Source: an uncultured Gammaproteobacteria bacterium
GTDB taxonomy: Bacteria; Pseudomonadota; Gammaproteobacteria; Pseudomonadales; Azotimanducaceae
Length of the DNA stretch: 50,187 bases
Reading direction: 5' to 3'
NCBI GenBank assembly: GCA_913051785.1
Contig: CAJXCK010000004.1
Span: forward strand, 1-50,187
Shown: piece by piece, positions 1 through 50,187 of the stretch
How positions within the stretch are numbered: the stretch's first letter is position 1
Layout: the number at the start of each line of letters is the position of its first letter
The notes under the pieces: model-generated
The model's database searches: none
What the model saw: only the letters and a program-made list of their open reading frames with translations
Told to the model about the DNA's origin: nothing
Translations under genes and position numbers: made by a program

Positions 1-360
1 AGAGGAAAAAAGACTGCTACGGCGCAAAGCAAATCCCTGAAAAGAAAAAAACAAGAACTTCTACAAGCCATCCAATCAGGGAACTCGGATACAGCTAGAA
101 AAGCTCTTTATACTTGGTTGCGAAAAAATCCAGACGAAGACGTGCTCATACTAGTTGAGAGATTTGCTCAACAAAATGAAGACCGACGGAAATTAACTGC
201 TTTGCTTGATTCAGCCTCGTTTTCTCAAGAGCAACGCTCTCTCAGCGCAGAAGACAAACTCTTCGCAATCAATGTCATTGAAAAGGCCTCCGCCGAGCGG
301 ATCATCGAGAAAAGAACCAGTACTCTGCCTCCGCTTTATCCGACAATGACTTCAAGCTAG
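1..360 (+). CDS. 3' end of a BatD-like protein (partial)
   Basis: The reading frame is open from the first base of the window and ends at TAG 358-360, so only the last 119 residues are present and the true start lies upstream. A TTG at 118 is internal and probably not a start. The segment begins with a basic linker and continues into a helical domain with A-R-K-A-L-Y-T-W-L and ends near T-L-P-P-L-Y-P. This resembles the C-terminal cytoplasmic domain of BatD/aerotolerance-type proteins, which often end in a similar Pro-Leu-rich tail. BatD works with MoxR ATPase and VWA-domain BatA/BatB proteins, which would lie upstream and cannot be seen. The family call rests on pattern only; the open frame itself is certain. 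The gene is convergent with pepN, 30 bases away. Confidence 0.5.
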   Translation, partial: RGKKTATAQSKSLKRKKQELLQAIQSGNSDTARKALYTWLRKNPDEDVLILVERFAQQNEDRRKLTALLDSASFSQEQRSLSAEDKLFAINVIEKASAERIIEKRTSTLPPLYPTMTSS

Positions 361-390
361 CAAGCCTCCACACCATCTTCTAAAAGCGAA

Positions 391-3045
391 TCAAAGACTT
401 TTACTGACGATTTCATACAAATCTTTTGATATCTCTTTAGTCTCAGAGAGTCGCTTCAACTCTCGTCGCATTAAATTCGACCTCCCCTCGTCAAATTTAG
501 TCCAGCGAGTTAGGGGTGAGCAAAGCCTCGAGGCAATTTGCGGGTTAATAGAATCTAATTTTTCGACGGCTCGACCCAAAAATTCGTATCCCGAGCCATT
601 CTTATGATGGAAATTTCGTATATTGAGCATACCGAACGCCCCGTAGATAGATCTGGCCCGATTAGGATTTTTAACGTCGAAATCACTGTGTGACTCTAAC
701 TCGATAATTTCTTCAATCGAGTAATTAGGACTCTGAGCTTGAATATTGAACCAAAGATCCAGTACTAGCGCATATCCTTTCCATTTAAAATAAAAATCGG
801 ACAGGATTTTTGTTCTAAATTCTCTGGGAATCCCTTTGAGGTGGCACACCAAAGCCAGAATATTGCGTCGGACTGTTAAATTATTAGATTTGCAATATCT
901 GGTATCGATCAGATCAACAGCATCACTTTCCTTGCCTTCGGCCAAAAGGCCTCTGATCAAATAACTGAAGGACAAGTTTGCCAGTGTTCTATCTGCAACG
1001 GCGTCCGCTTCGGCCGAAAAAGCCTTATCATTCTCATAGGTTTCGTAGACCTGCAGCCACGTATCTCGGTTATCGATTGCTAACTTTCGGAGGAGGTCAT
1101 CTCTCTGATTAAGCGTTCTGTCGAGGTCGATGTCACTTAACTGCTCGAGAAGGTACAACTCACTCGGAACAGAAAGCATATTTGCTCTCAAGAGTTTTTG
1201 TTCGGCGTTTTCTGCTTTCAGTGCCTCAATCGCTGTTTCCTGAACAACTTCACAAGGAGCTTCCTCTAACGCCGGATCATCGAACGCCGCCAACCACAGG
1301 GTCTGCATCGCATCCCAGCGCACGAAACCATCTTTATCATTTCGGGCTATAAATTGTGTCTCTTCCTTTTCTCTCTGATAATTGAGTTTCACGGGAGCAG
1401 AAAACGCTCTCAGAAAGCTAACAACGGGTTTTCTGTCAAAACTTGCAAATTCGATCTCGGTTGCGTCTTCTCGCAACTCTAGGAGGAGACTTCGGTTTTC
1501 GTCTCGAAGACTAGTATCCATTGAACAACGCAGTTCTGTTTTACTTAAGTCGAGCTCCTGTCCGCTTTCATCGAGTAGTCCCAAAACAATCGGTACATGG
1601 AACGGTAGCTTCTGCTCTTGGCCGGGTGTTGGTTTGCAGGACTGTTCGATTTGCAAGATGAGTTTGTTGTCTTCGAAGACCTCGGAAATCTCAAGAAGCG
1701 GGGTGCCAGCCTGCTCATACCAACGTCTAAACTGCACCAAATCGCGCCCGCCAATTTCCGCCATTGTCTCCCTAAAGTCATCTGTGGTGGCGGCTTTTCC
1801 ATCAAACCTATCAAAGTAAGCGTCCGTGGCCATTCTAAAGGTTTCTTGACCGAGTAACGTTTGATACATACGCACGACCTCAGCACCCTTTTCATAAATC
1901 GTTGTCGTGTAGAAATTTGAGATTTCCATGTACGAGCTGGGCATTACCGGGTGTGCCAACGGACTCGCATCTTCGGCAAACTGTATTGACCGTAGGAATC
2001 CGACGTCTTCTATGCGCTTCACCGATCTCGAGTGTGTATCCGCCGTGAACTCCGCATCTCTAAAAACAGTGAAGCCCTCCTTAAGGCTTAACTGAAACCA
2101 ATCCCGACAGGTGACCCTGTTTCCTGACCAATTATGGAAATACTCGTGGGCAACTACTGCCTCGACCCGTTGAAAGCCATCATCCGTGGCTGTATCCGGC
2201 GATGCGAGAACACAAGAGGTATTGAAGATATTCAATCCCTTATTTTCCATCGCCCCCATATTGAAGTCCTCTACGGCAACAATCATAAAGATGTCGAGAT
2301 CATACTCACGTCCGAAACGCTCTTCGTCCCACCTCATCGACCGTTTCAATGCATCCATCGCAAACTCACACTGATCAATATTATGAGGTTCTGAATATAT
2401 TTTTAGTTCGACTAAGCGACCATTCATCGTCAAGAATTCGTCTTCAAGAACCGCTAAATTTCCAGCAACAAGAGCGAACAAATAACTCGGTTTGGGGAAA
2501 GGGTCCTCCCAAACTGCTTTTCTTCTTCCCCCTTCCAGTATCTCTTCTGCTATGAGATTGCCGTTTGACAATAGTGTTGGATATTCATTGTTGTCAGCGA
2601 CAATAGTGGTCGTAAATTTCGATAACACATCAGGCCGATCTTGATAAAAAGTAATGTTTCGAAATCCTTCTGCTTCGCACTGAGTGCAGTACATACCACT
2701 GGACTTATAGAGCCCCTCCAAGGAGGTGTTTTTCTCTGGACAAATTGATGTTTCAATTTCGATGATGCTTTCTTCCGATAGGCCAGAAATCCTTATTCCT
2801 TCCTCAGACAACTCATACTCATTGCCCAGCAAAACACGCCCATCGAGCGTGACTGATCTTAAGTCAGCCTGATTACCCGATAAGAAAATTTCTGAATCGC
2901 CAGCCTTAGTTCTCTCCACCTTCAACGAAGAATAAACTCGGGTCTCTCCCGCCTTGATATCGAAGACTAAATCAGTCTCGCGAGTCATATAGCTGGGGGC
3001 CTCGTAATCAGCTAAACGAATGGTCTTCGGTTGTCCTTCTTTCAC
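391..3045 (-). CDS. pepN: Aminopeptidase N (M1 zinc metallopeptidase)
   Basis: PepN removes N-terminal amino acids from peptides in the cytoplasm and is a main enzyme of peptide turnover. The 884 residues match the usual 870-890 of proteobacterial PepN. The exopeptidase motif G-A-M-E-N is at 264-268. The zinc site is H300-E-Y-F-H304 with E323 as third ligand, the expected HExxH-x18-E spacing. After the catalytic domain come the Ig-like domain and the long helical C-terminal domain typical of the Escherichia coli-type enzyme. There is no signal peptide. The gene stands alone, is divergent from xdhC across 152 AT-rich bases, and is convergent with the partial gene at the window start. No oddities seen. 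Confidence 0.97.
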   Translation of the reverse strand: MKEGQPKTIRLADYEAPSYMTRETDLVFDIKAGETRVYSSLKVERTKAGDSEIFLSGNQADLRSVTLDGRVLLGNEYELSEEGIRISGLSEESIIEIETSICPEKNTSLEGLYKSSGMYCTQCEAEGFRNITFYQDRPDVLSKFTTTIVADNNEYPTLLSNGNLIAEEILEGGRRKAVWEDPFPKPSYLFALVAGNLAVLEDEFLTMNGRLVELKIYSEPHNIDQCEFAMDALKRSMRWDEERFGREYDLDIFMIVAVEDFNMGAMENKGLNIFNTSCVLASPDTATDDGFQRVEAVVAHEYFHNWSGNRVTCRDWFQLSLKEGFTVFRDAEFTADTHSRSVKRIEDVGFLRSIQFAEDASPLAHPVMPSSYMEISNFYTTTIYEKGAEVVRMYQTLLGQETFRMATDAYFDRFDGKAATTDDFRETMAEIGGRDLVQFRRWYEQAGTPLLEISEVFEDNKLILQIEQSCKPTPGQEQKLPFHVPIVLGLLDESGQELDLSKTELRCSMDTSLRDENRSLLLELREDATEIEFASFDRKPVVSFLRAFSAPVKLNYQREKEETQFIARNDKDGFVRWDAMQTLWLAAFDDPALEEAPCEVVQETAIEALKAENAEQKLLRANMLSVPSELYLLEQLSDIDLDRTLNQRDDLLRKLAIDNRDTWLQVYETYENDKAFSAEADAVADRTLANLSFSYLIRGLLAEGKESDAVDLIDTRYCKSNNLTVRRNILALVCHLKGIPREFRTKILSDFYFKWKGYALVLDLWFNIQAQSPNYSIEEIIELESHSDFDVKNPNRARSIYGAFGMLNIRNFHHKNGSGYEFLGRAVEKLDSINPQIASRLCSPLTRWTKFDEGRSNLMRRELKRLSETKEISKDLYEIVSKSL

Positions 3046-3197
3046 AAAATCACCCTTAAAATTTTAATTTTACGAATTCTTATTCAGCGCCGACTGATTA
3101 TCCATATAAGAGACACCAGATTGAATAGGTTGAGGCTAAAACACCTTTGCTTCGAAAATGAAGTAACATATTAGTGTACTAGTTTAAAACAACGAAA

Positions 3198-4205
3198 ATG
3201 GAAGCACTTAACAAAGAAGTCTTGAAGACCCTCGATCTATGGCTTTCCGATAATAAAAAGTGCTGGCTTGCCACCGTTGTGAAAACGTGGGGCTCGTCAC
3301 CTAGACCCGAGGGATCTCTTTTTGCCTGTACATCGGAAAAAGAAACAGTTGGATCGTTATCTGGCGGATGCGTGGAAGAGGACCTTATTGAAAAACTGAT
3401 CGAAAGATCAATTGCTTCCAAAGGGCCCGACTTTCACCGCTATGGCGAGACTTTAGAAGAAGCAGAGAAGTTTAATCTCCCCTGTGGCGGTAGCCTGGAT
3501 ATTGTCATCGAACCACTTGAGAATTCGAAGACCGAACTTATAGAAATAAATCAAATTCTGGACCGTCTGAACAAACGGAGCTGGGTTACCAGGCATGTAG
3601 AGCTTAAAAGAGGCAGGAGAACGATAAATCACAGTGAGATTCCTCAAACCCTACGTTGGGATGAGGAAAGCATGACGATGGAGCATACGATCGGTCCTAT
3701 GAATCAACTCTTCATAATAGGAGCAGGAGCAGTAAGTGTTTATGTGGCAGAGATCGCTAAAATGCTCGATTACGGAGTGATCCTCTGTGATCCACGCGAG
3801 GACGTATTGAACAGCCTGAAAATAGAAGGAGTCCTCAAAGTCTGCGAAATGCCCGATGATGCTATAGAGAAATATGTGAAAGACGAAGCCTGTGCAGTCG
3901 TAGCGTTAACCCATGACCCCAGAATAGACGATATGGGATTAATTGAGGCCTTTAACACCCCAGCCTTCTACATAGGTGCTATGGGCTCAGAGAGAACTTC
4001 CACAAAACGCAGAGACCGGCTGATTGAATTAGGCGTGGCGCAAGAGTCTATCGAGAGACTCCATGCCCCGATTGGAATCTCTATCAGCAGCAAAACACCT
4101 GCCGAGATTGCTGTCTCCGTCATGGCCGAAATCACTTATGAACGCGGGCTCTCAGCGAAAAAATCAGCGCCACCCGATGCCACTAAAATAGCAGCTTACT
4201 CATAG
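3198..4205 (+). CDS. XdhC/CoxI family molybdenum cofactor chaperone
   Basis: XdhC-type proteins bind molybdenum cofactor, help add the terminal sulfido ligand and deliver it to xanthine dehydrogenase or CO-dehydrogenase-like enzymes. The 335 residues hold the N-terminal XdhC/CoxI domain (about 10-110) with the conserved G-S-L-S-G-G-C-V-E-E at 52-61, then a C-terminal Rossmann domain starting with L-F-I-I-G-A-G-A-V at about 171. ATG is at 3198. The MocA-like nucleotidyltransferase follows 14 bases later on the same strand, a pairing known from molybdenum hydroxylase clusters. No molybdenum hydroxylase gene lies in the window, so the client enzyme must be elsewhere. The family is secure; the client is unknown. 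Confidence 0.88.
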   Translation: MEALNKEVLKTLDLWLSDNKKCWLATVVKTWGSSPRPEGSLFACTSEKETVGSLSGGCVEEDLIEKLIERSIASKGPDFHRYGETLEEAEKFNLPCGGSLDIVIEPLENSKTELIEINQILDRLNKRSWVTRHVELKRGRRTINHSEIPQTLRWDEESMTMEHTIGPMNQLFIIGAGAVSVYVAEIAKMLDYGVILCDPREDVLNSLKIEGVLKVCEMPDDAIEKYVKDEACAVVALTHDPRIDDMGLIEAFNTPAFYIGAMGSERTSTKRRDRLIELGVAQESIERLHAPIGISISSKTPAEIAVSVMAEITYERGLSAKKSAPPDATKIAAYS

Positions 4206-4219
4206 ATTGATATTTCATT

Positions 4220-4837
4220 GTGGATGTTGGAGTGGTTTTAGCCGGAGCTGGTTTTTCGAAGCGCTTCGGTAAAGATAAGAGAATTACAGAGCTCGGGGGA
4301 AACACTCTAGCCGGTAGAACAATCAACCTATACCAAATGACTTTCGAGCGTTTGAGAATTGTTATTAGGCCAGACGATGACCTCGAAAAACTAGCACCTG
4401 GGTTTCGCGCTCGCGAGCAGGACGAAGTCATTCGGTTCGAAATGGCCGAGCTTGGGATGGGTCATACTATCGCTCGTGGATTCTCGAGCTTGGGTTGGGA
4501 CTTCGGGTTTCTCGGATTTCTGGATATGCCTTTCGTTCAACAGGGCACTTTGGATGAGCTAGTTCGAGTTGCTATGGCGGAAAAACCGAAGATTTTGCGA
4601 CCTATCTTAACGCCGGAATTGAAGACCATTTCAGAAGCTGAAAACCGCCCGGCAGCCGGACATCCGGTTGGATTCTCGAAGGATCTTTTTCCTCTTCTTA
4701 GTTCCATCCAGGGCGACGTTGGGGCGAAAGCGATAATGTACAGCCACGCGAAAGACGTCAAAAATGTCTCGTTCGATGACTACGGGATCGTTATGGACAT
4801 AGATCGTCCCCAGGATTTGGTTTACTCACAAAATTAG
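4220..4837 (+). CDS. MobA/MocA-like nucleotidyltransferase
   Basis: This is a 205-residue NTP-transferase-like protein of the family that adds GMP or CMP to molybdopterin (MobA/MocA). The N-terminal nucleotide-binding segment is V-V-L-A-G-A-G-F-S-K-R-F-G, a variant of the family's LAAGxSxRxG. Later segments have the expected F-L-D-M-P-F (about 107-112, metal-binding Asp) and A-G-H-P-V-G-F. The start is GTG at 4220 with only a weak ribosome binding site, 14 bases after xdhC, so translation is probably coupled. With XdhC as neighbour, cytosine dinucleotide transfer for a xanthine-dehydrogenase-type enzyme is the likeliest role, but GMP transfer is not excluded. Its stop overlaps the convergent NAD kinase stop by four bases. 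Confidence 0.8.
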   Translation: MDVGVVLAGAGFSKRFGKDKRITELGGNTLAGRTINLYQMTFERLRIVIRPDDDLEKLAPGFRAREQDEVIRFEMAELGMGHTIARGFSSLGWDFGFLGFLDMPFVQQGTLDELVRVAMAEKPKILRPILTPELKTISEAENRPAAGHPVGFSKDLFPLLSSIQGDVGAKAIMYSHAKDVKNVSFDDYGIVMDIDRPQDLVYSQN

Positions 4838-5730
4838 CTCTTCTTCGAGCGATCCCCAAGACGACTGCCCCAATCCAACTTGCTTCTGCACGCTTCATAA
4901 AAATTGTGCTCCCTCGGATATAAAAGCCTCAGCGGTGCAGCTAACCTTTGGACTATGAGCTCATCACCTGATTCAAGAGGCACGTGCACCTGCGAATCAC
5001 AACTAACCTGTGGCTCGTCGTCCACACTTTCCAAAAGCTTGACTCTGAGGGTCTTGTCACTGGGCACAACCAGAGGCCTAGATGTCAAGGTATGAGGGAA
5101 CATCGGAACGATTACAAGAGCGTCGAGGGACGGGTGCATGATTGGGCCTCCTGCCGATAGAGAGTAGGCCGTCGACCCCGTCGGAGTAGCGATAATCAAT
5201 CCGTCTGATTTTTGGTTATAGACATAAGCATCGTCTATCCAAAGTTCAAACTCTAACATGCGAGCAGATCGACCAGTATCCAGCACAACATCGTTTAGGG
5301 CGGTCTGGCATTCAACCGCTTCCCCTCCTCTCACAACTTCAGCCTGGATTAAAAAATGCTCTTCTACCAAATAACCGCCTGCGAGTATCTCGGTAAATTT
5401 TTCTTCTATCTGATCGGGAGAAATAGCGGCTAAAAATCCTAAACCGCCCCTGTTTACCCCTACCACTGGTGTTGAATCGGCGGAAAGTGCCCTCCCGTAA
5501 CCTAAGATACTCCCGTCACCGCCGACAACGACAACCAAATCCATTTCTCCAAGCTCTCTGGTAGATAGTCTCTCAGTGGTTAGATCTGGGAATAGAACGG
5601 CAGTTGGGTCATCCAGATAAACCGAGACCCCATTAGAGGAGAGATGCTTTGACACTGAGACAATGCTGTCCTTGATTATCGTGCTGCTCCGGCTCGCCAC
5701 GACAGCAACTTTTGAAAAAAACCCACTCAA
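4834..5730 (-). CDS. nadK: NAD kinase
   Basis: NadK phosphorylates NAD to NADP using ATP or polyphosphate in the cytoplasm and is normally essential. The 298 residues match the bacterial family. The catalytic G-G-D-G-S is at 70-74, followed by G-V-N-R-G-G-L-G-F-L (91-100), the substrate motif L-N-D-V-V-L, and the Gly/Thr-rich A-T-P-T-G-S-T-A-Y-S-L-S-A-G-G-P. No ATG is available near the start. The frame begins with TTG at 5730, preceded by a purine-rich AGAGGCGAG about 8-10 bases upstream, so a TTG start is plausible. It may share a transcript with the FrnE-type gene, whose stop lies 47 bases upstream. Confidence 0.96.
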   Translation of the reverse strand: MSGFFSKVAVVASRSSTIIKDSIVSVSKHLSSNGVSVYLDDPTAVLFPDLTTERLSTRELGEMDLVVVVGGDGSILGYGRALSADSTPVVGVNRGGLGFLAAISPDQIEEKFTEILAGGYLVEEHFLIQAEVVRGGEAVECQTALNDVVLDTGRSARMLEFELWIDDAYVYNQKSDGLIIATPTGSTAYSLSAGGPIMHPSLDALVIVPMFPHTLTSRPLVVPSDKTLRVKLLESVDDEPQVSCDSQVHVPLESGDELIVQRLAAPLRLLYPREHNFYEACRSKLDWGSRLGDRSKKS

Positions 5731-5777
5731 CTTATTTCTCGCCTCTAGACCTATTAACTTCCTATCTTGCTGGGATT

Positions 5778-6413
5778 TTAGGCTACTTTCTCCAGAACTC
5801 TACGCAAAATTTGAGATAAAGTTTCCGCGCTTTGTGTGCCCGGAATCACGTAACGATTGTCAAGTAAAAAGCCAGGCACCCCAGAAATACCAAAATCCTC
5901 GGCTCGCTCTCGTTGGTTCACCAACTCCTTTTTGTGAACTGGGGATTCTATTGCCCCACTGACATCCTCTGCAGTCAAACCAATACTAGTTGCAATATCT
6001 ATCAGCAACTGATCCTCCCTGAGATCTAGGCCTGAACAGAAGTAAGCCTCAAAAAAAAGATCGACAAGTTCGTTTGCCCGGTCGATCTCACGCGCTCGCT
6101 CTATGAGCAAATGAACGTTTTTTGTGTTTGGGACATAGCGGATCTTTTCATAATTGAACCCAATTCCCTCTTCACTCGCTTCTTGAAATAAGTATTCAGG
6201 CACCCCAGCTGAATCATGGTCGTCACCATGACGGTTTTTCGTAGCTTGCGGACGTTCCCGGCCTTCCTTGGGAAACCTTGGAGATAATTGGTAAGGTCTG
6301 TGGATGATCTCTATGCCGTCTAGCTTTTCATCGTGAATGACTCTTCTTATCCGCTTACTGCCGATAAAACACCAGGGACAGATTACGTCTGAGAAGATCT
6401 CTATCTTTAACAT
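5778..6413 (-). CDS. FrnE-type DsbA family thioredoxin-fold protein
   Basis: This 211-residue cytoplasmic DsbA-like protein has the redox motif C12-P-W-C15 directly after the first beta strand (K-I-E-I-F-S-D-V-I). It has the inserted helical domain and the cis-proline segment G-I-S-G-V-P-G-F-L-L-D near 173-183. There is no signal peptide, which separates it from periplasmic DsbA. FrnE-type proteins act as disulfide oxidoreductases or isomerases and are linked to oxidative stress in some bacteria; 2-hydroxychromene-2-carboxylate isomerases share the fold but normally lack CxxC. It lies upstream of nadK on the same strand. The family is firm; the substrate is not known. Confidence 0.87.
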   Translation of the reverse strand: MLKIEIFSDVICPWCFIGSKRIRRVIHDEKLDGIEIIHRPYQLSPRFPKEGRERPQATKNRHGDDHDSAGVPEYLFQEASEEGIGFNYEKIRYVPNTKNVHLLIERAREIDRANELVDLFFEAYFCSGLDLREDQLLIDIATSIGLTAEDVSGAIESPVHKKELVNQRERAEDFGISGVPGFLLDNRYVIPGTQSAETLSQILRRVLEKVA

Positions 6414-6535
6414 TCAAACACGTCGCAATTCCTAAGTCGCAGCCTAGCATAAGATGTTTGCTGGAAATTTTTTCCTGTTCAAAAGTTTCTATAAGTTCCC
6501 TATGCTTGAGTTAAAGCCGACAGTTCGTTTTCGAT

Positions 6536-6814
6536 ATGCTTACAAAAGGCCTTTTGGGCGTCCTTTCGATCATATTCTTTATCACAGGTGTGGTAGCTAT
6601 CTTCCTGCCCTTCTCGCCGAGCATAGTTTTCTTTGCAATTTCTGCTTTCTGCCTTTTGAAAGTGTCTCCCAAACTTGAGAATCAACTGAGAGGTTATCCT
6701 CGTCTATACTCACTGATATCAGAGATTCGCAACAGCAGAGTCATTCCTTGGAGAAAAAGGCTGAATTACCTCGCTAAAGTACTCAAGCGAGTTCTCGATG
6801 AAAAAAATGCGTGA
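6536..6814 (+). CDS. DUF454 (YbaN-like) small membrane protein
   Basis: A 92-residue protein with two hydrophobic segments (about 4-24 and 27-45) followed by a basic C-terminal tail. The pattern G-L-L-G-V-L ... P-F-S-P-S-I-V-F-F-A-I-S-A-F-C then S-P-K-L-E and a Y-P-R-L-Y ... I-P-W-R-K-R region matches DUF454 inner-membrane proteins such as YbaN, whose function is unknown. ATG is at 6536. The downstream sugar kinase starts at 6798 inside this gene (17-base overlap), so the two are probably co-translated. The upstream 122 bases separate it from the divergent FrnE-type gene. Confidence 0.68.
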   Translation: MLTKGLLGVLSIIFFITGVVAIFLPFSPSIVFFAISAFCLLKVSPKLENQLRGYPRLYSLISEIRNSRVIPWRKRLNYLAKVLKRVLDEKNA

Positions 6815-7691
6815 CCAGCCTGAAAAAATAGCCGTACTGGGGTCCATCGCATATGACCAAATTTCCTCTACTCGCGGCATAGGGAAAATTGATACTAAAA
6901 ATTCATTGAACCTAAAGATAAATGCGCCAATCAACAGATTTGGTGGATGCGGCGCAAACGTAGCCATCGGACTTTCCTCTTTCGGCATAGCTTCGACTCT
7001 CTTAAGCATATCTGGGAAGCAAGACGATACACCATACTTGGAGCGTCTCGGATCAAAGGGAGTACCCTTGGATGGAATTATTCGCGTGCGAGGAAAGACA
7101 TCTCGTGGCTTTGTGGTAACTGATTCGCGGGGCGAGCAATTCACCGCGTTCTATCCGGGACCCACGATTAGAGCCAAAACATGGGAACGACATCTCTTAT
7201 CTTTGCAAGAAATATTAAAAAACGTTGAAATCCTGATTTGCGCCCCTTTCCCGCATACTCTTACAAAAATCACGCTCGCTCATTTCAAAAAGCTTAAAAG
7301 ACGCCCCCTTATAATCTGGAATCCGGGACAATATTTAGACCAACTATCTCAAAAAGAGATTGCTGAGTTATCGGATTCCTGGGATTGGTTTATCGGCAAT
7401 GCTTACGAGGCAAAATTCATGAGTCGTGAAATATCAGAGATAAAAACGATCATCATTACGGATGGAGAAAAGCCCATAACAGTCAGGGTTGGAGGCGCTA
7501 CAAGCCGATACTCTTCTAGTTTCAAGGGAGAGATAAAAGACCCCACTGGTTGCGGGGACGCGTTCAACGCTGGACTAATTCAATCCCTGGTTAAATTACC
7601 GATGAGGAAAAGAGTTATTAGCCAGAAGCATATCAATCAGGGAATCAAAGCCGCTCAGAATTGTATAACCCGCCTCGGTGCGCAACTCTAA
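6798..7691 (+). CDS. PfkB family carbohydrate/nucleoside kinase
   Basis: A ribokinase-fold kinase of 297 residues that transfers phosphate from ATP to a sugar or nucleoside hydroxyl. The N-terminal part has the substrate-binding G-G-C-G-A-N-V-A (49-56) after a first strand containing G-S-I-A-Y-D. The C-terminal PfkB signature is D248-P-T-G-C-G-D254-A-F-N-A-G, with D254 as the expected catalytic base and G251-G253 forming the anion hole. The overall pattern is closest to adenosine-kinase-like or ribokinase-like members; the exact substrate cannot be read. The start ATG at 6798 overlaps the DUF454 gene; an in-frame ATG at 6807 is also possible. Confidence 0.86.
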   Translation: MKKMRDQPEKIAVLGSIAYDQISSTRGIGKIDTKNSLNLKINAPINRFGGCGANVAIGLSSFGIASTLLSISGKQDDTPYLERLGSKGVPLDGIIRVRGKTSRGFVVTDSRGEQFTAFYPGPTIRAKTWERHLLSLQEILKNVEILICAPFPHTLTKITLAHFKKLKRRPLIIWNPGQYLDQLSQKEIAELSDSWDWFIGNAYEAKFMSREISEIKTIIITDGEKPITVRVGGATSRYSSSFKGEIKDPTGCGDAFNAGLIQSLVKLPMRKRVISQKHINQGIKAAQNCITRLGAQL

Positions 7692-7715
7692 GCCGAGAAA
7701 CTCGAGACGCTAACA

Positions 7716-8762
7716 ATGACCAAAACTTCACTGGCACAGAATGAAAATAGAGAAAGGATGGCCGAGCACTGGAGCAGTGACCTGTCCAGGAAGCAGCTTG
7801 GATTCTGGCCTACGCCGCTAGAATCTCTAGATCGATTAAGTAGCGAACTTAACGGGCCCAGGATTTGGATCAAACGGGATGACTGCTCGGGACTAGCTAC
7901 CGGTGGTAATAAGACAAGAAAGCTCGAATTCCTCCTAGCAGACGCGATAGCAAAAAATGCAGAGGTAATTATCACCTATGGAGCCGTACAATCTAATCAC
8001 GCAAGGCAAACCGCGGCGGCCTGCGCTAAATTCGGAATCGATTGCCACCTGCTATTAACTGAGAGAGTTAGAAACTCCACTACCAACTATCGAGCCAATG
8101 GCAACATCCTCCTAGATGAACTTTTGGGCGCAAATTTAACGATTGTCCCACTAGATGAGCTGGGAAAGAGTCGAGAAGAAACAATCGAGCTCCTCAATAA
8201 AGAAGGCAAAATCTTCTATGAAATCCCACCTGGAGGATCGAGTCCAATCGGGGCCATGGGCTATGCCCACGCATTTCAAGAAATTACAGATCAGGCCAAT
8301 TTTTGTGTAACCGATATTGTGCATGCGTCTGCTAGCGCGGCAACGCAAGCGGGCTTGATATTTGGTACAGAGCTTCTAGAACACAACGCAAAAATTCTCG
8401 GTGCAAATGTCTTCCACGAGAACCCTTCATCCCTAAAATCTCGTATTTCGGACATTCTTGAAAAAATGCGAGAACTGTTCCCCTCTAAAAACCGACCTCT
8501 GGATCAGGATAGTATTTTGGTCAATCACGCCTATTTCGGCGAGGGCTATGGCATGCCCAACAAAGAAACATTCGATGCAATTCGGCTCTTTGCGAGCTTG
8601 GAGGGGATTTTGCTGGACCCCGTTTACTCGGGCAAAGCCGCCGCCTGCCTCATCGACCAAATCAATATTGGCTCCTTCGATGAGTCGAGCGATGTCGTTT
8701 TCTTACACACTGGGGGCCAGGCAAGTCTCAGCGCCTATCAGGACGACTTCAAGACTAACTGA
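7716..8762 (+). CDS. D-cysteine desulfhydrase / ACC deaminase-like PLP enzyme
   Basis: A fold-type II PLP enzyme of 348 residues. The PLP lysine is K66 in G-G-N-K-T-R-K-L-E-F, and the nucleophile-loop motif Q-S93-N-H-A-R follows Y-G-A-V at 88-91. Family members either open the ring of 1-aminocyclopropane-1-carboxylate or eliminate sulfide from D-cysteine to give pyruvate and ammonia. In true ACC deaminases the segment D-P-V-Y is followed by Glu; here it reads D-P-V-Y-S305-G-K. D-cysteine desulfhydrases have Thr or Ser there, so desulfhydrase or a related D-amino-acid activity is more likely. ATG at 7716 lies 24 bases after the kinase stop. The gene end overlaps the convergent SDR by eight bases. 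Confidence 0.85.
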   Translation: MTKTSLAQNENRERMAEHWSSDLSRKQLGFWPTPLESLDRLSSELNGPRIWIKRDDCSGLATGGNKTRKLEFLLADAIAKNAEVIITYGAVQSNHARQTAAACAKFGIDCHLLLTERVRNSTTNYRANGNILLDELLGANLTIVPLDELGKSREETIELLNKEGKIFYEIPPGGSSPIGAMGYAHAFQEITDQANFCVTDIVHASASAATQAGLIFGTELLEHNAKILGANVFHENPSSLKSRISDILEKMRELFPSKNRPLDQDSILVNHAYFGEGYGMPNKETFDAIRLFASLEGILLDPVYSGKAAACLIDQINIGSFDESSDVVFLHTGGQASLSAYQDDFKTN

Positions 8763-9558
8763 CGTTCATTCCGCCGTTTGGGAAAAGCGTTTGGCCCGTG
8801 AAATAGCTGGATTCTTCGCACGCTAGAAATAATACTGCATTGGCTATCTCATTCGGTTGACCGAATCGCTGCATTGGAGTCAACTGCATGACCATCGCTT
8901 GCCATTCCGGTGACTGCCTGATACTCGCAGTCATTGGAGTTTCAATGAAGCCAGGACCGACTGCATTAACCCTAACTTTTGTAGAGGCAAGTTCCGTTGC
9001 AAAAACTTTAGTCAACATCACCACGCCGGATTTCGAGACACAGTAGTCCGCTGCTCCAGCCAGCGGAACATGCGCCGCTATTGAGGCGATATTTACAATG
9101 CAGCCAGCTCTGTCTAATCGCAACATGTGATTCGCTGCAAGCTTGTCCGTTATGGCGACACCGGTGAGATTCACATCGATAACCCTCTGCCAATCTGATA
9201 GTGGGCGATTAATCAGGAAATTCTCCTCAGGGTTGTCCCCGACTGGCCTTACCTCTCCGCTCACGTAATTTGCGGATGAAATTCCCGCAGCAGCAACCAC
9301 GATGTCGAGGCTTTGATACCTATCGACAACTTGCTCAAAAAGCTCTGACTGACTCGATTCACTCGCGACATCAGTGCTAATAAATTCAAGATCAGCTCCT
9401 CGAGATCTAAATTCTTCTTGTACTGAAATACCCCGATCGGCGTTAACATCGGAAACAACAACTCTCGCACCCTCAGCTAGGAATCTTTCAGCGGTTGATC
9501 TACCAATACCGCTAATCCCCCCAGTGATAACTGCCACCTTGCCTTCTAATTTTCCCAT
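8755..9558 (-). CDS. SDR family oxidoreductase (last gene of the eight-gene operon)
   Basis: A classical short-chain dehydrogenase of 267 residues. It has the cofactor motif T-G-G-I-S-G-I-G (12-19), the A-A-A-G-I segment, the catalytic Ser in I-V-N-I-A-S-I-A and Y-C-V-S-K. An acidic residue after the second strand (V-V-V-S-D-V-N) suggests NAD rather than NADP. The C-terminal G-Q-T-L-F-P-N-G-G is typical of 3-oxoacyl-ACP-reductase-like dehydrogenases. It starts one base after the phosphotransferase stop, so it is the last gene of the minus-strand operon running from 17.6 to 8.8 kb. The substrate is unknown; a hydroxyacyl-CoA or polyol would fit the neighbours. Confidence 0.88.
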   Translation of the reverse strand: MGKLEGKVAVITGGISGIGRSTAERFLAEGARVVVSDVNADRGISVQEEFRSRGADLEFISTDVASESSQSELFEQVVDRYQSLDIVVAAAGISSANYVSGEVRPVGDNPEENFLINRPLSDWQRVIDVNLTGVAITDKLAANHMLRLDRAGCIVNIASIAAHVPLAGAADYCVSKSGVVMLTKVFATELASTKVRVNAVGPGFIETPMTASIRQSPEWQAMVMQLTPMQRFGQPNEIANAVLFLACEESSYFTGQTLFPNGGMNVS

Positions 9559-9559
9559 A

Positions 9560-11035
9560 TCAGACTCCTCCTTCGTTAATTGATTTTAATGCCTCCGCAA
9601 AACCAGGATATTTGGGTTGATCTATTGCGATTTGATTGACGACCGTCGAGCGGAGATGGAACTGCAATAGTTCTTGGTCAAGAACCTGATAATCATCACG
9701 CAGACGATGGACTAAATCCCATCTCAGCTCGTTAAGTGATCGCTGATCTGAATCCTCATTGAGTAGTATCTTTAGTCGCTCGTATTCCTTTTCAAGCACT
9801 ATTGCACCGAGCTGTTTTTCTCGAATCACTATATCAAGGGAATTTGCCGCGACTCGTGACAAGAAACGATTTCTCCCTTCAGTCGCAGACATGACTTCAC
9901 CGCGAAGAAAATCAACGACGCTTATTAAAAGCTCCTCGCTGGAGGGCATTTGATTCGGTTCCTCGGCCCCTAAATCACTTCCAAAGTCAGCCGATCCAGG
10001 AATTAGTAAATTGACGCAATCAATCTGACATTCCGAACTTCTTCGACCGATTGCTGGGCGTTCAACAGTTTTGTCTGGACCTGTCCGATAATGCTCAGCC
10101 ATAGACAAGCACCCAACGGCCCACCAAAACGAACCAAAGACTTGCCAAAATAATAACGCCTCCGGATCAACCTTGGTTCCAGATACAGATTCATAACCGG
10201 AGACAAAATCTTCAATCTGACCAACACCTCCAACCGGCAATTCTGACCTACCAAATCGCCAGGAATGACATAACATCCAACCGAGGTCCCTCATTGGGTC
10301 ACCAATGTGGGCGACTTCCCAATCAAGTACCGCTACAACACCACTTTCGTCAACCATGATGTTGCCATTACGAAAATCGTTGTGAACCAGAGATGGGCAG
10401 TAGTCGGCCGGAAGATTTTCAAGCAACCATCTCGCTGTAAAGTCGATCATCGGTTGTGCAGTCCCGAAGGCTTTATATCTGTCCCAGGTTTGTTCAACGT
10501 ACTCGCGCGGACTCACGAACTGTAGGTGATTTTTCAGGCCCGTTTTCTCAACATCAATTCCATGTATTCGAGCCAATGTCTCGCCAAAAAGAAAAGCGAG
10601 TTTTGGTCGAATTACCTGAAGCTCTGGTGCCTTAACTATTTGCGCCCCGAGCGTAAAACCCTCAAGCCAGCTCATAATGAAACCATCACCTAAACGATCT
10701 TCAGGCTCAAGGACATATAGAATCTCAGGCTCGGGGACACCTGCAGCTGACGCTTTGCGCATCAACAGCGCCTCCGTTGCTAGACCTGGATACTGTGCCG
10801 ATATCTCTCTTTGCTCTCCACCACTAGCACGCCGCATCGCCAATCTCGACATGCCGTCTTGAGTTAATAACTCGATACGGTATGTCTCTTGGCTCGCACC
10901 CCCAGAGAGCCTGTCCAGCGAACGCAATTCTAAAAATTCTGGCATCTCACGAGTGAGGACAGCTTGTACGAGATCGAAGATTGCTTCAGAGCGACCATTA
11001 TTCTCTGAGCTGGGATTCTTCTCTTCCATAACCAT
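9560..11035 (-). CDS. Acyl-CoA-dehydrogenase-linked phosphotransferase fused to DUF6285
   Basis: The first ~330 residues are an aminoglycoside-phosphotransferase/choline-kinase-like domain with H218-N-D220-F-R-N-G-N225 (catalytic Asp and metal Asn) and L-D238-W-E (metal Asp). In this subfamily, as in the N-terminal part of eukaryotic ACAD10/11, the kinase is thought to phosphorylate 4-hydroxyacyl-CoA for the linked dehydrogenase pathway. Residues ~375-485 resemble DUF6285 (D-F-L-R-G-E-V-M ... A-A-N-S-L-D-I-V-I-R-E), usually a separate gene beside this kinase; here the two are fused. A GTG at 11071 would extend the protein by 12 residues into the acyl-CoA dehydrogenase gene, but it has no ribosome binding site. 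ATG 11035 or 11029 is preferred, though neither has a strong site. Confidence 0.85.
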   Translation of the reverse strand: MVMEEKNPSSENNGRSEAIFDLVQAVLTREMPEFLELRSLDRLSGGASQETYRIELLTQDGMSRLAMRRASGGEQREISAQYPGLATEALLMRKASAAGVPEPEILYVLEPEDRLGDGFIMSWLEGFTLGAQIVKAPELQVIRPKLAFLFGETLARIHGIDVEKTGLKNHLQFVSPREYVEQTWDRYKAFGTAQPMIDFTARWLLENLPADYCPSLVHNDFRNGNIMVDESGVVAVLDWEVAHIGDPMRDLGWMLCHSWRFGRSELPVGGVGQIEDFVSGYESVSGTKVDPEALLFWQVFGSFWWAVGCLSMAEHYRTGPDKTVERPAIGRRSSECQIDCVNLLIPGSADFGSDLGAEEPNQMPSSEELLISVVDFLRGEVMSATEGRNRFLSRVAANSLDIVIREKQLGAIVLEKEYERLKILLNEDSDQRSLNELRWDLVHRLRDDYQVLDQELLQFHLRSTVVNQIAIDQPKYPGFAEALKSINEGGV

Positions 11036-11045
11036 TGCTAGGGTT

Positions 11046-12314
11046 TTATTCGTCCACCCCTTTTGGAGCACGCTGATTCATAAAACCAAACAGGTAACCT
11101 GCAACCCTCCTCATCTGGATTTCCTCTGCGCCTTCCGTTATGCGGTATCGCCTATGATGCCGGTAAATATGTTCAAACGGTTTATGCCTTGAGTAACCCA
11201 AGCCACCGTGTACCTGCATAGCACGATCAGCAGACTCACAACAAAGGCGATTAGACCAGTAGTTGCACATTGAAACCTTATCCGAGACCGAAAAGGCACC
11301 GTATTCATCCATCTGCCAAGCCGTTTTGTGAATTAAGGCTCTCAGCATTTCACATTGGGTTTGGAGCTCTACCAGAGGAAACTGAATCCCTTGATTCGTT
11401 GATAAAGGCTTTCCAAAGGGCGCTCTATGTTTCGCGTATTCAATAGATTCATTAATGCAAAACTGCGCAGCACCCAAGGAAGAGGCCGCTTGCCTAATTC
11501 GGTTCTCGTTAAAGAAATGCTGTACGACTTGCAGTCCTTTTCCTTCACCTCCAAAGATGGATGAATGCGGTACGCGAACATCCTTCAAGGAAATACGGCC
11601 ATGATCAGTGGGCATATTAAAAGTCCACATCATTTCCTCTATTTTAAAGCCCTCGCTATCCGTGGGCGTTAGAAAGGCCGTGATGCCTTTACCATCTCCC
11701 GCTTTACCATCAGTCCGGGCAAAAATTAGATCGTATTTGGCTTTATGAATACCTGTGTTCCAGGTCTTTGCTCCGTTAATCACCCACTCATCGCCATCTC
11801 TTTCAGCGTGAGTTTCCATATGCGTAGCATCAGAACCATGTTCAGGCTCGGTAATCCCAAACGCAAACCCTGCTTTGCTTTCTGCTAGAGCGTCAATCCA
11901 CTCTTTTTTCTGCTCATCAGTCCCGTACTCTATCATCAACAGTAAACCGACATTGTTGCCGACAATGGAATGTTCATTTTGCAAATCATTGTGGAGACCC
12001 AATCCTTTCACTGCTAAATGCTCCCGAATTATGGCCATATCGAGATTAGTGCCCTCTTTACCGCCATATTCCTTCGGGAAGGGATATCTGTAGTGGCCTG
12101 CGGCGTCCGCCAACCGCTTCGCTTTAACGAGTAACTCCTCCCACTCCTCATTGGGCAACCCATTCCTCTCCCAGTCAGTTCGAGCGTCCTCTCTCCGGTG
12201 GTCAAAAAAGCGAATATTATCGTCTTGGTTTTCTAAAGGCTTAATGTCTGATTCGATAAAATCGTCGAGCTCACCTAGATAAGATTGCAGCCCGGGTGGT
12301 ATATCAAAGTCCAT
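11046..12314 (-). CDS. Acyl-CoA dehydrogenase (ACAD10/11-like)
   Basis: An FAD-dependent dehydrogenase of 422 residues that oxidises an acyl-CoA thioester at the alpha-beta bond. It has the mid-domain signature G-I-T-E-P-E-H-G-S-D-A-T near 155-166, the N-G-A-K-T-W-N-T-G strand, the R-Q-A-A-S-S-L-G-A-A-Q helix and the C-terminal R-I-T-E-G-A-E-E-I-Q-M-R-R containing the presumed catalytic Glu. ATG 12314 is chosen because GGGGAGAGAGG lies just upstream; an upstream in-frame TTG at 12350 would overlap the previous gene and lacks such a site. Pairing with the downstream phosphotransferase mirrors the ACAD10/11 arrangement used in 4-hydroxy acid breakdown. The substrate chain is unknown. Confidence 0.92.
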   Translation of the reverse strand: MDFDIPPGLQSYLGELDDFIESDIKPLENQDDNIRFFDHRREDARTDWERNGLPNEEWEELLVKAKRLADAAGHYRYPFPKEYGGKEGTNLDMAIIREHLAVKGLGLHNDLQNEHSIVGNNVGLLLMIEYGTDEQKKEWIDALAESKAGFAFGITEPEHGSDATHMETHAERDGDEWVINGAKTWNTGIHKAKYDLIFARTDGKAGDGKGITAFLTPTDSEGFKIEEMMWTFNMPTDHGRISLKDVRVPHSSIFGGEGKGLQVVQHFFNENRIRQAASSLGAAQFCINESIEYAKHRAPFGKPLSTNQGIQFPLVELQTQCEMLRALIHKTAWQMDEYGAFSVSDKVSMCNYWSNRLCCESADRAMQVHGGLGYSRHKPFEHIYRHHRRYRITEGAEEIQMRRVAGYLFGFMNQRAPKGVDE

Positions 12315-12336
12315 CCTCTCTCCCCTTAAATCTCGT

Positions 12337-13182
12337 TTAACTCTCCCCAACCAGCCAAAGAATACTATTCCTTATAAAAATCTTGAACTCAGGCTCGTCG
12401 TAGGTAGCTGTTGTATGACCCAATGCACTATATATGACCCTTCCCTCCCCTACTTGATGCCACCATACCATTGGATGGTCCTCGCCCATTGGGCTTTTCT
12501 CGGGGTCATACGTAGATTCATCAATTCGTATCAGTACGTTTGTTCTCGCTCTCGGGCTTTCGGCAAAGTTGTACCACTCGTCGGCCCTTCGCCAGACCTT
12601 GGGAAGGCCCAATAAAACCGGATGAGAGGATTCCTCGAGGATCAACGAGGCTGGCTGTATATGTTTGACCATCGGATGATCAACAAATTGAGCTCTGATG
12701 AGTTGATCTCTATACCAATTCCAGTCATATCCGTTGTCTCCTCCAGCTGCGTGCTGCGCAAAGATACTCCCTCCTCTTTCCAAATAATCTCTGAGAGCGA
12801 CTCTTTGATCCTCTGTCCAAACCGTTCCGCTTTTATGATTTAAAAAAACCATTGCGAAACGTTCTAAATTTTCAGGTGAAAAGAATCCAGAATCTTCAGT
12901 ATGAAAAAAAGACCAATTATTTTCACGACCCAGGCCATCCAGAAATTCCTTGCTCCTCGCGATACTGTCATGGTGCCTGTACCCGTTTGTTTTAGAGAAA
13001 CTCAGTATAGCGATCTCACCCAAGTCATCTTTTATCAGTTTGGGCTGATGGTCTAATTGGGGTTCTCTGAACAATTGAGGCTGGTGATAAATGATCCTCA
13101 GAAAGTCCCAGTAAATATAAGCAGCGGCGCCAACGCCAAGCAAGAACACTAGAAGAATTGAAAGGCCAACTTTTTTTGTCAC
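12337..13182 (-). CDS. Membrane-anchored ThuA-domain protein
   Basis: A 281-residue protein with an uncleaved-looking N-terminal hydrophobic anchor (about 5-27) followed by a ThuA-type domain. This domain has a class I glutamine-amidotransferase-like fold and is common in trehalose/disaccharide and polyol utilisation clusters. Visible family marks are S-F-S-K-T-N-G-Y-R-H, F-L-N-H-K-S-G-T-V-W-T-E, G-G-S-I-F-A-Q-H-A-A, D-E-W-Y-N-F and the late G-R-V-I-Y-S-A-L-G-H-T. The start is GTG at 13182, three bases after the GMC gene stop, so translation is probably coupled. Together with the GMC/subunit-3 pair it suggests oxidation of a sugar or cyclitol at the cell surface. The biochemical role of ThuA is not established. 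Confidence 0.84.
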   Translation of the reverse strand: MTKKVGLSILLVFLLGVGAAAYIYWDFLRIIYHQPQLFREPQLDHQPKLIKDDLGEIAILSFSKTNGYRHHDSIARSKEFLDGLGRENNWSFFHTEDSGFFSPENLERFAMVFLNHKSGTVWTEDQRVALRDYLERGGSIFAQHAAGGDNGYDWNWYRDQLIRAQFVDHPMVKHIQPASLILEESSHPVLLGLPKVWRRADEWYNFAESPRARTNVLIRIDESTYDPEKSPMGEDHPMVWWHQVGEGRVIYSALGHTTATYDEPEFKIFIRNSILWLVGES

Positions 13183-13185
13183 AAC

Positions 13186-14886
13186 TTAGATATCGCCTGC
13201 CTGCAAACGTTTGACCGCATAATCTGCCGCTCTAGCCGTCAGCGCCATGTAAGTTAACGAGGGGTTTACACAAGAGGCTGAAGTCATACACGCGCCATCC
13301 GTAACAAAAACGTTGTCCGCTGCGTGTACTTGATTATATTCATTAACGACTGACTCCCGCGGATCCTGGCCCATACGTGCTGTTCCCATCTCATGAATTG
13401 CCGCGCCTCCGATCATCTCATCGTTATAAGATTGAATTTGCGAGGCGCCAGCCGCCTCAAGCATTTTAACCCCCTCCTCTACTAAATCTTTCCTGTGTCT
13501 TCGTTCATTCTCACCAAACTCAAATTTAAAAGTTACTTGCGGAATCCCGAACCTATCTTGCTTTTTTGAATGAAGACGCATGGTATTTTCTGCGTACGGC
13601 AATATTTCGCCAAAACCACCCAAACTCATATACCAAGGACCAGGTATTCTCAGTTCTCGTTTAAAGTCTGCCCCGAAGCCTGGTTTTTTTAATCGTTCAC
13701 CCCAACCGATCCGGCCAGCGCCACCTTGGTAACCATAGCCCCTCGAAAAACCTAACCCTTCATCGCCCGATAAATTACGAAACCTCGGAATATAGATACC
13801 GTTCGGTCGATAGCCGTAAGGGTAAAATTCCTCAAAACCAGGGATGATGCCCCGCGCACCAGCTTTGTAAGTGTGATCCATCATATATCGCCCTAGTGCA
13901 TCACTCTCGTTGGCGAAGCTTCGGTTCTCTCCCTCCGCGAAAGAGTTCAGTAAAATTTGCGTCGATCCGATTGTTGAAGCACAAAGAAAGACCAGTTTCG
14001 ATCGATACACATTTTTCTCTTTAGTCTGGGTGTCGATTGTTCTTACGCCCGTCACTTTCTGAGAGACCGCGTCGTATTCCAAACTTTCAACCAAAGAGTT
14101 TGCCATAAGCGACAGATTACCAGTCGACTCTGCGGCTGGGAGAGTGCTACTCAATGAACTAAAGTAAGATCCTCCAGAACAACCTCTGTGGCATGGTCCA
14201 CAATAATGACAAGGGGCGCGACCGTGAAGCGGTTCAGTTAGTGTCGCGACACGCCCTATAAACATTTTTCTCCCCGGGAAAGCGTTAGAGATCTTTTTCG
14301 CAACGTGCTTTTCTACAACGTTCATTTCCATCGGTTTTTGAAATTCACCGTCGGGTAGCTCCGGCAAACCCTGAGCGTCGCCGCTAACACCGATAAACCT
14401 TTCGACATATGAGTACCACGGAGCTATGTCGCCGTACCTGATAGGCCAATCAATCGCGATACCCTCTCGTTTGTTTGCCTCAAAGTCGAGATCGCTCCAG
14501 CGGTAACTCTGCCTTGCCCACAAGAGCGAACGTCCTCCCACCACGTCGGTTCTGAGCCAATGGAAGGGTTTGTCCCCCCTAAAGTCATAGGGATTTTCCG
14601 CATCGTTATTCCAAAAATGTCTGGTGGTTTCATCAAACGCGTAAGAGGTGGACTGAATTGGATACTCAGAGTCGTATAGATCTCTTGGTCGAAGCCCCTT
14701 GTTTGCGCGTTCCCAGGGCGGCTGGTGCTCTCCTATATAATCAATCCCATGCGAAATTGGCTTACCCCTTTCTAAAAGGAGTACTGATAGGCCTTTCTCT
14801 GTTAGCTCTTTTGCGGCCCAACCACCACTAATCCCGGAGCCAACCACAATCGCATCGTACCCTCCGTCTCTCGCTAACTTGCCCAT
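13186..14886 (-). CDS. GMC family FAD oxidoreductase with a four-Cys cluster
   Basis: A flavoprotein of 566 residues in the glucose-methanol-choline family that oxidises an alcohol or sugar. The FAD-binding motif V-G-S-G-I-S-G-G is at 15-22. The catalytic pair is H498 (I-H-E-M-G-T-A-R-M-G) and N541 (C-V-N-P-S-L-T-Y-M-A-L). An unusual feature is C226-x2-C229-x2-C232-x3-C236, in a segment where dehydrogenase-type GMC proteins carry an Fe-S cluster that passes electrons on. It overlaps the upstream subunit-3 gene by 13 bases, the standard arrangement for membrane-linked gluconate/glucose/fructose dehydrogenases. Together they probably form a dehydrogenase rather than an oxidase. The substrate is unknown. 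Confidence 0.92.
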   Translation of the reverse strand: MGKLARDGGYDAIVVGSGISGGWAAKELTEKGLSVLLLERGKPISHGIDYIGEHQPPWERANKGLRPRDLYDSEYPIQSTSYAFDETTRHFWNNDAENPYDFRGDKPFHWLRTDVVGGRSLLWARQSYRWSDLDFEANKREGIAIDWPIRYGDIAPWYSYVERFIGVSGDAQGLPELPDGEFQKPMEMNVVEKHVAKKISNAFPGRKMFIGRVATLTEPLHGRAPCHYCGPCHRGCSGGSYFSSLSSTLPAAESTGNLSLMANSLVESLEYDAVSQKVTGVRTIDTQTKEKNVYRSKLVFLCASTIGSTQILLNSFAEGENRSFANESDALGRYMMDHTYKAGARGIIPGFEEFYPYGYRPNGIYIPRFRNLSGDEGLGFSRGYGYQGGAGRIGWGERLKKPGFGADFKRELRIPGPWYMSLGGFGEILPYAENTMRLHSKKQDRFGIPQVTFKFEFGENERRHRKDLVEEGVKMLEAAGASQIQSYNDEMIGGAAIHEMGTARMGQDPRESVVNEYNQVHAADNVFVTDGACMTSASCVNPSLTYMALTARAADYAVKRLQAGDI

Positions 14887-15443
14887 TGCTTTCCTACTTG
14901 ATCAAAACGGAAAAAACCATCGTATTTTCCAGGCATCGGAACATAGGCCCTCTCAGCCTTTAGCCCGATTTCCGAGGTGTAATAACCAACGACCGTAAGC
15001 TCTTTTAGTTTTAAAAATGAGGAATACGCCTGCTTATCTCTTCTGTTCGGCCGGTTTTCGGAGCCATTTGCCTCGATTTGATTCAATAACTCTGTCCTTT
15101 CTACCTCTGACAAAGATAAAAAAGCGCTGTCATATTTCTTCCGGCTAACCCTGTTAATTTCGTCCAGGCCTCTTAGAAATTTTTTTCTTTCTTCTTTCGT
15201 AAACCAAGAATTAACAACGAAATCAATGAAATCTCCAACTCCCACTTGCAATGCACTGGGTGTCTCCGTCTGCGGCATAATTAATTCTGCGCAGATGTGA
15301 GCAGTTTCTCTTTGATAATTAGTCCACGACCCTTTTACCTTTGTTGCCTTCGGCTTGAAGCTTAGTGCTGCCGCCTCGATCGAGGGAGTAAGACTCGCTC
15401 CCAAGGAAATGCTCAGTAGTTTTAAGATTTCTCGACGATTCAT
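14874..15443 (-). CDS. Gluconate 2-dehydrogenase subunit 3 family protein
   Basis: A 189-residue small subunit partner of GMC dehydrogenases. The N-terminus M-N-R-R-E-I-L-K-L-L followed by a hydrophobic stretch and A-A-A near 24 is a twin-arginine-type signal. In known systems the folded complex of large and small subunit is exported together on this one signal, which fits the lack of a signal on the GMC protein. The body contains the family pattern H-I-C-A-E-L-I-M-P-Q-T-E-T-P ... G-V-G-D-F-I-D. ATG 15443 is preferred; an in-frame TTG sits two codons upstream at 15449. The upstream MFS gene ends 15 bases before it. No cytochrome c subunit follows, so the electron acceptor is unclear. Confidence 0.86.
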   Translation of the reverse strand: MNRREILKLLSISLGASLTPSIEAAALSFKPKATKVKGSWTNYQRETAHICAELIMPQTETPSALQVGVGDFIDFVVNSWFTKEERKKFLRGLDEINRVSRKKYDSAFLSLSEVERTELLNQIEANGSENRPNRRDKQAYSSFLKLKELTVVGYYTSEIGLKAERAYVPMPGKYDGFFRFDQVGKQWAS

Positions 15444-15458
15444 ACTCAATTCGGCTCG

Positions 15459-16760
15459 TTATTCGTTCACTGTCGCTTTGGCATTCTCTCGAGCCCAAAG
15501 TAGCCCGAAAATCGGCAGCAAAATAAGAGGAATAAATGCAACAATCTGAAAGGATTCTACAGACGCAACTCGGATTACCGCAGTCACTTGATCATCATTA
15601 AGAGCGTTAAAAGCATCAAGCCCGCCAGCAGCCTTTAGCTTTGCTTGATCAAACAACGCGCCCATCCACGGAAGCAGAGAGTAACTTGCTAGCCCCCCAG
15701 CGAAGCCCATCAACCCTATCATTAGGGCACCTCCCTCGGGATATCTCTCGGCGACCGCACCCAACATAGTTGGATAAAAGTAGCAAACGCCAATTGCCCA
15801 AAGAGTGGCCGCAAAAAACGCGAACAATGGCGTTTCGGCGATCGATAGCAAATAAAGACCGGGGGCAGCCAAAAGACAACCTAAGAAGAGAAGACCCGGC
15901 GTCGAGAATCTGTTGACGAGAGATCCAGCAAAATGGCGGCCCGCAAAAATTATCGAGTTCACATAAATTAGAACCCAGATACCTGACATGCCTACAATAT
16001 TAGTCAAAGCCAGGTCCACCCATTGGCTCGGAGCCAACTCTGCTGTGACGGTCCCCATCATACAAAAAAACCAGATAAAAAAGCCTGGAGAGCGAAGGAG
16101 CTGATGGAACATCTCTTTGTAAGAAACACCCATTTCTACTCTCTCGGTCACCGGAAATTCCGCCCGAGTGACCAATACGAGCAGTAGAATTGCTGGCATC
16201 ATCAGTACAATAAGATTCGCTTTCCAACTAATATCTAAAGTTGTCAGTAGAATTCCAACTAGGCCACCTATTACTATTCCAGCCGGCCACCAGGCGTGCA
16301 GTATATTTAGCCGATGCGTTTTTTCTTCTTTGTAGATGGTTGCTACTAACGGGTTTGTGGCAACCTCAACACCTCCCCAGCCCAAACCCGTCAATAAAAA
16401 CCCGGCATAGACCAACTGATAAGTTAGTTGTGAGGGATCAATTAAGGTAGCCATCAAAACAAGAACACTGCCGACGACGTATCCTAATGCGGATAAGATT
16501 AGCACCGACCGCATACCGACCAAATCCACAATCGCCGAACCAAATAATAGCGTGATAGCGAATCCCGCGAATGTGGCAGCAAGAACTTCGCCAACCATCG
16601 TGGCCGATCGAGCTACATCTATCTGGTCAAATAAGTCCGCTTGTAAATCGCCCGCAATCAATGCTCTTACCGCTAGGCCAAGGCCGATCGTAAAAATCGC
16701 CAAGTTAGATAGAACAAAAAGCAGCTGACGGTTAGTGTCAGAATATACTGATCCTGTCAT
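15459..16760 (-). CDS. MFS transporter, FucP/sugar-type
   Basis: A 433-residue inner-membrane carrier with about 12 hydrophobic segments in two halves. The pattern is similar to sugar:proton symporters of the FucP-like branch, including G-W-G-G-V-E-V-A-T-N-P-L-V-A in the first half and W-A-I-G-V-C-Y-F-Y-P-T-M-L-G-A in the second. ATG 16760 is chosen because GAGGAGGGGG lies a few bases upstream; a further in-frame ATG at 16781 would put that ribosome binding site inside the coding region. It is the second gene of the operon and is followed directly by the dehydrogenase pair, so it likely brings in the substrate or takes up the oxidised product. Confidence 0.88.
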   Translation of the reverse strand: MTGSVYSDTNRQLLFVLSNLAIFTIGLGLAVRALIAGDLQADLFDQIDVARSATMVGEVLAATFAGFAITLLFGSAIVDLVGMRSVLILSALGYVVGSVLVLMATLIDPSQLTYQLVYAGFLLTGLGWGGVEVATNPLVATIYKEEKTHRLNILHAWWPAGIVIGGLVGILLTTLDISWKANLIVLMMPAILLLVLVTRAEFPVTERVEMGVSYKEMFHQLLRSPGFFIWFFCMMGTVTAELAPSQWVDLALTNIVGMSGIWVLIYVNSIIFAGRHFAGSLVNRFSTPGLLFLGCLLAAPGLYLLSIAETPLFAFFAATLWAIGVCYFYPTMLGAVAERYPEGGALMIGLMGFAGGLASYSLLPWMGALFDQAKLKAAGGLDAFNALNDDQVTAVIRVASVESFQIVAFIPLILLPIFGLLWARENAKATVNE

Positions 16761-16814
16761 TCGCCCCCTCCTCTGCCACATTATGCCAACTTGCTGAAAA
16801 AAATCTCTCGGATT

Positions 16815-17594
16815 TCACTGACGATTTATTTGAAATATCTTTCGCGTCCAGACGGATTGGAAAAGAGGATCAATCCATCGATACAGGCGACCAGAAACTT
16901 GAATACTTCTGCCCTTCTCTACTGCTCGCAACCCTTCCTGAACGACTGTCTGAGCTGAGTACCAAATAAATCTTGGGGTGTTCTCTTTCATCTCTTCTAA
17001 ATCTCCAACTTGGTGGAAATCAGTATGGGTGAATCCCGGACAAAGCGCAGAGACGTTGACCCCATGATTATGAGTGGATGCATTCAGGGCTTCAGACAGA
17101 GCCACCAAATAAGCTTTCATTGGCCCATAATGACAGTCACCCGCTCTTGATATTCTGCCCGCAACTGACGATACATTTATGACTCGTCCAAACTTCTTGC
17201 TTAGCATTTTGGGGATAAAGCGATGACACATCTCCGCGACACTGGTTTGCATCAAAGTCATATAGTTCAGATGTTCTTCCCACGGAATTTCGTCAAAAAA
17301 GTCCGGGCCAGCGGATCCGGCGTTATTAATTAGGTAATTCGGCGAAATACCCAAATCCAACAACTCATCGAAAATCTCTCGTGGTGCCGAAGGTTCCGAT
17401 AAATCAGCCTTGATATTGGTAATCAAGGTGCCTGGCCAGTTCTCGACAATTTCAGTTGCAATGTTCTCCAAAAGATTCTCACGTCTAGCCACAAGAACGA
17501 GATCACATCCCTGTCCCGCGAGCTGTTTCGCAAACTCTTGCCCCAAACCCGCCGATGCGCCGGTAATGAGCGCCACCTTTTTAATTTTGTTCAT
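16815..17594 (-). CDS. SDR family oxidoreductase (first gene of the eight-gene operon)
   Basis: A short-chain dehydrogenase of 259 residues with T-G-A-S-A-G-L-G (12-19), an A-R-R after the second strand that suggests NADP, L-I-N-N-A-G, the catalytic Ser in V-I-N-V-S-S-V-A-G, and Y-G-P-M-K as the Tyr/Lys pair. The sequence is closest to the DltE-like/YqjQ branch (L-V-L-V-A-R-R, A-L-C-P-G-F-T-H-T-D-F). It is the promoter-proximal gene of the minus-strand operon; a TTGACG-N18-TATATT promoter sits 35-64 bases upstream of its ATG. The substrate is unknown. Confidence 0.9.
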   Translation of the reverse strand: MNKIKKVALITGASAGLGQEFAKQLAGQGCDLVLVARRENLLENIATEIVENWPGTLITNIKADLSEPSAPREIFDELLDLGISPNYLINNAGSAGPDFFDEIPWEEHLNYMTLMQTSVAEMCHRFIPKMLSKKFGRVINVSSVAGRISRAGDCHYGPMKAYLVALSEALNASTHNHGVNVSALCPGFTHTDFHQVGDLEEMKENTPRFIWYSAQTVVQEGLRAVEKGRSIQVSGRLYRWIDPLFQSVWTRKIFQINRQ

Positions 17595-17628
17595 CTAAAA
17601 ATCAACCCATGAAACCGAAGTTAGCCGC

Positions 17629-17658
17629 AATATAAGAAAGTAGGCATCTCTACGTCAA
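17629..17658 (-). promoter_or_regulatory. Sigma70-like promoter for the 17.6-8.8 kb minus-strand operon
   Basis: Read on the minus strand, TTGACG (17653-17658) and TATATT (17629-17634) are separated by 18 bases, each one mismatch from consensus. A start of transcription near 17622 would leave a leader of about 28 bases before the SDR ATG. On the plus strand of the same interval, TATAAA at 17664-17669 could serve as a -10 for the divergent gene at 17700, but no matching -35 is seen. Confidence 0.5.
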
Positions 17659-17699
17659 AGCGTTATAAAGGGTGGAGGTAACTTACCTTTGGGGGAGTG

Positions 17700-18239
17700 A
17701 TGACGTTCATTATGACATTTATCAAGAGGAGCCTATTTGTCTTCGGGGCTATAGCCCTCGCGATTACGGTTTTTCTTTTCGGTATGAGATTCGCAGACGG
17801 TCCGTGGATAGTTGTATCTGGAGGTCCCTTCACTACGGGCACGGTAGTCAGCGAAGAGCCTGATTGGTCCTTCATTAAAGATAGGCAAGAAGTCGAATTT
17901 CAGCTTTTGGAGCCAGAGAGCTCCCGAATTACTTGGATCGTCGAACACAACGGCAGAATATTTATACCGAGCGGTTATATGACAACTTGGTGGGGGAAGA
18001 TTTGGAAACAATGGCCAATTCACGCGCTGGAAGACGGTCGGGCAATCCTGAGAGTGGATGGCAAGCTATATCCCAGACAATTGGTTCGGATCGAAGACGA
18101 TCCGGATATGCCGTACATCCTCTCCGAACTTGCAAGAAAATACCCTCTCGGGCCGCAGGACCGAGAATTTTCTTTTGAGGAAGCCTACCCGATTGTGAGT
18201 AGCGGTTATCTTTGGATTTTTGAATTGACGCCAAGATAG
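17700..18239 (+). CDS. Membrane-anchored protein of unknown function
   Basis: I do not recognise this family. The 179-residue protein has one N-terminal hydrophobic segment (about 9-28) and then a soluble beta-rich domain outside the membrane or in the periplasm. The domain has many Trp residues and a run W-K-Q-W-P-I-H-A-L-E-D-G-R-A-I-L-R-V-D-G, which reads like a conserved strand-turn-strand. GTG 17697, ATG 17700 and ATG 17712 are all possible starts: GGGGGAG sits too close to the first two and rather far from the last. It precedes the CoA-transferase gene by only eight bases and is probably co-transcribed with it, but nothing in the sequence ties it to that reaction. Confidence 0.72.
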   Translation: MTFIMTFIKRSLFVFGAIALAITVFLFGMRFADGPWIVVSGGPFTTGTVVSEEPDWSFIKDRQEVEFQLLEPESSRITWIVEHNGRIFIPSGYMTTWWGKIWKQWPIHALEDGRAILRVDGKLYPRQLVRIEDDPDMPYILSELARKYPLGPQDREFSFEEAYPIVSSGYLWIFELTPR

Positions 18240-18247
18240 GGTTAGGA

Positions 18248-19447
18248 ATGGCTAGCGAGGTACGAGCACTAACAGGCATACGCATTATCGATTTCAGCGC
18301 TGTTTTGGCTGGCCCCTTCGCAACTCAGCAACTCGCTCAACTGGGTGCAGATGTAATAAAAATTGAGCAACCAGGGACAGGAGATATGACCAGGGGACTG
18401 ATGGCGTCAACTAGCGACGGCATGGCTCCATCATTTCTCACCTGTAATTTAGGCAAACGCTCAATCACAATCGACCTAAAACACACCAGTGCAAAAACAA
18501 TAGTTTATGAGCTTGTTAAAACAGCGGACGTAGTCGTTGAGAATTTTAAACCAGGCACCATAGATCGGCTGGGATTCGGCTACGAATCTCTCAAGGCAAT
18601 AAATCCAAATCTGATTTACGCTTCCATATCTGGGTACGGGCAGAGTGGACCTAAATCAGAGTTACCGGCTTTTGATGGTGCAATTCAAGCTTCTTCCGGA
18701 ATGATGAGCATAAGTGGTCACAACGAGACAGGACCAACCAGGGCGGGTTATTTTGCAGTGGATATGAGCACCTCTCTAAATGCTGCCTTCGCTATCACCG
18801 CAGCTCTACTCAGACGAAATGTTACTGGCGAAGGTCAGCGAGTAGATATATCAATGATGGATAGCGCTGTAATGATGCAGGCACCTCAGTTTGGCAACTA
18901 CTTCTTAACCAAAAATCTTCCTGATCTGACCGGAAACCACTCGCCAACCAAACAACCAACCGCCAATGTTTTTGCAACTTCTGACGGATTTGTTCAAATA
19001 ATCGCGCTCAAGGAATCTCATGTACAGGAATTGTTTGAATTGGTAGGCCAAGGACAGGCCTACGCCCGGTTTCCCGATCCTGAGGTGAGATTGAAGAATG
19101 CGACTGAAATAGAAGAGCTACTAGAGCCAGCTATAAAACGGCACGATACTGAATTTTGGCTTGACTCACTCGGTCAATCCGGCATTCCATCAGCGCCAAT
19201 AAGAAGCCTGAGTCAGGTTGCGGAGGATAGTCAGTTTGATCACCGACTCACATTTACAGAAATAGAGAAACCTGGATCACCGGAAAATAAATTGAGGGTA
19301 GTCAGTGCAAGTCATTTGACTCACCCGGCCCCACCGAGCGTTCAACGAGACCCGCCTCAACTGGGTCAACACACAGTTGAGATACTAGACGAACTGGGGT
19401 TCAGCAAAGAGGATATAAGGAGCTTTCAAGATCAAAAAATTGTGTGA
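18248..19447 (+). CDS. Class III (CaiB/BaiF) CoA-transferase, copy 1
   Basis: A 399-residue family III CoA-transferase that moves CoA from a donor thioester to an organic acid through an aspartyl-CoA intermediate. The N-terminal signature is D-F-S-A-V-L-A-G-P-F-A-T-Q-Q-L-A-x-L-G-A-D-V-I-K-I-E. The expected catalytic Asp is D172 in A-V-D-M-S-T-S. G-Y-G-Q-S-G-P and Q-R-V-D-I-S-M-M-D-S are also conserved. ATG 18248 follows the unknown membrane protein gene by eight bases. A hairpin lies 12 bases after the stop. It is diverged from the other two copies in this window, so it is not a recent duplicate. The acid substrate cannot be predicted. Confidence 0.93.
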   Translation: MASEVRALTGIRIIDFSAVLAGPFATQQLAQLGADVIKIEQPGTGDMTRGLMASTSDGMAPSFLTCNLGKRSITIDLKHTSAKTIVYELVKTADVVVENFKPGTIDRLGFGYESLKAINPNLIYASISGYGQSGPKSELPAFDGAIQASSGMMSISGHNETGPTRAGYFAVDMSTSLNAAFAITAALLRRNVTGEGQRVDISMMDSAVMMQAPQFGNYFLTKNLPDLTGNHSPTKQPTANVFATSDGFVQIIALKESHVQELFELVGQGQAYARFPDPEVRLKNATEIEELLEPAIKRHDTEFWLDSLGQSGIPSAPIRSLSQVAEDSQFDHRLTFTEIEKPGSPENKLRVVSASHLTHPAPPSVQRDPPQLGQHTVEILDELGFSKEDIRSFQDQKIV

Positions 19448-19458
19448 TCCTTATTACA

Positions 19459-19494
19459 GAGAGGCTGCATTTACTTATGATTGAAGAGCCTCTC
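19459..19494. promoter_or_regulatory. 8-bp perfect inverted repeat between CoA-transferase and trxB
   Basis: GAGAGGCT (19459-19466) pairs perfectly with AGCCTCTC (19487-19494) around a 20-base loop, starting 12 bases after the CoA-transferase stop and ending 47 bases before trxB. There is no T-run directly after the second arm, so it is not a textbook terminator. It could be a weak terminator, an mRNA hairpin or a protein-binding palindrome for trxB. An 8-base palindrome TCGATCGA follows shortly after. Confidence 0.4.
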
Positions 19495-19517
19495 GATAAT
19501 TTCGATCGATCAATTAA

Positions 19518-20494
<977 letters not shown>

Positions 20495-20495
<1 letters not shown>

Positions 20496-20516
20496 GTTGA
20501 TTTAAACAACTTTTTT
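20495..20516 (+). terminator. Weak terminator-like hairpin after trxB
   Basis: AGTTG (20495-20499) and CAACT (20507-20511) form a 5-bp stem with a 7-base AT-rich loop, followed at once by six T residues. The position directly at the trxB stop fits a terminator, but the stem is short and AT-rich, so termination may be weak. Confidence 0.35.
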
Positions 20517-20669
20517 CGTGCTCACCCGAGCTTTATATAGTGGAAACGAAACCTGGACCGTCGTTCTTAACCAAAACCCAAAGTTCTATTCTTTGGTATC
20601 GAAATTTTCTCGCTCATCGAACAAATTGAGTAAGATCTAGGTTACCGCTGTTGATCCGAGCAGCTAAGT

Positions 20670-21878
20670 TCAGCCTTCTGTAGAGCCGCTAAAAATAACC
20701 TCGGCCTTCAGCAAGGCCTTTATATGACTTTGATCGAAATCAAGCGATTCTAGTATCGATATGGTGTCAGCCCCGATATCTGGCGCCCTTGAAGGCTTTT
20801 TCTTAGCTTCTTCCAATATTGATAAAGGGCTGTTTATTGTTTTGACATAGTCACCCTCTCCCTCACCCGTCTCAACAATTATGTCGTTTTCTTTTATCTG
20901 AGGATCTTTGAGCACCTGAGCCATGGTTTGTGCGGGACCAAAAGTAATGCCGGCCTCTTCCAACGCTTCTGATATGGTTATGGAGGAATGCTTTATAAAT
21001 TCTTTATTAAGTTCAGTTTGCAAATCCTCTCTATTTCGCATCGCTAATCTAATCGTCAAGAATCGTTCATCCTCTAAAATATCAGGCCTACCAATGGCCT
21101 CACATAATTTAGGAAATTCGCGCTCCGTGTTAATGATCGCCAGCACAATATAATTTCCGTCTGCACATTTGTAACAAGCGCTTAAGGGATTTATCCATCC
21201 GGTCTTTTGACGATATTCACCGATATCGTTTCCAGCAATGGCACCCTGGAGAGCCATCCCGTTGGACCAAACACCGTTTGCTACTAGCGAGGTCGAGACG
21301 AAACAACCCACCCCCGTCTTTTCTCGGCGGTATAGTCCGGTCATGATTGCTCCAAATAGCGCGGTTGAGGTCGCGTGGTCTCCCATACCAGGAGCAGGCG
21401 CCAAAGGCGTTTGCTCGGGGTCGCGGATGAATTCCATAAGGCCGGATCTCGCCCACCAGGCTGTTGTGTCAAATGCTCTGCGCTCGGCATCGTCACCTTT
21501 TAATCCGTAACCGCTGATATGGGCGAATATGATTCTTGGGTTGATAGTCTTAACGGTTTCATATTCGAGTTCGTATTTCTTCAACTGTGCTGCTAAAAAA
21601 TTTGAGGTCAGTACATCAGCTTTTTCGAGAATCTTATGAACCAAGGCTCTGCCGGCGTCTTTATTCAGGTCAACAGCCAAGCTTTTTTTATTGCGGGAGG
21701 TAAGTAACCAGTGGTAGGGCACGGGATAACGGCCCACAAGACTTCTGTACCCGTCTCCTGATGGCGGCTCAATTTTTATGACATTAGCGCCGTAATCAGC
21801 CAAGATCGTTGCGGCTCCGGGCCCCGCAAGAAAAGTCGCAGCGTCGACAACCGTAATATCCTCAAGCAAATATTCCAC
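20670..21878 (-). CDS. Class III (CaiB/BaiF) CoA-transferase, copy 2
   Basis: A 402-residue family III CoA-transferase. N-terminal V-V-D-A-A-T-F-L-A-G-P-G-A-A-T-I-L-A-D-Y-G-A is the family signature, and D167 in G-M-G-D-H-A-T-S-T is the likely aspartyl-CoA nucleophile. Compared with copies 1 and 3 it has a divergent Y-P-V-P-Y-H-W-L-L segment before the K-K-S-L-A-V-D-L strand, so its substrate probably differs. The start is taken as GTG 21878, since GGGGGAGGAA lies two bases upstream. A longer GTG start at 21911 overlaps the CPXCG gene by four bases and would place that site inside the coding region. It is downstream of the CPXCG gene on the same strand. Confidence 0.92.
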   Translation of the reverse strand: MEYLLEDITVVDAATFLAGPGAATILADYGANVIKIEPPSGDGYRSLVGRYPVPYHWLLTSRNKKSLAVDLNKDAGRALVHKILEKADVLTSNFLAAQLKKYELEYETVKTINPRIIFAHISGYGLKGDDAERRAFDTTAWWARSGLMEFIRDPEQTPLAPAPGMGDHATSTALFGAIMTGLYRREKTGVGCFVSTSLVANGVWSNGMALQGAIAGNDIGEYRQKTGWINPLSACYKCADGNYIVLAIINTEREFPKLCEAIGRPDILEDERFLTIRLAMRNREDLQTELNKEFIKHSSITISEALEEAGITFGPAQTMAQVLKDPQIKENDIIVETGEGEGDYVKTINSPLSILEEAKKKPSRAPDIGADTISILESLDFDQSHIKALLKAEVIFSGSTEG

Positions 21879-21907
21879 CTTTCCTCCCCCTTTCTCTCTA
21901 CCTCGAT

Positions 21908-22141
21908 TCACACGTCGTCTTCATGAGACGCACGTACGTAAAAATCGTCCCCATCAATTACGATTTCCATCTCTATCGGCCTACAACAAACAAAACAGTC
22001 CTCAACATATCGGTGCGTCCCCTGACTTGAATCTACGATTATCTCGATCGATTCGCCGCAATAAGGACAATAAACATCTGCCTGCTCGGTATGTAATTTC
22101 AATCGCTCTCTACTAATTTTGAAAATCGTGCTAGTGTCCAA
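21908..22141 (-). CDS. CPXCG-motif cysteine-rich small protein
   Basis: A 77-residue zinc-ribbon-like protein with C25-P-Y-C28-G-E and C49-F-V-C52-C53-R-P, the signature of the CPXCG family, whose function is unknown. Typical members are about 60 residues and begin shortly before the first Cys pair. The frame as given starts at TTG 22141; a TTG at the codon for residue 14, preceded by purine-rich AGAGAGCGA, would give about 64 residues and fits the family better. The gene is divergent from the alpha/beta hydrolase only 24 bases away and lies upstream of CoA-transferase copy 2. Confidence 0.8.
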   Translation of the reverse strand: MDTSTIFKISRERLKLHTEQADVYCPYCGESIEIIVDSSQGTHRYVEDCFVCCRPIEMEIVIDGDDFYVRASHEDDV

Positions 22142-22165
22142 CGCTTTGCCGCAGGAGCACCCAAA

Positions 22166-23068
22166 TTGGAAGATAAACCCTTTTGGTTTGACAGGGCAAT
22201 CAATTACCCAAGTGAAAATTCAATCGTGGAAGTCGATGGGGCACCAATACACTTCACCACCTGGGGCGAAAAGGGCCTTCCGGGGGTAATTCTTATTCAC
22301 GGGAGCAATGCTCATAAAGAATGGTGGCGATTCACAGCACCTTTTTTAGCAGAAAACTTTCGCATCGCCGCGTTGGACCTCTCAGGCAATGGAGACAGCG
22401 GTTGGCGAGAAAAATATACAAAGGAGAATTTCGCCAACGAGGTTTGGAAAGTCTGCGACGCTGCCGAACTAGGAGAGAGGCCTTTTGTAGTAGGCCATAG
22501 TTTCGGCGGTTTCGTGGCTCTCGAGACTGGTGACCTTTATGGCGATCTCTTGGGCGGAATACTATTTATGGACTTCACAGTGGCTCCGCCGGAAGAGTAT
22601 GTCGAATGGGGTTTGCGCGTAGAGAGAGAGGGCGTAAAGCCCGGGAGAAAACTCAGGGTGTACGAAGATAAGGAGACAGCGATTGGCAGATTCCGATTTA
22701 TCCCGGAGCAACCTGGCGTCCACCCCTTGGTTCTCAGACACATGGCTGAATTTGGACTGAGAAAGGTTGAGGGTGGATGGACTTGGAAGTTTGACCCAAC
22801 CCTTTTCGATTATTTGGAGATGGGGGCTGATCAGAATACCAAATTTCTAAACTTACCTTGTAGAGCGGCTCTAATGCTTGGAGAAAACAGTGAAGACGAA
22901 GGAGCTCTCTATGGGGATTATATGCTGAAGGCCACTAACAATCTGCTCCCAACTATCACGATACCGGGGACGTATCATCATTTAATGTTCGATCAGCCGT
23001 TGGCAGTGGCGATGAGTATGAAAATACTTCTTCTCGAGTGGAGGAGATTAAACTCCCTAACGCCCTAG
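22166..23068 (+). CDS. Alpha/beta hydrolase
   Basis: A 300-residue hydrolase with the oxyanion-hole segment L-I-H45-G-S-N-A-H, the nucleophile elbow G-H-S112-F-G-G and a late T-Y-H-H-L-M-F-D-Q-P that should supply the catalytic His. The serine nucleophile points to an esterase, C-C-bond hydrolase or carboxylic ester hydrolase rather than a haloalkane dehalogenase or epoxide hydrolase, which use Asp. The start is TTG 22166, supported by CAGGAG about eight bases upstream; no ATG is near. The gene is convergent with the MFS transporter, overlapping it by 12 bases. The substrate is unknown. Confidence 0.87.
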   Translation: MEDKPFWFDRAINYPSENSIVEVDGAPIHFTTWGEKGLPGVILIHGSNAHKEWWRFTAPFLAENFRIAALDLSGNGDSGWREKYTKENFANEVWKVCDAAELGERPFVVGHSFGGFVALETGDLYGDLLGGILFMDFTVAPPEEYVEWGLRVEREGVKPGRKLRVYEDKETAIGRFRFIPEQPGVHPLVLRHMAEFGLRKVEGGWTWKFDPTLFDYLEMGADQNTKFLNLPCRAALMLGENSEDEGALYGDYMLKATNNLLPTITIPGTYHHLMFDQPLAVAMSMKILLLEWRRLNSLTP

Positions 23069-24373
23069 CTGACCCCGTAAATTATCATGCATCTTCTTGT
23101 CCAGAGGATAAAACCAAGCTAGTACGATAAGCGGCACCATTATCGCAGCTGGAGCGAGAGTGAACATCGTTTGTATGCCATCTAACGTTTCTGGAGTCTG
23201 CGGTTGATTCGCCACATAACCGACCACGCCCAGTCCCAACGCTACTCCAGAACCACCGACTGCTTTCGCTATCTTTTGGAAAAGACTAGACATCGAATAA
23301 ACGCTACCGTCGGCGCGAACACCCAACTTTTCTTCTGCATACTCAATCGTATCTGGCATCATCGCCCAGCCCATTACAGCGATAGGAGTACCACCCAGGG
23401 CTACTAAAATTCCCCACAGAAAAACCCATTCGATGGACGTCGGTTCTGTGAAATAGAAGCTGAAGCTAGACAGTATAGTAATCCCCGCACCAATAAAAAG
23501 AGCTCCATCTTTCCCGAACCTACTGGCGATCGAGGGCACGGCCGCAAGACCCAGAATCATCAAGCCTAACGTGCTCGCGAAAAAAAACGGGACTAAGTCC
23601 GGCTGGCCGACATTATATTTAAAATAGTAAAAAGCGAGTGATTGCCTGACCGTGAAACTGAACATGCCACAGCAAAATATGCCTATAACGATCAATAGAG
23701 GAGGATTAGAAAAAACTGAAGAGACGCTTTGCTTCAACGTGATCTGTTGTCCCTCTCGTGGCAGCACTTCTTCCTCTGTCGTCCAGAACGAAATGAAGAG
23801 AACACCCGAGGCAATAAGCGCAAATATGGCCAGCAAGACTTGCCATCCGAGAGTTTGATCCTCACCAAACATGCCAACAAAAGGTTGAGCGCCGACCGAG
23901 ACGATCCATCCGCCACCGAACGCACAGGCCATTCTTAGAGTGGACAGCTTCGTGCGAAAATCATAGTCAGGAGATATCGAGGCTGTTAATGCCGAGTAAG
24001 GGATTGTGACTACGGTATAGATAACGCCGAATAAAACATATGTTACATACGCCCAAATAATCTTCCCATCCATATCCGTATCTGGACTAGAAAAAGTCAG
24101 AACAGCAATGAGGCCTAGCGGCAAAGTGCCAAACAATAACCAGGGTCTCATTCGACCCCACCGTGATTGCGTACGCTCCGCCAATAAACCAATCAACGGA
24201 TCTGTGAACGCATCAATCAGGCGAGCAACGAAGAAAATACCGGCAACAACGAAAGGAGCTAGGCCAACCACATCGGTATAAAAAACCATCAGCCAGGTCA
24301 TCGTCGATATAAAGTAAAGATTTATACCAAAGTCTCCGACGGCGTAACCGAAGGCACTTTTATCCGAGGTCAA
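23057..24373 (-). CDS. GPH family sugar/organic-acid:cation symporter (MFS)
   Basis: A 438-residue membrane carrier of the glycoside-pentoside-hexuronide (MelB-like) family. The family motif is clear in A-R-L-I-D-A-F-T-D-P-L-I-G followed by S-R-W-G-R-M-R-P-W-L-L near residues 47-80. About 12 hydrophobic segments are present. The start is TTG at 24373, overlapping the CoA-transferase stop in the sequence TTGA, so the two genes are translationally coupled. AGAAGG lies upstream. Family members move sugars or related solutes with Na+ or H+; the coupling to a CoA-transferase suggests that the imported compound is an organic acid to be activated as its CoA ester. This link is inference. Confidence 0.9.
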   Translation of the reverse strand: MTSDKSAFGYAVGDFGINLYFISTMTWLMVFYTDVVGLAPFVVAGIFFVARLIDAFTDPLIGLLAERTQSRWGRMRPWLLFGTLPLGLIAVLTFSSPDTDMDGKIIWAYVTYVLFGVIYTVVTIPYSALTASISPDYDFRTKLSTLRMACAFGGGWIVSVGAQPFVGMFGEDQTLGWQVLLAIFALIASGVLFISFWTTEEEVLPREGQQITLKQSVSSVFSNPPLLIVIGIFCCGMFSFTVRQSLAFYYFKYNVGQPDLVPFFFASTLGLMILGLAAVPSIASRFGKDGALFIGAGITILSSFSFYFTEPTSIEWVFLWGILVALGGTPIAVMGWAMMPDTIEYAEEKLGVRADGSVYSMSSLFQKIAKAVGGSGVALGLGVVGYVANQPQTPETLDGIQTMFTLAPAAIMVPLIVLAWFYPLDKKMHDNLRGQLGR

Positions 24374-25560
24374 GACACGGCGCCTTCTGAGCGAAACCTT
24401 TCTATCTCGCTATCTTCAAATCCAAACCCGTATAAGATCTCCAACCCATTATCTCCGGGGTCAGGCGCCGAACGGTCGAACTGATCTGGATGCGGAAACA
24501 AGGACAGGTTGATTGGAGTTCTTATCAGACTAATTGAATCTTGAGTTTCAGATGGAGCCGGTTTCGCCATTTTCAAATACTTAACCTGCTCATCTTCGAA
24601 CGCCTGACCAATATTGTTAATGGGCCCACAAGGAACACCGGCAGAATTCAGCCTCTCGACCAATTCAGAAACAGAAAAATTAGCAGTGACAGAATTCATA
24701 TCTCGTTTGACGTCATCTTTATATCTCATTCGATCTCTTACATTTAGATATCTCGAGTCTGCGAATAATTCGTTCGCGCCGAGGGCTTCACAAAACCTAC
24801 CCCACATTCGATCACCGAACGCCGCGATATTGACGTGACCGTCCTTTGCTAAAAAGGTACCCATGGGGACTTGAGTAGGATGATCATTTCCCTGCTGTTC
24901 TGCGACCTCCCCGCTCATCGTATATCGAGCACCTTGAAAATCTAATTTACACAGCATGGACTCGAGAAGAGACGTATGAACCCATTGACCCTCGCCAGTT
25001 CTCTCCCTGTGAAATAACGCGAGCAGGATTCCCTGGCCTAAAAACATCCCTGCCGACGTATCCGATATTGCTACGCCAACCCTCATCGGTCCTCGACCGG
25101 GTTCGCCCGTCACAGACATCAAGCCACTCATACCCTGAATAATTTGGTCTACCCCAGGCCGATTACTATAGGGACCATCTTGACCGAAACCAGAAATACT
25201 CGCATAGACTAGGCGCGGATTTATCTTCGATAAGGTTTCATAGTCAACATTAAGACGATACTTCACATCGGCACGAAAATTCTCAACGACCACATCAGCC
25301 TCTTTGACCATCTTATGAAAAAGCATCTTTCCAGTTTCCATTTTTAAATTAATAGAAATAGACCGCTTATTCCGATGTAAATTTTGTTCATCAGGACCGC
25401 GACGCGCGCCCGTGACAGAATTTCCCGATGAGTCTTTTTGAGGAATCGGCTCAACTTTCACGACGTCCGCTCCCCAGTCTGATAACAGTCTAACTGCTGT
25501 TGGACCCGCTCTCGCAATGGTCAAGTCCAAAACTCTCAATCCCTTTAAAGGCCCTTCCAT
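24370..25560 (-). CDS. Class III (CaiB/BaiF) CoA-transferase, copy 3
   Basis: A 396-residue family III CoA-transferase with D-L-T-I-A-R-A-G-P-T-A-V-R-L-L-S-D-W-G-A at the N-terminus, R-N-K-R-S-I-S-I-N-L, G-F-G-Q-D-G-P-Y and the likely catalytic Asp D167 in I-S-D-T-S-A-G. The presence of A-R-A-G-P in place of A-G-P-F follows the formyl-CoA/succinyl-CoA transferase-like subgroup with a longer N-terminal loop (about 45-65). ATG 25560 is preferred because GGGAGG lies about nine bases upstream. The gene is coupled to the GPH transporter downstream and is divergent from the SRPBCC gene, whose long open frame runs back into its 5' end. Confidence 0.92.
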   Translation of the reverse strand: MEGPLKGLRVLDLTIARAGPTAVRLLSDWGADVVKVEPIPQKDSSGNSVTGARRGPDEQNLHRNKRSISINLKMETGKMLFHKMVKEADVVVENFRADVKYRLNVDYETLSKINPRLVYASISGFGQDGPYSNRPGVDQIIQGMSGLMSVTGEPGRGPMRVGVAISDTSAGMFLGQGILLALFHRERTGEGQWVHTSLLESMLCKLDFQGARYTMSGEVAEQQGNDHPTQVPMGTFLAKDGHVNIAAFGDRMWGRFCEALGANELFADSRYLNVRDRMRYKDDVKRDMNSVTANFSVSELVERLNSAGVPCGPINNIGQAFEDEQVKYLKMAKPAPSETQDSISLIRTPINLSLFPHPDQFDRSAPDPGDNGLEILYGFGFEDSEIERFRSEGAVS

Positions 25561-25642
25561 CAATCAACCTCCCAATCCGAACGATTTGACCCTTTCCTTC
25601 GTTGAGCATACCGCTATCATTTGGAAAAAGCAGGAGCCCCAA

Positions 25643-26032
25643 ATGCCAATAAGAATCGAGACAGAGATACCTCATAAAGCGGAAAAAGTCTGGGCAATAG
25701 TCGGAACTCCAGATCGAATAGATTGGGTAAACGGAGTCGAGTCGTGTGTGTACAGTGATGGAATACGCCGATTTAAAATGGATGGAGCGGGCGACCTCGC
25801 AGAGAGGATACTGCTAAAAGACGATGATTCTTTTCGACTCGAATATTCTGTTGTCGAATCGACTCCTAAATTAGCTGCACACAAGGCATCTATTCAGTTA
25901 ATCCGAAACGAGAGTGGCACCACCTTCGTCTGGGAAACAGAGGTAGATCCTGCAGCGGTCGAACCATTCATTCAACAGGGGATGGAAACTTCCTTAGAGC
26001 GTTTGAGAGAAGTCTTAGCTACAGAAAACTAA
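25643..26032 (+). CDS. SRPBCC (START/polyketide-cyclase-like) family protein
   Basis: A 129-residue single-domain protein of the SRPBCC superfamily, small hydrophobic-ligand-binding proteins. It begins I-R-I-E-T-E-I-P-H-K-A-E-K-V-W-A-I-V-G and has the typical strand-rich middle and a long C-terminal helix (E-P-F-I-Q-Q-G-M-E-T-S-L-E-R-L). The open frame extends back to 25517 inside the divergent CoA-transferase gene, but ATG 25643 is the right start: CAGGAG lies about eight bases before it and the protein then matches the usual family N-terminus. It is convergent with the MFS gene, overlapping by four bases. The ligand is unknown. Confidence 0.82.
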   Translation: MPIRIETEIPHKAEKVWAIVGTPDRIDWVNGVESCVYSDGIRRFKMDGAGDLAERILLKDDDSFRLEYSVVESTPKLAAHKASIQLIRNESGTTFVWETEVDPAAVEPFIQQGMETSLERLREVLATEN

Positions 26033-27246
26033 GCCTGAAAACCAAGCGAATTAGCGGAGGTTAAATTTGTCTCATTACCCCGCATTGGATCACGGGGAAT
26101 TAGCTGCGATGCGATCAAAGACAAGAAGGCGAACATGGCACCAAAGTAGAAAACCAAGGCATGCGACCACAACCATACCAACCCTAATGCAGCCGGAATA
26201 ACCACCGCAGCAATGTGATTGATAGTGAATGATACACCGGCACTGCTCGCCATATCGGCGGGGTCAGCTATCTTCTGAAAATATGTTTTTATACCTATAG
26301 CCAACGCAAAGAACATATGGTCAATCACGTAAAGGCATGCCGCAAGCGTCGCGTTCTCTACTAAACCGTAGGCCACGAAGACGAAAACAAGTCCGGTATA
26401 TTCCAACGTAAGGGCTCGCCTCTCGCCAATGCGGCCTATCAACTCGCCGATTTTTTCTGCAAAAAGCCAATTGAAGGCGTAGTTGACCAAGAAAAGCAAC
26501 GTGACTTCAGACACGGAATAACCAAACTTCTCGACCATCAGGAAAGCCGCGAATACAACAAAGATTTGACGCCTTGCACCCGACAAAAAAGTGAGTAAAT
26601 AGTAGAGCCAATAACGTTTCCGCAATACTATCGATTTGTTCTGCTGTGACTTTTCTTCAAAGCTTGGGAAGTACAGTCCCATAAATATTGCCAAGCCGAG
26701 GCAGATACCTCCTGAAACTAAAAAGTTTACTAAGAAAGACGCCTGGAAAATCTCAATAAAAAACCACAGTAGTGAATAGACGGTTAGAGACGTTACCGAA
26801 CCGATTGCTATAAGACGCCCGAGGATTTGAGGAGCCTCTTCTTTCTTCAACCACTGCAAACTAAGAGATTGCTTCACAGCCTCAAAATAATGGAACCCTA
26901 TACTCATTATTACCGTCGTAAAATAGAGCCCGTACTCCGTTGGGAAAAATCCTGTCATCGCCACTCCCAGCCCTAGAAGAGAGAGCGATAGAACTGCAAA
27001 CGTCTGTTCGCGCAAAATTAGTAGGACAAACACTGTAGTGAAAGCCAAAAAGCCTGGCACCTCTCTAAGGCTTTGTAGAATTCCAATTTCTACACCCGTG
27101 AAATTTGCGGCCTCCACAACAAAGTTATTTAACTGCGCCGACCAAGCATTGAAGGCGATCGGCATTGTTATCGACATGAGGATTAGCAATCCTATTGGTG
27201 ATTTTCGTCGAACCTCGGAAAGTACGCTGGCTTTAATCTCGATCAC
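26029..27246 (-). CDS. MFS transporter
   Basis: A 405-residue integral membrane protein with about 12 hydrophobic segments. The N-terminus carries a short cytoplasmic stretch with R-R-K-S-P before the first helix. The second half begins near R-K-R-Y-W-L-Y-Y-L-L. Loop motifs such as R-I-G-E-R-R-A-L-T-L fit the MFS fold, but I cannot assign a substrate branch. The start GTG 27246 lies inside the thioesterase gene (14-base overlap), so translation is likely coupled. It is the third gene of a minus-strand operon: acyl-CoA dehydrogenase, thioesterase, transporter. Confidence 0.85.
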   Translation of the reverse strand: MIEIKASVLSEVRRKSPIGLLILMSITMPIAFNAWSAQLNNFVVEAANFTGVEIGILQSLREVPGFLAFTTVFVLLILREQTFAVLSLSLLGLGVAMTGFFPTEYGLYFTTVIMSIGFHYFEAVKQSLSLQWLKKEEAPQILGRLIAIGSVTSLTVYSLLWFFIEIFQASFLVNFLVSGGICLGLAIFMGLYFPSFEEKSQQNKSIVLRKRYWLYYLLTFLSGARRQIFVVFAAFLMVEKFGYSVSEVTLLFLVNYAFNWLFAEKIGELIGRIGERRALTLEYTGLVFVFVAYGLVENATLAACLYVIDHMFFALAIGIKTYFQKIADPADMASSAGVSFTINHIAAVVIPAALGLVWLWSHALVFYFGAMFAFLSLIASQLIPRDPMRGNETNLTSANSLGFQA

Positions 27247-27637
27247 CTAAGACTTGAAATAGGAAAGACCCGGTCGCGATTGTTCTATCGTCTTGATCAA
27301 TCACTCTCCCTGCGAAGGTCATAAGCTTGGCGCTTTGTGTTTGGAGTTCCGCAACCGCCAAAAGACGGTCTCCCACCTTGGTACCCTTCGTATAGTTTAC
27401 ATTTCCGTTTATTGTTACTGCGAGCTTATTAAGAGATGCACTCGCATAAGCACAGGCGCTGTCCATGATCGCGTAAGCGACGCTGCCATGCGTGTACCCG
27501 GCAGCGTTTATCCAATCTGACAGGACATTCATTTCTATTTCGCATTTGCCGTCTGACGCTTTCATAACAGAGAACCCGTATTTACTCCGAACTGAACCGT
27601 CGCCTTCCATCACCTTGGCGGCTGCAGGGTGAATCAT
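27233..27637 (-). CDS. PaaI-type hotdog-fold thioesterase
   Basis: A 134-residue single hotdog domain. The active-site helix region reads A-G-Y-T-H-G-S-V-A-Y-A-I-M-D-S-A, the HGxxxxxxD pattern of PaaI-like acyl-CoA thioesterases, and the later strand has T-K-G-T-K-V-G-D-R-L-L-A. Such enzymes hydrolyse aryl- or acyl-CoA thioesters, often to release CoA from dead-end intermediates. It lies 23 bases downstream of the acyl-CoA dehydrogenase and overlaps the next transporter, so the three act together. ATG 27637 is the start. Confidence 0.88.
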   Translation of the reverse strand: MIHPAAAKVMEGDGSVRSKYGFSVMKASDGKCEIEMNVLSDWINAAGYTHGSVAYAIMDSACAYASASLNKLAVTINGNVNYTKGTKVGDRLLAVAELQTQSAKLMTFAGRVIDQDDRTIATGSFLFQVLGDRD

Positions 27638-27660
27638 ATCTGCGCCCGTTCCGAGTTAAA

Positions 27661-28845
27661 CTAATCCGGAAGCCCGAGCACTCTTTTGGCGATTATGTTC
27701 AGCTGCACTTCCGAGGTGCCGCCCTCAATCGAATTTGCCTTCGACCTCAACCAAGCTCTTGTGGTACCCAGTTCGTCATCGGTGAAGTCATTACCAGACC
27801 AACCCAAAGACTGAGTGCCAAGAATATCGAGCAGCAACTCATATTTACCCTTATTCTGTTCCGTTCCATAGTATTTAAACATCGAAGAAAGCGCTCCGGG
27901 CGAAGCCCCTGTTTTCGATTCATCCACACTTCTCTGCATCGTCAAGGAAAATGCTTTGTCGTTAATCCGATGGGCTAATACATTGTCTCGAACACTAGCA
28001 TCATCGATTTTCCCATCTGTTGTTTTGCCGAGATACTTCAGAGCATATTCTTCTATCGAAGTCGTTTTTTGACCGCCTCCAATGCCGCCGATCGAGGATC
28101 TTTCATGCTGTAAGAGCCTCTTGCCGACCGTCCAGCCTTTGTTCAGCTCATGGACTAAGTTACGTTTTGGAACTCTGACATTGTCGAAAAATGTTTCGCA
28201 GAATGGCGAATAACCGCTTATCAATTTTATTGGCTTTACAGTTATGCCCGGCGTTTCCATATCGAAAAGAACAAATGAGATACCATCATGCTTTGGTGCA
28301 TCAAAATCCGTTCTCACCAAGCAGAACATCCAGTCTGCCTGGTCAGCCCCAGAGGTCCAGATCTTCTGCCCATTAATGATGAAATCGTCCCCGTCCTCCA
28401 CCGCTGAGGTTCGCAAACTCGCGAGATCGGATCCTGAACCGGGCTCACTGTAACCCTGACACCACCATATATCTCCTCGAGCGATTTTTGGCAGATGCTC
28501 TTTTTTTTGTTCCTCGGTTCCGTAGTCAAGTAGCGCTGGCCCAATCATGCTCAATCCCATTCCAACGAGCGGTGGACGCGCATTTATCTCCTTCATCTCT
28601 CGTTGGAAGACGACTATCTCCTCTTTACTCAACCCGCCTCCGCCGTATTCCTTCGGCCAAGAGGGAACTGTATAGCCCTTTTCAGCACAACGTTCCAACC
28701 ACAATTTCGTTTCCGGATTTTTGTACTCGGCTCGTCTGCCTCCACCCGGGTACTCATCAGCCGCCATGGGCGTCTGTATTGACTTTGGGCAGTTGTCTTG
28801 TAGCCAACCTCGAATCTCTTCACGAAAAGCATTCAGTTCAGTCAT
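27661..28845 (-). CDS. Acyl-CoA dehydrogenase
   Basis: A 394-residue flavoprotein that desaturates an acyl-CoA. The signature Q-G-Y-S-E-P-G-S-G-S-D-L-A-S-L lies near 131-145, the N-G-Q-K-I-W-T-S-G-A strand follows, and the C-terminus has S-I-E-G-G-T-S-E-V-Q-L-N-I-I-A-K-R-V-L-G-L with the presumed catalytic Glu. The type is that of FadE-like enzymes in steroid, terpenoid or branched-acid breakdown, as opposed to the ACAD10/11 type at 11046. ATG 28845 is preceded by GAGGTAAC. It heads the operon with the thioesterase and MFS genes. Confidence 0.93.
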   Translation of the reverse strand: MTELNAFREEIRGWLQDNCPKSIQTPMAADEYPGGGRRAEYKNPETKLWLERCAEKGYTVPSWPKEYGGGGLSKEEIVVFQREMKEINARPPLVGMGLSMIGPALLDYGTEEQKKEHLPKIARGDIWWCQGYSEPGSGSDLASLRTSAVEDGDDFIINGQKIWTSGADQADWMFCLVRTDFDAPKHDGISFVLFDMETPGITVKPIKLISGYSPFCETFFDNVRVPKRNLVHELNKGWTVGKRLLQHERSSIGGIGGGQKTTSIEEYALKYLGKTTDGKIDDASVRDNVLAHRINDKAFSLTMQRSVDESKTGASPGALSSMFKYYGTEQNKGKYELLLDILGTQSLGWSGNDFTDDELGTTRAWLRSKANSIEGGTSEVQLNIIAKRVLGLPD

Positions 28846-28904
28846 TGTTACCTCTTCAACATATCGCTTAATTATAGGCGCGCTGGCTTTCCTACTGAAG
28901 CCTT

Positions 28905-30617
28905 TTAAAACTCCCTAACGAGCCTTATGCCTCTATCATCATTCCCACTCGTAGCATTCTTCCTAAACGTTACACTACTTTCTTCGGCACTGGCATCCCA
29001 CGAACCACCTCGATAAGCGTGTGATGAACAATTGTCCTCTTCTACTGGGATCGTTCCGTCTCTCTGAGATTCTTTGTACTTTGGCAACCCGCATTCGGCC
29101 ACCCACTCTGAGACGTTTCCTAATATATCAAAGACACCAAAATCATTAGGGCGATATTTTCCTCGATATCGAGCCCGAATTTGTCCGTCATCACAATCCA
29201 GGGTTTCCCAACTTCGATATATTTCTTTAGCGCTTAGATCGGCCGTATTTGCGTAGGAACACAACAAACTGCTATCTGCACCAAAGAAATAAGGATCATT
29301 CGATCCCGCTCGCGCCACATATTCCCACTCGGCTTCAGTAGGTAACCGATATTTAAAACTAGTTTGGTCGGTCAACCATGAGGCGTATCCTTCCGCTTCC
29401 TTGTGTGAGACATGCGCCATCGGGCTATCTAAATTCAAAGTGCCACTATCGATAAGCCTCTTCAGTTTTTTTGACAATGACAAATTCTGGGACTTCACAT
29501 ACTTAGAGAATTCTCGAATGCTGACCTCATAAACGGACACAGCGAATGGCTCGGTCAATCCGACAAATTTCGTCCCAATATCGGAAGATTCGTCTCTTTC
29601 TCCCATCACAAATGATCCTGGGGGAATTACAACCATCTGGGGTGCATTCTCTCCAACTCCTTTGATCACGTCCGAGAATACCGCGCCCTCTTCTCGCTCT
29701 AATCTCTCCAGCTTGAAAGAAACCTTCGCCCCAGTGGAAGGGAGTTGGACTCTCTTGCTTTCACTTTGAAAATTCATGCTTCGAGCTTTGATATCAACGG
29801 CCCCAGTTGGCAGTTTGGTAGGCTCTTCATAGAGACGTCGAACCATCGTGGGACCAGAGAGGTATTTTAACTCAACCGATGAACCCATTGGCTCCGTCAG
29901 CACTGTTAGCACCCCATATGCACGTTTGAGCTTAAAACTCTTTCTATTGTCACCGTAGGAAACAGTAAACCTCGCGTTCTTCGTCTCATAACCTGACCTG
30001 CTTATTTGAAGCGAGTACTCCCCCATGGGCATTCTCAAACCGGGCTTGTATACGAAATCAGTACCAAGAAACTCTATCTTAGAACCCCGCGGTGATGCCT
30101 CAATGAAAACACTTCCATGGGGGTCCATGTTGAGCGTCAAAGTTATTGTCTGTTCCTCGCCATCTTTCAATTCAAGCGTTTTCCTTGCCACTCTGCGCTC
30201 AGATTTACCCATAACGACTTTATGCGAACCGGAATCAAGTTCTGTGATAAAAGGAGTGGCCCCTTTAATTCGCTTTCCGTTGATCTCGACCCATGCGCCT
30301 GGCGGATTCGACAGTAGCTCGACTCTACCAACGCCCGACGTGAGCTCGACTTCTTCAGTGATCTTGTCACCAGATTTTATTGTTAAGCTCGACTGGAACT
30401 TTTTAAAAGTCGAATGAAGAACCTCGAGCTTGTAGTCTCCAGGTTCCACGACGTGATCTTTCAGTGGCGTTTGACCGATGAGCTGCTCATTTAAAAAAAC
30501 TTTCGCACCAGGGGGTGTGGACTCAACAGATACGGTTGAACGAAAGAAAATTACATATCCGACAATCAGAATCGAAATACTTAATGCTGTTGCTAGTATT
30601 TTGACTTTAATTGCCAT
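28905..30617 (-). CDS. PEGA-repeat protein with a SUMF1/FGE-like C-terminal domain
   Basis: A 570-residue protein with an N-terminal membrane anchor (about 7-25), four PEGA-type repeats (roughly 28-93, 97-162, 167-232, 234-302) and a formylglycine-generating-enzyme-like domain (about 325-570). The repeats show P-P-G-A-K-V-F-L-N and N-P-P-G-A-W-V-E-I-N-G. The FGE-like domain shows P-P-G-S-F-V-M-G, R-L-P-T-E-A-E-W-E-Y-V-A-R-A-G (424-438), D-I-L-G-N-V-S-E-W-V (497-506) and R-G-G-S-W-D (536-541). True FGE uses two catalytic Cys near the end; I see only C530 ahead of the R-G-G-S-W segment, so sulfatase maturation is unlikely. A structural or binding role at the cell surface is more probable. The gene is monocistronic. 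Confidence 0.88.
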   Translation of the reverse strand: MAIKVKILATALSISILIVGYVIFFRSTVSVESTPPGAKVFLNEQLIGQTPLKDHVVEPGDYKLEVLHSTFKKFQSSLTIKSGDKITEEVELTSGVGRVELLSNPPGAWVEINGKRIKGATPFITELDSGSHKVVMGKSERRVARKTLELKDGEEQTITLTLNMDPHGSVFIEASPRGSKIEFLGTDFVYKPGLRMPMGEYSLQISRSGYETKNARFTVSYGDNRKSFKLKRAYGVLTVLTEPMGSSVELKYLSGPTMVRRLYEEPTKLPTGAVDIKARSMNFQSESKRVQLPSTGAKVSFKLERLEREEGAVFSDVIKGVGENAPQMVVIPPGSFVMGERDESSDIGTKFVGLTEPFAVSVYEVSIREFSKYVKSQNLSLSKKLKRLIDSGTLNLDSPMAHVSHKEAEGYASWLTDQTSFKYRLPTEAEWEYVARAGSNDPYFFGADSSLLCSYANTADLSAKEIYRSWETLDCDDGQIRARYRGKYRPNDFGVFDILGNVSEWVAECGLPKYKESQRDGTIPVEEDNCSSHAYRGGSWDASAEESSVTFRKNATSGNDDRGIRLVREF

Positions 30618-30674
30618 AGTTTTAGACCACGTTCTGTCGTTTAACTGACTCTATTCTGAAATCTTACCACGTTG

Positions 30675-31106
30675 ATGCACAGCTTAATCTCATCCAATCG
30701 ACGCCAAGATTCATCGGACATTGAAGACGCCCTGAAACAACGAAAAATCGCTGTTGTAGGGCTCTCTTCGAATCTAGAAAAAGCGAGTTATCAAGTAGCG
30801 ACATTTATGATGACGCAGGGCTATGAGATCGTTCCAGTGAACCCAGGTGAGAGTAAGGTCCTTGGTAAAAAAAGTTACTCGAATCTAAAAGATGCTTATG
30901 AGAGCGAGGGGCCAATCAAGCTGGTAAACGTATTTAGACAACCACAACATCTAATTCCAGTCGTCTTGGATTCAATTGAAATCGGGTCGGAGTTTTTGTG
31001 GTTCCAGTTAGGAGTGGTCAACGAAGAAGCAATCAGCCTGGCGAGAGAAGCAGGTATAAGATGTATTGTAGATAAATGCCTGAAAATCGAATTCGGTAAG
31101 AATTAA
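30675..31106 (+). CDS. CoA-binding domain protein (YccU-like)
   Basis: A 143-residue protein made of one Rossmann-type CoA-binding domain like that of succinyl-CoA synthetase alpha. The pattern K-I-A-V-V-G-L-S-S-N-L-E-K-A-S-Y-Q-V-A and I-V-P-V-N-P-G is characteristic of YccU/YneT-type proteins, followed by G-I-R-C-I-V-D-K-C-L-K-I-E in place of the usual V-M-D-x-C. These proteins bind CoA or acyl-CoA; no reaction is established. ATG 30675 is preferred over the TTG three bases before. The gene is divergent from the PEGA gene across 57 bases and its end overlaps the convergent aminotransferase by four bases. Confidence 0.84.
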   Translation: MHSLISSNRRQDSSDIEDALKQRKIAVVGLSSNLEKASYQVATFMMTQGYEIVPVNPGESKVLGKKSYSNLKDAYESEGPIKLVNVFRQPQHLIPVVLDSIEIGSEFLWFQLGVVNEEAISLAREAGIRCIVDKCLKIEFGKN

Positions 31107-32533
31107 GATCGCTCAGATTCAGGAACCGCAAGTCTAATAGCCGCATCACAAAAAGCTTCTACTGCTTCCTTCATATCTCTCTTTCGGGCTTCTCCCGCGC
31201 TTTCACTGAAACAAAAACTCAACCGAAGTTGATTCATACCAGCGCCTGGGTTTCTTAACCTAGCATCCTCGGGGTAAAAATCGTACATAGGTATTACCAC
31301 AATACCGTGTTCACTCACCAGGTGCTCTATCAGACTATCGTCTGTTACAACTGATACCGAAGAGTCCTTCCGAAGGAAGGTAAATACCGAGAAAAAACCT
31401 CCATCCGGGGTGGTCCAATCGAAATAATCTTTATATCCACAGAGTCGCTCTTCTAGCGTTTGCAGAAGTATAGAGCGATTGTCCCGATAGACGGTGAGTT
31501 TTGCTTCAGCGAGTTCCCACATACTTTCACGAACAGAATAACCGCCATCTTCCCTTTCTTTATGGAGCAATGCTTCAAAACCCCTCAACGCAGCAGGGTT
31601 TTGAAAGAGTAGATCTGAGCTGGATTCAGTAAGAGCGAGAGTAGACAGATCAACTGTTTCACCCGCTTCAATTTCTAGCACGGCATCACTGTAAAGATAG
31701 CCCACACGGGGACCGGGAAATCCGATCTTGGAGCCCGTAAAGAGATGAATGGTTTGTTCCGGCGCAATACCAAGAAAAGTTATCGGACGATTTTCAGGTT
31801 CCGCATAATTTATATAGAGGTAAGGTGCATCCTCCAGCAAGAGTACTTGTTCTTCTTTCAGCACATCAATAATTTCTTCGCGTCGGTTTTGAGAAAAGGA
31901 AAAACCCGCGGGATTATGACCGTCTGGAACCGTATAATAAAAAGGAACAAAGTGACCATCGGATCGGGCTTTTCGAATCTGACTTCTCATCAAATCAGGA
32001 ATCGCGCCCTCTGAATCCATTTCGACGCTATATATCGTCGCGTGTTGGCAAAGGGACGCTCTCGCTGTAAACCCAGCATAGGTTGGAGCATCTGTGATAT
32101 AGGCAATTGATTCTCCGCTTCTCTCGAAGAGCGAACACGCGAGACTTATACCACCCGAGGCACCAACCGTTGGAATCAGCTTCTCAGGATCAATCTTAAT
32201 GCCCCAATCTCGGCCATAGACCTCAGCGAAAGTCTTCCTTGAAGACAGAGGACCTAAGGTGTCTGTATACGAATAGGACTCGCGTAAAAACTCGGGTAAC
32301 GTTTCGGGATCATTCAGCCCTTCTTTTTCCCGTAAAAAAGAAAAATAACCTTCCTGATGATTCAGGAAGCCTCGAGGATCTGTGACTTCAGGGTGAGGAT
32401 AACCTGCCCCCAAATGGTGGACCTTAAGCCCTTTCGACTGAGCAATAGCGCGCAAACCAGGTAACGACGCAGCCATCTTTCGAGTGACAGAAACTTCCTG
32501 CTTTCTGACTGCCGGCGCAACAAGATTTGCCAT
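31103..32533 (-). CDS. PLP-dependent class I/II aminotransferase
   Basis: A 476-residue fold-type I aminotransferase. The PLP lysine is K269 in F-T-G-S-K-I-G-F-P-G-P-R-V-G. N207-P-A-G and D235 (L-L-L-E-D-A-P-Y) are the cofactor-contacting residues. The pattern resembles the MocR/2-aminoadipate aminotransferase branch, but there is no N-terminal helix-turn-helix, so it is an enzyme and not a regulator. The protein is longer than the ~400 residues usual for the branch, owing to insertions around 50-100 and 300-340. The amino donor is unknown. It starts directly at the end of the RsgA-type gene, so the NUDIX, GTPase and aminotransferase genes form one operon. Confidence 0.85.
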   Translation of the reverse strand: MANLVAPAVRKQEVSVTRKMAASLPGLRAIAQSKGLKVHHLGAGYPHPEVTDPRGFLNHQEGYFSFLREKEGLNDPETLPEFLRESYSYTDTLGPLSSRKTFAEVYGRDWGIKIDPEKLIPTVGASGGISLACSLFERSGESIAYITDAPTYAGFTARASLCQHATIYSVEMDSEGAIPDLMRSQIRKARSDGHFVPFYYTVPDGHNPAGFSFSQNRREEIIDVLKEEQVLLLEDAPYLYINYAEPENRPITFLGIAPEQTIHLFTGSKIGFPGPRVGYLYSDAVLEIEAGETVDLSTLALTESSSDLLFQNPAALRGFEALLHKEREDGGYSVRESMWELAEAKLTVYRDNRSILLQTLEERLCGYKDYFDWTTPDGGFFSVFTFLRKDSSVSVVTDDSLIEHLVSEHGIVVIPMYDFYPEDARLRNPGAGMNQLRLSFCFSESAGEARKRDMKEAVEAFCDAAIRLAVPESERS

Positions 32534-33499
32534 TTATTTCTGCCCTAGAAGTTTCAAATAATTCTCCAATCGTCTCATATCAATCAATCCAGATTCTATA
32601 CCCGCTTGAACGGCACAATCGGGCTCACTCTGGTGGCGGCAATCACTGAATCGACAGTCCTTCGCAAGCTTCTCAATATCCTTAAACGAGTCCTTGATAC
32701 TGGACGTTGTTTCTACAACCTGCACTTCCCTGATACCCGGATTGTCAATCACAACACCTCCAGAGGGTAGCACATGCGCAGATCTTGCGGTGGTCGTGTG
32801 TCTTCCTTTACCGTCGAAGGATCGCGTCGATCTGGTAGCTTGCTTGTCCTGTCCCAACATCGTGTTAACCAGCGATGATTTTCCCACACCTGACGACCCA
32901 ATAAGAGCGACCGTTTTTCCACGACCCAAAAATTTCATCAACTGTTGGCAAGACTGCGAATCCAAAGCATTAATAAAACAGGTCTCAACTTCTTCAAATG
33001 CCTTTTTTAAGTCCCTCTTCAAGGGTGAAGTATTGTCTGTCAAATCCGATTTTGTCAGCACCAAAACAGGCCTTATTTCGGCTCCTGCTGCCAGGGCAAC
33101 ATATCGCTCTAAGCGGTCAATATTGAAGTCCTCGAGACACGACGAAACAATGAAACAAGCATCTATATTGGCAGCCATCAACTGATTAGTCTTTCCGGGA
33201 TCGGGACTACTTCGCTGCAGAATATTTCGGCGGGGTAGCAAATCAAATGAAGTTTTATCCAGCGGATCAATCAACAACCAATCTCCTACGATCGGTCGCT
33301 CTGAACTTGGAACATTCAACCAGGAGCCGGTTAATGAAATTCGAGACTCATCTTTTCCCTGGCTAGGCGCTACATCGATTTCCGTTTTATGAACCGCCGT
33401 CACTCTCTTTAAAATACCTCCCGCTCTTAACTTCATTCCTATTGTTAGAGCGTCTTGGGATTGGCTCCATCCAAGATCCAATAACTCATCACTAATCAT
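32534..33499 (-). CDS. rsgA: RsgA-type ribosome small-subunit GTPase
   Basis: A circularly permuted GTPase of 321 residues that acts in late maturation of the 30S ribosomal subunit. The permuted order is visible: G4 T-K-S-D at 149-152 comes before the P-loop G-S-S-G-V-G-K-S (201-208) and G3 D-N-P-G-I-R-E (252-258). An OB domain precedes them. The C-terminal zinc site is C282-x4-C287-x-H289-x5-C295. The N-terminal L-G-W stretch is typical of the second RsgA branch, so a classical copy may exist elsewhere. ATG 33499 is preferred; a TTG at 33523 would overlap the NUDIX gene and has no ribosome binding site. Confidence 0.93.
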   Translation of the reverse strand: MISDELLDLGWSQSQDALTIGMKLRAGGILKRVTAVHKTEIDVAPSQGKDESRISLTGSWLNVPSSERPIVGDWLLIDPLDKTSFDLLPRRNILQRSSPDPGKTNQLMAANIDACFIVSSCLEDFNIDRLERYVALAAGAEIRPVLVLTKSDLTDNTSPLKRDLKKAFEEVETCFINALDSQSCQQLMKFLGRGKTVALIGSSGVGKSSLVNTMLGQDKQATRSTRSFDGKGRHTTTARSAHVLPSGGVVIDNPGIREVQVVETTSSIKDSFKDIEKLAKDCRFSDCRHQSEPDCAVQAGIESGLIDMRRLENYLKLLGQK

Positions 33500-33512
33500 T
33501 GTAAACTCGTGT

Positions 33513-34268
33513 TCACGACTCAAAGGGCGGCAAAATTGGTCTTCGGACTAGAAATTCCTCCTGATTTTCAGCCATCGCTATCAACTCAGTCTTGTTGGGG
33601 AAAAGAGCTAGCTTCTCCAACTGTATTCGTGTGACATTCATAAGGCCAAATTCTTTTTTTTCATGCAGGTTGAGCGCCTCCTGAGGTGTTATCCAAATAC
33701 TTTCAACAGTTTCTATTTCGTCATGACGGCCTCTTTGTTCTTCAGGCGCCGAAGCAATAAAAAAACGAGTATCAAATCTTCTCGGTCGGCCGAGCGGCGT
33801 AATAAAACGGTTGTAGAAATGCACCCGATCGACCGCAAGTTTCAAATTCTCGCGCTGGCATATTTCCAACAAAGACAATTTTTGCTGGTGTAAGGGTTCT
33901 CTGTAAGTCTGAAACCGATCGTAATCTGCATCCGATAAAAGAGAAACCATTTCTCCTGAGACATCATAAGCGAGCATGAGACCGGCCTCCTCGAAAGTCT
34001 CTCTGAGTGCAGCGATCCAATAGCCTCGCCACTCATAACCCAGCGCTTCAACCTGAGGAGCTTGTGCGACGGAGGGCCCAACACGATATTGGTCGTACCT
34101 GTGCAGGTGATCATCGCCATCGACTCTTCCTCCTGGAAAAACGAACATGCCAGATGCAAAAGCCGCATTGCTGGTGCGCTTTAACATAAATATCTGGAAG
34201 CTCGGTTCAGACTCCCTAACCAAGATTACTGTGGCGGCAGGCCTTATAGGCTGTACAGGTTTAGACAT
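33513..34268 (-). CDS. NUDIX hydrolase, NUDT7/NUDT19-like
   Basis: A 251-residue NUDIX protein. The nudix helix reads A-L-R-E-T-F-E-E-A-G, with the Glu residues that bind the metal. The preceding F-V-F-P-G-G-R-V-D lies near 42-50, and an unusually long insert between the two (about 35 residues) is typical of the NUDT7/19 CoA-diphosphatase-like branch. These enzymes cleave CoA or acyl-CoA into 3',5'-ADP and phosphopantetheine. With many acyl-CoA genes around, CoA turnover is a reasonable but unproven role. The gene is first in the minus-strand operon with the GTPase and the aminotransferase. Confidence 0.85.
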   Translation of the reverse strand: MSKPVQPIRPAATVILVRESEPSFQIFMLKRTSNAAFASGMFVFPGGRVDGDDHLHRYDQYRVGPSVAQAPQVEALGYEWRGYWIAALRETFEEAGLMLAYDVSGEMVSLLSDADYDRFQTYREPLHQQKLSLLEICQRENLKLAVDRVHFYNRFITPLGRPRRFDTRFFIASAPEEQRGRHDEIETVESIWITPQEALNLHEKKEFGLMNVTRIQLEKLALFPNKTELIAMAENQEEFLVRRPILPPFES

Positions 34269-34382
34269 AATTTCTCACAACGCAAGTATATCTCAGTTTA
34301 GAGGAGACGAATCCGGGATTATGGTGGGTGACGTCCAAACCCACTTGAGTTAAGTTGTCCTCAAGAGCCACGGGAGAGCGAC

Positions 34383-34643
34383 ATGCGAGGCGAGCAAGAC
34401 TATTGGAAAGCTAACCTTAAGTTGGTAGCAAAATTATTGACTATCTGGTTCATCGTTTCTTTTGGTTTCGGCATCATTCTTGTCGATCAGCTCAATCAAA
34501 TCCCTTTCTTCGGCTTTAAACTGGGTTTTTGGTGGGCTCAGCAGGGATCGATATACGTTTTTATCGGACTTATCTTCTATTACGTTCGGAAGATGAAACA
34601 AATTGATCGGGCTTTTGACGTCTCGGACGACGAGGACGAGTAG
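34383..34643 (+). CDS. DUF4212 small subunit of sodium:solute symporter
   Basis: An 86-residue membrane protein with two hydrophobic segments (about 14-32 and 46-66) joined by D-Q-L-N-Q-I-P-F-F-G-F-K-L-G-F-W-W-A-Q-Q-G-S, which is the DUF4212 signature. It ends in an acidic tail. DUF4212 proteins occur almost only beside VC_2705-type solute:sodium symporters and are taken to be accessory subunits. GGGAG lies seven bases upstream of ATG 34383. The symporter starts one base after its stop. Confidence 0.92.
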   Translation: MRGEQDYWKANLKLVAKLLTIWFIVSFGFGIILVDQLNQIPFFGFKLGFWWAQQGSIYVFIGLIFYYVRKMKQIDRAFDVSDDEDE

Positions 34644-34644
34644 T

Positions 34645-36420
34645 ATGGACGCCCAAAATCTCACTTATCTTTTTGTCTTCCTTTCGTTCTCACTCTATAT
34701 CGGCATAGCGATCTGGTCCAAGGCGGGTTCAACCAGCGAGTTTTACGTGGCCTCGGGAGGCGTTCACCCAATCGCAAATGGAATGGCAACAGCCGCAGAC
34801 TGGATGAGTGCAGCATCTTTCATCTCTATGGCTGGCATAATTGCATTCATGGGTTATGACGGTACTGTCTATTTGATGGGTTGGACCGGCGGCTACGTTA
34901 TTCTCGCTCTTCTCCTCGCACCCTATTTGAGAAAATTCGGACAATTTACCGTTCCCGACTTTTTCGGTTCGCGCTATTACTCAACGGGTGCAAGAGTTGT
35001 CGCAGTCATCTGTCTTATCGTGATTTCCTTTACCTACGTGGCTGGTCAGATGCGTGGAGTAGGGATCGTCTTTTCTCAATTTTTAAATATTCCAATTTTT
35101 TGGGGCGTTGTTGTTGGGATGAGTATCGTTTTTATGTACGCCGTGCTGGGCGGTATGAAAGGCATAACGTATACCCAGGTGGCGCAATACTGCGTACTTA
35201 TCTTTGCCTATCTTGTCCCTGCCATATTCATTTCACTAATGATTACCGGCATACCGATTCCTCAAGTGGGATTAGGTGCAGAAGTGAATGATGGATCCGG
35301 GCTATCAGTCCTTCAAAAGTTGGATAACACGCTTATCGAACTTGGTTTTTCCGCCTACACAGAAGGCGTGAAAAGTAAAATAGACGTCTTTGCAATCACA
35401 ATGGCGCTTATGATCGGCACCGCCGGGCTACCTCACGTGATCGTAAGATTTTTCACCGTCCCAAAGGTTTCTGATGCGAGAAAGTCAGCCGGCTACGCCT
35501 TACTGTTTATCGCACTGCTTTATACGACAGCTCCAGCTGTAGGCGCTTTCGCTAGGTTGAACTTCGTCGAGACAATTCACAACACCAGTTACACTCAGGT
35601 CGCCGGCTGGTTCAAGAGCTGGGAAAATATTGGACTAATCGGTTGGAAAGACAAAAATCAAGATGGGAAAATACAGTATCACCCGGGAGCTCCTTTCGAA
35701 GGAAAACCAAGCTTCGCAGACGATCGTCGTCCAGATGGCTCACGTGAAGTAACCAACACACCGACCGAGAGTAGGAACGAGGTTTATGTGGATAGGGATA
35801 TCATGGTTTTGGCAAACCCTGAAATAGCCGCCCTACCTGCATGGGTGATCGCATTGGTAGCTGCTGGCGGCCTCGCTGCAGCGCTATCCACAGCAGCCGG
35901 CTTACTGCTTGTCATCTCCACTTCTGTGTCTCATGACCTGATGAAAAAAACGCTCGCTAAGGGACTAACTGATCGTCAGGAACTATTTTTCGCTAGACTC
36001 GCAGCTGCCGTCGCAATCCTCATAGCTGGCTATCTCGGTATTGATCCACCGGGTTTCGTCGCCCAAGTGGTCGCGTTCGCCTTTGGGCTTGCGGCAGCAT
36101 CACTCTTCCCAGCAATACTTCTCGGGATTTTTGATAGACGAATGAACAAGGAGGGAGCAATTTCGGGCATGGCTTGCGGACTAATATTTTGCTTTAGCTA
36201 CATCGTATTCTTCAAGTTCATCTCGCCAGAAATGAACTCAGCAAATCATTGGTGGTTCGGCATTTCTCCTGAGGGTATCGGCACACTCGGTGCACTCCTA
36301 AATCTCGCAATCGCCATGACCGTGTCGCGGCTAACTGCTGCGCCACCTCCCAACGTAGTTGCGCTCGTAGATGAGATCAGGATTCCAAAAGGTGCCATGA
36401 CCCCAAGCAACTCCCACTAA
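34645..36420 (+). CDS. Sodium:solute symporter, VC_2705/ActP-like
   Basis: A 591-residue symporter of the SSS family with about 13 hydrophobic segments. The N-terminal signature E-F-Y-V-A-S-G-G and A-T-A-A-D-W-M-S-A-A-S-F-I-S-M-A-G is that of acetate/monocarboxylate-type members. The second Na+-site helix carries G-T-A-G-L-P-H-V-I-V-R-F-F. A long external loop around 330-395 holds D336-K-N-Q-D-G-K, which reads like a calcium-binding loop. ATG 34645 is the start; an upstream TTG in frame at 34603 lies inside the DUF4212 gene. The likely cargo is acetate, pyruvate or a related short acid. The gene overlaps the convergent SDR by four bases. Confidence 0.93.
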   Translation: MDAQNLTYLFVFLSFSLYIGIAIWSKAGSTSEFYVASGGVHPIANGMATAADWMSAASFISMAGIIAFMGYDGTVYLMGWTGGYVILALLLAPYLRKFGQFTVPDFFGSRYYSTGARVVAVICLIVISFTYVAGQMRGVGIVFSQFLNIPIFWGVVVGMSIVFMYAVLGGMKGITYTQVAQYCVLIFAYLVPAIFISLMITGIPIPQVGLGAEVNDGSGLSVLQKLDNTLIELGFSAYTEGVKSKIDVFAITMALMIGTAGLPHVIVRFFTVPKVSDARKSAGYALLFIALLYTTAPAVGAFARLNFVETIHNTSYTQVAGWFKSWENIGLIGWKDKNQDGKIQYHPGAPFEGKPSFADDRRPDGSREVTNTPTESRNEVYVDRDIMVLANPEIAALPAWVIALVAAGGLAAALSTAAGLLLVISTSVSHDLMKKTLAKGLTDRQELFFARLAAAVAILIAGYLGIDPPGFVAQVVAFAFGLAAASLFPAILLGIFDRRMNKEGAISGMACGLIFCFSYIVFFKFISPEMNSANHWWFGISPEGIGTLGALLNLAIAMTVSRLTAAPPPNVVALVDEIRIPKGAMTPSNSH

Positions 36421-37217
36421 TTGCGTACACCTCCGCTAGCAAGAATAACTTCTCCTGTAATCCAGTTAGATTCTGGAATGCACATGAGATAAATCGCGTT
36501 AGCTGCATCCTCGGGGCTGCCTATTCTGCCCAGTGGTGAGGCTATTTCTGACTGTTTTATCTGCTCCACACTCAATCCCACTTTGCGAGGCTGGCCTTTT
36601 ACCATTGAAATGTTGGGTTCTTTTTCATAAGGACTAGTAAGCCGCGTGTCGATCGCCCCAAAAGCGACAGCGTTCACCGTTACATTAAACCGACCCCATT
36701 CCTTGGCTAAAGTTTTTGTAATACCCAAGACGGCCGCTTTACCAGCGGAATAAGCCAATTGGGTTGGGCTACCGAACATACCAACGGTAGACGAAATATT
36801 GACCACTTTTCTCATTTCTGACGATCTATCCGCGTTTTGTCTTAGCCACCTGCCATAAGCCCTCAATATTCGAAATTGAGCTCCAGCGTGAATATCTAGC
36901 ATGGATTCCCACTGCTCATCCGACATGTTATGGATCGCACTATGCCAAATATAGCCTGCATTATTCACAACGATATCTAGGCCTCCCAACGCATCTACGG
37001 AAAAATCGATTAAAGAATCAGCTGCCTCTGGATCATTTAGATCGGCGGGGTAAGGGATCGAACCAGGCAGGCTATTCGCGACTTCTTCGGCTACGTCCGC
37101 ATCGAGGTCATTTACGATCACTCTAGCACCGGCTTGGCTTAGTTTTTTCGCAGTCGCCGCACCAATACCCCTACCTGACCCAGTAACCAGCGCTGATTTA
37201 CCCTCTAAACCAATCAT
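36417..37217 (-). CDS. SDR family oxidoreductase (downstream of glcB)
   Basis: A 266-residue classical SDR with T-G-S-G-R-G-I-G (12-19), an acidic D-L-D after strand two that favours NAD, V-V-N-N-A-G, the catalytic Ser in V-V-N-I-S-S-T-V-G, and Y-S-A-G-K. The C-terminus ends G-E-V-I-L-A-S-G-G, as in 3-oxoacyl-ACP-reductase-like dehydrogenases. It starts 17 bases after the malate synthase stop and is probably co-transcribed with it, perhaps feeding a hydroxy-acid into the glyoxylate/malate node. That link is inference. Confidence 0.9.
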   Translation of the reverse strand: MIGLEGKSALVTGSGRGIGAATAKKLSQAGARVIVNDLDADVAEEVANSLPGSIPYPADLNDPEAADSLIDFSVDALGGLDIVVNNAGYIWHSAIHNMSDEQWESMLDIHAGAQFRILRAYGRWLRQNADRSSEMRKVVNISSTVGMFGSPTQLAYSAGKAAVLGITKTLAKEWGRFNVTVNAVAFGAIDTRLTSPYEKEPNISMVKGQPRKVGLSVEQIKQSEIASPLGRIGSPEDAANAIYLMCIPESNWITGEVILASGGVRN

Positions 37218-37234
37218 GTCAGGTGATACTCCCG

Positions 37235-39439
37235 TTACATTCCAGCATATTTTACTTTTGCTTCCCGCCGACGAGCATGAAGAACAGGCTCGGTATACCC
37301 ACTAGGTTGCTCCGTTCCTGCGAAAATCAAGTCGCAAGCAGCCGCAAAGGCCACACTATCATCGAATCCAGGCGTCATATTGCGATACTCGGCATCCCCC
37401 TCATTTTGCTGATCCACCACGGCAGCCATTCTTTGTAAGGTTTCCTGAACTTGTTCTTTCGAGCAGATGCCATGATGCAACCAGTTAGCAATATGCTGAC
37501 TGGAAATACGAAGCGTTGCCCTATCTTCCATGAGGCCAACATTATTGATGTCGGGAACCTTGGAACAGCCAACTCCCTGATCTATCCAACGAACCACATA
37601 CCCCAAGATGCCTTGTACATTGTTGTCCAATTCCTTCTGCACCTCTTCTGATGATAAATTTTCTCCTGCAAGCAAAGGTATCTTCAAAATATCATCCACT
37701 CGTGCACTGGTTCTTTGCGACAAGTCTTCTTGAACAGAGGAAACAGCAATCTCATGATAATGAAGAGCGTGAAGCGAGGCGGCAGTTGGAGATGGCACCC
37801 ATGCGGTTGACGCACCGGCCTCAGGATGACCACGTTTTACATCAAGCATTTCTGCCATCTCGTCAGGTTTTGGCCACATCCCCTTTCCTATTTGTGCTCG
37901 ACCCCGAAAACCGGTAGAGAGTCCGACGTCAACGTTCGAGTCCTCATAGGCCTTAATCCAGGTTTGGGCCTTGATGACTTCCTTCGCCAAAACAGCTCCG
38001 GCTTCCATGCTGGTATGAATTTCATCCCCGGTTCTATCTAAGAAACCAGTGTTAATAAACACAACACGGTCCTTGGCCTCATAGATACACGCTTTCAGAT
38101 TTATGCTTGTGCGCCTTTCCTCATCCATTATTCCAATTTTGAGCGTGTTTCTCGCAATACCAAGCGTTTCTTCAACGTGGTCAAGAAGTGCAACGGCCAT
38201 GGCGACTTCGTCAGGCCCGTGCATTTTCGGCTTCACAATGTAGACGCTTCCAGCCCTTGAATTCTTTGCACCGTTTGTCTTTTTTAAATCGTGCATCGCG
38301 GCCAGTGATGTAACAAAACCGTCTAGGATACCCTCCGGAACCTCCTGCCCATCTCCATCCAAAACAGCATCTGTGGTCATCAAATGACCAACGTTGCGAA
38401 CAAGCATCAAGCTCCGACCGTGCATGATGAGAGGTTTCCCTTGGACACTTAGATATTCACGATCGAGGTTCAATGTTCTGGTTAGCTTTTTACCGTTCTT
38501 CTCAAGCACCTCTTGCAGGTCGCCCTTCATTAGACCGAGCCAATTGGCATAGACAACACATTTATCTTCCGAATCAACAGCTGCCACAGAGTCTTCACAA
38601 TCCTGAATCGTCGTGACCGCTGATTCGATGAATACATCTTTCACTCCAGCCTTGTGAACAGCTCCAACCGGGTGTGTTGGATCAATCAAAATATCAAAAT
38701 GTAGACCATTGTTTTGAAGCAGGATGTTGGTGGGCTCGGATTCGTTTACGAAACCGACGAACTGGCCCGGATCCTTCAAAGAAGTGTTGCCTCCATTGTC
38801 TAATATTGCACGTAGTTCTCTCTTCCCGTCAGATGAGGACCCAATACCGTATGCGGCGACGTCGGAATGGCTCCCGTCACTTAAGGGAAAAACCGAGTCT
38901 AGGACTGTCGCAACTCGCTCAACAACGAGCTCACCTCTAGCGGGGTTATAGCTTCCACCTTTTTCTCTGCCAGGTGACTCAGGAATTATATCCGTGCCGT
39001 AAAATGCATCGTATAAACTGCCCCATCGAGCATTGGCTGCATTAATCGCATACCGGGCATTCATCACCGGCACGACAAGCTGCGGTCCAGCAAGACTCGC
39101 AATTTCTTCGTCAACATTGGATGTAGTGATCTCAAAATCATTTGGCTCTGGAAGCAGGTAACCGATCTCCTGAAGGAAAGCTTTATATTCCTTTTCATTT
39201 AGTACCTGCCCTTTTCGTTCCAGGTGCCAGGCGTCAATTTTCTGCTGCAATTGATCGCGGATCTCGAGGAGCTTTTTATTGACTGGGCCCAACTCGCCCA
39301 AGCACTTTTCTAAGCCGCGCCAAAAACCTTCGAGCTCTACCCCCGTGCCCGGCAAAATCTCCTCAAGCACGAGCTGGTCTAGATCTTGTGCAACCTGCAG
39401 TGTTCCTCTTTGAACGCGTCCATTTTCTGAGACAACCAT
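37235..39439 (-). CDS. glcB: Malate synthase G
   Basis: Malate synthase G condenses glyoxylate with acetyl-CoA to malate, letting the cell grow on acetate, glycolate or other two-carbon sources. The 734 residues match isoform G (about 720-740). Recognisable blocks are [50 protein letters not shown] and the late G-V-G-C-S-K-V-P-D with [16 protein letters not shown] lies upstream of ATG 39439. The gene is divergent from the halohydrin-dehalogenase-like gene across 95 bases. No isocitrate lyase gene is in the window. Confidence 0.97.
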
Positions 39440-39534
39440 TAATTTTTCCTAACGAACCTTTCGAGCAACATTATATACTCTGATAGTTAGAATTTTCAGC
39501 TAAGGCGACCCAAAGAGTCGTTCTGGGGGTTTTT

Positions 39535-40218
39535 ATGAGCAAGAGATTAGAAGGGAAAAGGGTTCTAGTAACTCAATCCAATAATTATATGGGACCAGCA
39601 ACGATCGAGTTGTTTGAGAAAGAAGGAGCAATTGTAACAGCCGATTCTTCCGACCTTACCGAAACTAACAGATGCAACGACTTAATAGAGTCAGCTGGTA
39701 TTATCGACATTCTTGTAGCCAACTTAGCGTCTGAAAACTTTAGCGGCATTCCGACATCTGACTTAACGGATGAAGATTGGAACACCGCCTTCGACGTGAT
39801 GGTTCACCCTTTACATAAACTGTCTAGAGCAGTTATTCCTCAAATGGTCGAGCGCCAGGCAGGGAAAATCATAGTCTATGGCAGCGCTTCAGCTCTCAAG
39901 GGTATGCGAACCCTGGCCGCCTATAGCGCAGCAAGGTCGGCGCAGGTTGGTTACGTTCAGTCCCTCGGCGTTGAGCTTGCTCCTCACAATGTCCAAGTGA
40001 ACTTAATTGCACAGAATTACGTTGAGAACCCTATCTACTATCCAGAATCGTTGCGGTCCCAAGAGAAATTCCAGAATTCACTAAAACGGCAGGTGCCTCT
40101 GGGAAGGCTCGCTCGCGCCGAAGAGGATGCTCAATTCGCGTTATTCCTCGCATCAAATGAAAGCGATTTTTTTGTCGGGCAAGCGATTCCATTCTCCGGT
40201 GGGTGGGTACAGAGGTAA
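39535..40218 (+). CDS. Probable halohydrin dehalogenase (SDR-derived)
   Basis: Halohydrin dehalogenases convert vicinal halo-alcohols to epoxides plus halide, reversibly and without NAD(P). The 227-residue protein has the SDR fold but not its signatures. T13-x4-Y18-x-G20 replaces the Gly-rich cofactor loop, and S117-x12-Y130-x3-R134 replaces the usual Ser/Tyr/Lys with Arg. Both are the motifs that define this family. N161-Y162 followed by P-I-Y-Y-P at 166-170 matches the halide-site loop of HheC-type enzymes (N-Y ... P-Y-F-Y-P). The C-terminus S-G-G-W-V-Q-R is shorter than in HheC. The call is from motifs only; substrate and halide are unknown. Glyoxalase I and a GST follow on the same strand. 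Confidence 0.8.
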   Translation: MSKRLEGKRVLVTQSNNYMGPATIELFEKEGAIVTADSSDLTETNRCNDLIESAGIIDILVANLASENFSGIPTSDLTDEDWNTAFDVMVHPLHKLSRAVIPQMVERQAGKIIVYGSASALKGMRTLAAYSAARSAQVGYVQSLGVELAPHNVQVNLIAQNYVENPIYYPESLRSQEKFQNSLKRQVPLGRLARAEEDAQFALFLASNESDFFVGQAIPFSGGWVQR

Positions 40219-40268
40219 CTGAGCGAACATCATAATTCCAGAGACAATGTTAAGGGAGGAGAAGCAGT

Positions 40269-40688
40269 ATGAAGTACCTGCACACGATGGTTAGAGTGGC
40301 GGATCTAGACGACTCACTGAAGTTTTATTGTTCGGCACTCGGACTAACAGAGCTACGTCGATATGAGAATGAGCAAGGGCGCTTCACCTTAGTATTTCTA
40401 TCCGCGCCAGAGGATGAAGAAGCGCAAGTCGAACTTACCTATAACTGGGATACTGAAGACTATGACGGTGGACGCAACTTTGGCCATCTGGCCTATAACG
40501 TAGATGATATTTATGAGAGCTGCGAAAGACTGCGGGATCATGGAGTCGTTATAAACCGACCACCAAGGGACGGTTACATGGCATTTGTAAGATCACCGGA
40601 TGGTATTTCAGTGGAGTTACTGCAAAAAGGAAAACCTCTCGAATCAAAAGAGCCGTGGAAAAGTATGGAGAACGTGGGAGAATGGTAA
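40269..40688 (+). CDS. gloA: Glyoxalase I (lactoylglutathione lyase)
   Basis: GloA turns the methylglyoxal-glutathione hemithioacetal into S-lactoylglutathione in the cytoplasm. The 139-residue VOC protein carries the four metal ligands at expected places: H5 in L-H-T-M-V-R-V, E55 in V-E-L-T-Y-N-W, H73 in F-G-H-L-A-Y, and E116 in S-V-E-L-L. The length and the T-Y-N-W pattern are those of the short bacterial, usually nickel-dependent, type. A strong GGGAGGAG lies upstream of ATG 40269. It sits 50 bases after the dehalogenase-like gene and 26 bases before the GST gene. A related VOC glutathione lyase activity cannot be excluded. Confidence 0.9.
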   Translation: MKYLHTMVRVADLDDSLKFYCSALGLTELRRYENEQGRFTLVFLSAPEDEEAQVELTYNWDTEDYDGGRNFGHLAYNVDDIYESCERLRDHGVVINRPPRDGYMAFVRSPDGISVELLQKGKPLESKEPWKSMENVGEW

Positions 40689-40714
40689 AACTTATCTGAC
40701 TATGGAGGGAGACC

Positions 40715-41329
40715 ATGAAACTTTATAACTCTGTTGGGCCCAACCCTCACGTTGTGAGGATGTATGCAGCCGAGTGCGGCGTAGCCTTAGAACTGGAAGA
40801 AGTCGATCTGATGGGAGGAGCTAACCGCCAAGAGGACTACCTTAAGCTCAATCCTTCGGGTCAGCTACCTTGCTTAGAAACCGAAGCTGGCAATCTCATT
40901 GCCGAGGTGACAGCCATCTGCGAATACATTGATGAAAAAGCGGATGGGGTGACGTTAATCGGGACTACCGACGAAGCCAGAGCTAATACAAGGATGTGGA
41001 CGAGAAGAATAGATTTAGGAATATGCGAACCTTTAGCAAACGGATTTCGATACAGTGAAGGTTTACCAATTTTTAAAGATAGAATGACCACCATACCTGC
41101 GGCAGCAGAGGGATTGAAACAGATAGCCCGAGAAAAAATGTCTTGGCTGAACGATCAGATGGACGACGGACGACCTTTCATTGGCGGCACGGTAGTGAGC
41201 CTGGCAGACGTCGTGCTTTACTGTTTCCTGAACTTTGGCAAAGCCATCGGCCAACCGTATGACGTGGAACTTAGTAATTTGAATGCGTGGTTCGAATCAA
41301 TGAATGCTCGGGAGACTGCAACCGCGTAA
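40715..41329 (+). CDS. Glutathione S-transferase
   Basis: A 204-residue cytosolic-type GST. The thioredoxin-fold N-terminal domain has N-P-S-G-Q-L-P52-C-L-E with the cis-Pro, and A-E64-V-T-A-I-C-E-Y-I-D, where Glu binds the glutathione gamma-Glu and Val replaces the more usual Ser. The helical C-terminal domain has the late F-I-G-G-T-V-V-S-L-A-D-V-V-L motif (N-capping box). GGAGG lies eight bases before ATG 40715. Its place after the dehalogenase-like gene and glyoxalase I suggests conjugation of epoxides or other electrophiles to glutathione; this is inference. Confidence 0.9.
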   Translation: MKLYNSVGPNPHVVRMYAAECGVALELEEVDLMGGANRQEDYLKLNPSGQLPCLETEAGNLIAEVTAICEYIDEKADGVTLIGTTDEARANTRMWTRRIDLGICEPLANGFRYSEGLPIFKDRMTTIPAAAEGLKQIAREKMSWLNDQMDDGRPFIGGTVVSLADVVLYCFLNFGKAIGQPYDVELSNLNAWFESMNARETATA

Positions 41330-41442
41330 ATTTTGAACCGTGCGACTAAACTAGAAATCCGAGTTTGTTTTCACGTTAAATTCAGACAGTCGGCGCTAAC
41401 TTTCGATGGTGAAGAAAGATCTAACTTTTGCTAGGAAAGAGA

Positions 41443-41468
41443 GTAACATCATCGTTACGAAACGTAAC
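41443..41468. promoter_or_regulatory. Candidate operator upstream of the RND pump operon
   Basis: GTTACG-AAA-CGTAAC (41454-41468) is a perfect 6-bp inverted repeat, and a further GTAAC at 41443-41447 pairs with the same GTTAC around six bases. Three half-sites thus lie in 26 bases, 24 bases before the adaptor ATG. This looks like a binding site for a TetR- or MarR-type repressor, as is usual for RND pumps, but no such regulator is encoded in the window. Confidence 0.45.
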
Positions 41469-41491
41469 ACCTGTCGAGGATTACCCCAATA

Positions 41492-42643
41492 ATGAAAAAG
41501 ACTTACGCTTGGTCTATAGGGATTGCTGTAGCCATTTTGGGCTGGCTTGGGTCGGGGCTGTATTTCACGGAAGGCAAGTCAATCGAGCCATCAATAGCGG
41601 ATCAGAGGCTGCGTGATGCCGAGGTAGCAGCTGACCGAATTCCTACCAACGTAAAAATAAAAAGCTCGGTCGCCAAAGAGATCACGAGATACTCCACCAC
41701 CAGCGGTAAGACACAAAATAAACGAACAGTTGTTACCAGAACTGAAACAACAGGAAAAATAGTCTCTCGGCCTGTGGAAAGAGGCGACTTCGTCAAAGCT
41801 GGTGCTGTACTGTGCGAAATATCGGTGGAAGACCGGAAAGCCACACTCACTGAGGCAGAACAACGCCTTGCTCAAGCAAAAATCGATTTTCTCGGTGCAC
41901 AAAAACTGAGGAAACAAGGTTTCAATTCGGAGAGTGCCATCGCGGCGGCCAAAACAATGCTTGCTCAAGCCCAGGCGAGCCTCAAGCGCAGCCTCGTTCA
42001 GCTTGAAAAAACGAAGGTTCATGCGCCTTTTGATGGGATCGTAGAGCAGGTGCACTTAGAAGAAGGTGATTTCGTCAATCCGGGCCAAGCTTGTGGGACA
42101 GTGATCGATCTTGACCCCATGCTCTTGACGGCGCGGGTGTCGCAAACGGAAGTTCAAGACTTAAAGACTGGTATGAGGGTGCGGGGAACCATAAACGGTA
42201 CACAGACAATCTTCGGAGCTATTACTTTTATTGGAAGCCAAAGTGATGTCGAGACACGAACCTATCCCATAGAGGTTCAGGTGGCCAATGAAGATCTGAA
42301 GTACAGGTCCGGTTTTTCGGTCGAAATAGAAATCCCGATGGGAGAGACCTTTGCACATCAAATATCCCCCGCTCTACTGACCCTCGATGATCGGGGTGAT
42401 GTGGGCATTCGCGTAGTGGACGAAGAAGCCAGAGTACAATTTTATAATGTCTCGATCGTCGCCGAAGATCTCGCCGGGGTTTGGGTGAGTGGACTCCCTT
42501 ACAAGACTGATATTATTACAGTAGGACAAGAGATTGTGGTTGCCGGTGAGAGAGTAACTGCCTCCTACTCATCGAACCAAGGAATCACACAAAATATTTC
42601 CAATACAATTGGCGCTGCCTCTTCAGCAGGACTGAGCCCATAG
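41492..42643 (+). CDS. RND efflux periplasmic adaptor subunit (HlyD/MFP family)
   Basis: A 383-residue membrane fusion protein that links the inner-membrane RND pump to an outer-membrane channel. It has an N-terminal membrane anchor (about 5-24), then a split lipoyl domain (G-K-I-V-S-R-P-V-E-R-G-D-F-V-K and V-H-A-P-F-D-G-I-V-E-Q-V) around a short coiled-coil hairpin (about 118-175), then beta-barrel domains. GAGGA lies upstream of ATG 41492. It is longer at the N-terminus than AcrA-type proteins and has no lipobox, so it is anchored by its helix. The pump gene follows four bases later; no outer-membrane channel gene is near. Confidence 0.93.
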   Translation: MKKTYAWSIGIAVAILGWLGSGLYFTEGKSIEPSIADQRLRDAEVAADRIPTNVKIKSSVAKEITRYSTTSGKTQNKRTVVTRTETTGKIVSRPVERGDFVKAGAVLCEISVEDRKATLTEAEQRLAQAKIDFLGAQKLRKQGFNSESAIAAAKTMLAQAQASLKRSLVQLEKTKVHAPFDGIVEQVHLEEGDFVNPGQACGTVIDLDPMLLTARVSQTEVQDLKTGMRVRGTINGTQTIFGAITFIGSQSDVETRTYPIEVQVANEDLKYRSGFSVEIEIPMGETFAHQISPALLTLDDRGDVGIRVVDEEARVQFYNVSIVAEDLAGVWVSGLPYKTDIITVGQEIVVAGERVTASYSSNQGITQNISNTIGAASSAGLSP

Positions 42644-42647
42644 TACG

Positions 42648-45600
42648 ATGTTCAAAATAATTGAGGCCGCGGTCAAGCGGCCCCGAACGACCTTACTTCT
42701 TATGGCGATGATTGTGATCACAGGCCTGATATCAAGAAGTAACATCCCTATCGAATCCGACCCCCAAGTAGATGTGCCTTGGTTCGCAATCACCATCATT
42801 CATGAGGGCATTTCGCCAGAGGATGCGGAGCGGATGCTCATCATGCCGATGGAGAAAGAACTGAGGCAGGTCGAGGCCATCAAAGAGATGACAGCATTTG
42901 GTTCAGAAAATGCTGGAACCATCATGCTCGAATTTTCTGCGGGAACTGACATGAACGTGGCACAACAGGATGCCAGAGAAGCCGTTGACCGAGCAAAAGC
43001 GGAGCTCCCGAACGAAGCTGAAGAACCTATATTGCAGGAGATGAGCCCGAACGATTATCCAACTATTAACATCAACCTTAGCGGGGATGTTCCAGAGCGA
43101 ATGCTTTACGGCATCGCGCTAGATTTGAGGGATCAGATTGAATCTATACCAGAGATTCTCGAGGCGGAACTCTTCGGAGCGCGAGAGGAAGTTCTAGAGA
43201 TAGAGATAGACCCTCTAGAGTTAGAGACGTACCAGCTTTTACCAGAGCAAATCATTAACACGGTTATGAGGAACAATCGCTTAATCCCAGCGGGTAATCT
43301 TGACGGAGGAAAGGGAAGTTTTTCCGTCAAGGTTCCTGGCATAATTGAAAACTACGATGATCTGTTCGATCTCCCCTTAAAAACCGATGGTAATAGGGTC
43401 ATCACACTCCAAGATATCGCGAAAGTAAGAAGAACATTCAAAGACAAGACCGGGTACAGCAGAGTCAACGGTGAAGACACCATGAGACTAGCCGTCACAA
43501 AGCGGGTCGGTGCGAACGATATTGATACATCAAAAGCAGTTAAGGATATCGTCGAGAGCGCTAGGCCAGGGTTGCCAGCGGAGGTGAATTTGTTCTATTC
43601 GCAAGATGTTGCGCCAATGTCATTGAAAACCGTCAATGAATTAGAAGGCAATCTTTTGACAGCACTCGGACTCGTGATGGTTATCGTCGTCGCTGCAATG
43701 GGTCTGCGAAGCGGAATCATTGTTGGATTAGGAATTCCGGTGTCATTCCTTTTTGCGATGATTTTTATCACTCAATTCGGCTTTACGTACAATTTTATGG
43801 TGATTTTTGGAATGCTCCTTGGCCTCGGCATGCTAATCGATGGTGCAATCGTCGTAACAGAATACGCCGACAGAAAAATGACGGAGGGCGCCAGTCGCGG
43901 AGAGGCCTACCTGACCGCGTCTCGAAGAATGTTCTGGCCTGTAACTGCTTCAACGGCAACCACCCTGGCCGTTTTTCTTCCCCTGATGGCTTGGCCCGGA
44001 GTATCGGGTCAGTTCATGAGCTATTTGCCTATTACGGTATTTTGCGTATTAAGCGGCTCGCTACTTTATGCTCTTATTTTTGGACCAACTATCGGTGCAC
44101 TTTTCGGGAAAGCAGGACAAAGTACTCCCGATGCAATAGAACATCAAAGCATCTTGGATACGGGCGACCCTAAAAAATTAGCTGGCTTCACTGGTCTCTA
44201 CGCAAGGCTACTTGGCTTCTGCGCCCGAAATAGTGTGGGGGTTTTACTCTTAACCTTCACGATCTTAGTCGCAACCTTCTGGTCATACGGTCAATATGGA
44301 GCAGGTGTTATTTTTTTCAATGCTGGAGAAGTGGATCAGGGGCAAGTCAGCATCAGAGCGAGAGGAAATTACAGCGTCGATGAGATTAGGGATATCATGG
44401 TCGAGGTTGAATCCCAGGTATTAAAGGTTGAGGGAATAGAGAGTCTGGACTCCTACACACTCGCCGGAGGAGATATGTCTCCAAATAGTAGCAATGACAA
44501 GATTGCTGGTATGTATCTGCAACTTTACGAGCGAAACCTTCGAGAAAGGCCAAGCTCGGAAATCTTCGATGAGATAAGACAACGAACGGATAACTTTCCT
44601 GGCATCGAAATAGAAGTTCGCGCAGAGGAAATGGGCCCACCCACGTTTAAGGATATTCAGATTGAATTAGCTTCTTATAATCGCAGTCTTCTTGATCCCG
44701 CCGTTGATAAAATTGTGAACTATATGGAAACGGAAGTCAGCCAGATCAGAGATATAGAAGATAGCAGAGCCTTACCGGGAATAGAGCTTCGTTTTGCTGT
44801 CGACAGAGAGCAAGCGGCTTTGTACAACGCCGACGTAACCCAAGTCGGGATTGCGATACAACTCATAACTAATGGTATCAAGGTTGGCGAATACCGACCG
44901 GAGCGGGCGGATGATGCTGTTGATATTCGAGTTAGGTATCCCAGAGAAGAGCGCGGCTTGCTGGCTTTCGAAAAACTCAAGATCAGCACTAACAACGGGC
45001 TAGTGCCAATGTCGAACTTTGTAAGACTGGAACCCGCTCAACGAATTACCACGGTAGAGAGGAGGGATGGGATACCCGTTAAAAACATTCGAGCGAATGT
45101 CGAAACTGGTGTGATACCAGATAATAAAGTAAAAGAAATAGAAGCCTGGGTACGAAACCAAGATTGGCATCCGGAACTTCGCATCAAATTCAGAGGTGCT
45201 AACGAAGAACAAAACGAGTCAATCGAATTCGTGGGAGCCGCCTTCGGTCTATCCTTACTCCTTATGTTCGTACTAATGGTCACCCAATTTAACAGCTTTT
45301 ATCAGTCAGCCCTTGTGCTCTTTGCCGTAGTACTTTCAACTGCGGGAGTCTTTATCGGACTGCTGGTAACGGGTAACGCCTTTAGCGCAATTCTAACAGG
45401 CACGGGAATCGTTGCTTTAGCCGGTATCGTTGTTAACAACAATATAGTGCTGATCGACACTTACAATACACTGAAAAGGGAAAGCCCAAACGCAGACTAT
45501 ATAGATATTATTGTCAGAACGGGTGCACAACGATTAAGACCAGTTCTTTTAACCACAATAACAACAGTTTGTGGGTTGATTCCTTTGGCCAACAATATGA

Positions 45601-45836
45601 GTGTTGACCTTATTAATAGGGAGATCCAACAAGCTGGGATGATGTCATCTTTCTGGACCCCTCTCACTCAAGCGATTGCATCGGGACTTACATTTGCCAC
45701 TGCGCTAACTCTTGTCACGACTCCGGCAATGCTGGCGATACCTCATCAAATAAGAGGTATGCACCATCGGTTCAGCAAAAAGTTACCGAAACTCGGACTT
45801 AAAACTCTGGGGAATCGCCCAGTATCCGGTGGATAG
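42648..45836 (+). CDS. RND efflux permease (HAE-like)
   Basis: A 1062-residue inner-membrane pump with the RND layout: first helix, a large periplasmic loop, six helices, a second loop, and five more helices. Family marks include P-Q-V-D-V-P-W-F-A-I, the T-E-Y-A-D-R-K after helix 4, and the P-L-A-N-N-M-S region near the end. In helix 4 the sequence is M-L-I-D398-G399-A-I-V-V, so the second of the two Asp used by AcrB-type pumps is Gly. In helix 10, G-I-V-V-N930-N-N-I replaces the Lys of AcrB with Asn. Proton coupling must therefore rest mainly on D398, as in some other RND branches. The cargo is unknown. Confidence 0.95.
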   Translation: MFKIIEAAVKRPRTTLLLMAMIVITGLISRSNIPIESDPQVDVPWFAITIIHEGISPEDAERMLIMPMEKELRQVEAIKEMTAFGSENAGTIMLEFSAGTDMNVAQQDAREAVDRAKAELPNEAEEPILQEMSPNDYPTININLSGDVPERMLYGIALDLRDQIESIPEILEAELFGAREEVLEIEIDPLELETYQLLPEQIINTVMRNNRLIPAGNLDGGKGSFSVKVPGIIENYDDLFDLPLKTDGNRVITLQDIAKVRRTFKDKTGYSRVNGEDTMRLAVTKRVGANDIDTSKAVKDIVESARPGLPAEVNLFYSQDVAPMSLKTVNELEGNLLTALGLVMVIVVAAMGLRSGIIVGLGIPVSFLFAMIFITQFGFTYNFMVIFGMLLGLGMLIDGAIVVTEYADRKMTEGASRGEAYLTASRRMFWPVTASTATTLAVFLPLMAWPGVSGQFMSYLPITVFCVLSGSLLYALIFGPTIGALFGKAGQSTPDAIEHQSILDTGDPKKLAGFTGLYARLLGFCARNSVGVLLLTFTILVATFWSYGQYGAGVIFFNAGEVDQGQVSIRARGNYSVDEIRDIMVEVESQVLKVEGIESLDSYTLAGGDMSPNSSNDKIAGMYLQLYERNLRERPSSEIFDEIRQRTDNFPGIEIEVRAEEMGPPTFKDIQIELASYNRSLLDPAVDKIVNYMETEVSQIRDIEDSRALPGIELRFAVDREQAALYNADVTQVGIAIQLITNGIKVGEYRPERADDAVDIRVRYPREERGLLAFEKLKISTNNGLVPMSNFVRLEPAQRITTVERRDGIPVKNIRANVETGVIPDNKVKEIEAWVRNQDWHPELRIKFRGANEEQNESIEFVGAAFGLSLLLMFVLMVTQFNSFYQSALVLFAVVLSTAGVFIGLLVTGNAFSAILTGTGIVALAGIVVNNNIVLIDTYNTLKRESPNADYIDIIVRTGAQRLRPVLLTTITTVCGLIPLANNMSVDLINREIQQAGMMSSFWTPLTQAIASGLTFATALTLVTTPAMLAIPHQIRGMHHRFSKKLPKLGLKTLGNRPVSGG

Positions 45837-46691
45837 TTAATCAGCTCGGTCCGCGACCTCGGAAAAAAAATCTAGCAAGCGCTTCGCCTCTTCCACATGC
45901 AATGACTCCACCAGCGATCCTTCTAACTCGACCACTCCAGAGCCCTGAGCCTGTGCCGAACGCCACGCATCAATCAGCCTCTTCGCTTTCTCAAGTTCAG
46001 CCTCACTCGGCGAGAAGGCCTGATTCGCAACCAGAATCTGATCAGGATGGATTAAAGTTTTCCCATCAAATCCCATTGACCTCCCCAAACGACAAATGTT
46101 GTGGAAAGAATCGAGATCTCGAAAATCCAGATGAACACCGTCTAAAATCAACTTCCCGAAGGCTCTTGCAGCCATTATAGAGCGCTGAAGCGCGTAACTT
46201 ATATTATGCCTGTCTTCTATATGCTCTGCGCCAAGGTCCGTAACAAGGTCACTCGTACCCATAACCAATGTAGAGACTCTAGGCTGACAGGCTAATTCGT
46301 TTACATTGATTATAGCCAGTGGTGTCTCAACCATAATCCATACTGGTAACTCCGATCCATATGCATCAAGAAGCTCTACCATCCGGTTGATATCTCTAAT
46401 TTCAGAAACTTTGGGAACAAGAATCGCTTGGATATGAGCATTCGCGACGGCGGCAACATCGGACTCACCCCATTTTGTGTTCAGATCGTTTACCCGAACA
46501 ACGACCTCCTTTGGTCCATAATCATTGTTTTCGATTTGACGTTTAACTAATTGCCTCGCGTCATCTTTTTTTAATGCACTCACTGCATCTTCTAAATCTA
46601 AAATGACCGCGTCACAGTCCAGTGTCAAAGCCTTATCCATTGCTTTTTGGTTTATGCCAGGCATGTATAAAGCTGAACGAAGTATCGTCAT
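45837..46691 (-). CDS. HpcH/HpaI aldolase / CitE-like lyase
   Basis: A 284-residue TIM-barrel C-C lyase of the citrate-lyase-beta/malyl-CoA-lyase group. Conserved residues are R66 in V-V-V-R-V-N, E122 in V-E-T-P-L-A and D148 in M-G-T-S-D-L-V-T-D-L-G, the last two as Mg2+ ligands. Stand-alone members cleave or hydrolyse malyl-CoA, methylmalyl-CoA or citramalyl-CoA, giving glyoxylate or pyruvate plus an acyl-CoA. No citrate lyase alpha, gamma or ligase genes are present, so it is not a citrate lyase subunit. A link to malate synthase G nearby (glyoxylate) is possible. AGGA precedes ATG 46691. It abuts the RND gene end convergently. Confidence 0.88.
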   Translation of the reverse strand: MTILRSALYMPGINQKAMDKALTLDCDAVILDLEDAVSALKKDDARQLVKRQIENNDYGPKEVVVRVNDLNTKWGESDVAAVANAHIQAILVPKVSEIRDINRMVELLDAYGSELPVWIMVETPLAIINVNELACQPRVSTLVMGTSDLVTDLGAEHIEDRHNISYALQRSIMAARAFGKLILDGVHLDFRDLDSFHNICRLGRSMGFDGKTLIHPDQILVANQAFSPSEAELEKAKRLIDAWRSAQAQGSGVVELEGSLVESLHVEEAKRLLDFFSEVADRAD

Positions 46692-46808
46692 ATTTAAATT
46701 CCTATCGAGGAGCGTCTTGTTCTGAAAAAAGAAATGCTCAACTATTGGGCAAGCTATGATTTATTACGCGGAAATTATAAGCTGTTTATAGGTAAGCGCG
46801 GGAAAGAG

Positions 46809-47585
46809 ATGACTGAAGACCCCTTCCAATTAAAAGATAAAGTTGTAGCTATTACCGGGGCCTCATCTGGTTTTGGGTATCACTTTGCGCAAGTTTTAGC
46901 CCAAAAAGGCGCTAAAGTGGTAATTGGCGCGCGCAGAAAAGACAAGCTCGAACAGTGTGTCAGAGAAATAGAGCAAGCAAGCGGACATGCTAAAGCGTGC
47001 GAATTGGATGTTCTTAAGAAAGAGAGCGTGTCCAACTTTCTTGAAACGGCAATAGAGACCTATGGCGCGTGTGACGTCCTGATCAACAATGCTGGTGTAG
47101 AAGCAGGCGCAAAAACTTATCAAACAACTGAGGAGGAGGATTGGGATTACGTTATAGACACTAATCTGAAATCAGCCTGGTTGGCCTCTAAGATATATAC
47201 CGATTTGATCATAAAAAAAGAGTTCAAGTGCGGAAACATCATAATGATCTCTTCTATAACAGATTCGCGAACAATCAAGGGCCAATTTTCATATGCGGTC
47301 TCCAAAGGCGGGTTGACCAGGATGACCGAGGTCATGGCACTGGAGGCAGCAAAATTCAATATACGTGTAAACGCGTTGGCCCCTGGATATTTCCTTACCG
47401 ACCTCAGTCGGCTTTTGCTCGAATCACCAATGTCAGAAGAGTTTAAAAAAGGCATTCCTATGAGGAGATTCGGTGAATTCCCCGAGCTTGATGGGCCTTT
47501 ACTGCTTCTTGCCAGCGATGCCTCACAGTATATGACTGGCTCGGTCGTGGTAGTAGACGGCGGTCACATCTGTTCTTCGTTATAA
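46809..47585 (+). CDS. SDR family oxidoreductase (paired with epoxide hydrolase)
   Basis: A 258-residue SDR with T-G-A-S-S-G-F-G, an A-R-R after strand two that favours NADP, L-I-N-N-A-G-V, the catalytic Ser in I-M-I-S-S-I-T and Y-A-V-S-K. The C-terminal segment is G-S-V-V-V-V-D-G-G-H. The open frame reaches back to ATG 46734, but ATG 46809 is preferred because GGGAAAGAG sits directly upstream and the protein then begins at the normal SDR N-terminus. The epoxide hydrolase follows 22 bases later, so the two are probably co-expressed, for example oxidising the diol or alcohol formed. Confidence 0.9.
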   Translation: MTEDPFQLKDKVVAITGASSGFGYHFAQVLAQKGAKVVIGARRKDKLEQCVREIEQASGHAKACELDVLKKESVSNFLETAIETYGACDVLINNAGVEAGAKTYQTTEEEDWDYVIDTNLKSAWLASKIYTDLIIKKEFKCGNIIMISSITDSRTIKGQFSYAVSKGGLTRMTEVMALEAAKFNIRVNALAPGYFLTDLSRLLLESPMSEEFKKGIPMRRFGEFPELDGPLLLLASDASQYMTGSVVVVDGGHICSSL

Positions 47586-47607
47586 ATCTCAGTCTATAGG
47601 AAAAAGT

Positions 47608-48744
47608 ATGAGCGAAATCACTCCGTTTGAAATTGAAATCGCCGAAGATGTTATCTTCGATCTAAAAGACAGACTGTCTCGCACGCGTTGGCCCGACAAG
47701 GAAACAGTAGACGATTGGACACAAGGCGTCCCACTCGATTACCAAAAAAAGTTAATGGATTACTGGCTTAATGAATATGACTTTCAACGCCTTGCACGCC
47801 GATTAAATCAATATGACAACTTCCATACTCCAATAGAAGATTTATCCCTTCACTTTATTCATGTTAAATCTAGTCACACCCATGCTAGGCCTCTACTTCT
47901 TAGTCACGGCTGGCCTGGGTCGATAGTAGAGTTCCTGAAAGTGATCGGTCCGCTCACTGAACCCCAAGAATTTGGGCTGGATGACAGAATTGCCTTCCAT
48001 TTAGTTATACCTTCACTACCCGGTTATGGATTTTCAGGCAAGCCTGCACAAACCGGTTGGAGCGTGGAAAAAATGGGAGAAACCTTTTCAAAACTGATGG
48101 CCCAACTCGGCTACAGCAGCTATTTTGCGCAAGGCGGTGACTGGGGCTCTGCAATCACTTCTGCAATCGCAAGGCAAGACCCGGAGCATTGCGCTGGCAT
48201 TCATCTGAATATGATTACAGTTCCTCCTGATCCAAATGCTGAAGATTTGACCGAGTTAGAACTCTCTGGCCTTGCCGGATTAAAGCATTATCAAGACTGG
48301 GACTCGGGTTACTCCAAGCAACAAGCGACCCGCCCTCAGACCTTGGGATACGCGTTAACGGACTCACCAAGCGGGCAGGCCGCCTGGATTCTGGAAAAAT
48401 ATTGGTCTTGGACTGATTGCGATGGCGATCCAGAAAACGTTCTTAGCAAAGATGAGATGCTTGACAATATTATGGTGTATTGGATCAACCAAACAGCCGC
48501 GTCCTCTGGGCGATTATATTGGCATAGTTTCGGAAGGGGACCTCAACCTACGCAGGTTCATGTGCCGATGGGCGGCACCGTATTCCCGAAAGAGATATTT
48601 AGAACAAGCAAAAGATTTGCGGAGAAAATGTATACCAATATCGTGCACTGGACAGTTAAAGATAAAGGGGGGCATTTTGCGGCCTTCGAGCAGCCAGACA
48701 TCTATATCGAGGAAATTAGAGAGTGTTTCGATAAGATGGACTAG
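47608..48744 (+). CDS. Epoxide hydrolase (EHN-domain, mEH-like)
   Basis: A 378-residue alpha/beta-fold epoxide hydrolase that opens epoxides to diols. The N-terminal EHN domain (about 5-110) begins P-F-E-I-E-I-A-E-D-V and contains the R-W-P-D typical of microsomal-type enzymes. The oxyanion motif is H100-G-W-P-G. The nucleophile is D178 in G-G-D-W-G-S, Y304 (R-L-Y-W) is a likely ring-opening Tyr, and H356 in G-G-H-F-A-A-F-E-Q-P is the base. There is no signal peptide or membrane anchor. AGGAAAAAG precedes ATG 47608. It shares a transcript with the SDR upstream. It fits a role in epoxide removal alongside the dehalogenase-like gene 8 kb away. Confidence 0.93.
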   Translation: MSEITPFEIEIAEDVIFDLKDRLSRTRWPDKETVDDWTQGVPLDYQKKLMDYWLNEYDFQRLARRLNQYDNFHTPIEDLSLHFIHVKSSHTHARPLLLSHGWPGSIVEFLKVIGPLTEPQEFGLDDRIAFHLVIPSLPGYGFSGKPAQTGWSVEKMGETFSKLMAQLGYSSYFAQGGDWGSAITSAIARQDPEHCAGIHLNMITVPPDPNAEDLTELELSGLAGLKHYQDWDSGYSKQQATRPQTLGYALTDSPSGQAAWILEKYWSWTDCDGDPENVLSKDEMLDNIMVYWINQTAASSGRLYWHSFGRGPQPTQVHVPMGGTVFPKEIFRTSKRFAEKMYTNIVHWTVKDKGGHFAAFEQPDIYIEEIRECFDKMD

Positions 48745-48748
48745 GGCT

Positions 48749-49576
48749 TCAAGGCTCCAGCGGCTCACCTTCTATCGTAATTCGGTGCATCAGGCGTGTC
48801 TCCCCAGGATAATCATTTACAGCCAAATGCCAGGTGGCCCGATTATCCCAAAAAGCTAAGGCTCCTTTTGACCACTGGAACCTATAGGTGTGTTCTGGAC
48901 GAGAAATGTGCTCGTAAAGAAAGGCCAGGAGGGAATTAGACTCCTTCTCCGTCCAACCAACAAACCGAGTAGTAAATCCTGGATTTACGTACAAGGTCTC
49001 ACGGCCAGATAAGGGATGTTCAATAATTACAGGGTGCTCAGCGTCCTGAAACGCTCTATCCGCGTTGCCAAACATATCTGTCATATCCTCCGGTATCACA
49101 GCAGATTTTCCGAAGACATGTCTAGAAGAATGCACGGCACGAAGCGAACGTAGAGTGATTTTCATTCCCTCAGATAGGGTATCGAAAGCTGCGGCACAGC
49201 CAGCAAAAAGAGTATCTCCTCCTAGCGTTGGTAATTCCTTAGCGTACAACATCGATCCTAATGCCGGTATCTGATCATACGAGTGATCGGTATGCCAGTT
49301 CCCTCCTATATTGTATTTTTGCTGAGGTTCTTTCCTGACTTCGGCGATACTCGGATAGCCTTCAACGGGTGTGAAGAATCGATTGACATTAATTGGCCCC
49401 CATTTTTTTGCAAAATCCAGATGAGCATCTGGAGAGAGCTCCTGATCTCTAAAAAATAACAGACCTTTCTCTGCGAAAAGTGCTTTTAGATTTTCCAGAT
49501 CATCATCTGAAATCATATTCAGATCGATGCCATCGACTTCAGCACCAACCGCTCCAATTGGAGTGCAACGAATCAT
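48749..49576 (-). CDS. TauD/TfdA family Fe(II)/2-oxoglutarate dioxygenase
   Basis: A 275-residue dioxygenase that uses Fe(II), O2 and 2-oxoglutarate to hydroxylate a substrate, often releasing sulfite from taurine-like compounds or breaking an ether bond. The iron ligands are H95-T-D97 in G-G-N-W-H-T-D-H-S-Y and H250 in A-T-W-H-L-A, with R261 or R265 (T-R-L-M-H-R-I-T-I) binding 2-oxoglutarate. The length matches the family. It is convergent with the epoxide hydrolase four bases away and lies downstream of an MFS gene on the same strand, 33 bases apart. The substrate (taurine, alkyl sulfate, or aryloxy acid) cannot be told from the sequence. Confidence 0.92.
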   Translation of the reverse strand: MIRCTPIGAVGAEVDGIDLNMISDDDLENLKALFAEKGLLFFRDQELSPDAHLDFAKKWGPINVNRFFTPVEGYPSIAEVRKEPQQKYNIGGNWHTDHSYDQIPALGSMLYAKELPTLGGDTLFAGCAAAFDTLSEGMKITLRSLRAVHSSRHVFGKSAVIPEDMTDMFGNADRAFQDAEHPVIIEHPLSGRETLYVNPGFTTRFVGWTEKESNSLLAFLYEHISRPEHTYRFQWSKGALAFWDNRATWHLAVNDYPGETRLMHRITIEGEPLEP

Positions 49577-49609
49577 TGTAAAAAACTTTATACCAAAACG
49601 TGCGTTATT

Positions 49610-50187
49610 CTAAATAGATCGCGTCGGCTTCGGTACTAAAAAGATCATGATCCCCGACATGATATTTAGCGCTGCCACGGCAAAGAAAGCTTCGTGATAA
49701 CCGCCTGTCAAATCTCGATAGTAGGAGACGAGCCAGGGAATCGGAGCGCCTAAGGCTAAGGAGAACGGCATGGCCGCACCTCTTATGGAGCCAATATATC
49801 GTCGACCAAAGAATGATGCCCAAATTACCTCCTGCATTGGCAGCATTCCGCCCCAACCCAGGCCTAAGAGCATATATCCGATATAAACGAGTATTAGATC
49901 ATCAGAGCGCGCCGCAAAAACTATTAACGCAAGTGAGAAACCGGTTGCTGACGCTGATAAAGCAGCGAGTGGCTTTGCGGGATGTTTATCAATGAGTACT
50001 CCCCACAAAGGCTTTGATAACATCGCTGGCACGGATGCGATGGCGATCGCCCAAGCTCCGATGCCCCGCCCGAAACCACTATCAGCTAGATAATCCTCAC
50101 TGAGGAGAAGTACAACTACTATATTGACCGCGAAACATCCAAACGCCAAAACCAGGCCATAGAACGACAGTGTGCGTATAGCTTCGC
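49610..50187 (-). CDS. MFS transporter, C-terminal half (partial)
   Basis: The frame is open to the window edge, so this is the last ~192 residues of a longer MFS carrier; the start lies beyond 50187. About six hydrophobic segments are visible, with the loop D-K-H-P-A-K-P between the second and third and G-L-G-W-G-G-M-L-P-M-Q-E in the middle, as in the C-terminal half of the monocarboxylate/oxalate-formate-like branch. It is upstream of the TauD-like gene on the same strand and may import its substrate. The cut is the window edge, not a mutation. Confidence 0.85.
   Translation of the reverse strand, partial: EAIRTLSFYGLVLAFGCFAVNIVVVLLLSEDYLADSGFGRGIGAWAIAIASVPAMLSKPLWGVLIDKHPAKPLAALSASATGFSLALIVFAARSDDLILVYIGYMLLGLGWGGMLPMQEVIWASFFGRRYIGSIRGAAMPFSLALGAPIPWLVSYYRDLTGGYHEAFFAVAALNIMSGIMIFLVPKPTRSI

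Follow-up and report, generated by a model that had tools for sequence, protein, structure and literature searches.

Halohydrin dehalogenases (HHDHs) are defined by two sequence motifs, T-X4-F/Y-X-G and S-X12-Y-X3-R, and are described as carrying a nucleophile pocket in place of the NAD site (PMC4989007). In the mechanism given in the same source, the serine binds the substrate hydroxyl, the tyrosine acts as the base and the arginine lowers the pKa of the tyrosine. An established order of steps from a haloalcohol to a diol is that for dichloropropanol, in which HheC acts first and is followed by EchA (PMC5539299). The gene analysed here was found in a 50,187-nucleotide stretch of DNA (the window) from an uncultured gammaproteobacterium of the Azotimanducaceae (contig CAJXCK010000004.1), and was compared with these enzymes by motif, sequence search, phylogeny, predicted fold and gene neighbourhood.

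The ORF, its motifs and its fold

The HHDH gene (39535..40218, + strand) was assigned from its ORF, motifs, PDB search, tree and fold search, and read directly as an ORF of 227 aa with an ATG start and a TAA stop. Motif 1, T13-x4-Y18-x-G20 (39571..39594, +), with the letters T13 Q S N N Y18 M G20, satisfies T-X4-F/Y-X-G and would form part of a nucleophile pocket instead of the SDR Gly-rich loop. Motif 2, S117-x12-Y130-x3-R134 (39883..39936, +), satisfies S-X12-Y-X3-R through S117, Y130 and R134, the predicted catalytic triad. A putative halide-site loop, N161-YVENPIYY-P170 (40015..40044, +), was delimited by its invariant residues and by alignment with HheD2 and HheB. The original prediction had named both motifs, as well as N161-Y162 and P166-I-Y-Y-P170, and each was found exactly where claimed when the residues were read off the ORF with numbering from Met1. 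In an alignment of 47 sequences, G20, S117, Y130, R134, N161, Y162, Y168 and P170 were invariant, as were V163, E164 and N165 of the putative loop; T13 was nearly so, and the position of Y18 was occupied by F in some sequences, which is within the motif definition. The classical SDR signature, TGxxxGxG plus Tyr-x3-Lys, was absent, with Arg134 replacing the Lys. The protein lacks the Gly-rich NAD motif, and its predicted pocket residues are conserved.

The specificity of the motif pair was assessed on distinct full-length ORFs taken from 155 fetched loci and from the window itself. Of 123 distinct HHDH-like ORFs, 120 had the pair at the correct spacing, as against none of 44 distinct other SDR ORFs, among which motif 1 alone occurred once, motif 2 never and TGxxx[A/G]xG in 40. 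The three HHDH-like exceptions were L018 (an N in the Tyr codon), L065 (motif-1 Thr to Ser) and L123 (motif-1 Gly to Asp). All four window SDRs tested carried the classical Gly-rich motif and none the HHDH pair. Counted per locus, in a set of 108 that contains the window gene itself (L081) and in which a few MAG loci recur, the pair was found in 105, the third miss being the truncated L070; among loci added later it was found in 39 of 40. Matched SDR fragments, several of them cut at the motif-1 end, gave 0/6 for SDRs of the same genome and 0/26 in a second set. The co-occurrence of both motifs is thus in excess of chance.

A PDB search returned HheB (4zd6, 9.4e-71, with its mutant 5b12), HheD2 (7b73, 2.5e-68; identified as such in PMC9629495) and HheD8 (8xxb, 1.6e-66; a triple mutant according to the entry title) as the closest solved proteins. 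These were followed by 6a41, called a dehalogenase (2.3e-29), by the first NAD-type SDR, 8xwk (2.5e-26), and by FabGs at about 1e-21. Identity of the window protein was 53% to HheB, 51% to HheD2, 50% to HheD8 and 31% to HheC; three ordinary SDRs encoded in the same window gave 23-31%. An AlphaFold monomer model, built with 47 aligned relatives as input, had a mean pLDDT of 89.1 and a pTM of 0.89. Foldseek placed chains of HheD2, HheB and HheD8 at ranks 1-9 (E 9.1e-27 to 7.6e-25), followed by 6a41 (4.7e-18) and then by NAD-dependent SDRs from 2.3e-17, some nine orders of magnitude behind the HHDHs.

Family models label the protein as an SDR only: it matched three SDR families in Pfam, and the best 25 of 191 NCBIfam matches held no HHDH model. 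This would suit a conventional SDR reductase that uses NAD(P) and matches the motifs by coincidence. However, those 25 matches all lay far under their cut-offs, TGxxxGxG is missing, the Lys of the triad is an Arg, identity reaches 50-53% with HheB, HheD2 and HheD8 but 23-31% with the three window SDRs, and the motif pair occurred in 0/44 other SDR ORFs. We regard such a reductase as extremely improbable, and an ordinary SDR identity was rejected on motifs, tree and fold. The HHDH identity was borne out by sequence search, tree and fold search, and the gene product is almost certainly, judged from sequence and model, an HHDH that would convert halogenated alcohols into epoxides. It was also proposed to be a new member with a short C-terminus unlike that of HheC. 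It is indeed a new sequence, of a known enzyme family, and the extension is indeed absent; as a peculiarity the short C-terminus did not stand, since HheC is described as the only one with the extension (PMC4989007) and the short form is thus the family norm.

Phylogenetic position and distribution

In a tree of 109 rows, which held no HheE sequence, had HheC as a long branch and had bootstrap values not fully settled, six SDRs of the window's own genome were split from all HHDHs at 100/97. The window protein grouped with characterised HHDHs, and not inside the NAD(P)-binding SDRs. The D sequences, among which L109 is HheD2 itself (100% identity), formed their own 100/100 clade with the window sequence outside it, and HheB paired with the Pseudomonadales sequence L106 at 99/94. 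The D clade, the HheB pair and the window sequence with its relatives shared an 88-row group (98/99) with no resolved inner order. The window sequence lay in a 21-row group (90/81) with neither B nor D members, a group below the star level of the tool, and no starred set of the tree contains it. L106, which is 57% identical to HheB and comes from a genome of the same order as the window, is possibly a non-actinobacterial B-type enzyme.

Subtype D did not fit the window protein, which lies outside the D clade and is 51% and 50% identical to the two named D enzymes compared, HheD2 and HheD8; HheD19 to HheD38 are reported at 57-95% identity to verified D enzymes (PMC4989007). Membership of the B/D-like branch of HHDHs forms part of the joint explanation given below and shares its standing as probable. 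Within that branch, the protein may represent HheE, which published schemes place near B and D, or a subtype without a name.

The enzyme family had been called small in the original prediction, a description that did not survive the survey of genomes. A scan of genome contigs confirmed at least 101 relatives, of which the best 80, mostly from gammaproteobacterial MAGs, were 50-76% identical to the window protein; MAGs titled K189A clade (L005), HTCC2089 (L023) and OM182 (L045) were among them. Within the window's genus, a match at E <= 1e-60 was present in 35 of 40 genomes and in 21 of 21 high-quality genomes, the window's own included, and carriers ranged from 1.6 to 6.0 Mb (one of them 2.4 Mb). 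The five genomes with no match were 58-75% complete. Two of these were checked: in G036 the EHN gene is on a contig of 3,915 bases and in G035 the sequence breaks off within the VOC gene, and as both contigs end before the expected place of the HHDH they are not shown absences. Across the taxonomic family, at a threshold of 1e-55, at least 115 of 200 genomes (77 of 128 high-quality) held an HHDH of one or other of two clades, one match each, with 80 matches at >=59% identity and 35 at 47-53%; these counts are lower bounds, since scoring covered a subset of the initial candidates. Matches fell to 29/390 in the order sample and 4/398 in the phylum sample, own genome included. On plasmids the best match, from Novosphingobium, was 54.5% identical and the 19 others among the best 20 of 188 were 32-34% identical, values that lend no support to a recent plasmid origin. 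As a further part of the joint explanation, the HHDH is probably a native core function of these marine bacteria rather than a recent adaptation to pollutants.

Seven relatives (L034, L036, L038, L070, L072, L079 and L080) lie on contigs labelled outside the Gammaproteobacteria, as Deltaproteobacteria, Acidimicrobiaceae/Acidimicrobiales, Poribacteria, Acidobacteria, Dehalococcoidia and Rhodothermaeota, and these labels reflect either horizontal transfer or binning errors.

A second HHDH clade (L096-L105 and L114-L135), from the same family and order, was 46-53% identical to the window protein and, for the 12 sequences compared, 38-45% identical to HheB, HheD2 and HheD8; both motifs were present in all of its members except L123. 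As far as sampled, the 35 family matches at 47-53% belong to this clade. No family genome had more than one HHDH match, and the two clades thus seem mutually exclusive. An EHN gene was found near members of the second clade at 5 of 32 loci (L097, L099, L116, L122 and L128), upstream only, at 4.6-6.6 kb.

Neighbouring genes and the EHN-type epoxide hydrolase

The proposed partner of the HHDH is an EHN-type epoxide hydrolase (47608..48744, +), which matched Pfam EHN and whose closest solved proteins are the epoxide hydrolases 5f4z and 4i19. It lies 7.4 kb downstream of the HHDH in a different operon. At a threshold of 1e-30, an EHN match was present in 37 of the 40 genus genomes and 20 of the 21 high-quality ones, with 65 matches in the 40 genomes. 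When the best EHN match per genome was considered for the 35 same-genus HHDH genomes, both genes shared a contig in 22, and in all 22, window included, the EHN gene was on the same strand and 7.4-26.3 kb downstream. In the remaining HHDH genomes the EHN lay on another contig (nine), only a different paralogue of 55-57% identity was found (three), or there was none (one). By itself this synteny within one genus could be inherited gene order.

Elsewhere, of 126 distinct HHDH rows, 11 had an EHN gene no more than 3 kb away, in every case downstream and in the same orientation, at distances of 62 bp to 1.8 kb; the other 115 had none within 3 kb, and 10 rows had less than 1.5 kb of downstream sequence. 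From about 1.6 EHN matches per genome, the chance of finding one within 3 kb is estimated at well below 1%. All 11 rows fell in a single 29-row group of the tree (93/87), so that tight adjacency may have arisen once and then been lost. Mapped as a label on the tree, adjacency required four changes, at least two of them forced, between which the tree does not distinguish gains from losses. The close-adjacent copies were 52-57% identical to the window EHN and the same-genus syntenic copies 62-77%, so that HHDHs in two settings have EHN neighbours of two different types, a pattern that suggests, short of proof, separate origins of the linkage.

Immediately downstream of the HHDH, after 50 bp, is a VOC protein near lactoylglutathione lyase (40269..40688, +; Pfam Glyoxalase), which scored 118.2 bits against TIGR00068, whose cut-off is 120. 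It is followed by a glutathione S-transferase-like protein (40715..41329, +; Pfam GST_N and GST_C), an HlyD-type membrane-fusion protein (41492..42643, +; Pfam HlyD_3) and an RND efflux pump of the AcrB family (42648..45836, +; Pfam ACR_tran). Among 80 loci, where neighbour counts are lower bounds as some have short flanks, a VOC gene follows the HHDH in the same orientation in at least 35 and a GST gene in at least 34; a VOC match was present in 33 of the 40 genus genomes. Since unrelated genes separate this block from the HHDH in many loci, VOC-GST-HlyD-RND is likely to be chromosomal backbone, within which VOC and GST might still be dedicated pathway partners.

On the other side, malate synthase G (glcB; 37235..39439, -; Pfam malate synthase) is divergent from the HHDH. 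It was found divergent and within 1.4 kb upstream in at least 24 of the 80 loci, and is replaced elsewhere by a Liv-type ABC transporter or other genes, with LivH divergent within 250 bp in at least 14. A link to glycolate/C2 metabolism through malate synthase G was not adopted, given its presence in 24/80 loci and its replacement elsewhere, and we regard the gene as backbone outside the proposed pathway. No LivH relative was found in the window genome, in a search that had no positive control there. The divergent Liv-type operon at L040:1363-7902 contains a fatty-acid CoA ligase-like gene, a possible sign that the substrate in those lineages is of acyl type. At 11 loci (L050, L051, L054, L061, L062, L064, L065, L067, L068, L069 and L077) a gene of the PPOX class (TIGR03668, annotated as F420-dependent) was also seen about 3 kb or less downstream of the HHDH. 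The window itself holds three family III CoA-transferases within 7.4 kb (18248-19447, 20670-21911 and 24370-25563).

At least 12 of the 80 loci have an HpaB-like gene downstream of the HHDH and co-directional with it, at 32-156 bp in 11 and at 547 bp in L046. This HpaB-family flavoenzyme is exemplified by L035:8751-10142, with copies 80-92% identical to it at the 11 other loci. Its best solved matches are 4-hydroxybutyryl-CoA dehydratase and vinylacetyl-CoA isomerase, both Fe-S acyl-CoA enzymes. In the alignment all four positions of 1u8v that we take to be the Fe-S ligands (C99, C103, H292 and C299) were missing; assignment to either enzyme was rejected on this basis, and a flavin monooxygenase is thus likelier.

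A probable monooxygenase beside the HHDH in 12/80 loci would fit a natural role in which the enzyme works in reverse or independently of halide, opening epoxides with chloride, bromide or another small anion for detoxification or biosynthesis; the epoxides would be products of these bacteria's many oxygenases. HHDH catalysis is described as reversible, with several anions accepted (PMC4989007). HTCC2089-type genomes, moreover, are reported to be rich in oxygenases and to have predicted epoxide hydrolases, and their authors suspect that these bacteria break down algal secondary metabolites or else hydrocarbons (PMC8371827, in whose main text the word 'dehalogenase' does not occur). The window probably lies in or near this clade, as its named relatives L005 and L023 share the gene order. 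Against this, an EHN that recurs near the HHDH would draw on the same pool of epoxide. The window genome, moreover, yielded no HpaB in a search that had no positive control there, although the same query matched 43 of 200 family genomes, and HpaB also occurs without an HHDH match, as in G049. A reverse or halide-independent role is therefore unlikely, and epoxide formation followed by EHN-catalysed hydrolysis is the reading that we prefer.

Proposed pathway and comparison with characterised HHDHs

The explanation we favour, and hold to be probably correct as a whole, is a cofactor-free B/D-like HHDH that is native and core in these marine Gammaproteobacteria and acts with the downstream EHN in a route from halohydrin to epoxide to diol. 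Its catalysis is inferred by analogy with characterised HHDHs, and its pairing with the EHN in one pathway is likewise inferred. Ser117 would hold the substrate, and Tyr130, its pKa reduced by Arg134, would deprotonate the hydroxyl of a vicinal halo-alcohol. The resulting alkoxide would expel the halide, for which motif 1 and the N161-P170 loop would provide the pocket, and close to an epoxide that would most likely be hydrolysed to a diol by the EHN. More speculatively, the GST, the glyoxalase-like protein and the RND pump could limit the damage done by reactive intermediates, and the substrates could be bromo- or chlorohydrins produced by algae or haloperoxidases. Natural sources of halohydrins, algae among them, are assumed here from general knowledge, as the open-licence literature yielded no paper that brings together bromoperoxidase, hypobromous acid, seawater and phytoplankton.

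The natural leaving group could instead be other than a halogen, as in a beta-cyano or beta-nitro alcohol, with halide a substitute used in assays. Known members of the family accept cyanide, nitrite and azide (PMC4989007), and no established natural substrate of HHDHs was found in the portions of the literature covered. The marine setting is, however, rich in halide, and pairing with an epoxide hydrolase would suit any leaving group and offers nothing specific to a non-halogen one, so that we hold this to be very unlikely and retain a halohydrin as the substrate.

More tentatively, and with rather less than even confidence, we suggest that the protein represents a distinct HHDH subtype, core to the metabolism of an uncultured, oxygenase-rich marine lineage, which with the EHN consumes natural bromo- and chlorohydrins of phytoplankton. 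If so, natural organohalogen cycling, and not industrial pollution, would be the setting in which HHDHs arose. The family is known mostly from pollutant degraders, and the steady proximity of an EHN in marine relatives points to a natural role. The enzyme family itself was already known; what is new is a genus-wide core HHDH with a recurring epoxide-hydrolase neighbour. No report of a core HHDH paired with an epoxide hydrolase in marine bacteria was found in the open-licence literature, which is weak evidence of absence. Core presence in 21/21 high-quality genomes, together with repeated proximity of the epoxide hydrolase, makes the natural role of the family testable, with organisms, partner enzyme and expected product all named. 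The 120 distinct full-length ORFs with both motifs are also a resource for biocatalysis.

Among the characterised enzymes, HheC of Agrobacterium radiobacter (1pwx) shares the two motifs with the window protein, but is the most distant in identity of the four, has a C-terminal extension and carries Phe rather than Tyr in motif 1. Its known pathway is completed by an epoxide hydrolase (PMC5539299), of which the EHN is the proposed counterpart in the window. HheD2 (7b73) and HheD8 (8xxb) are the top fold matches of the window protein, but fall, unlike it, inside the D clade. HheB of Corynebacterium sp. N-1074 (4zd6), whose 53% identity extends over 220 residues, resembles the window protein in its length of 227 aa, in both motifs, with Tyr in motif 1, and in its fold, and differs from it in grouping with L106. 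The two also differ in source: the HheB strain is described as having come from enrichment on toxic compounds (PMC4989007), and the window gene belongs to the core gene set of its genus.
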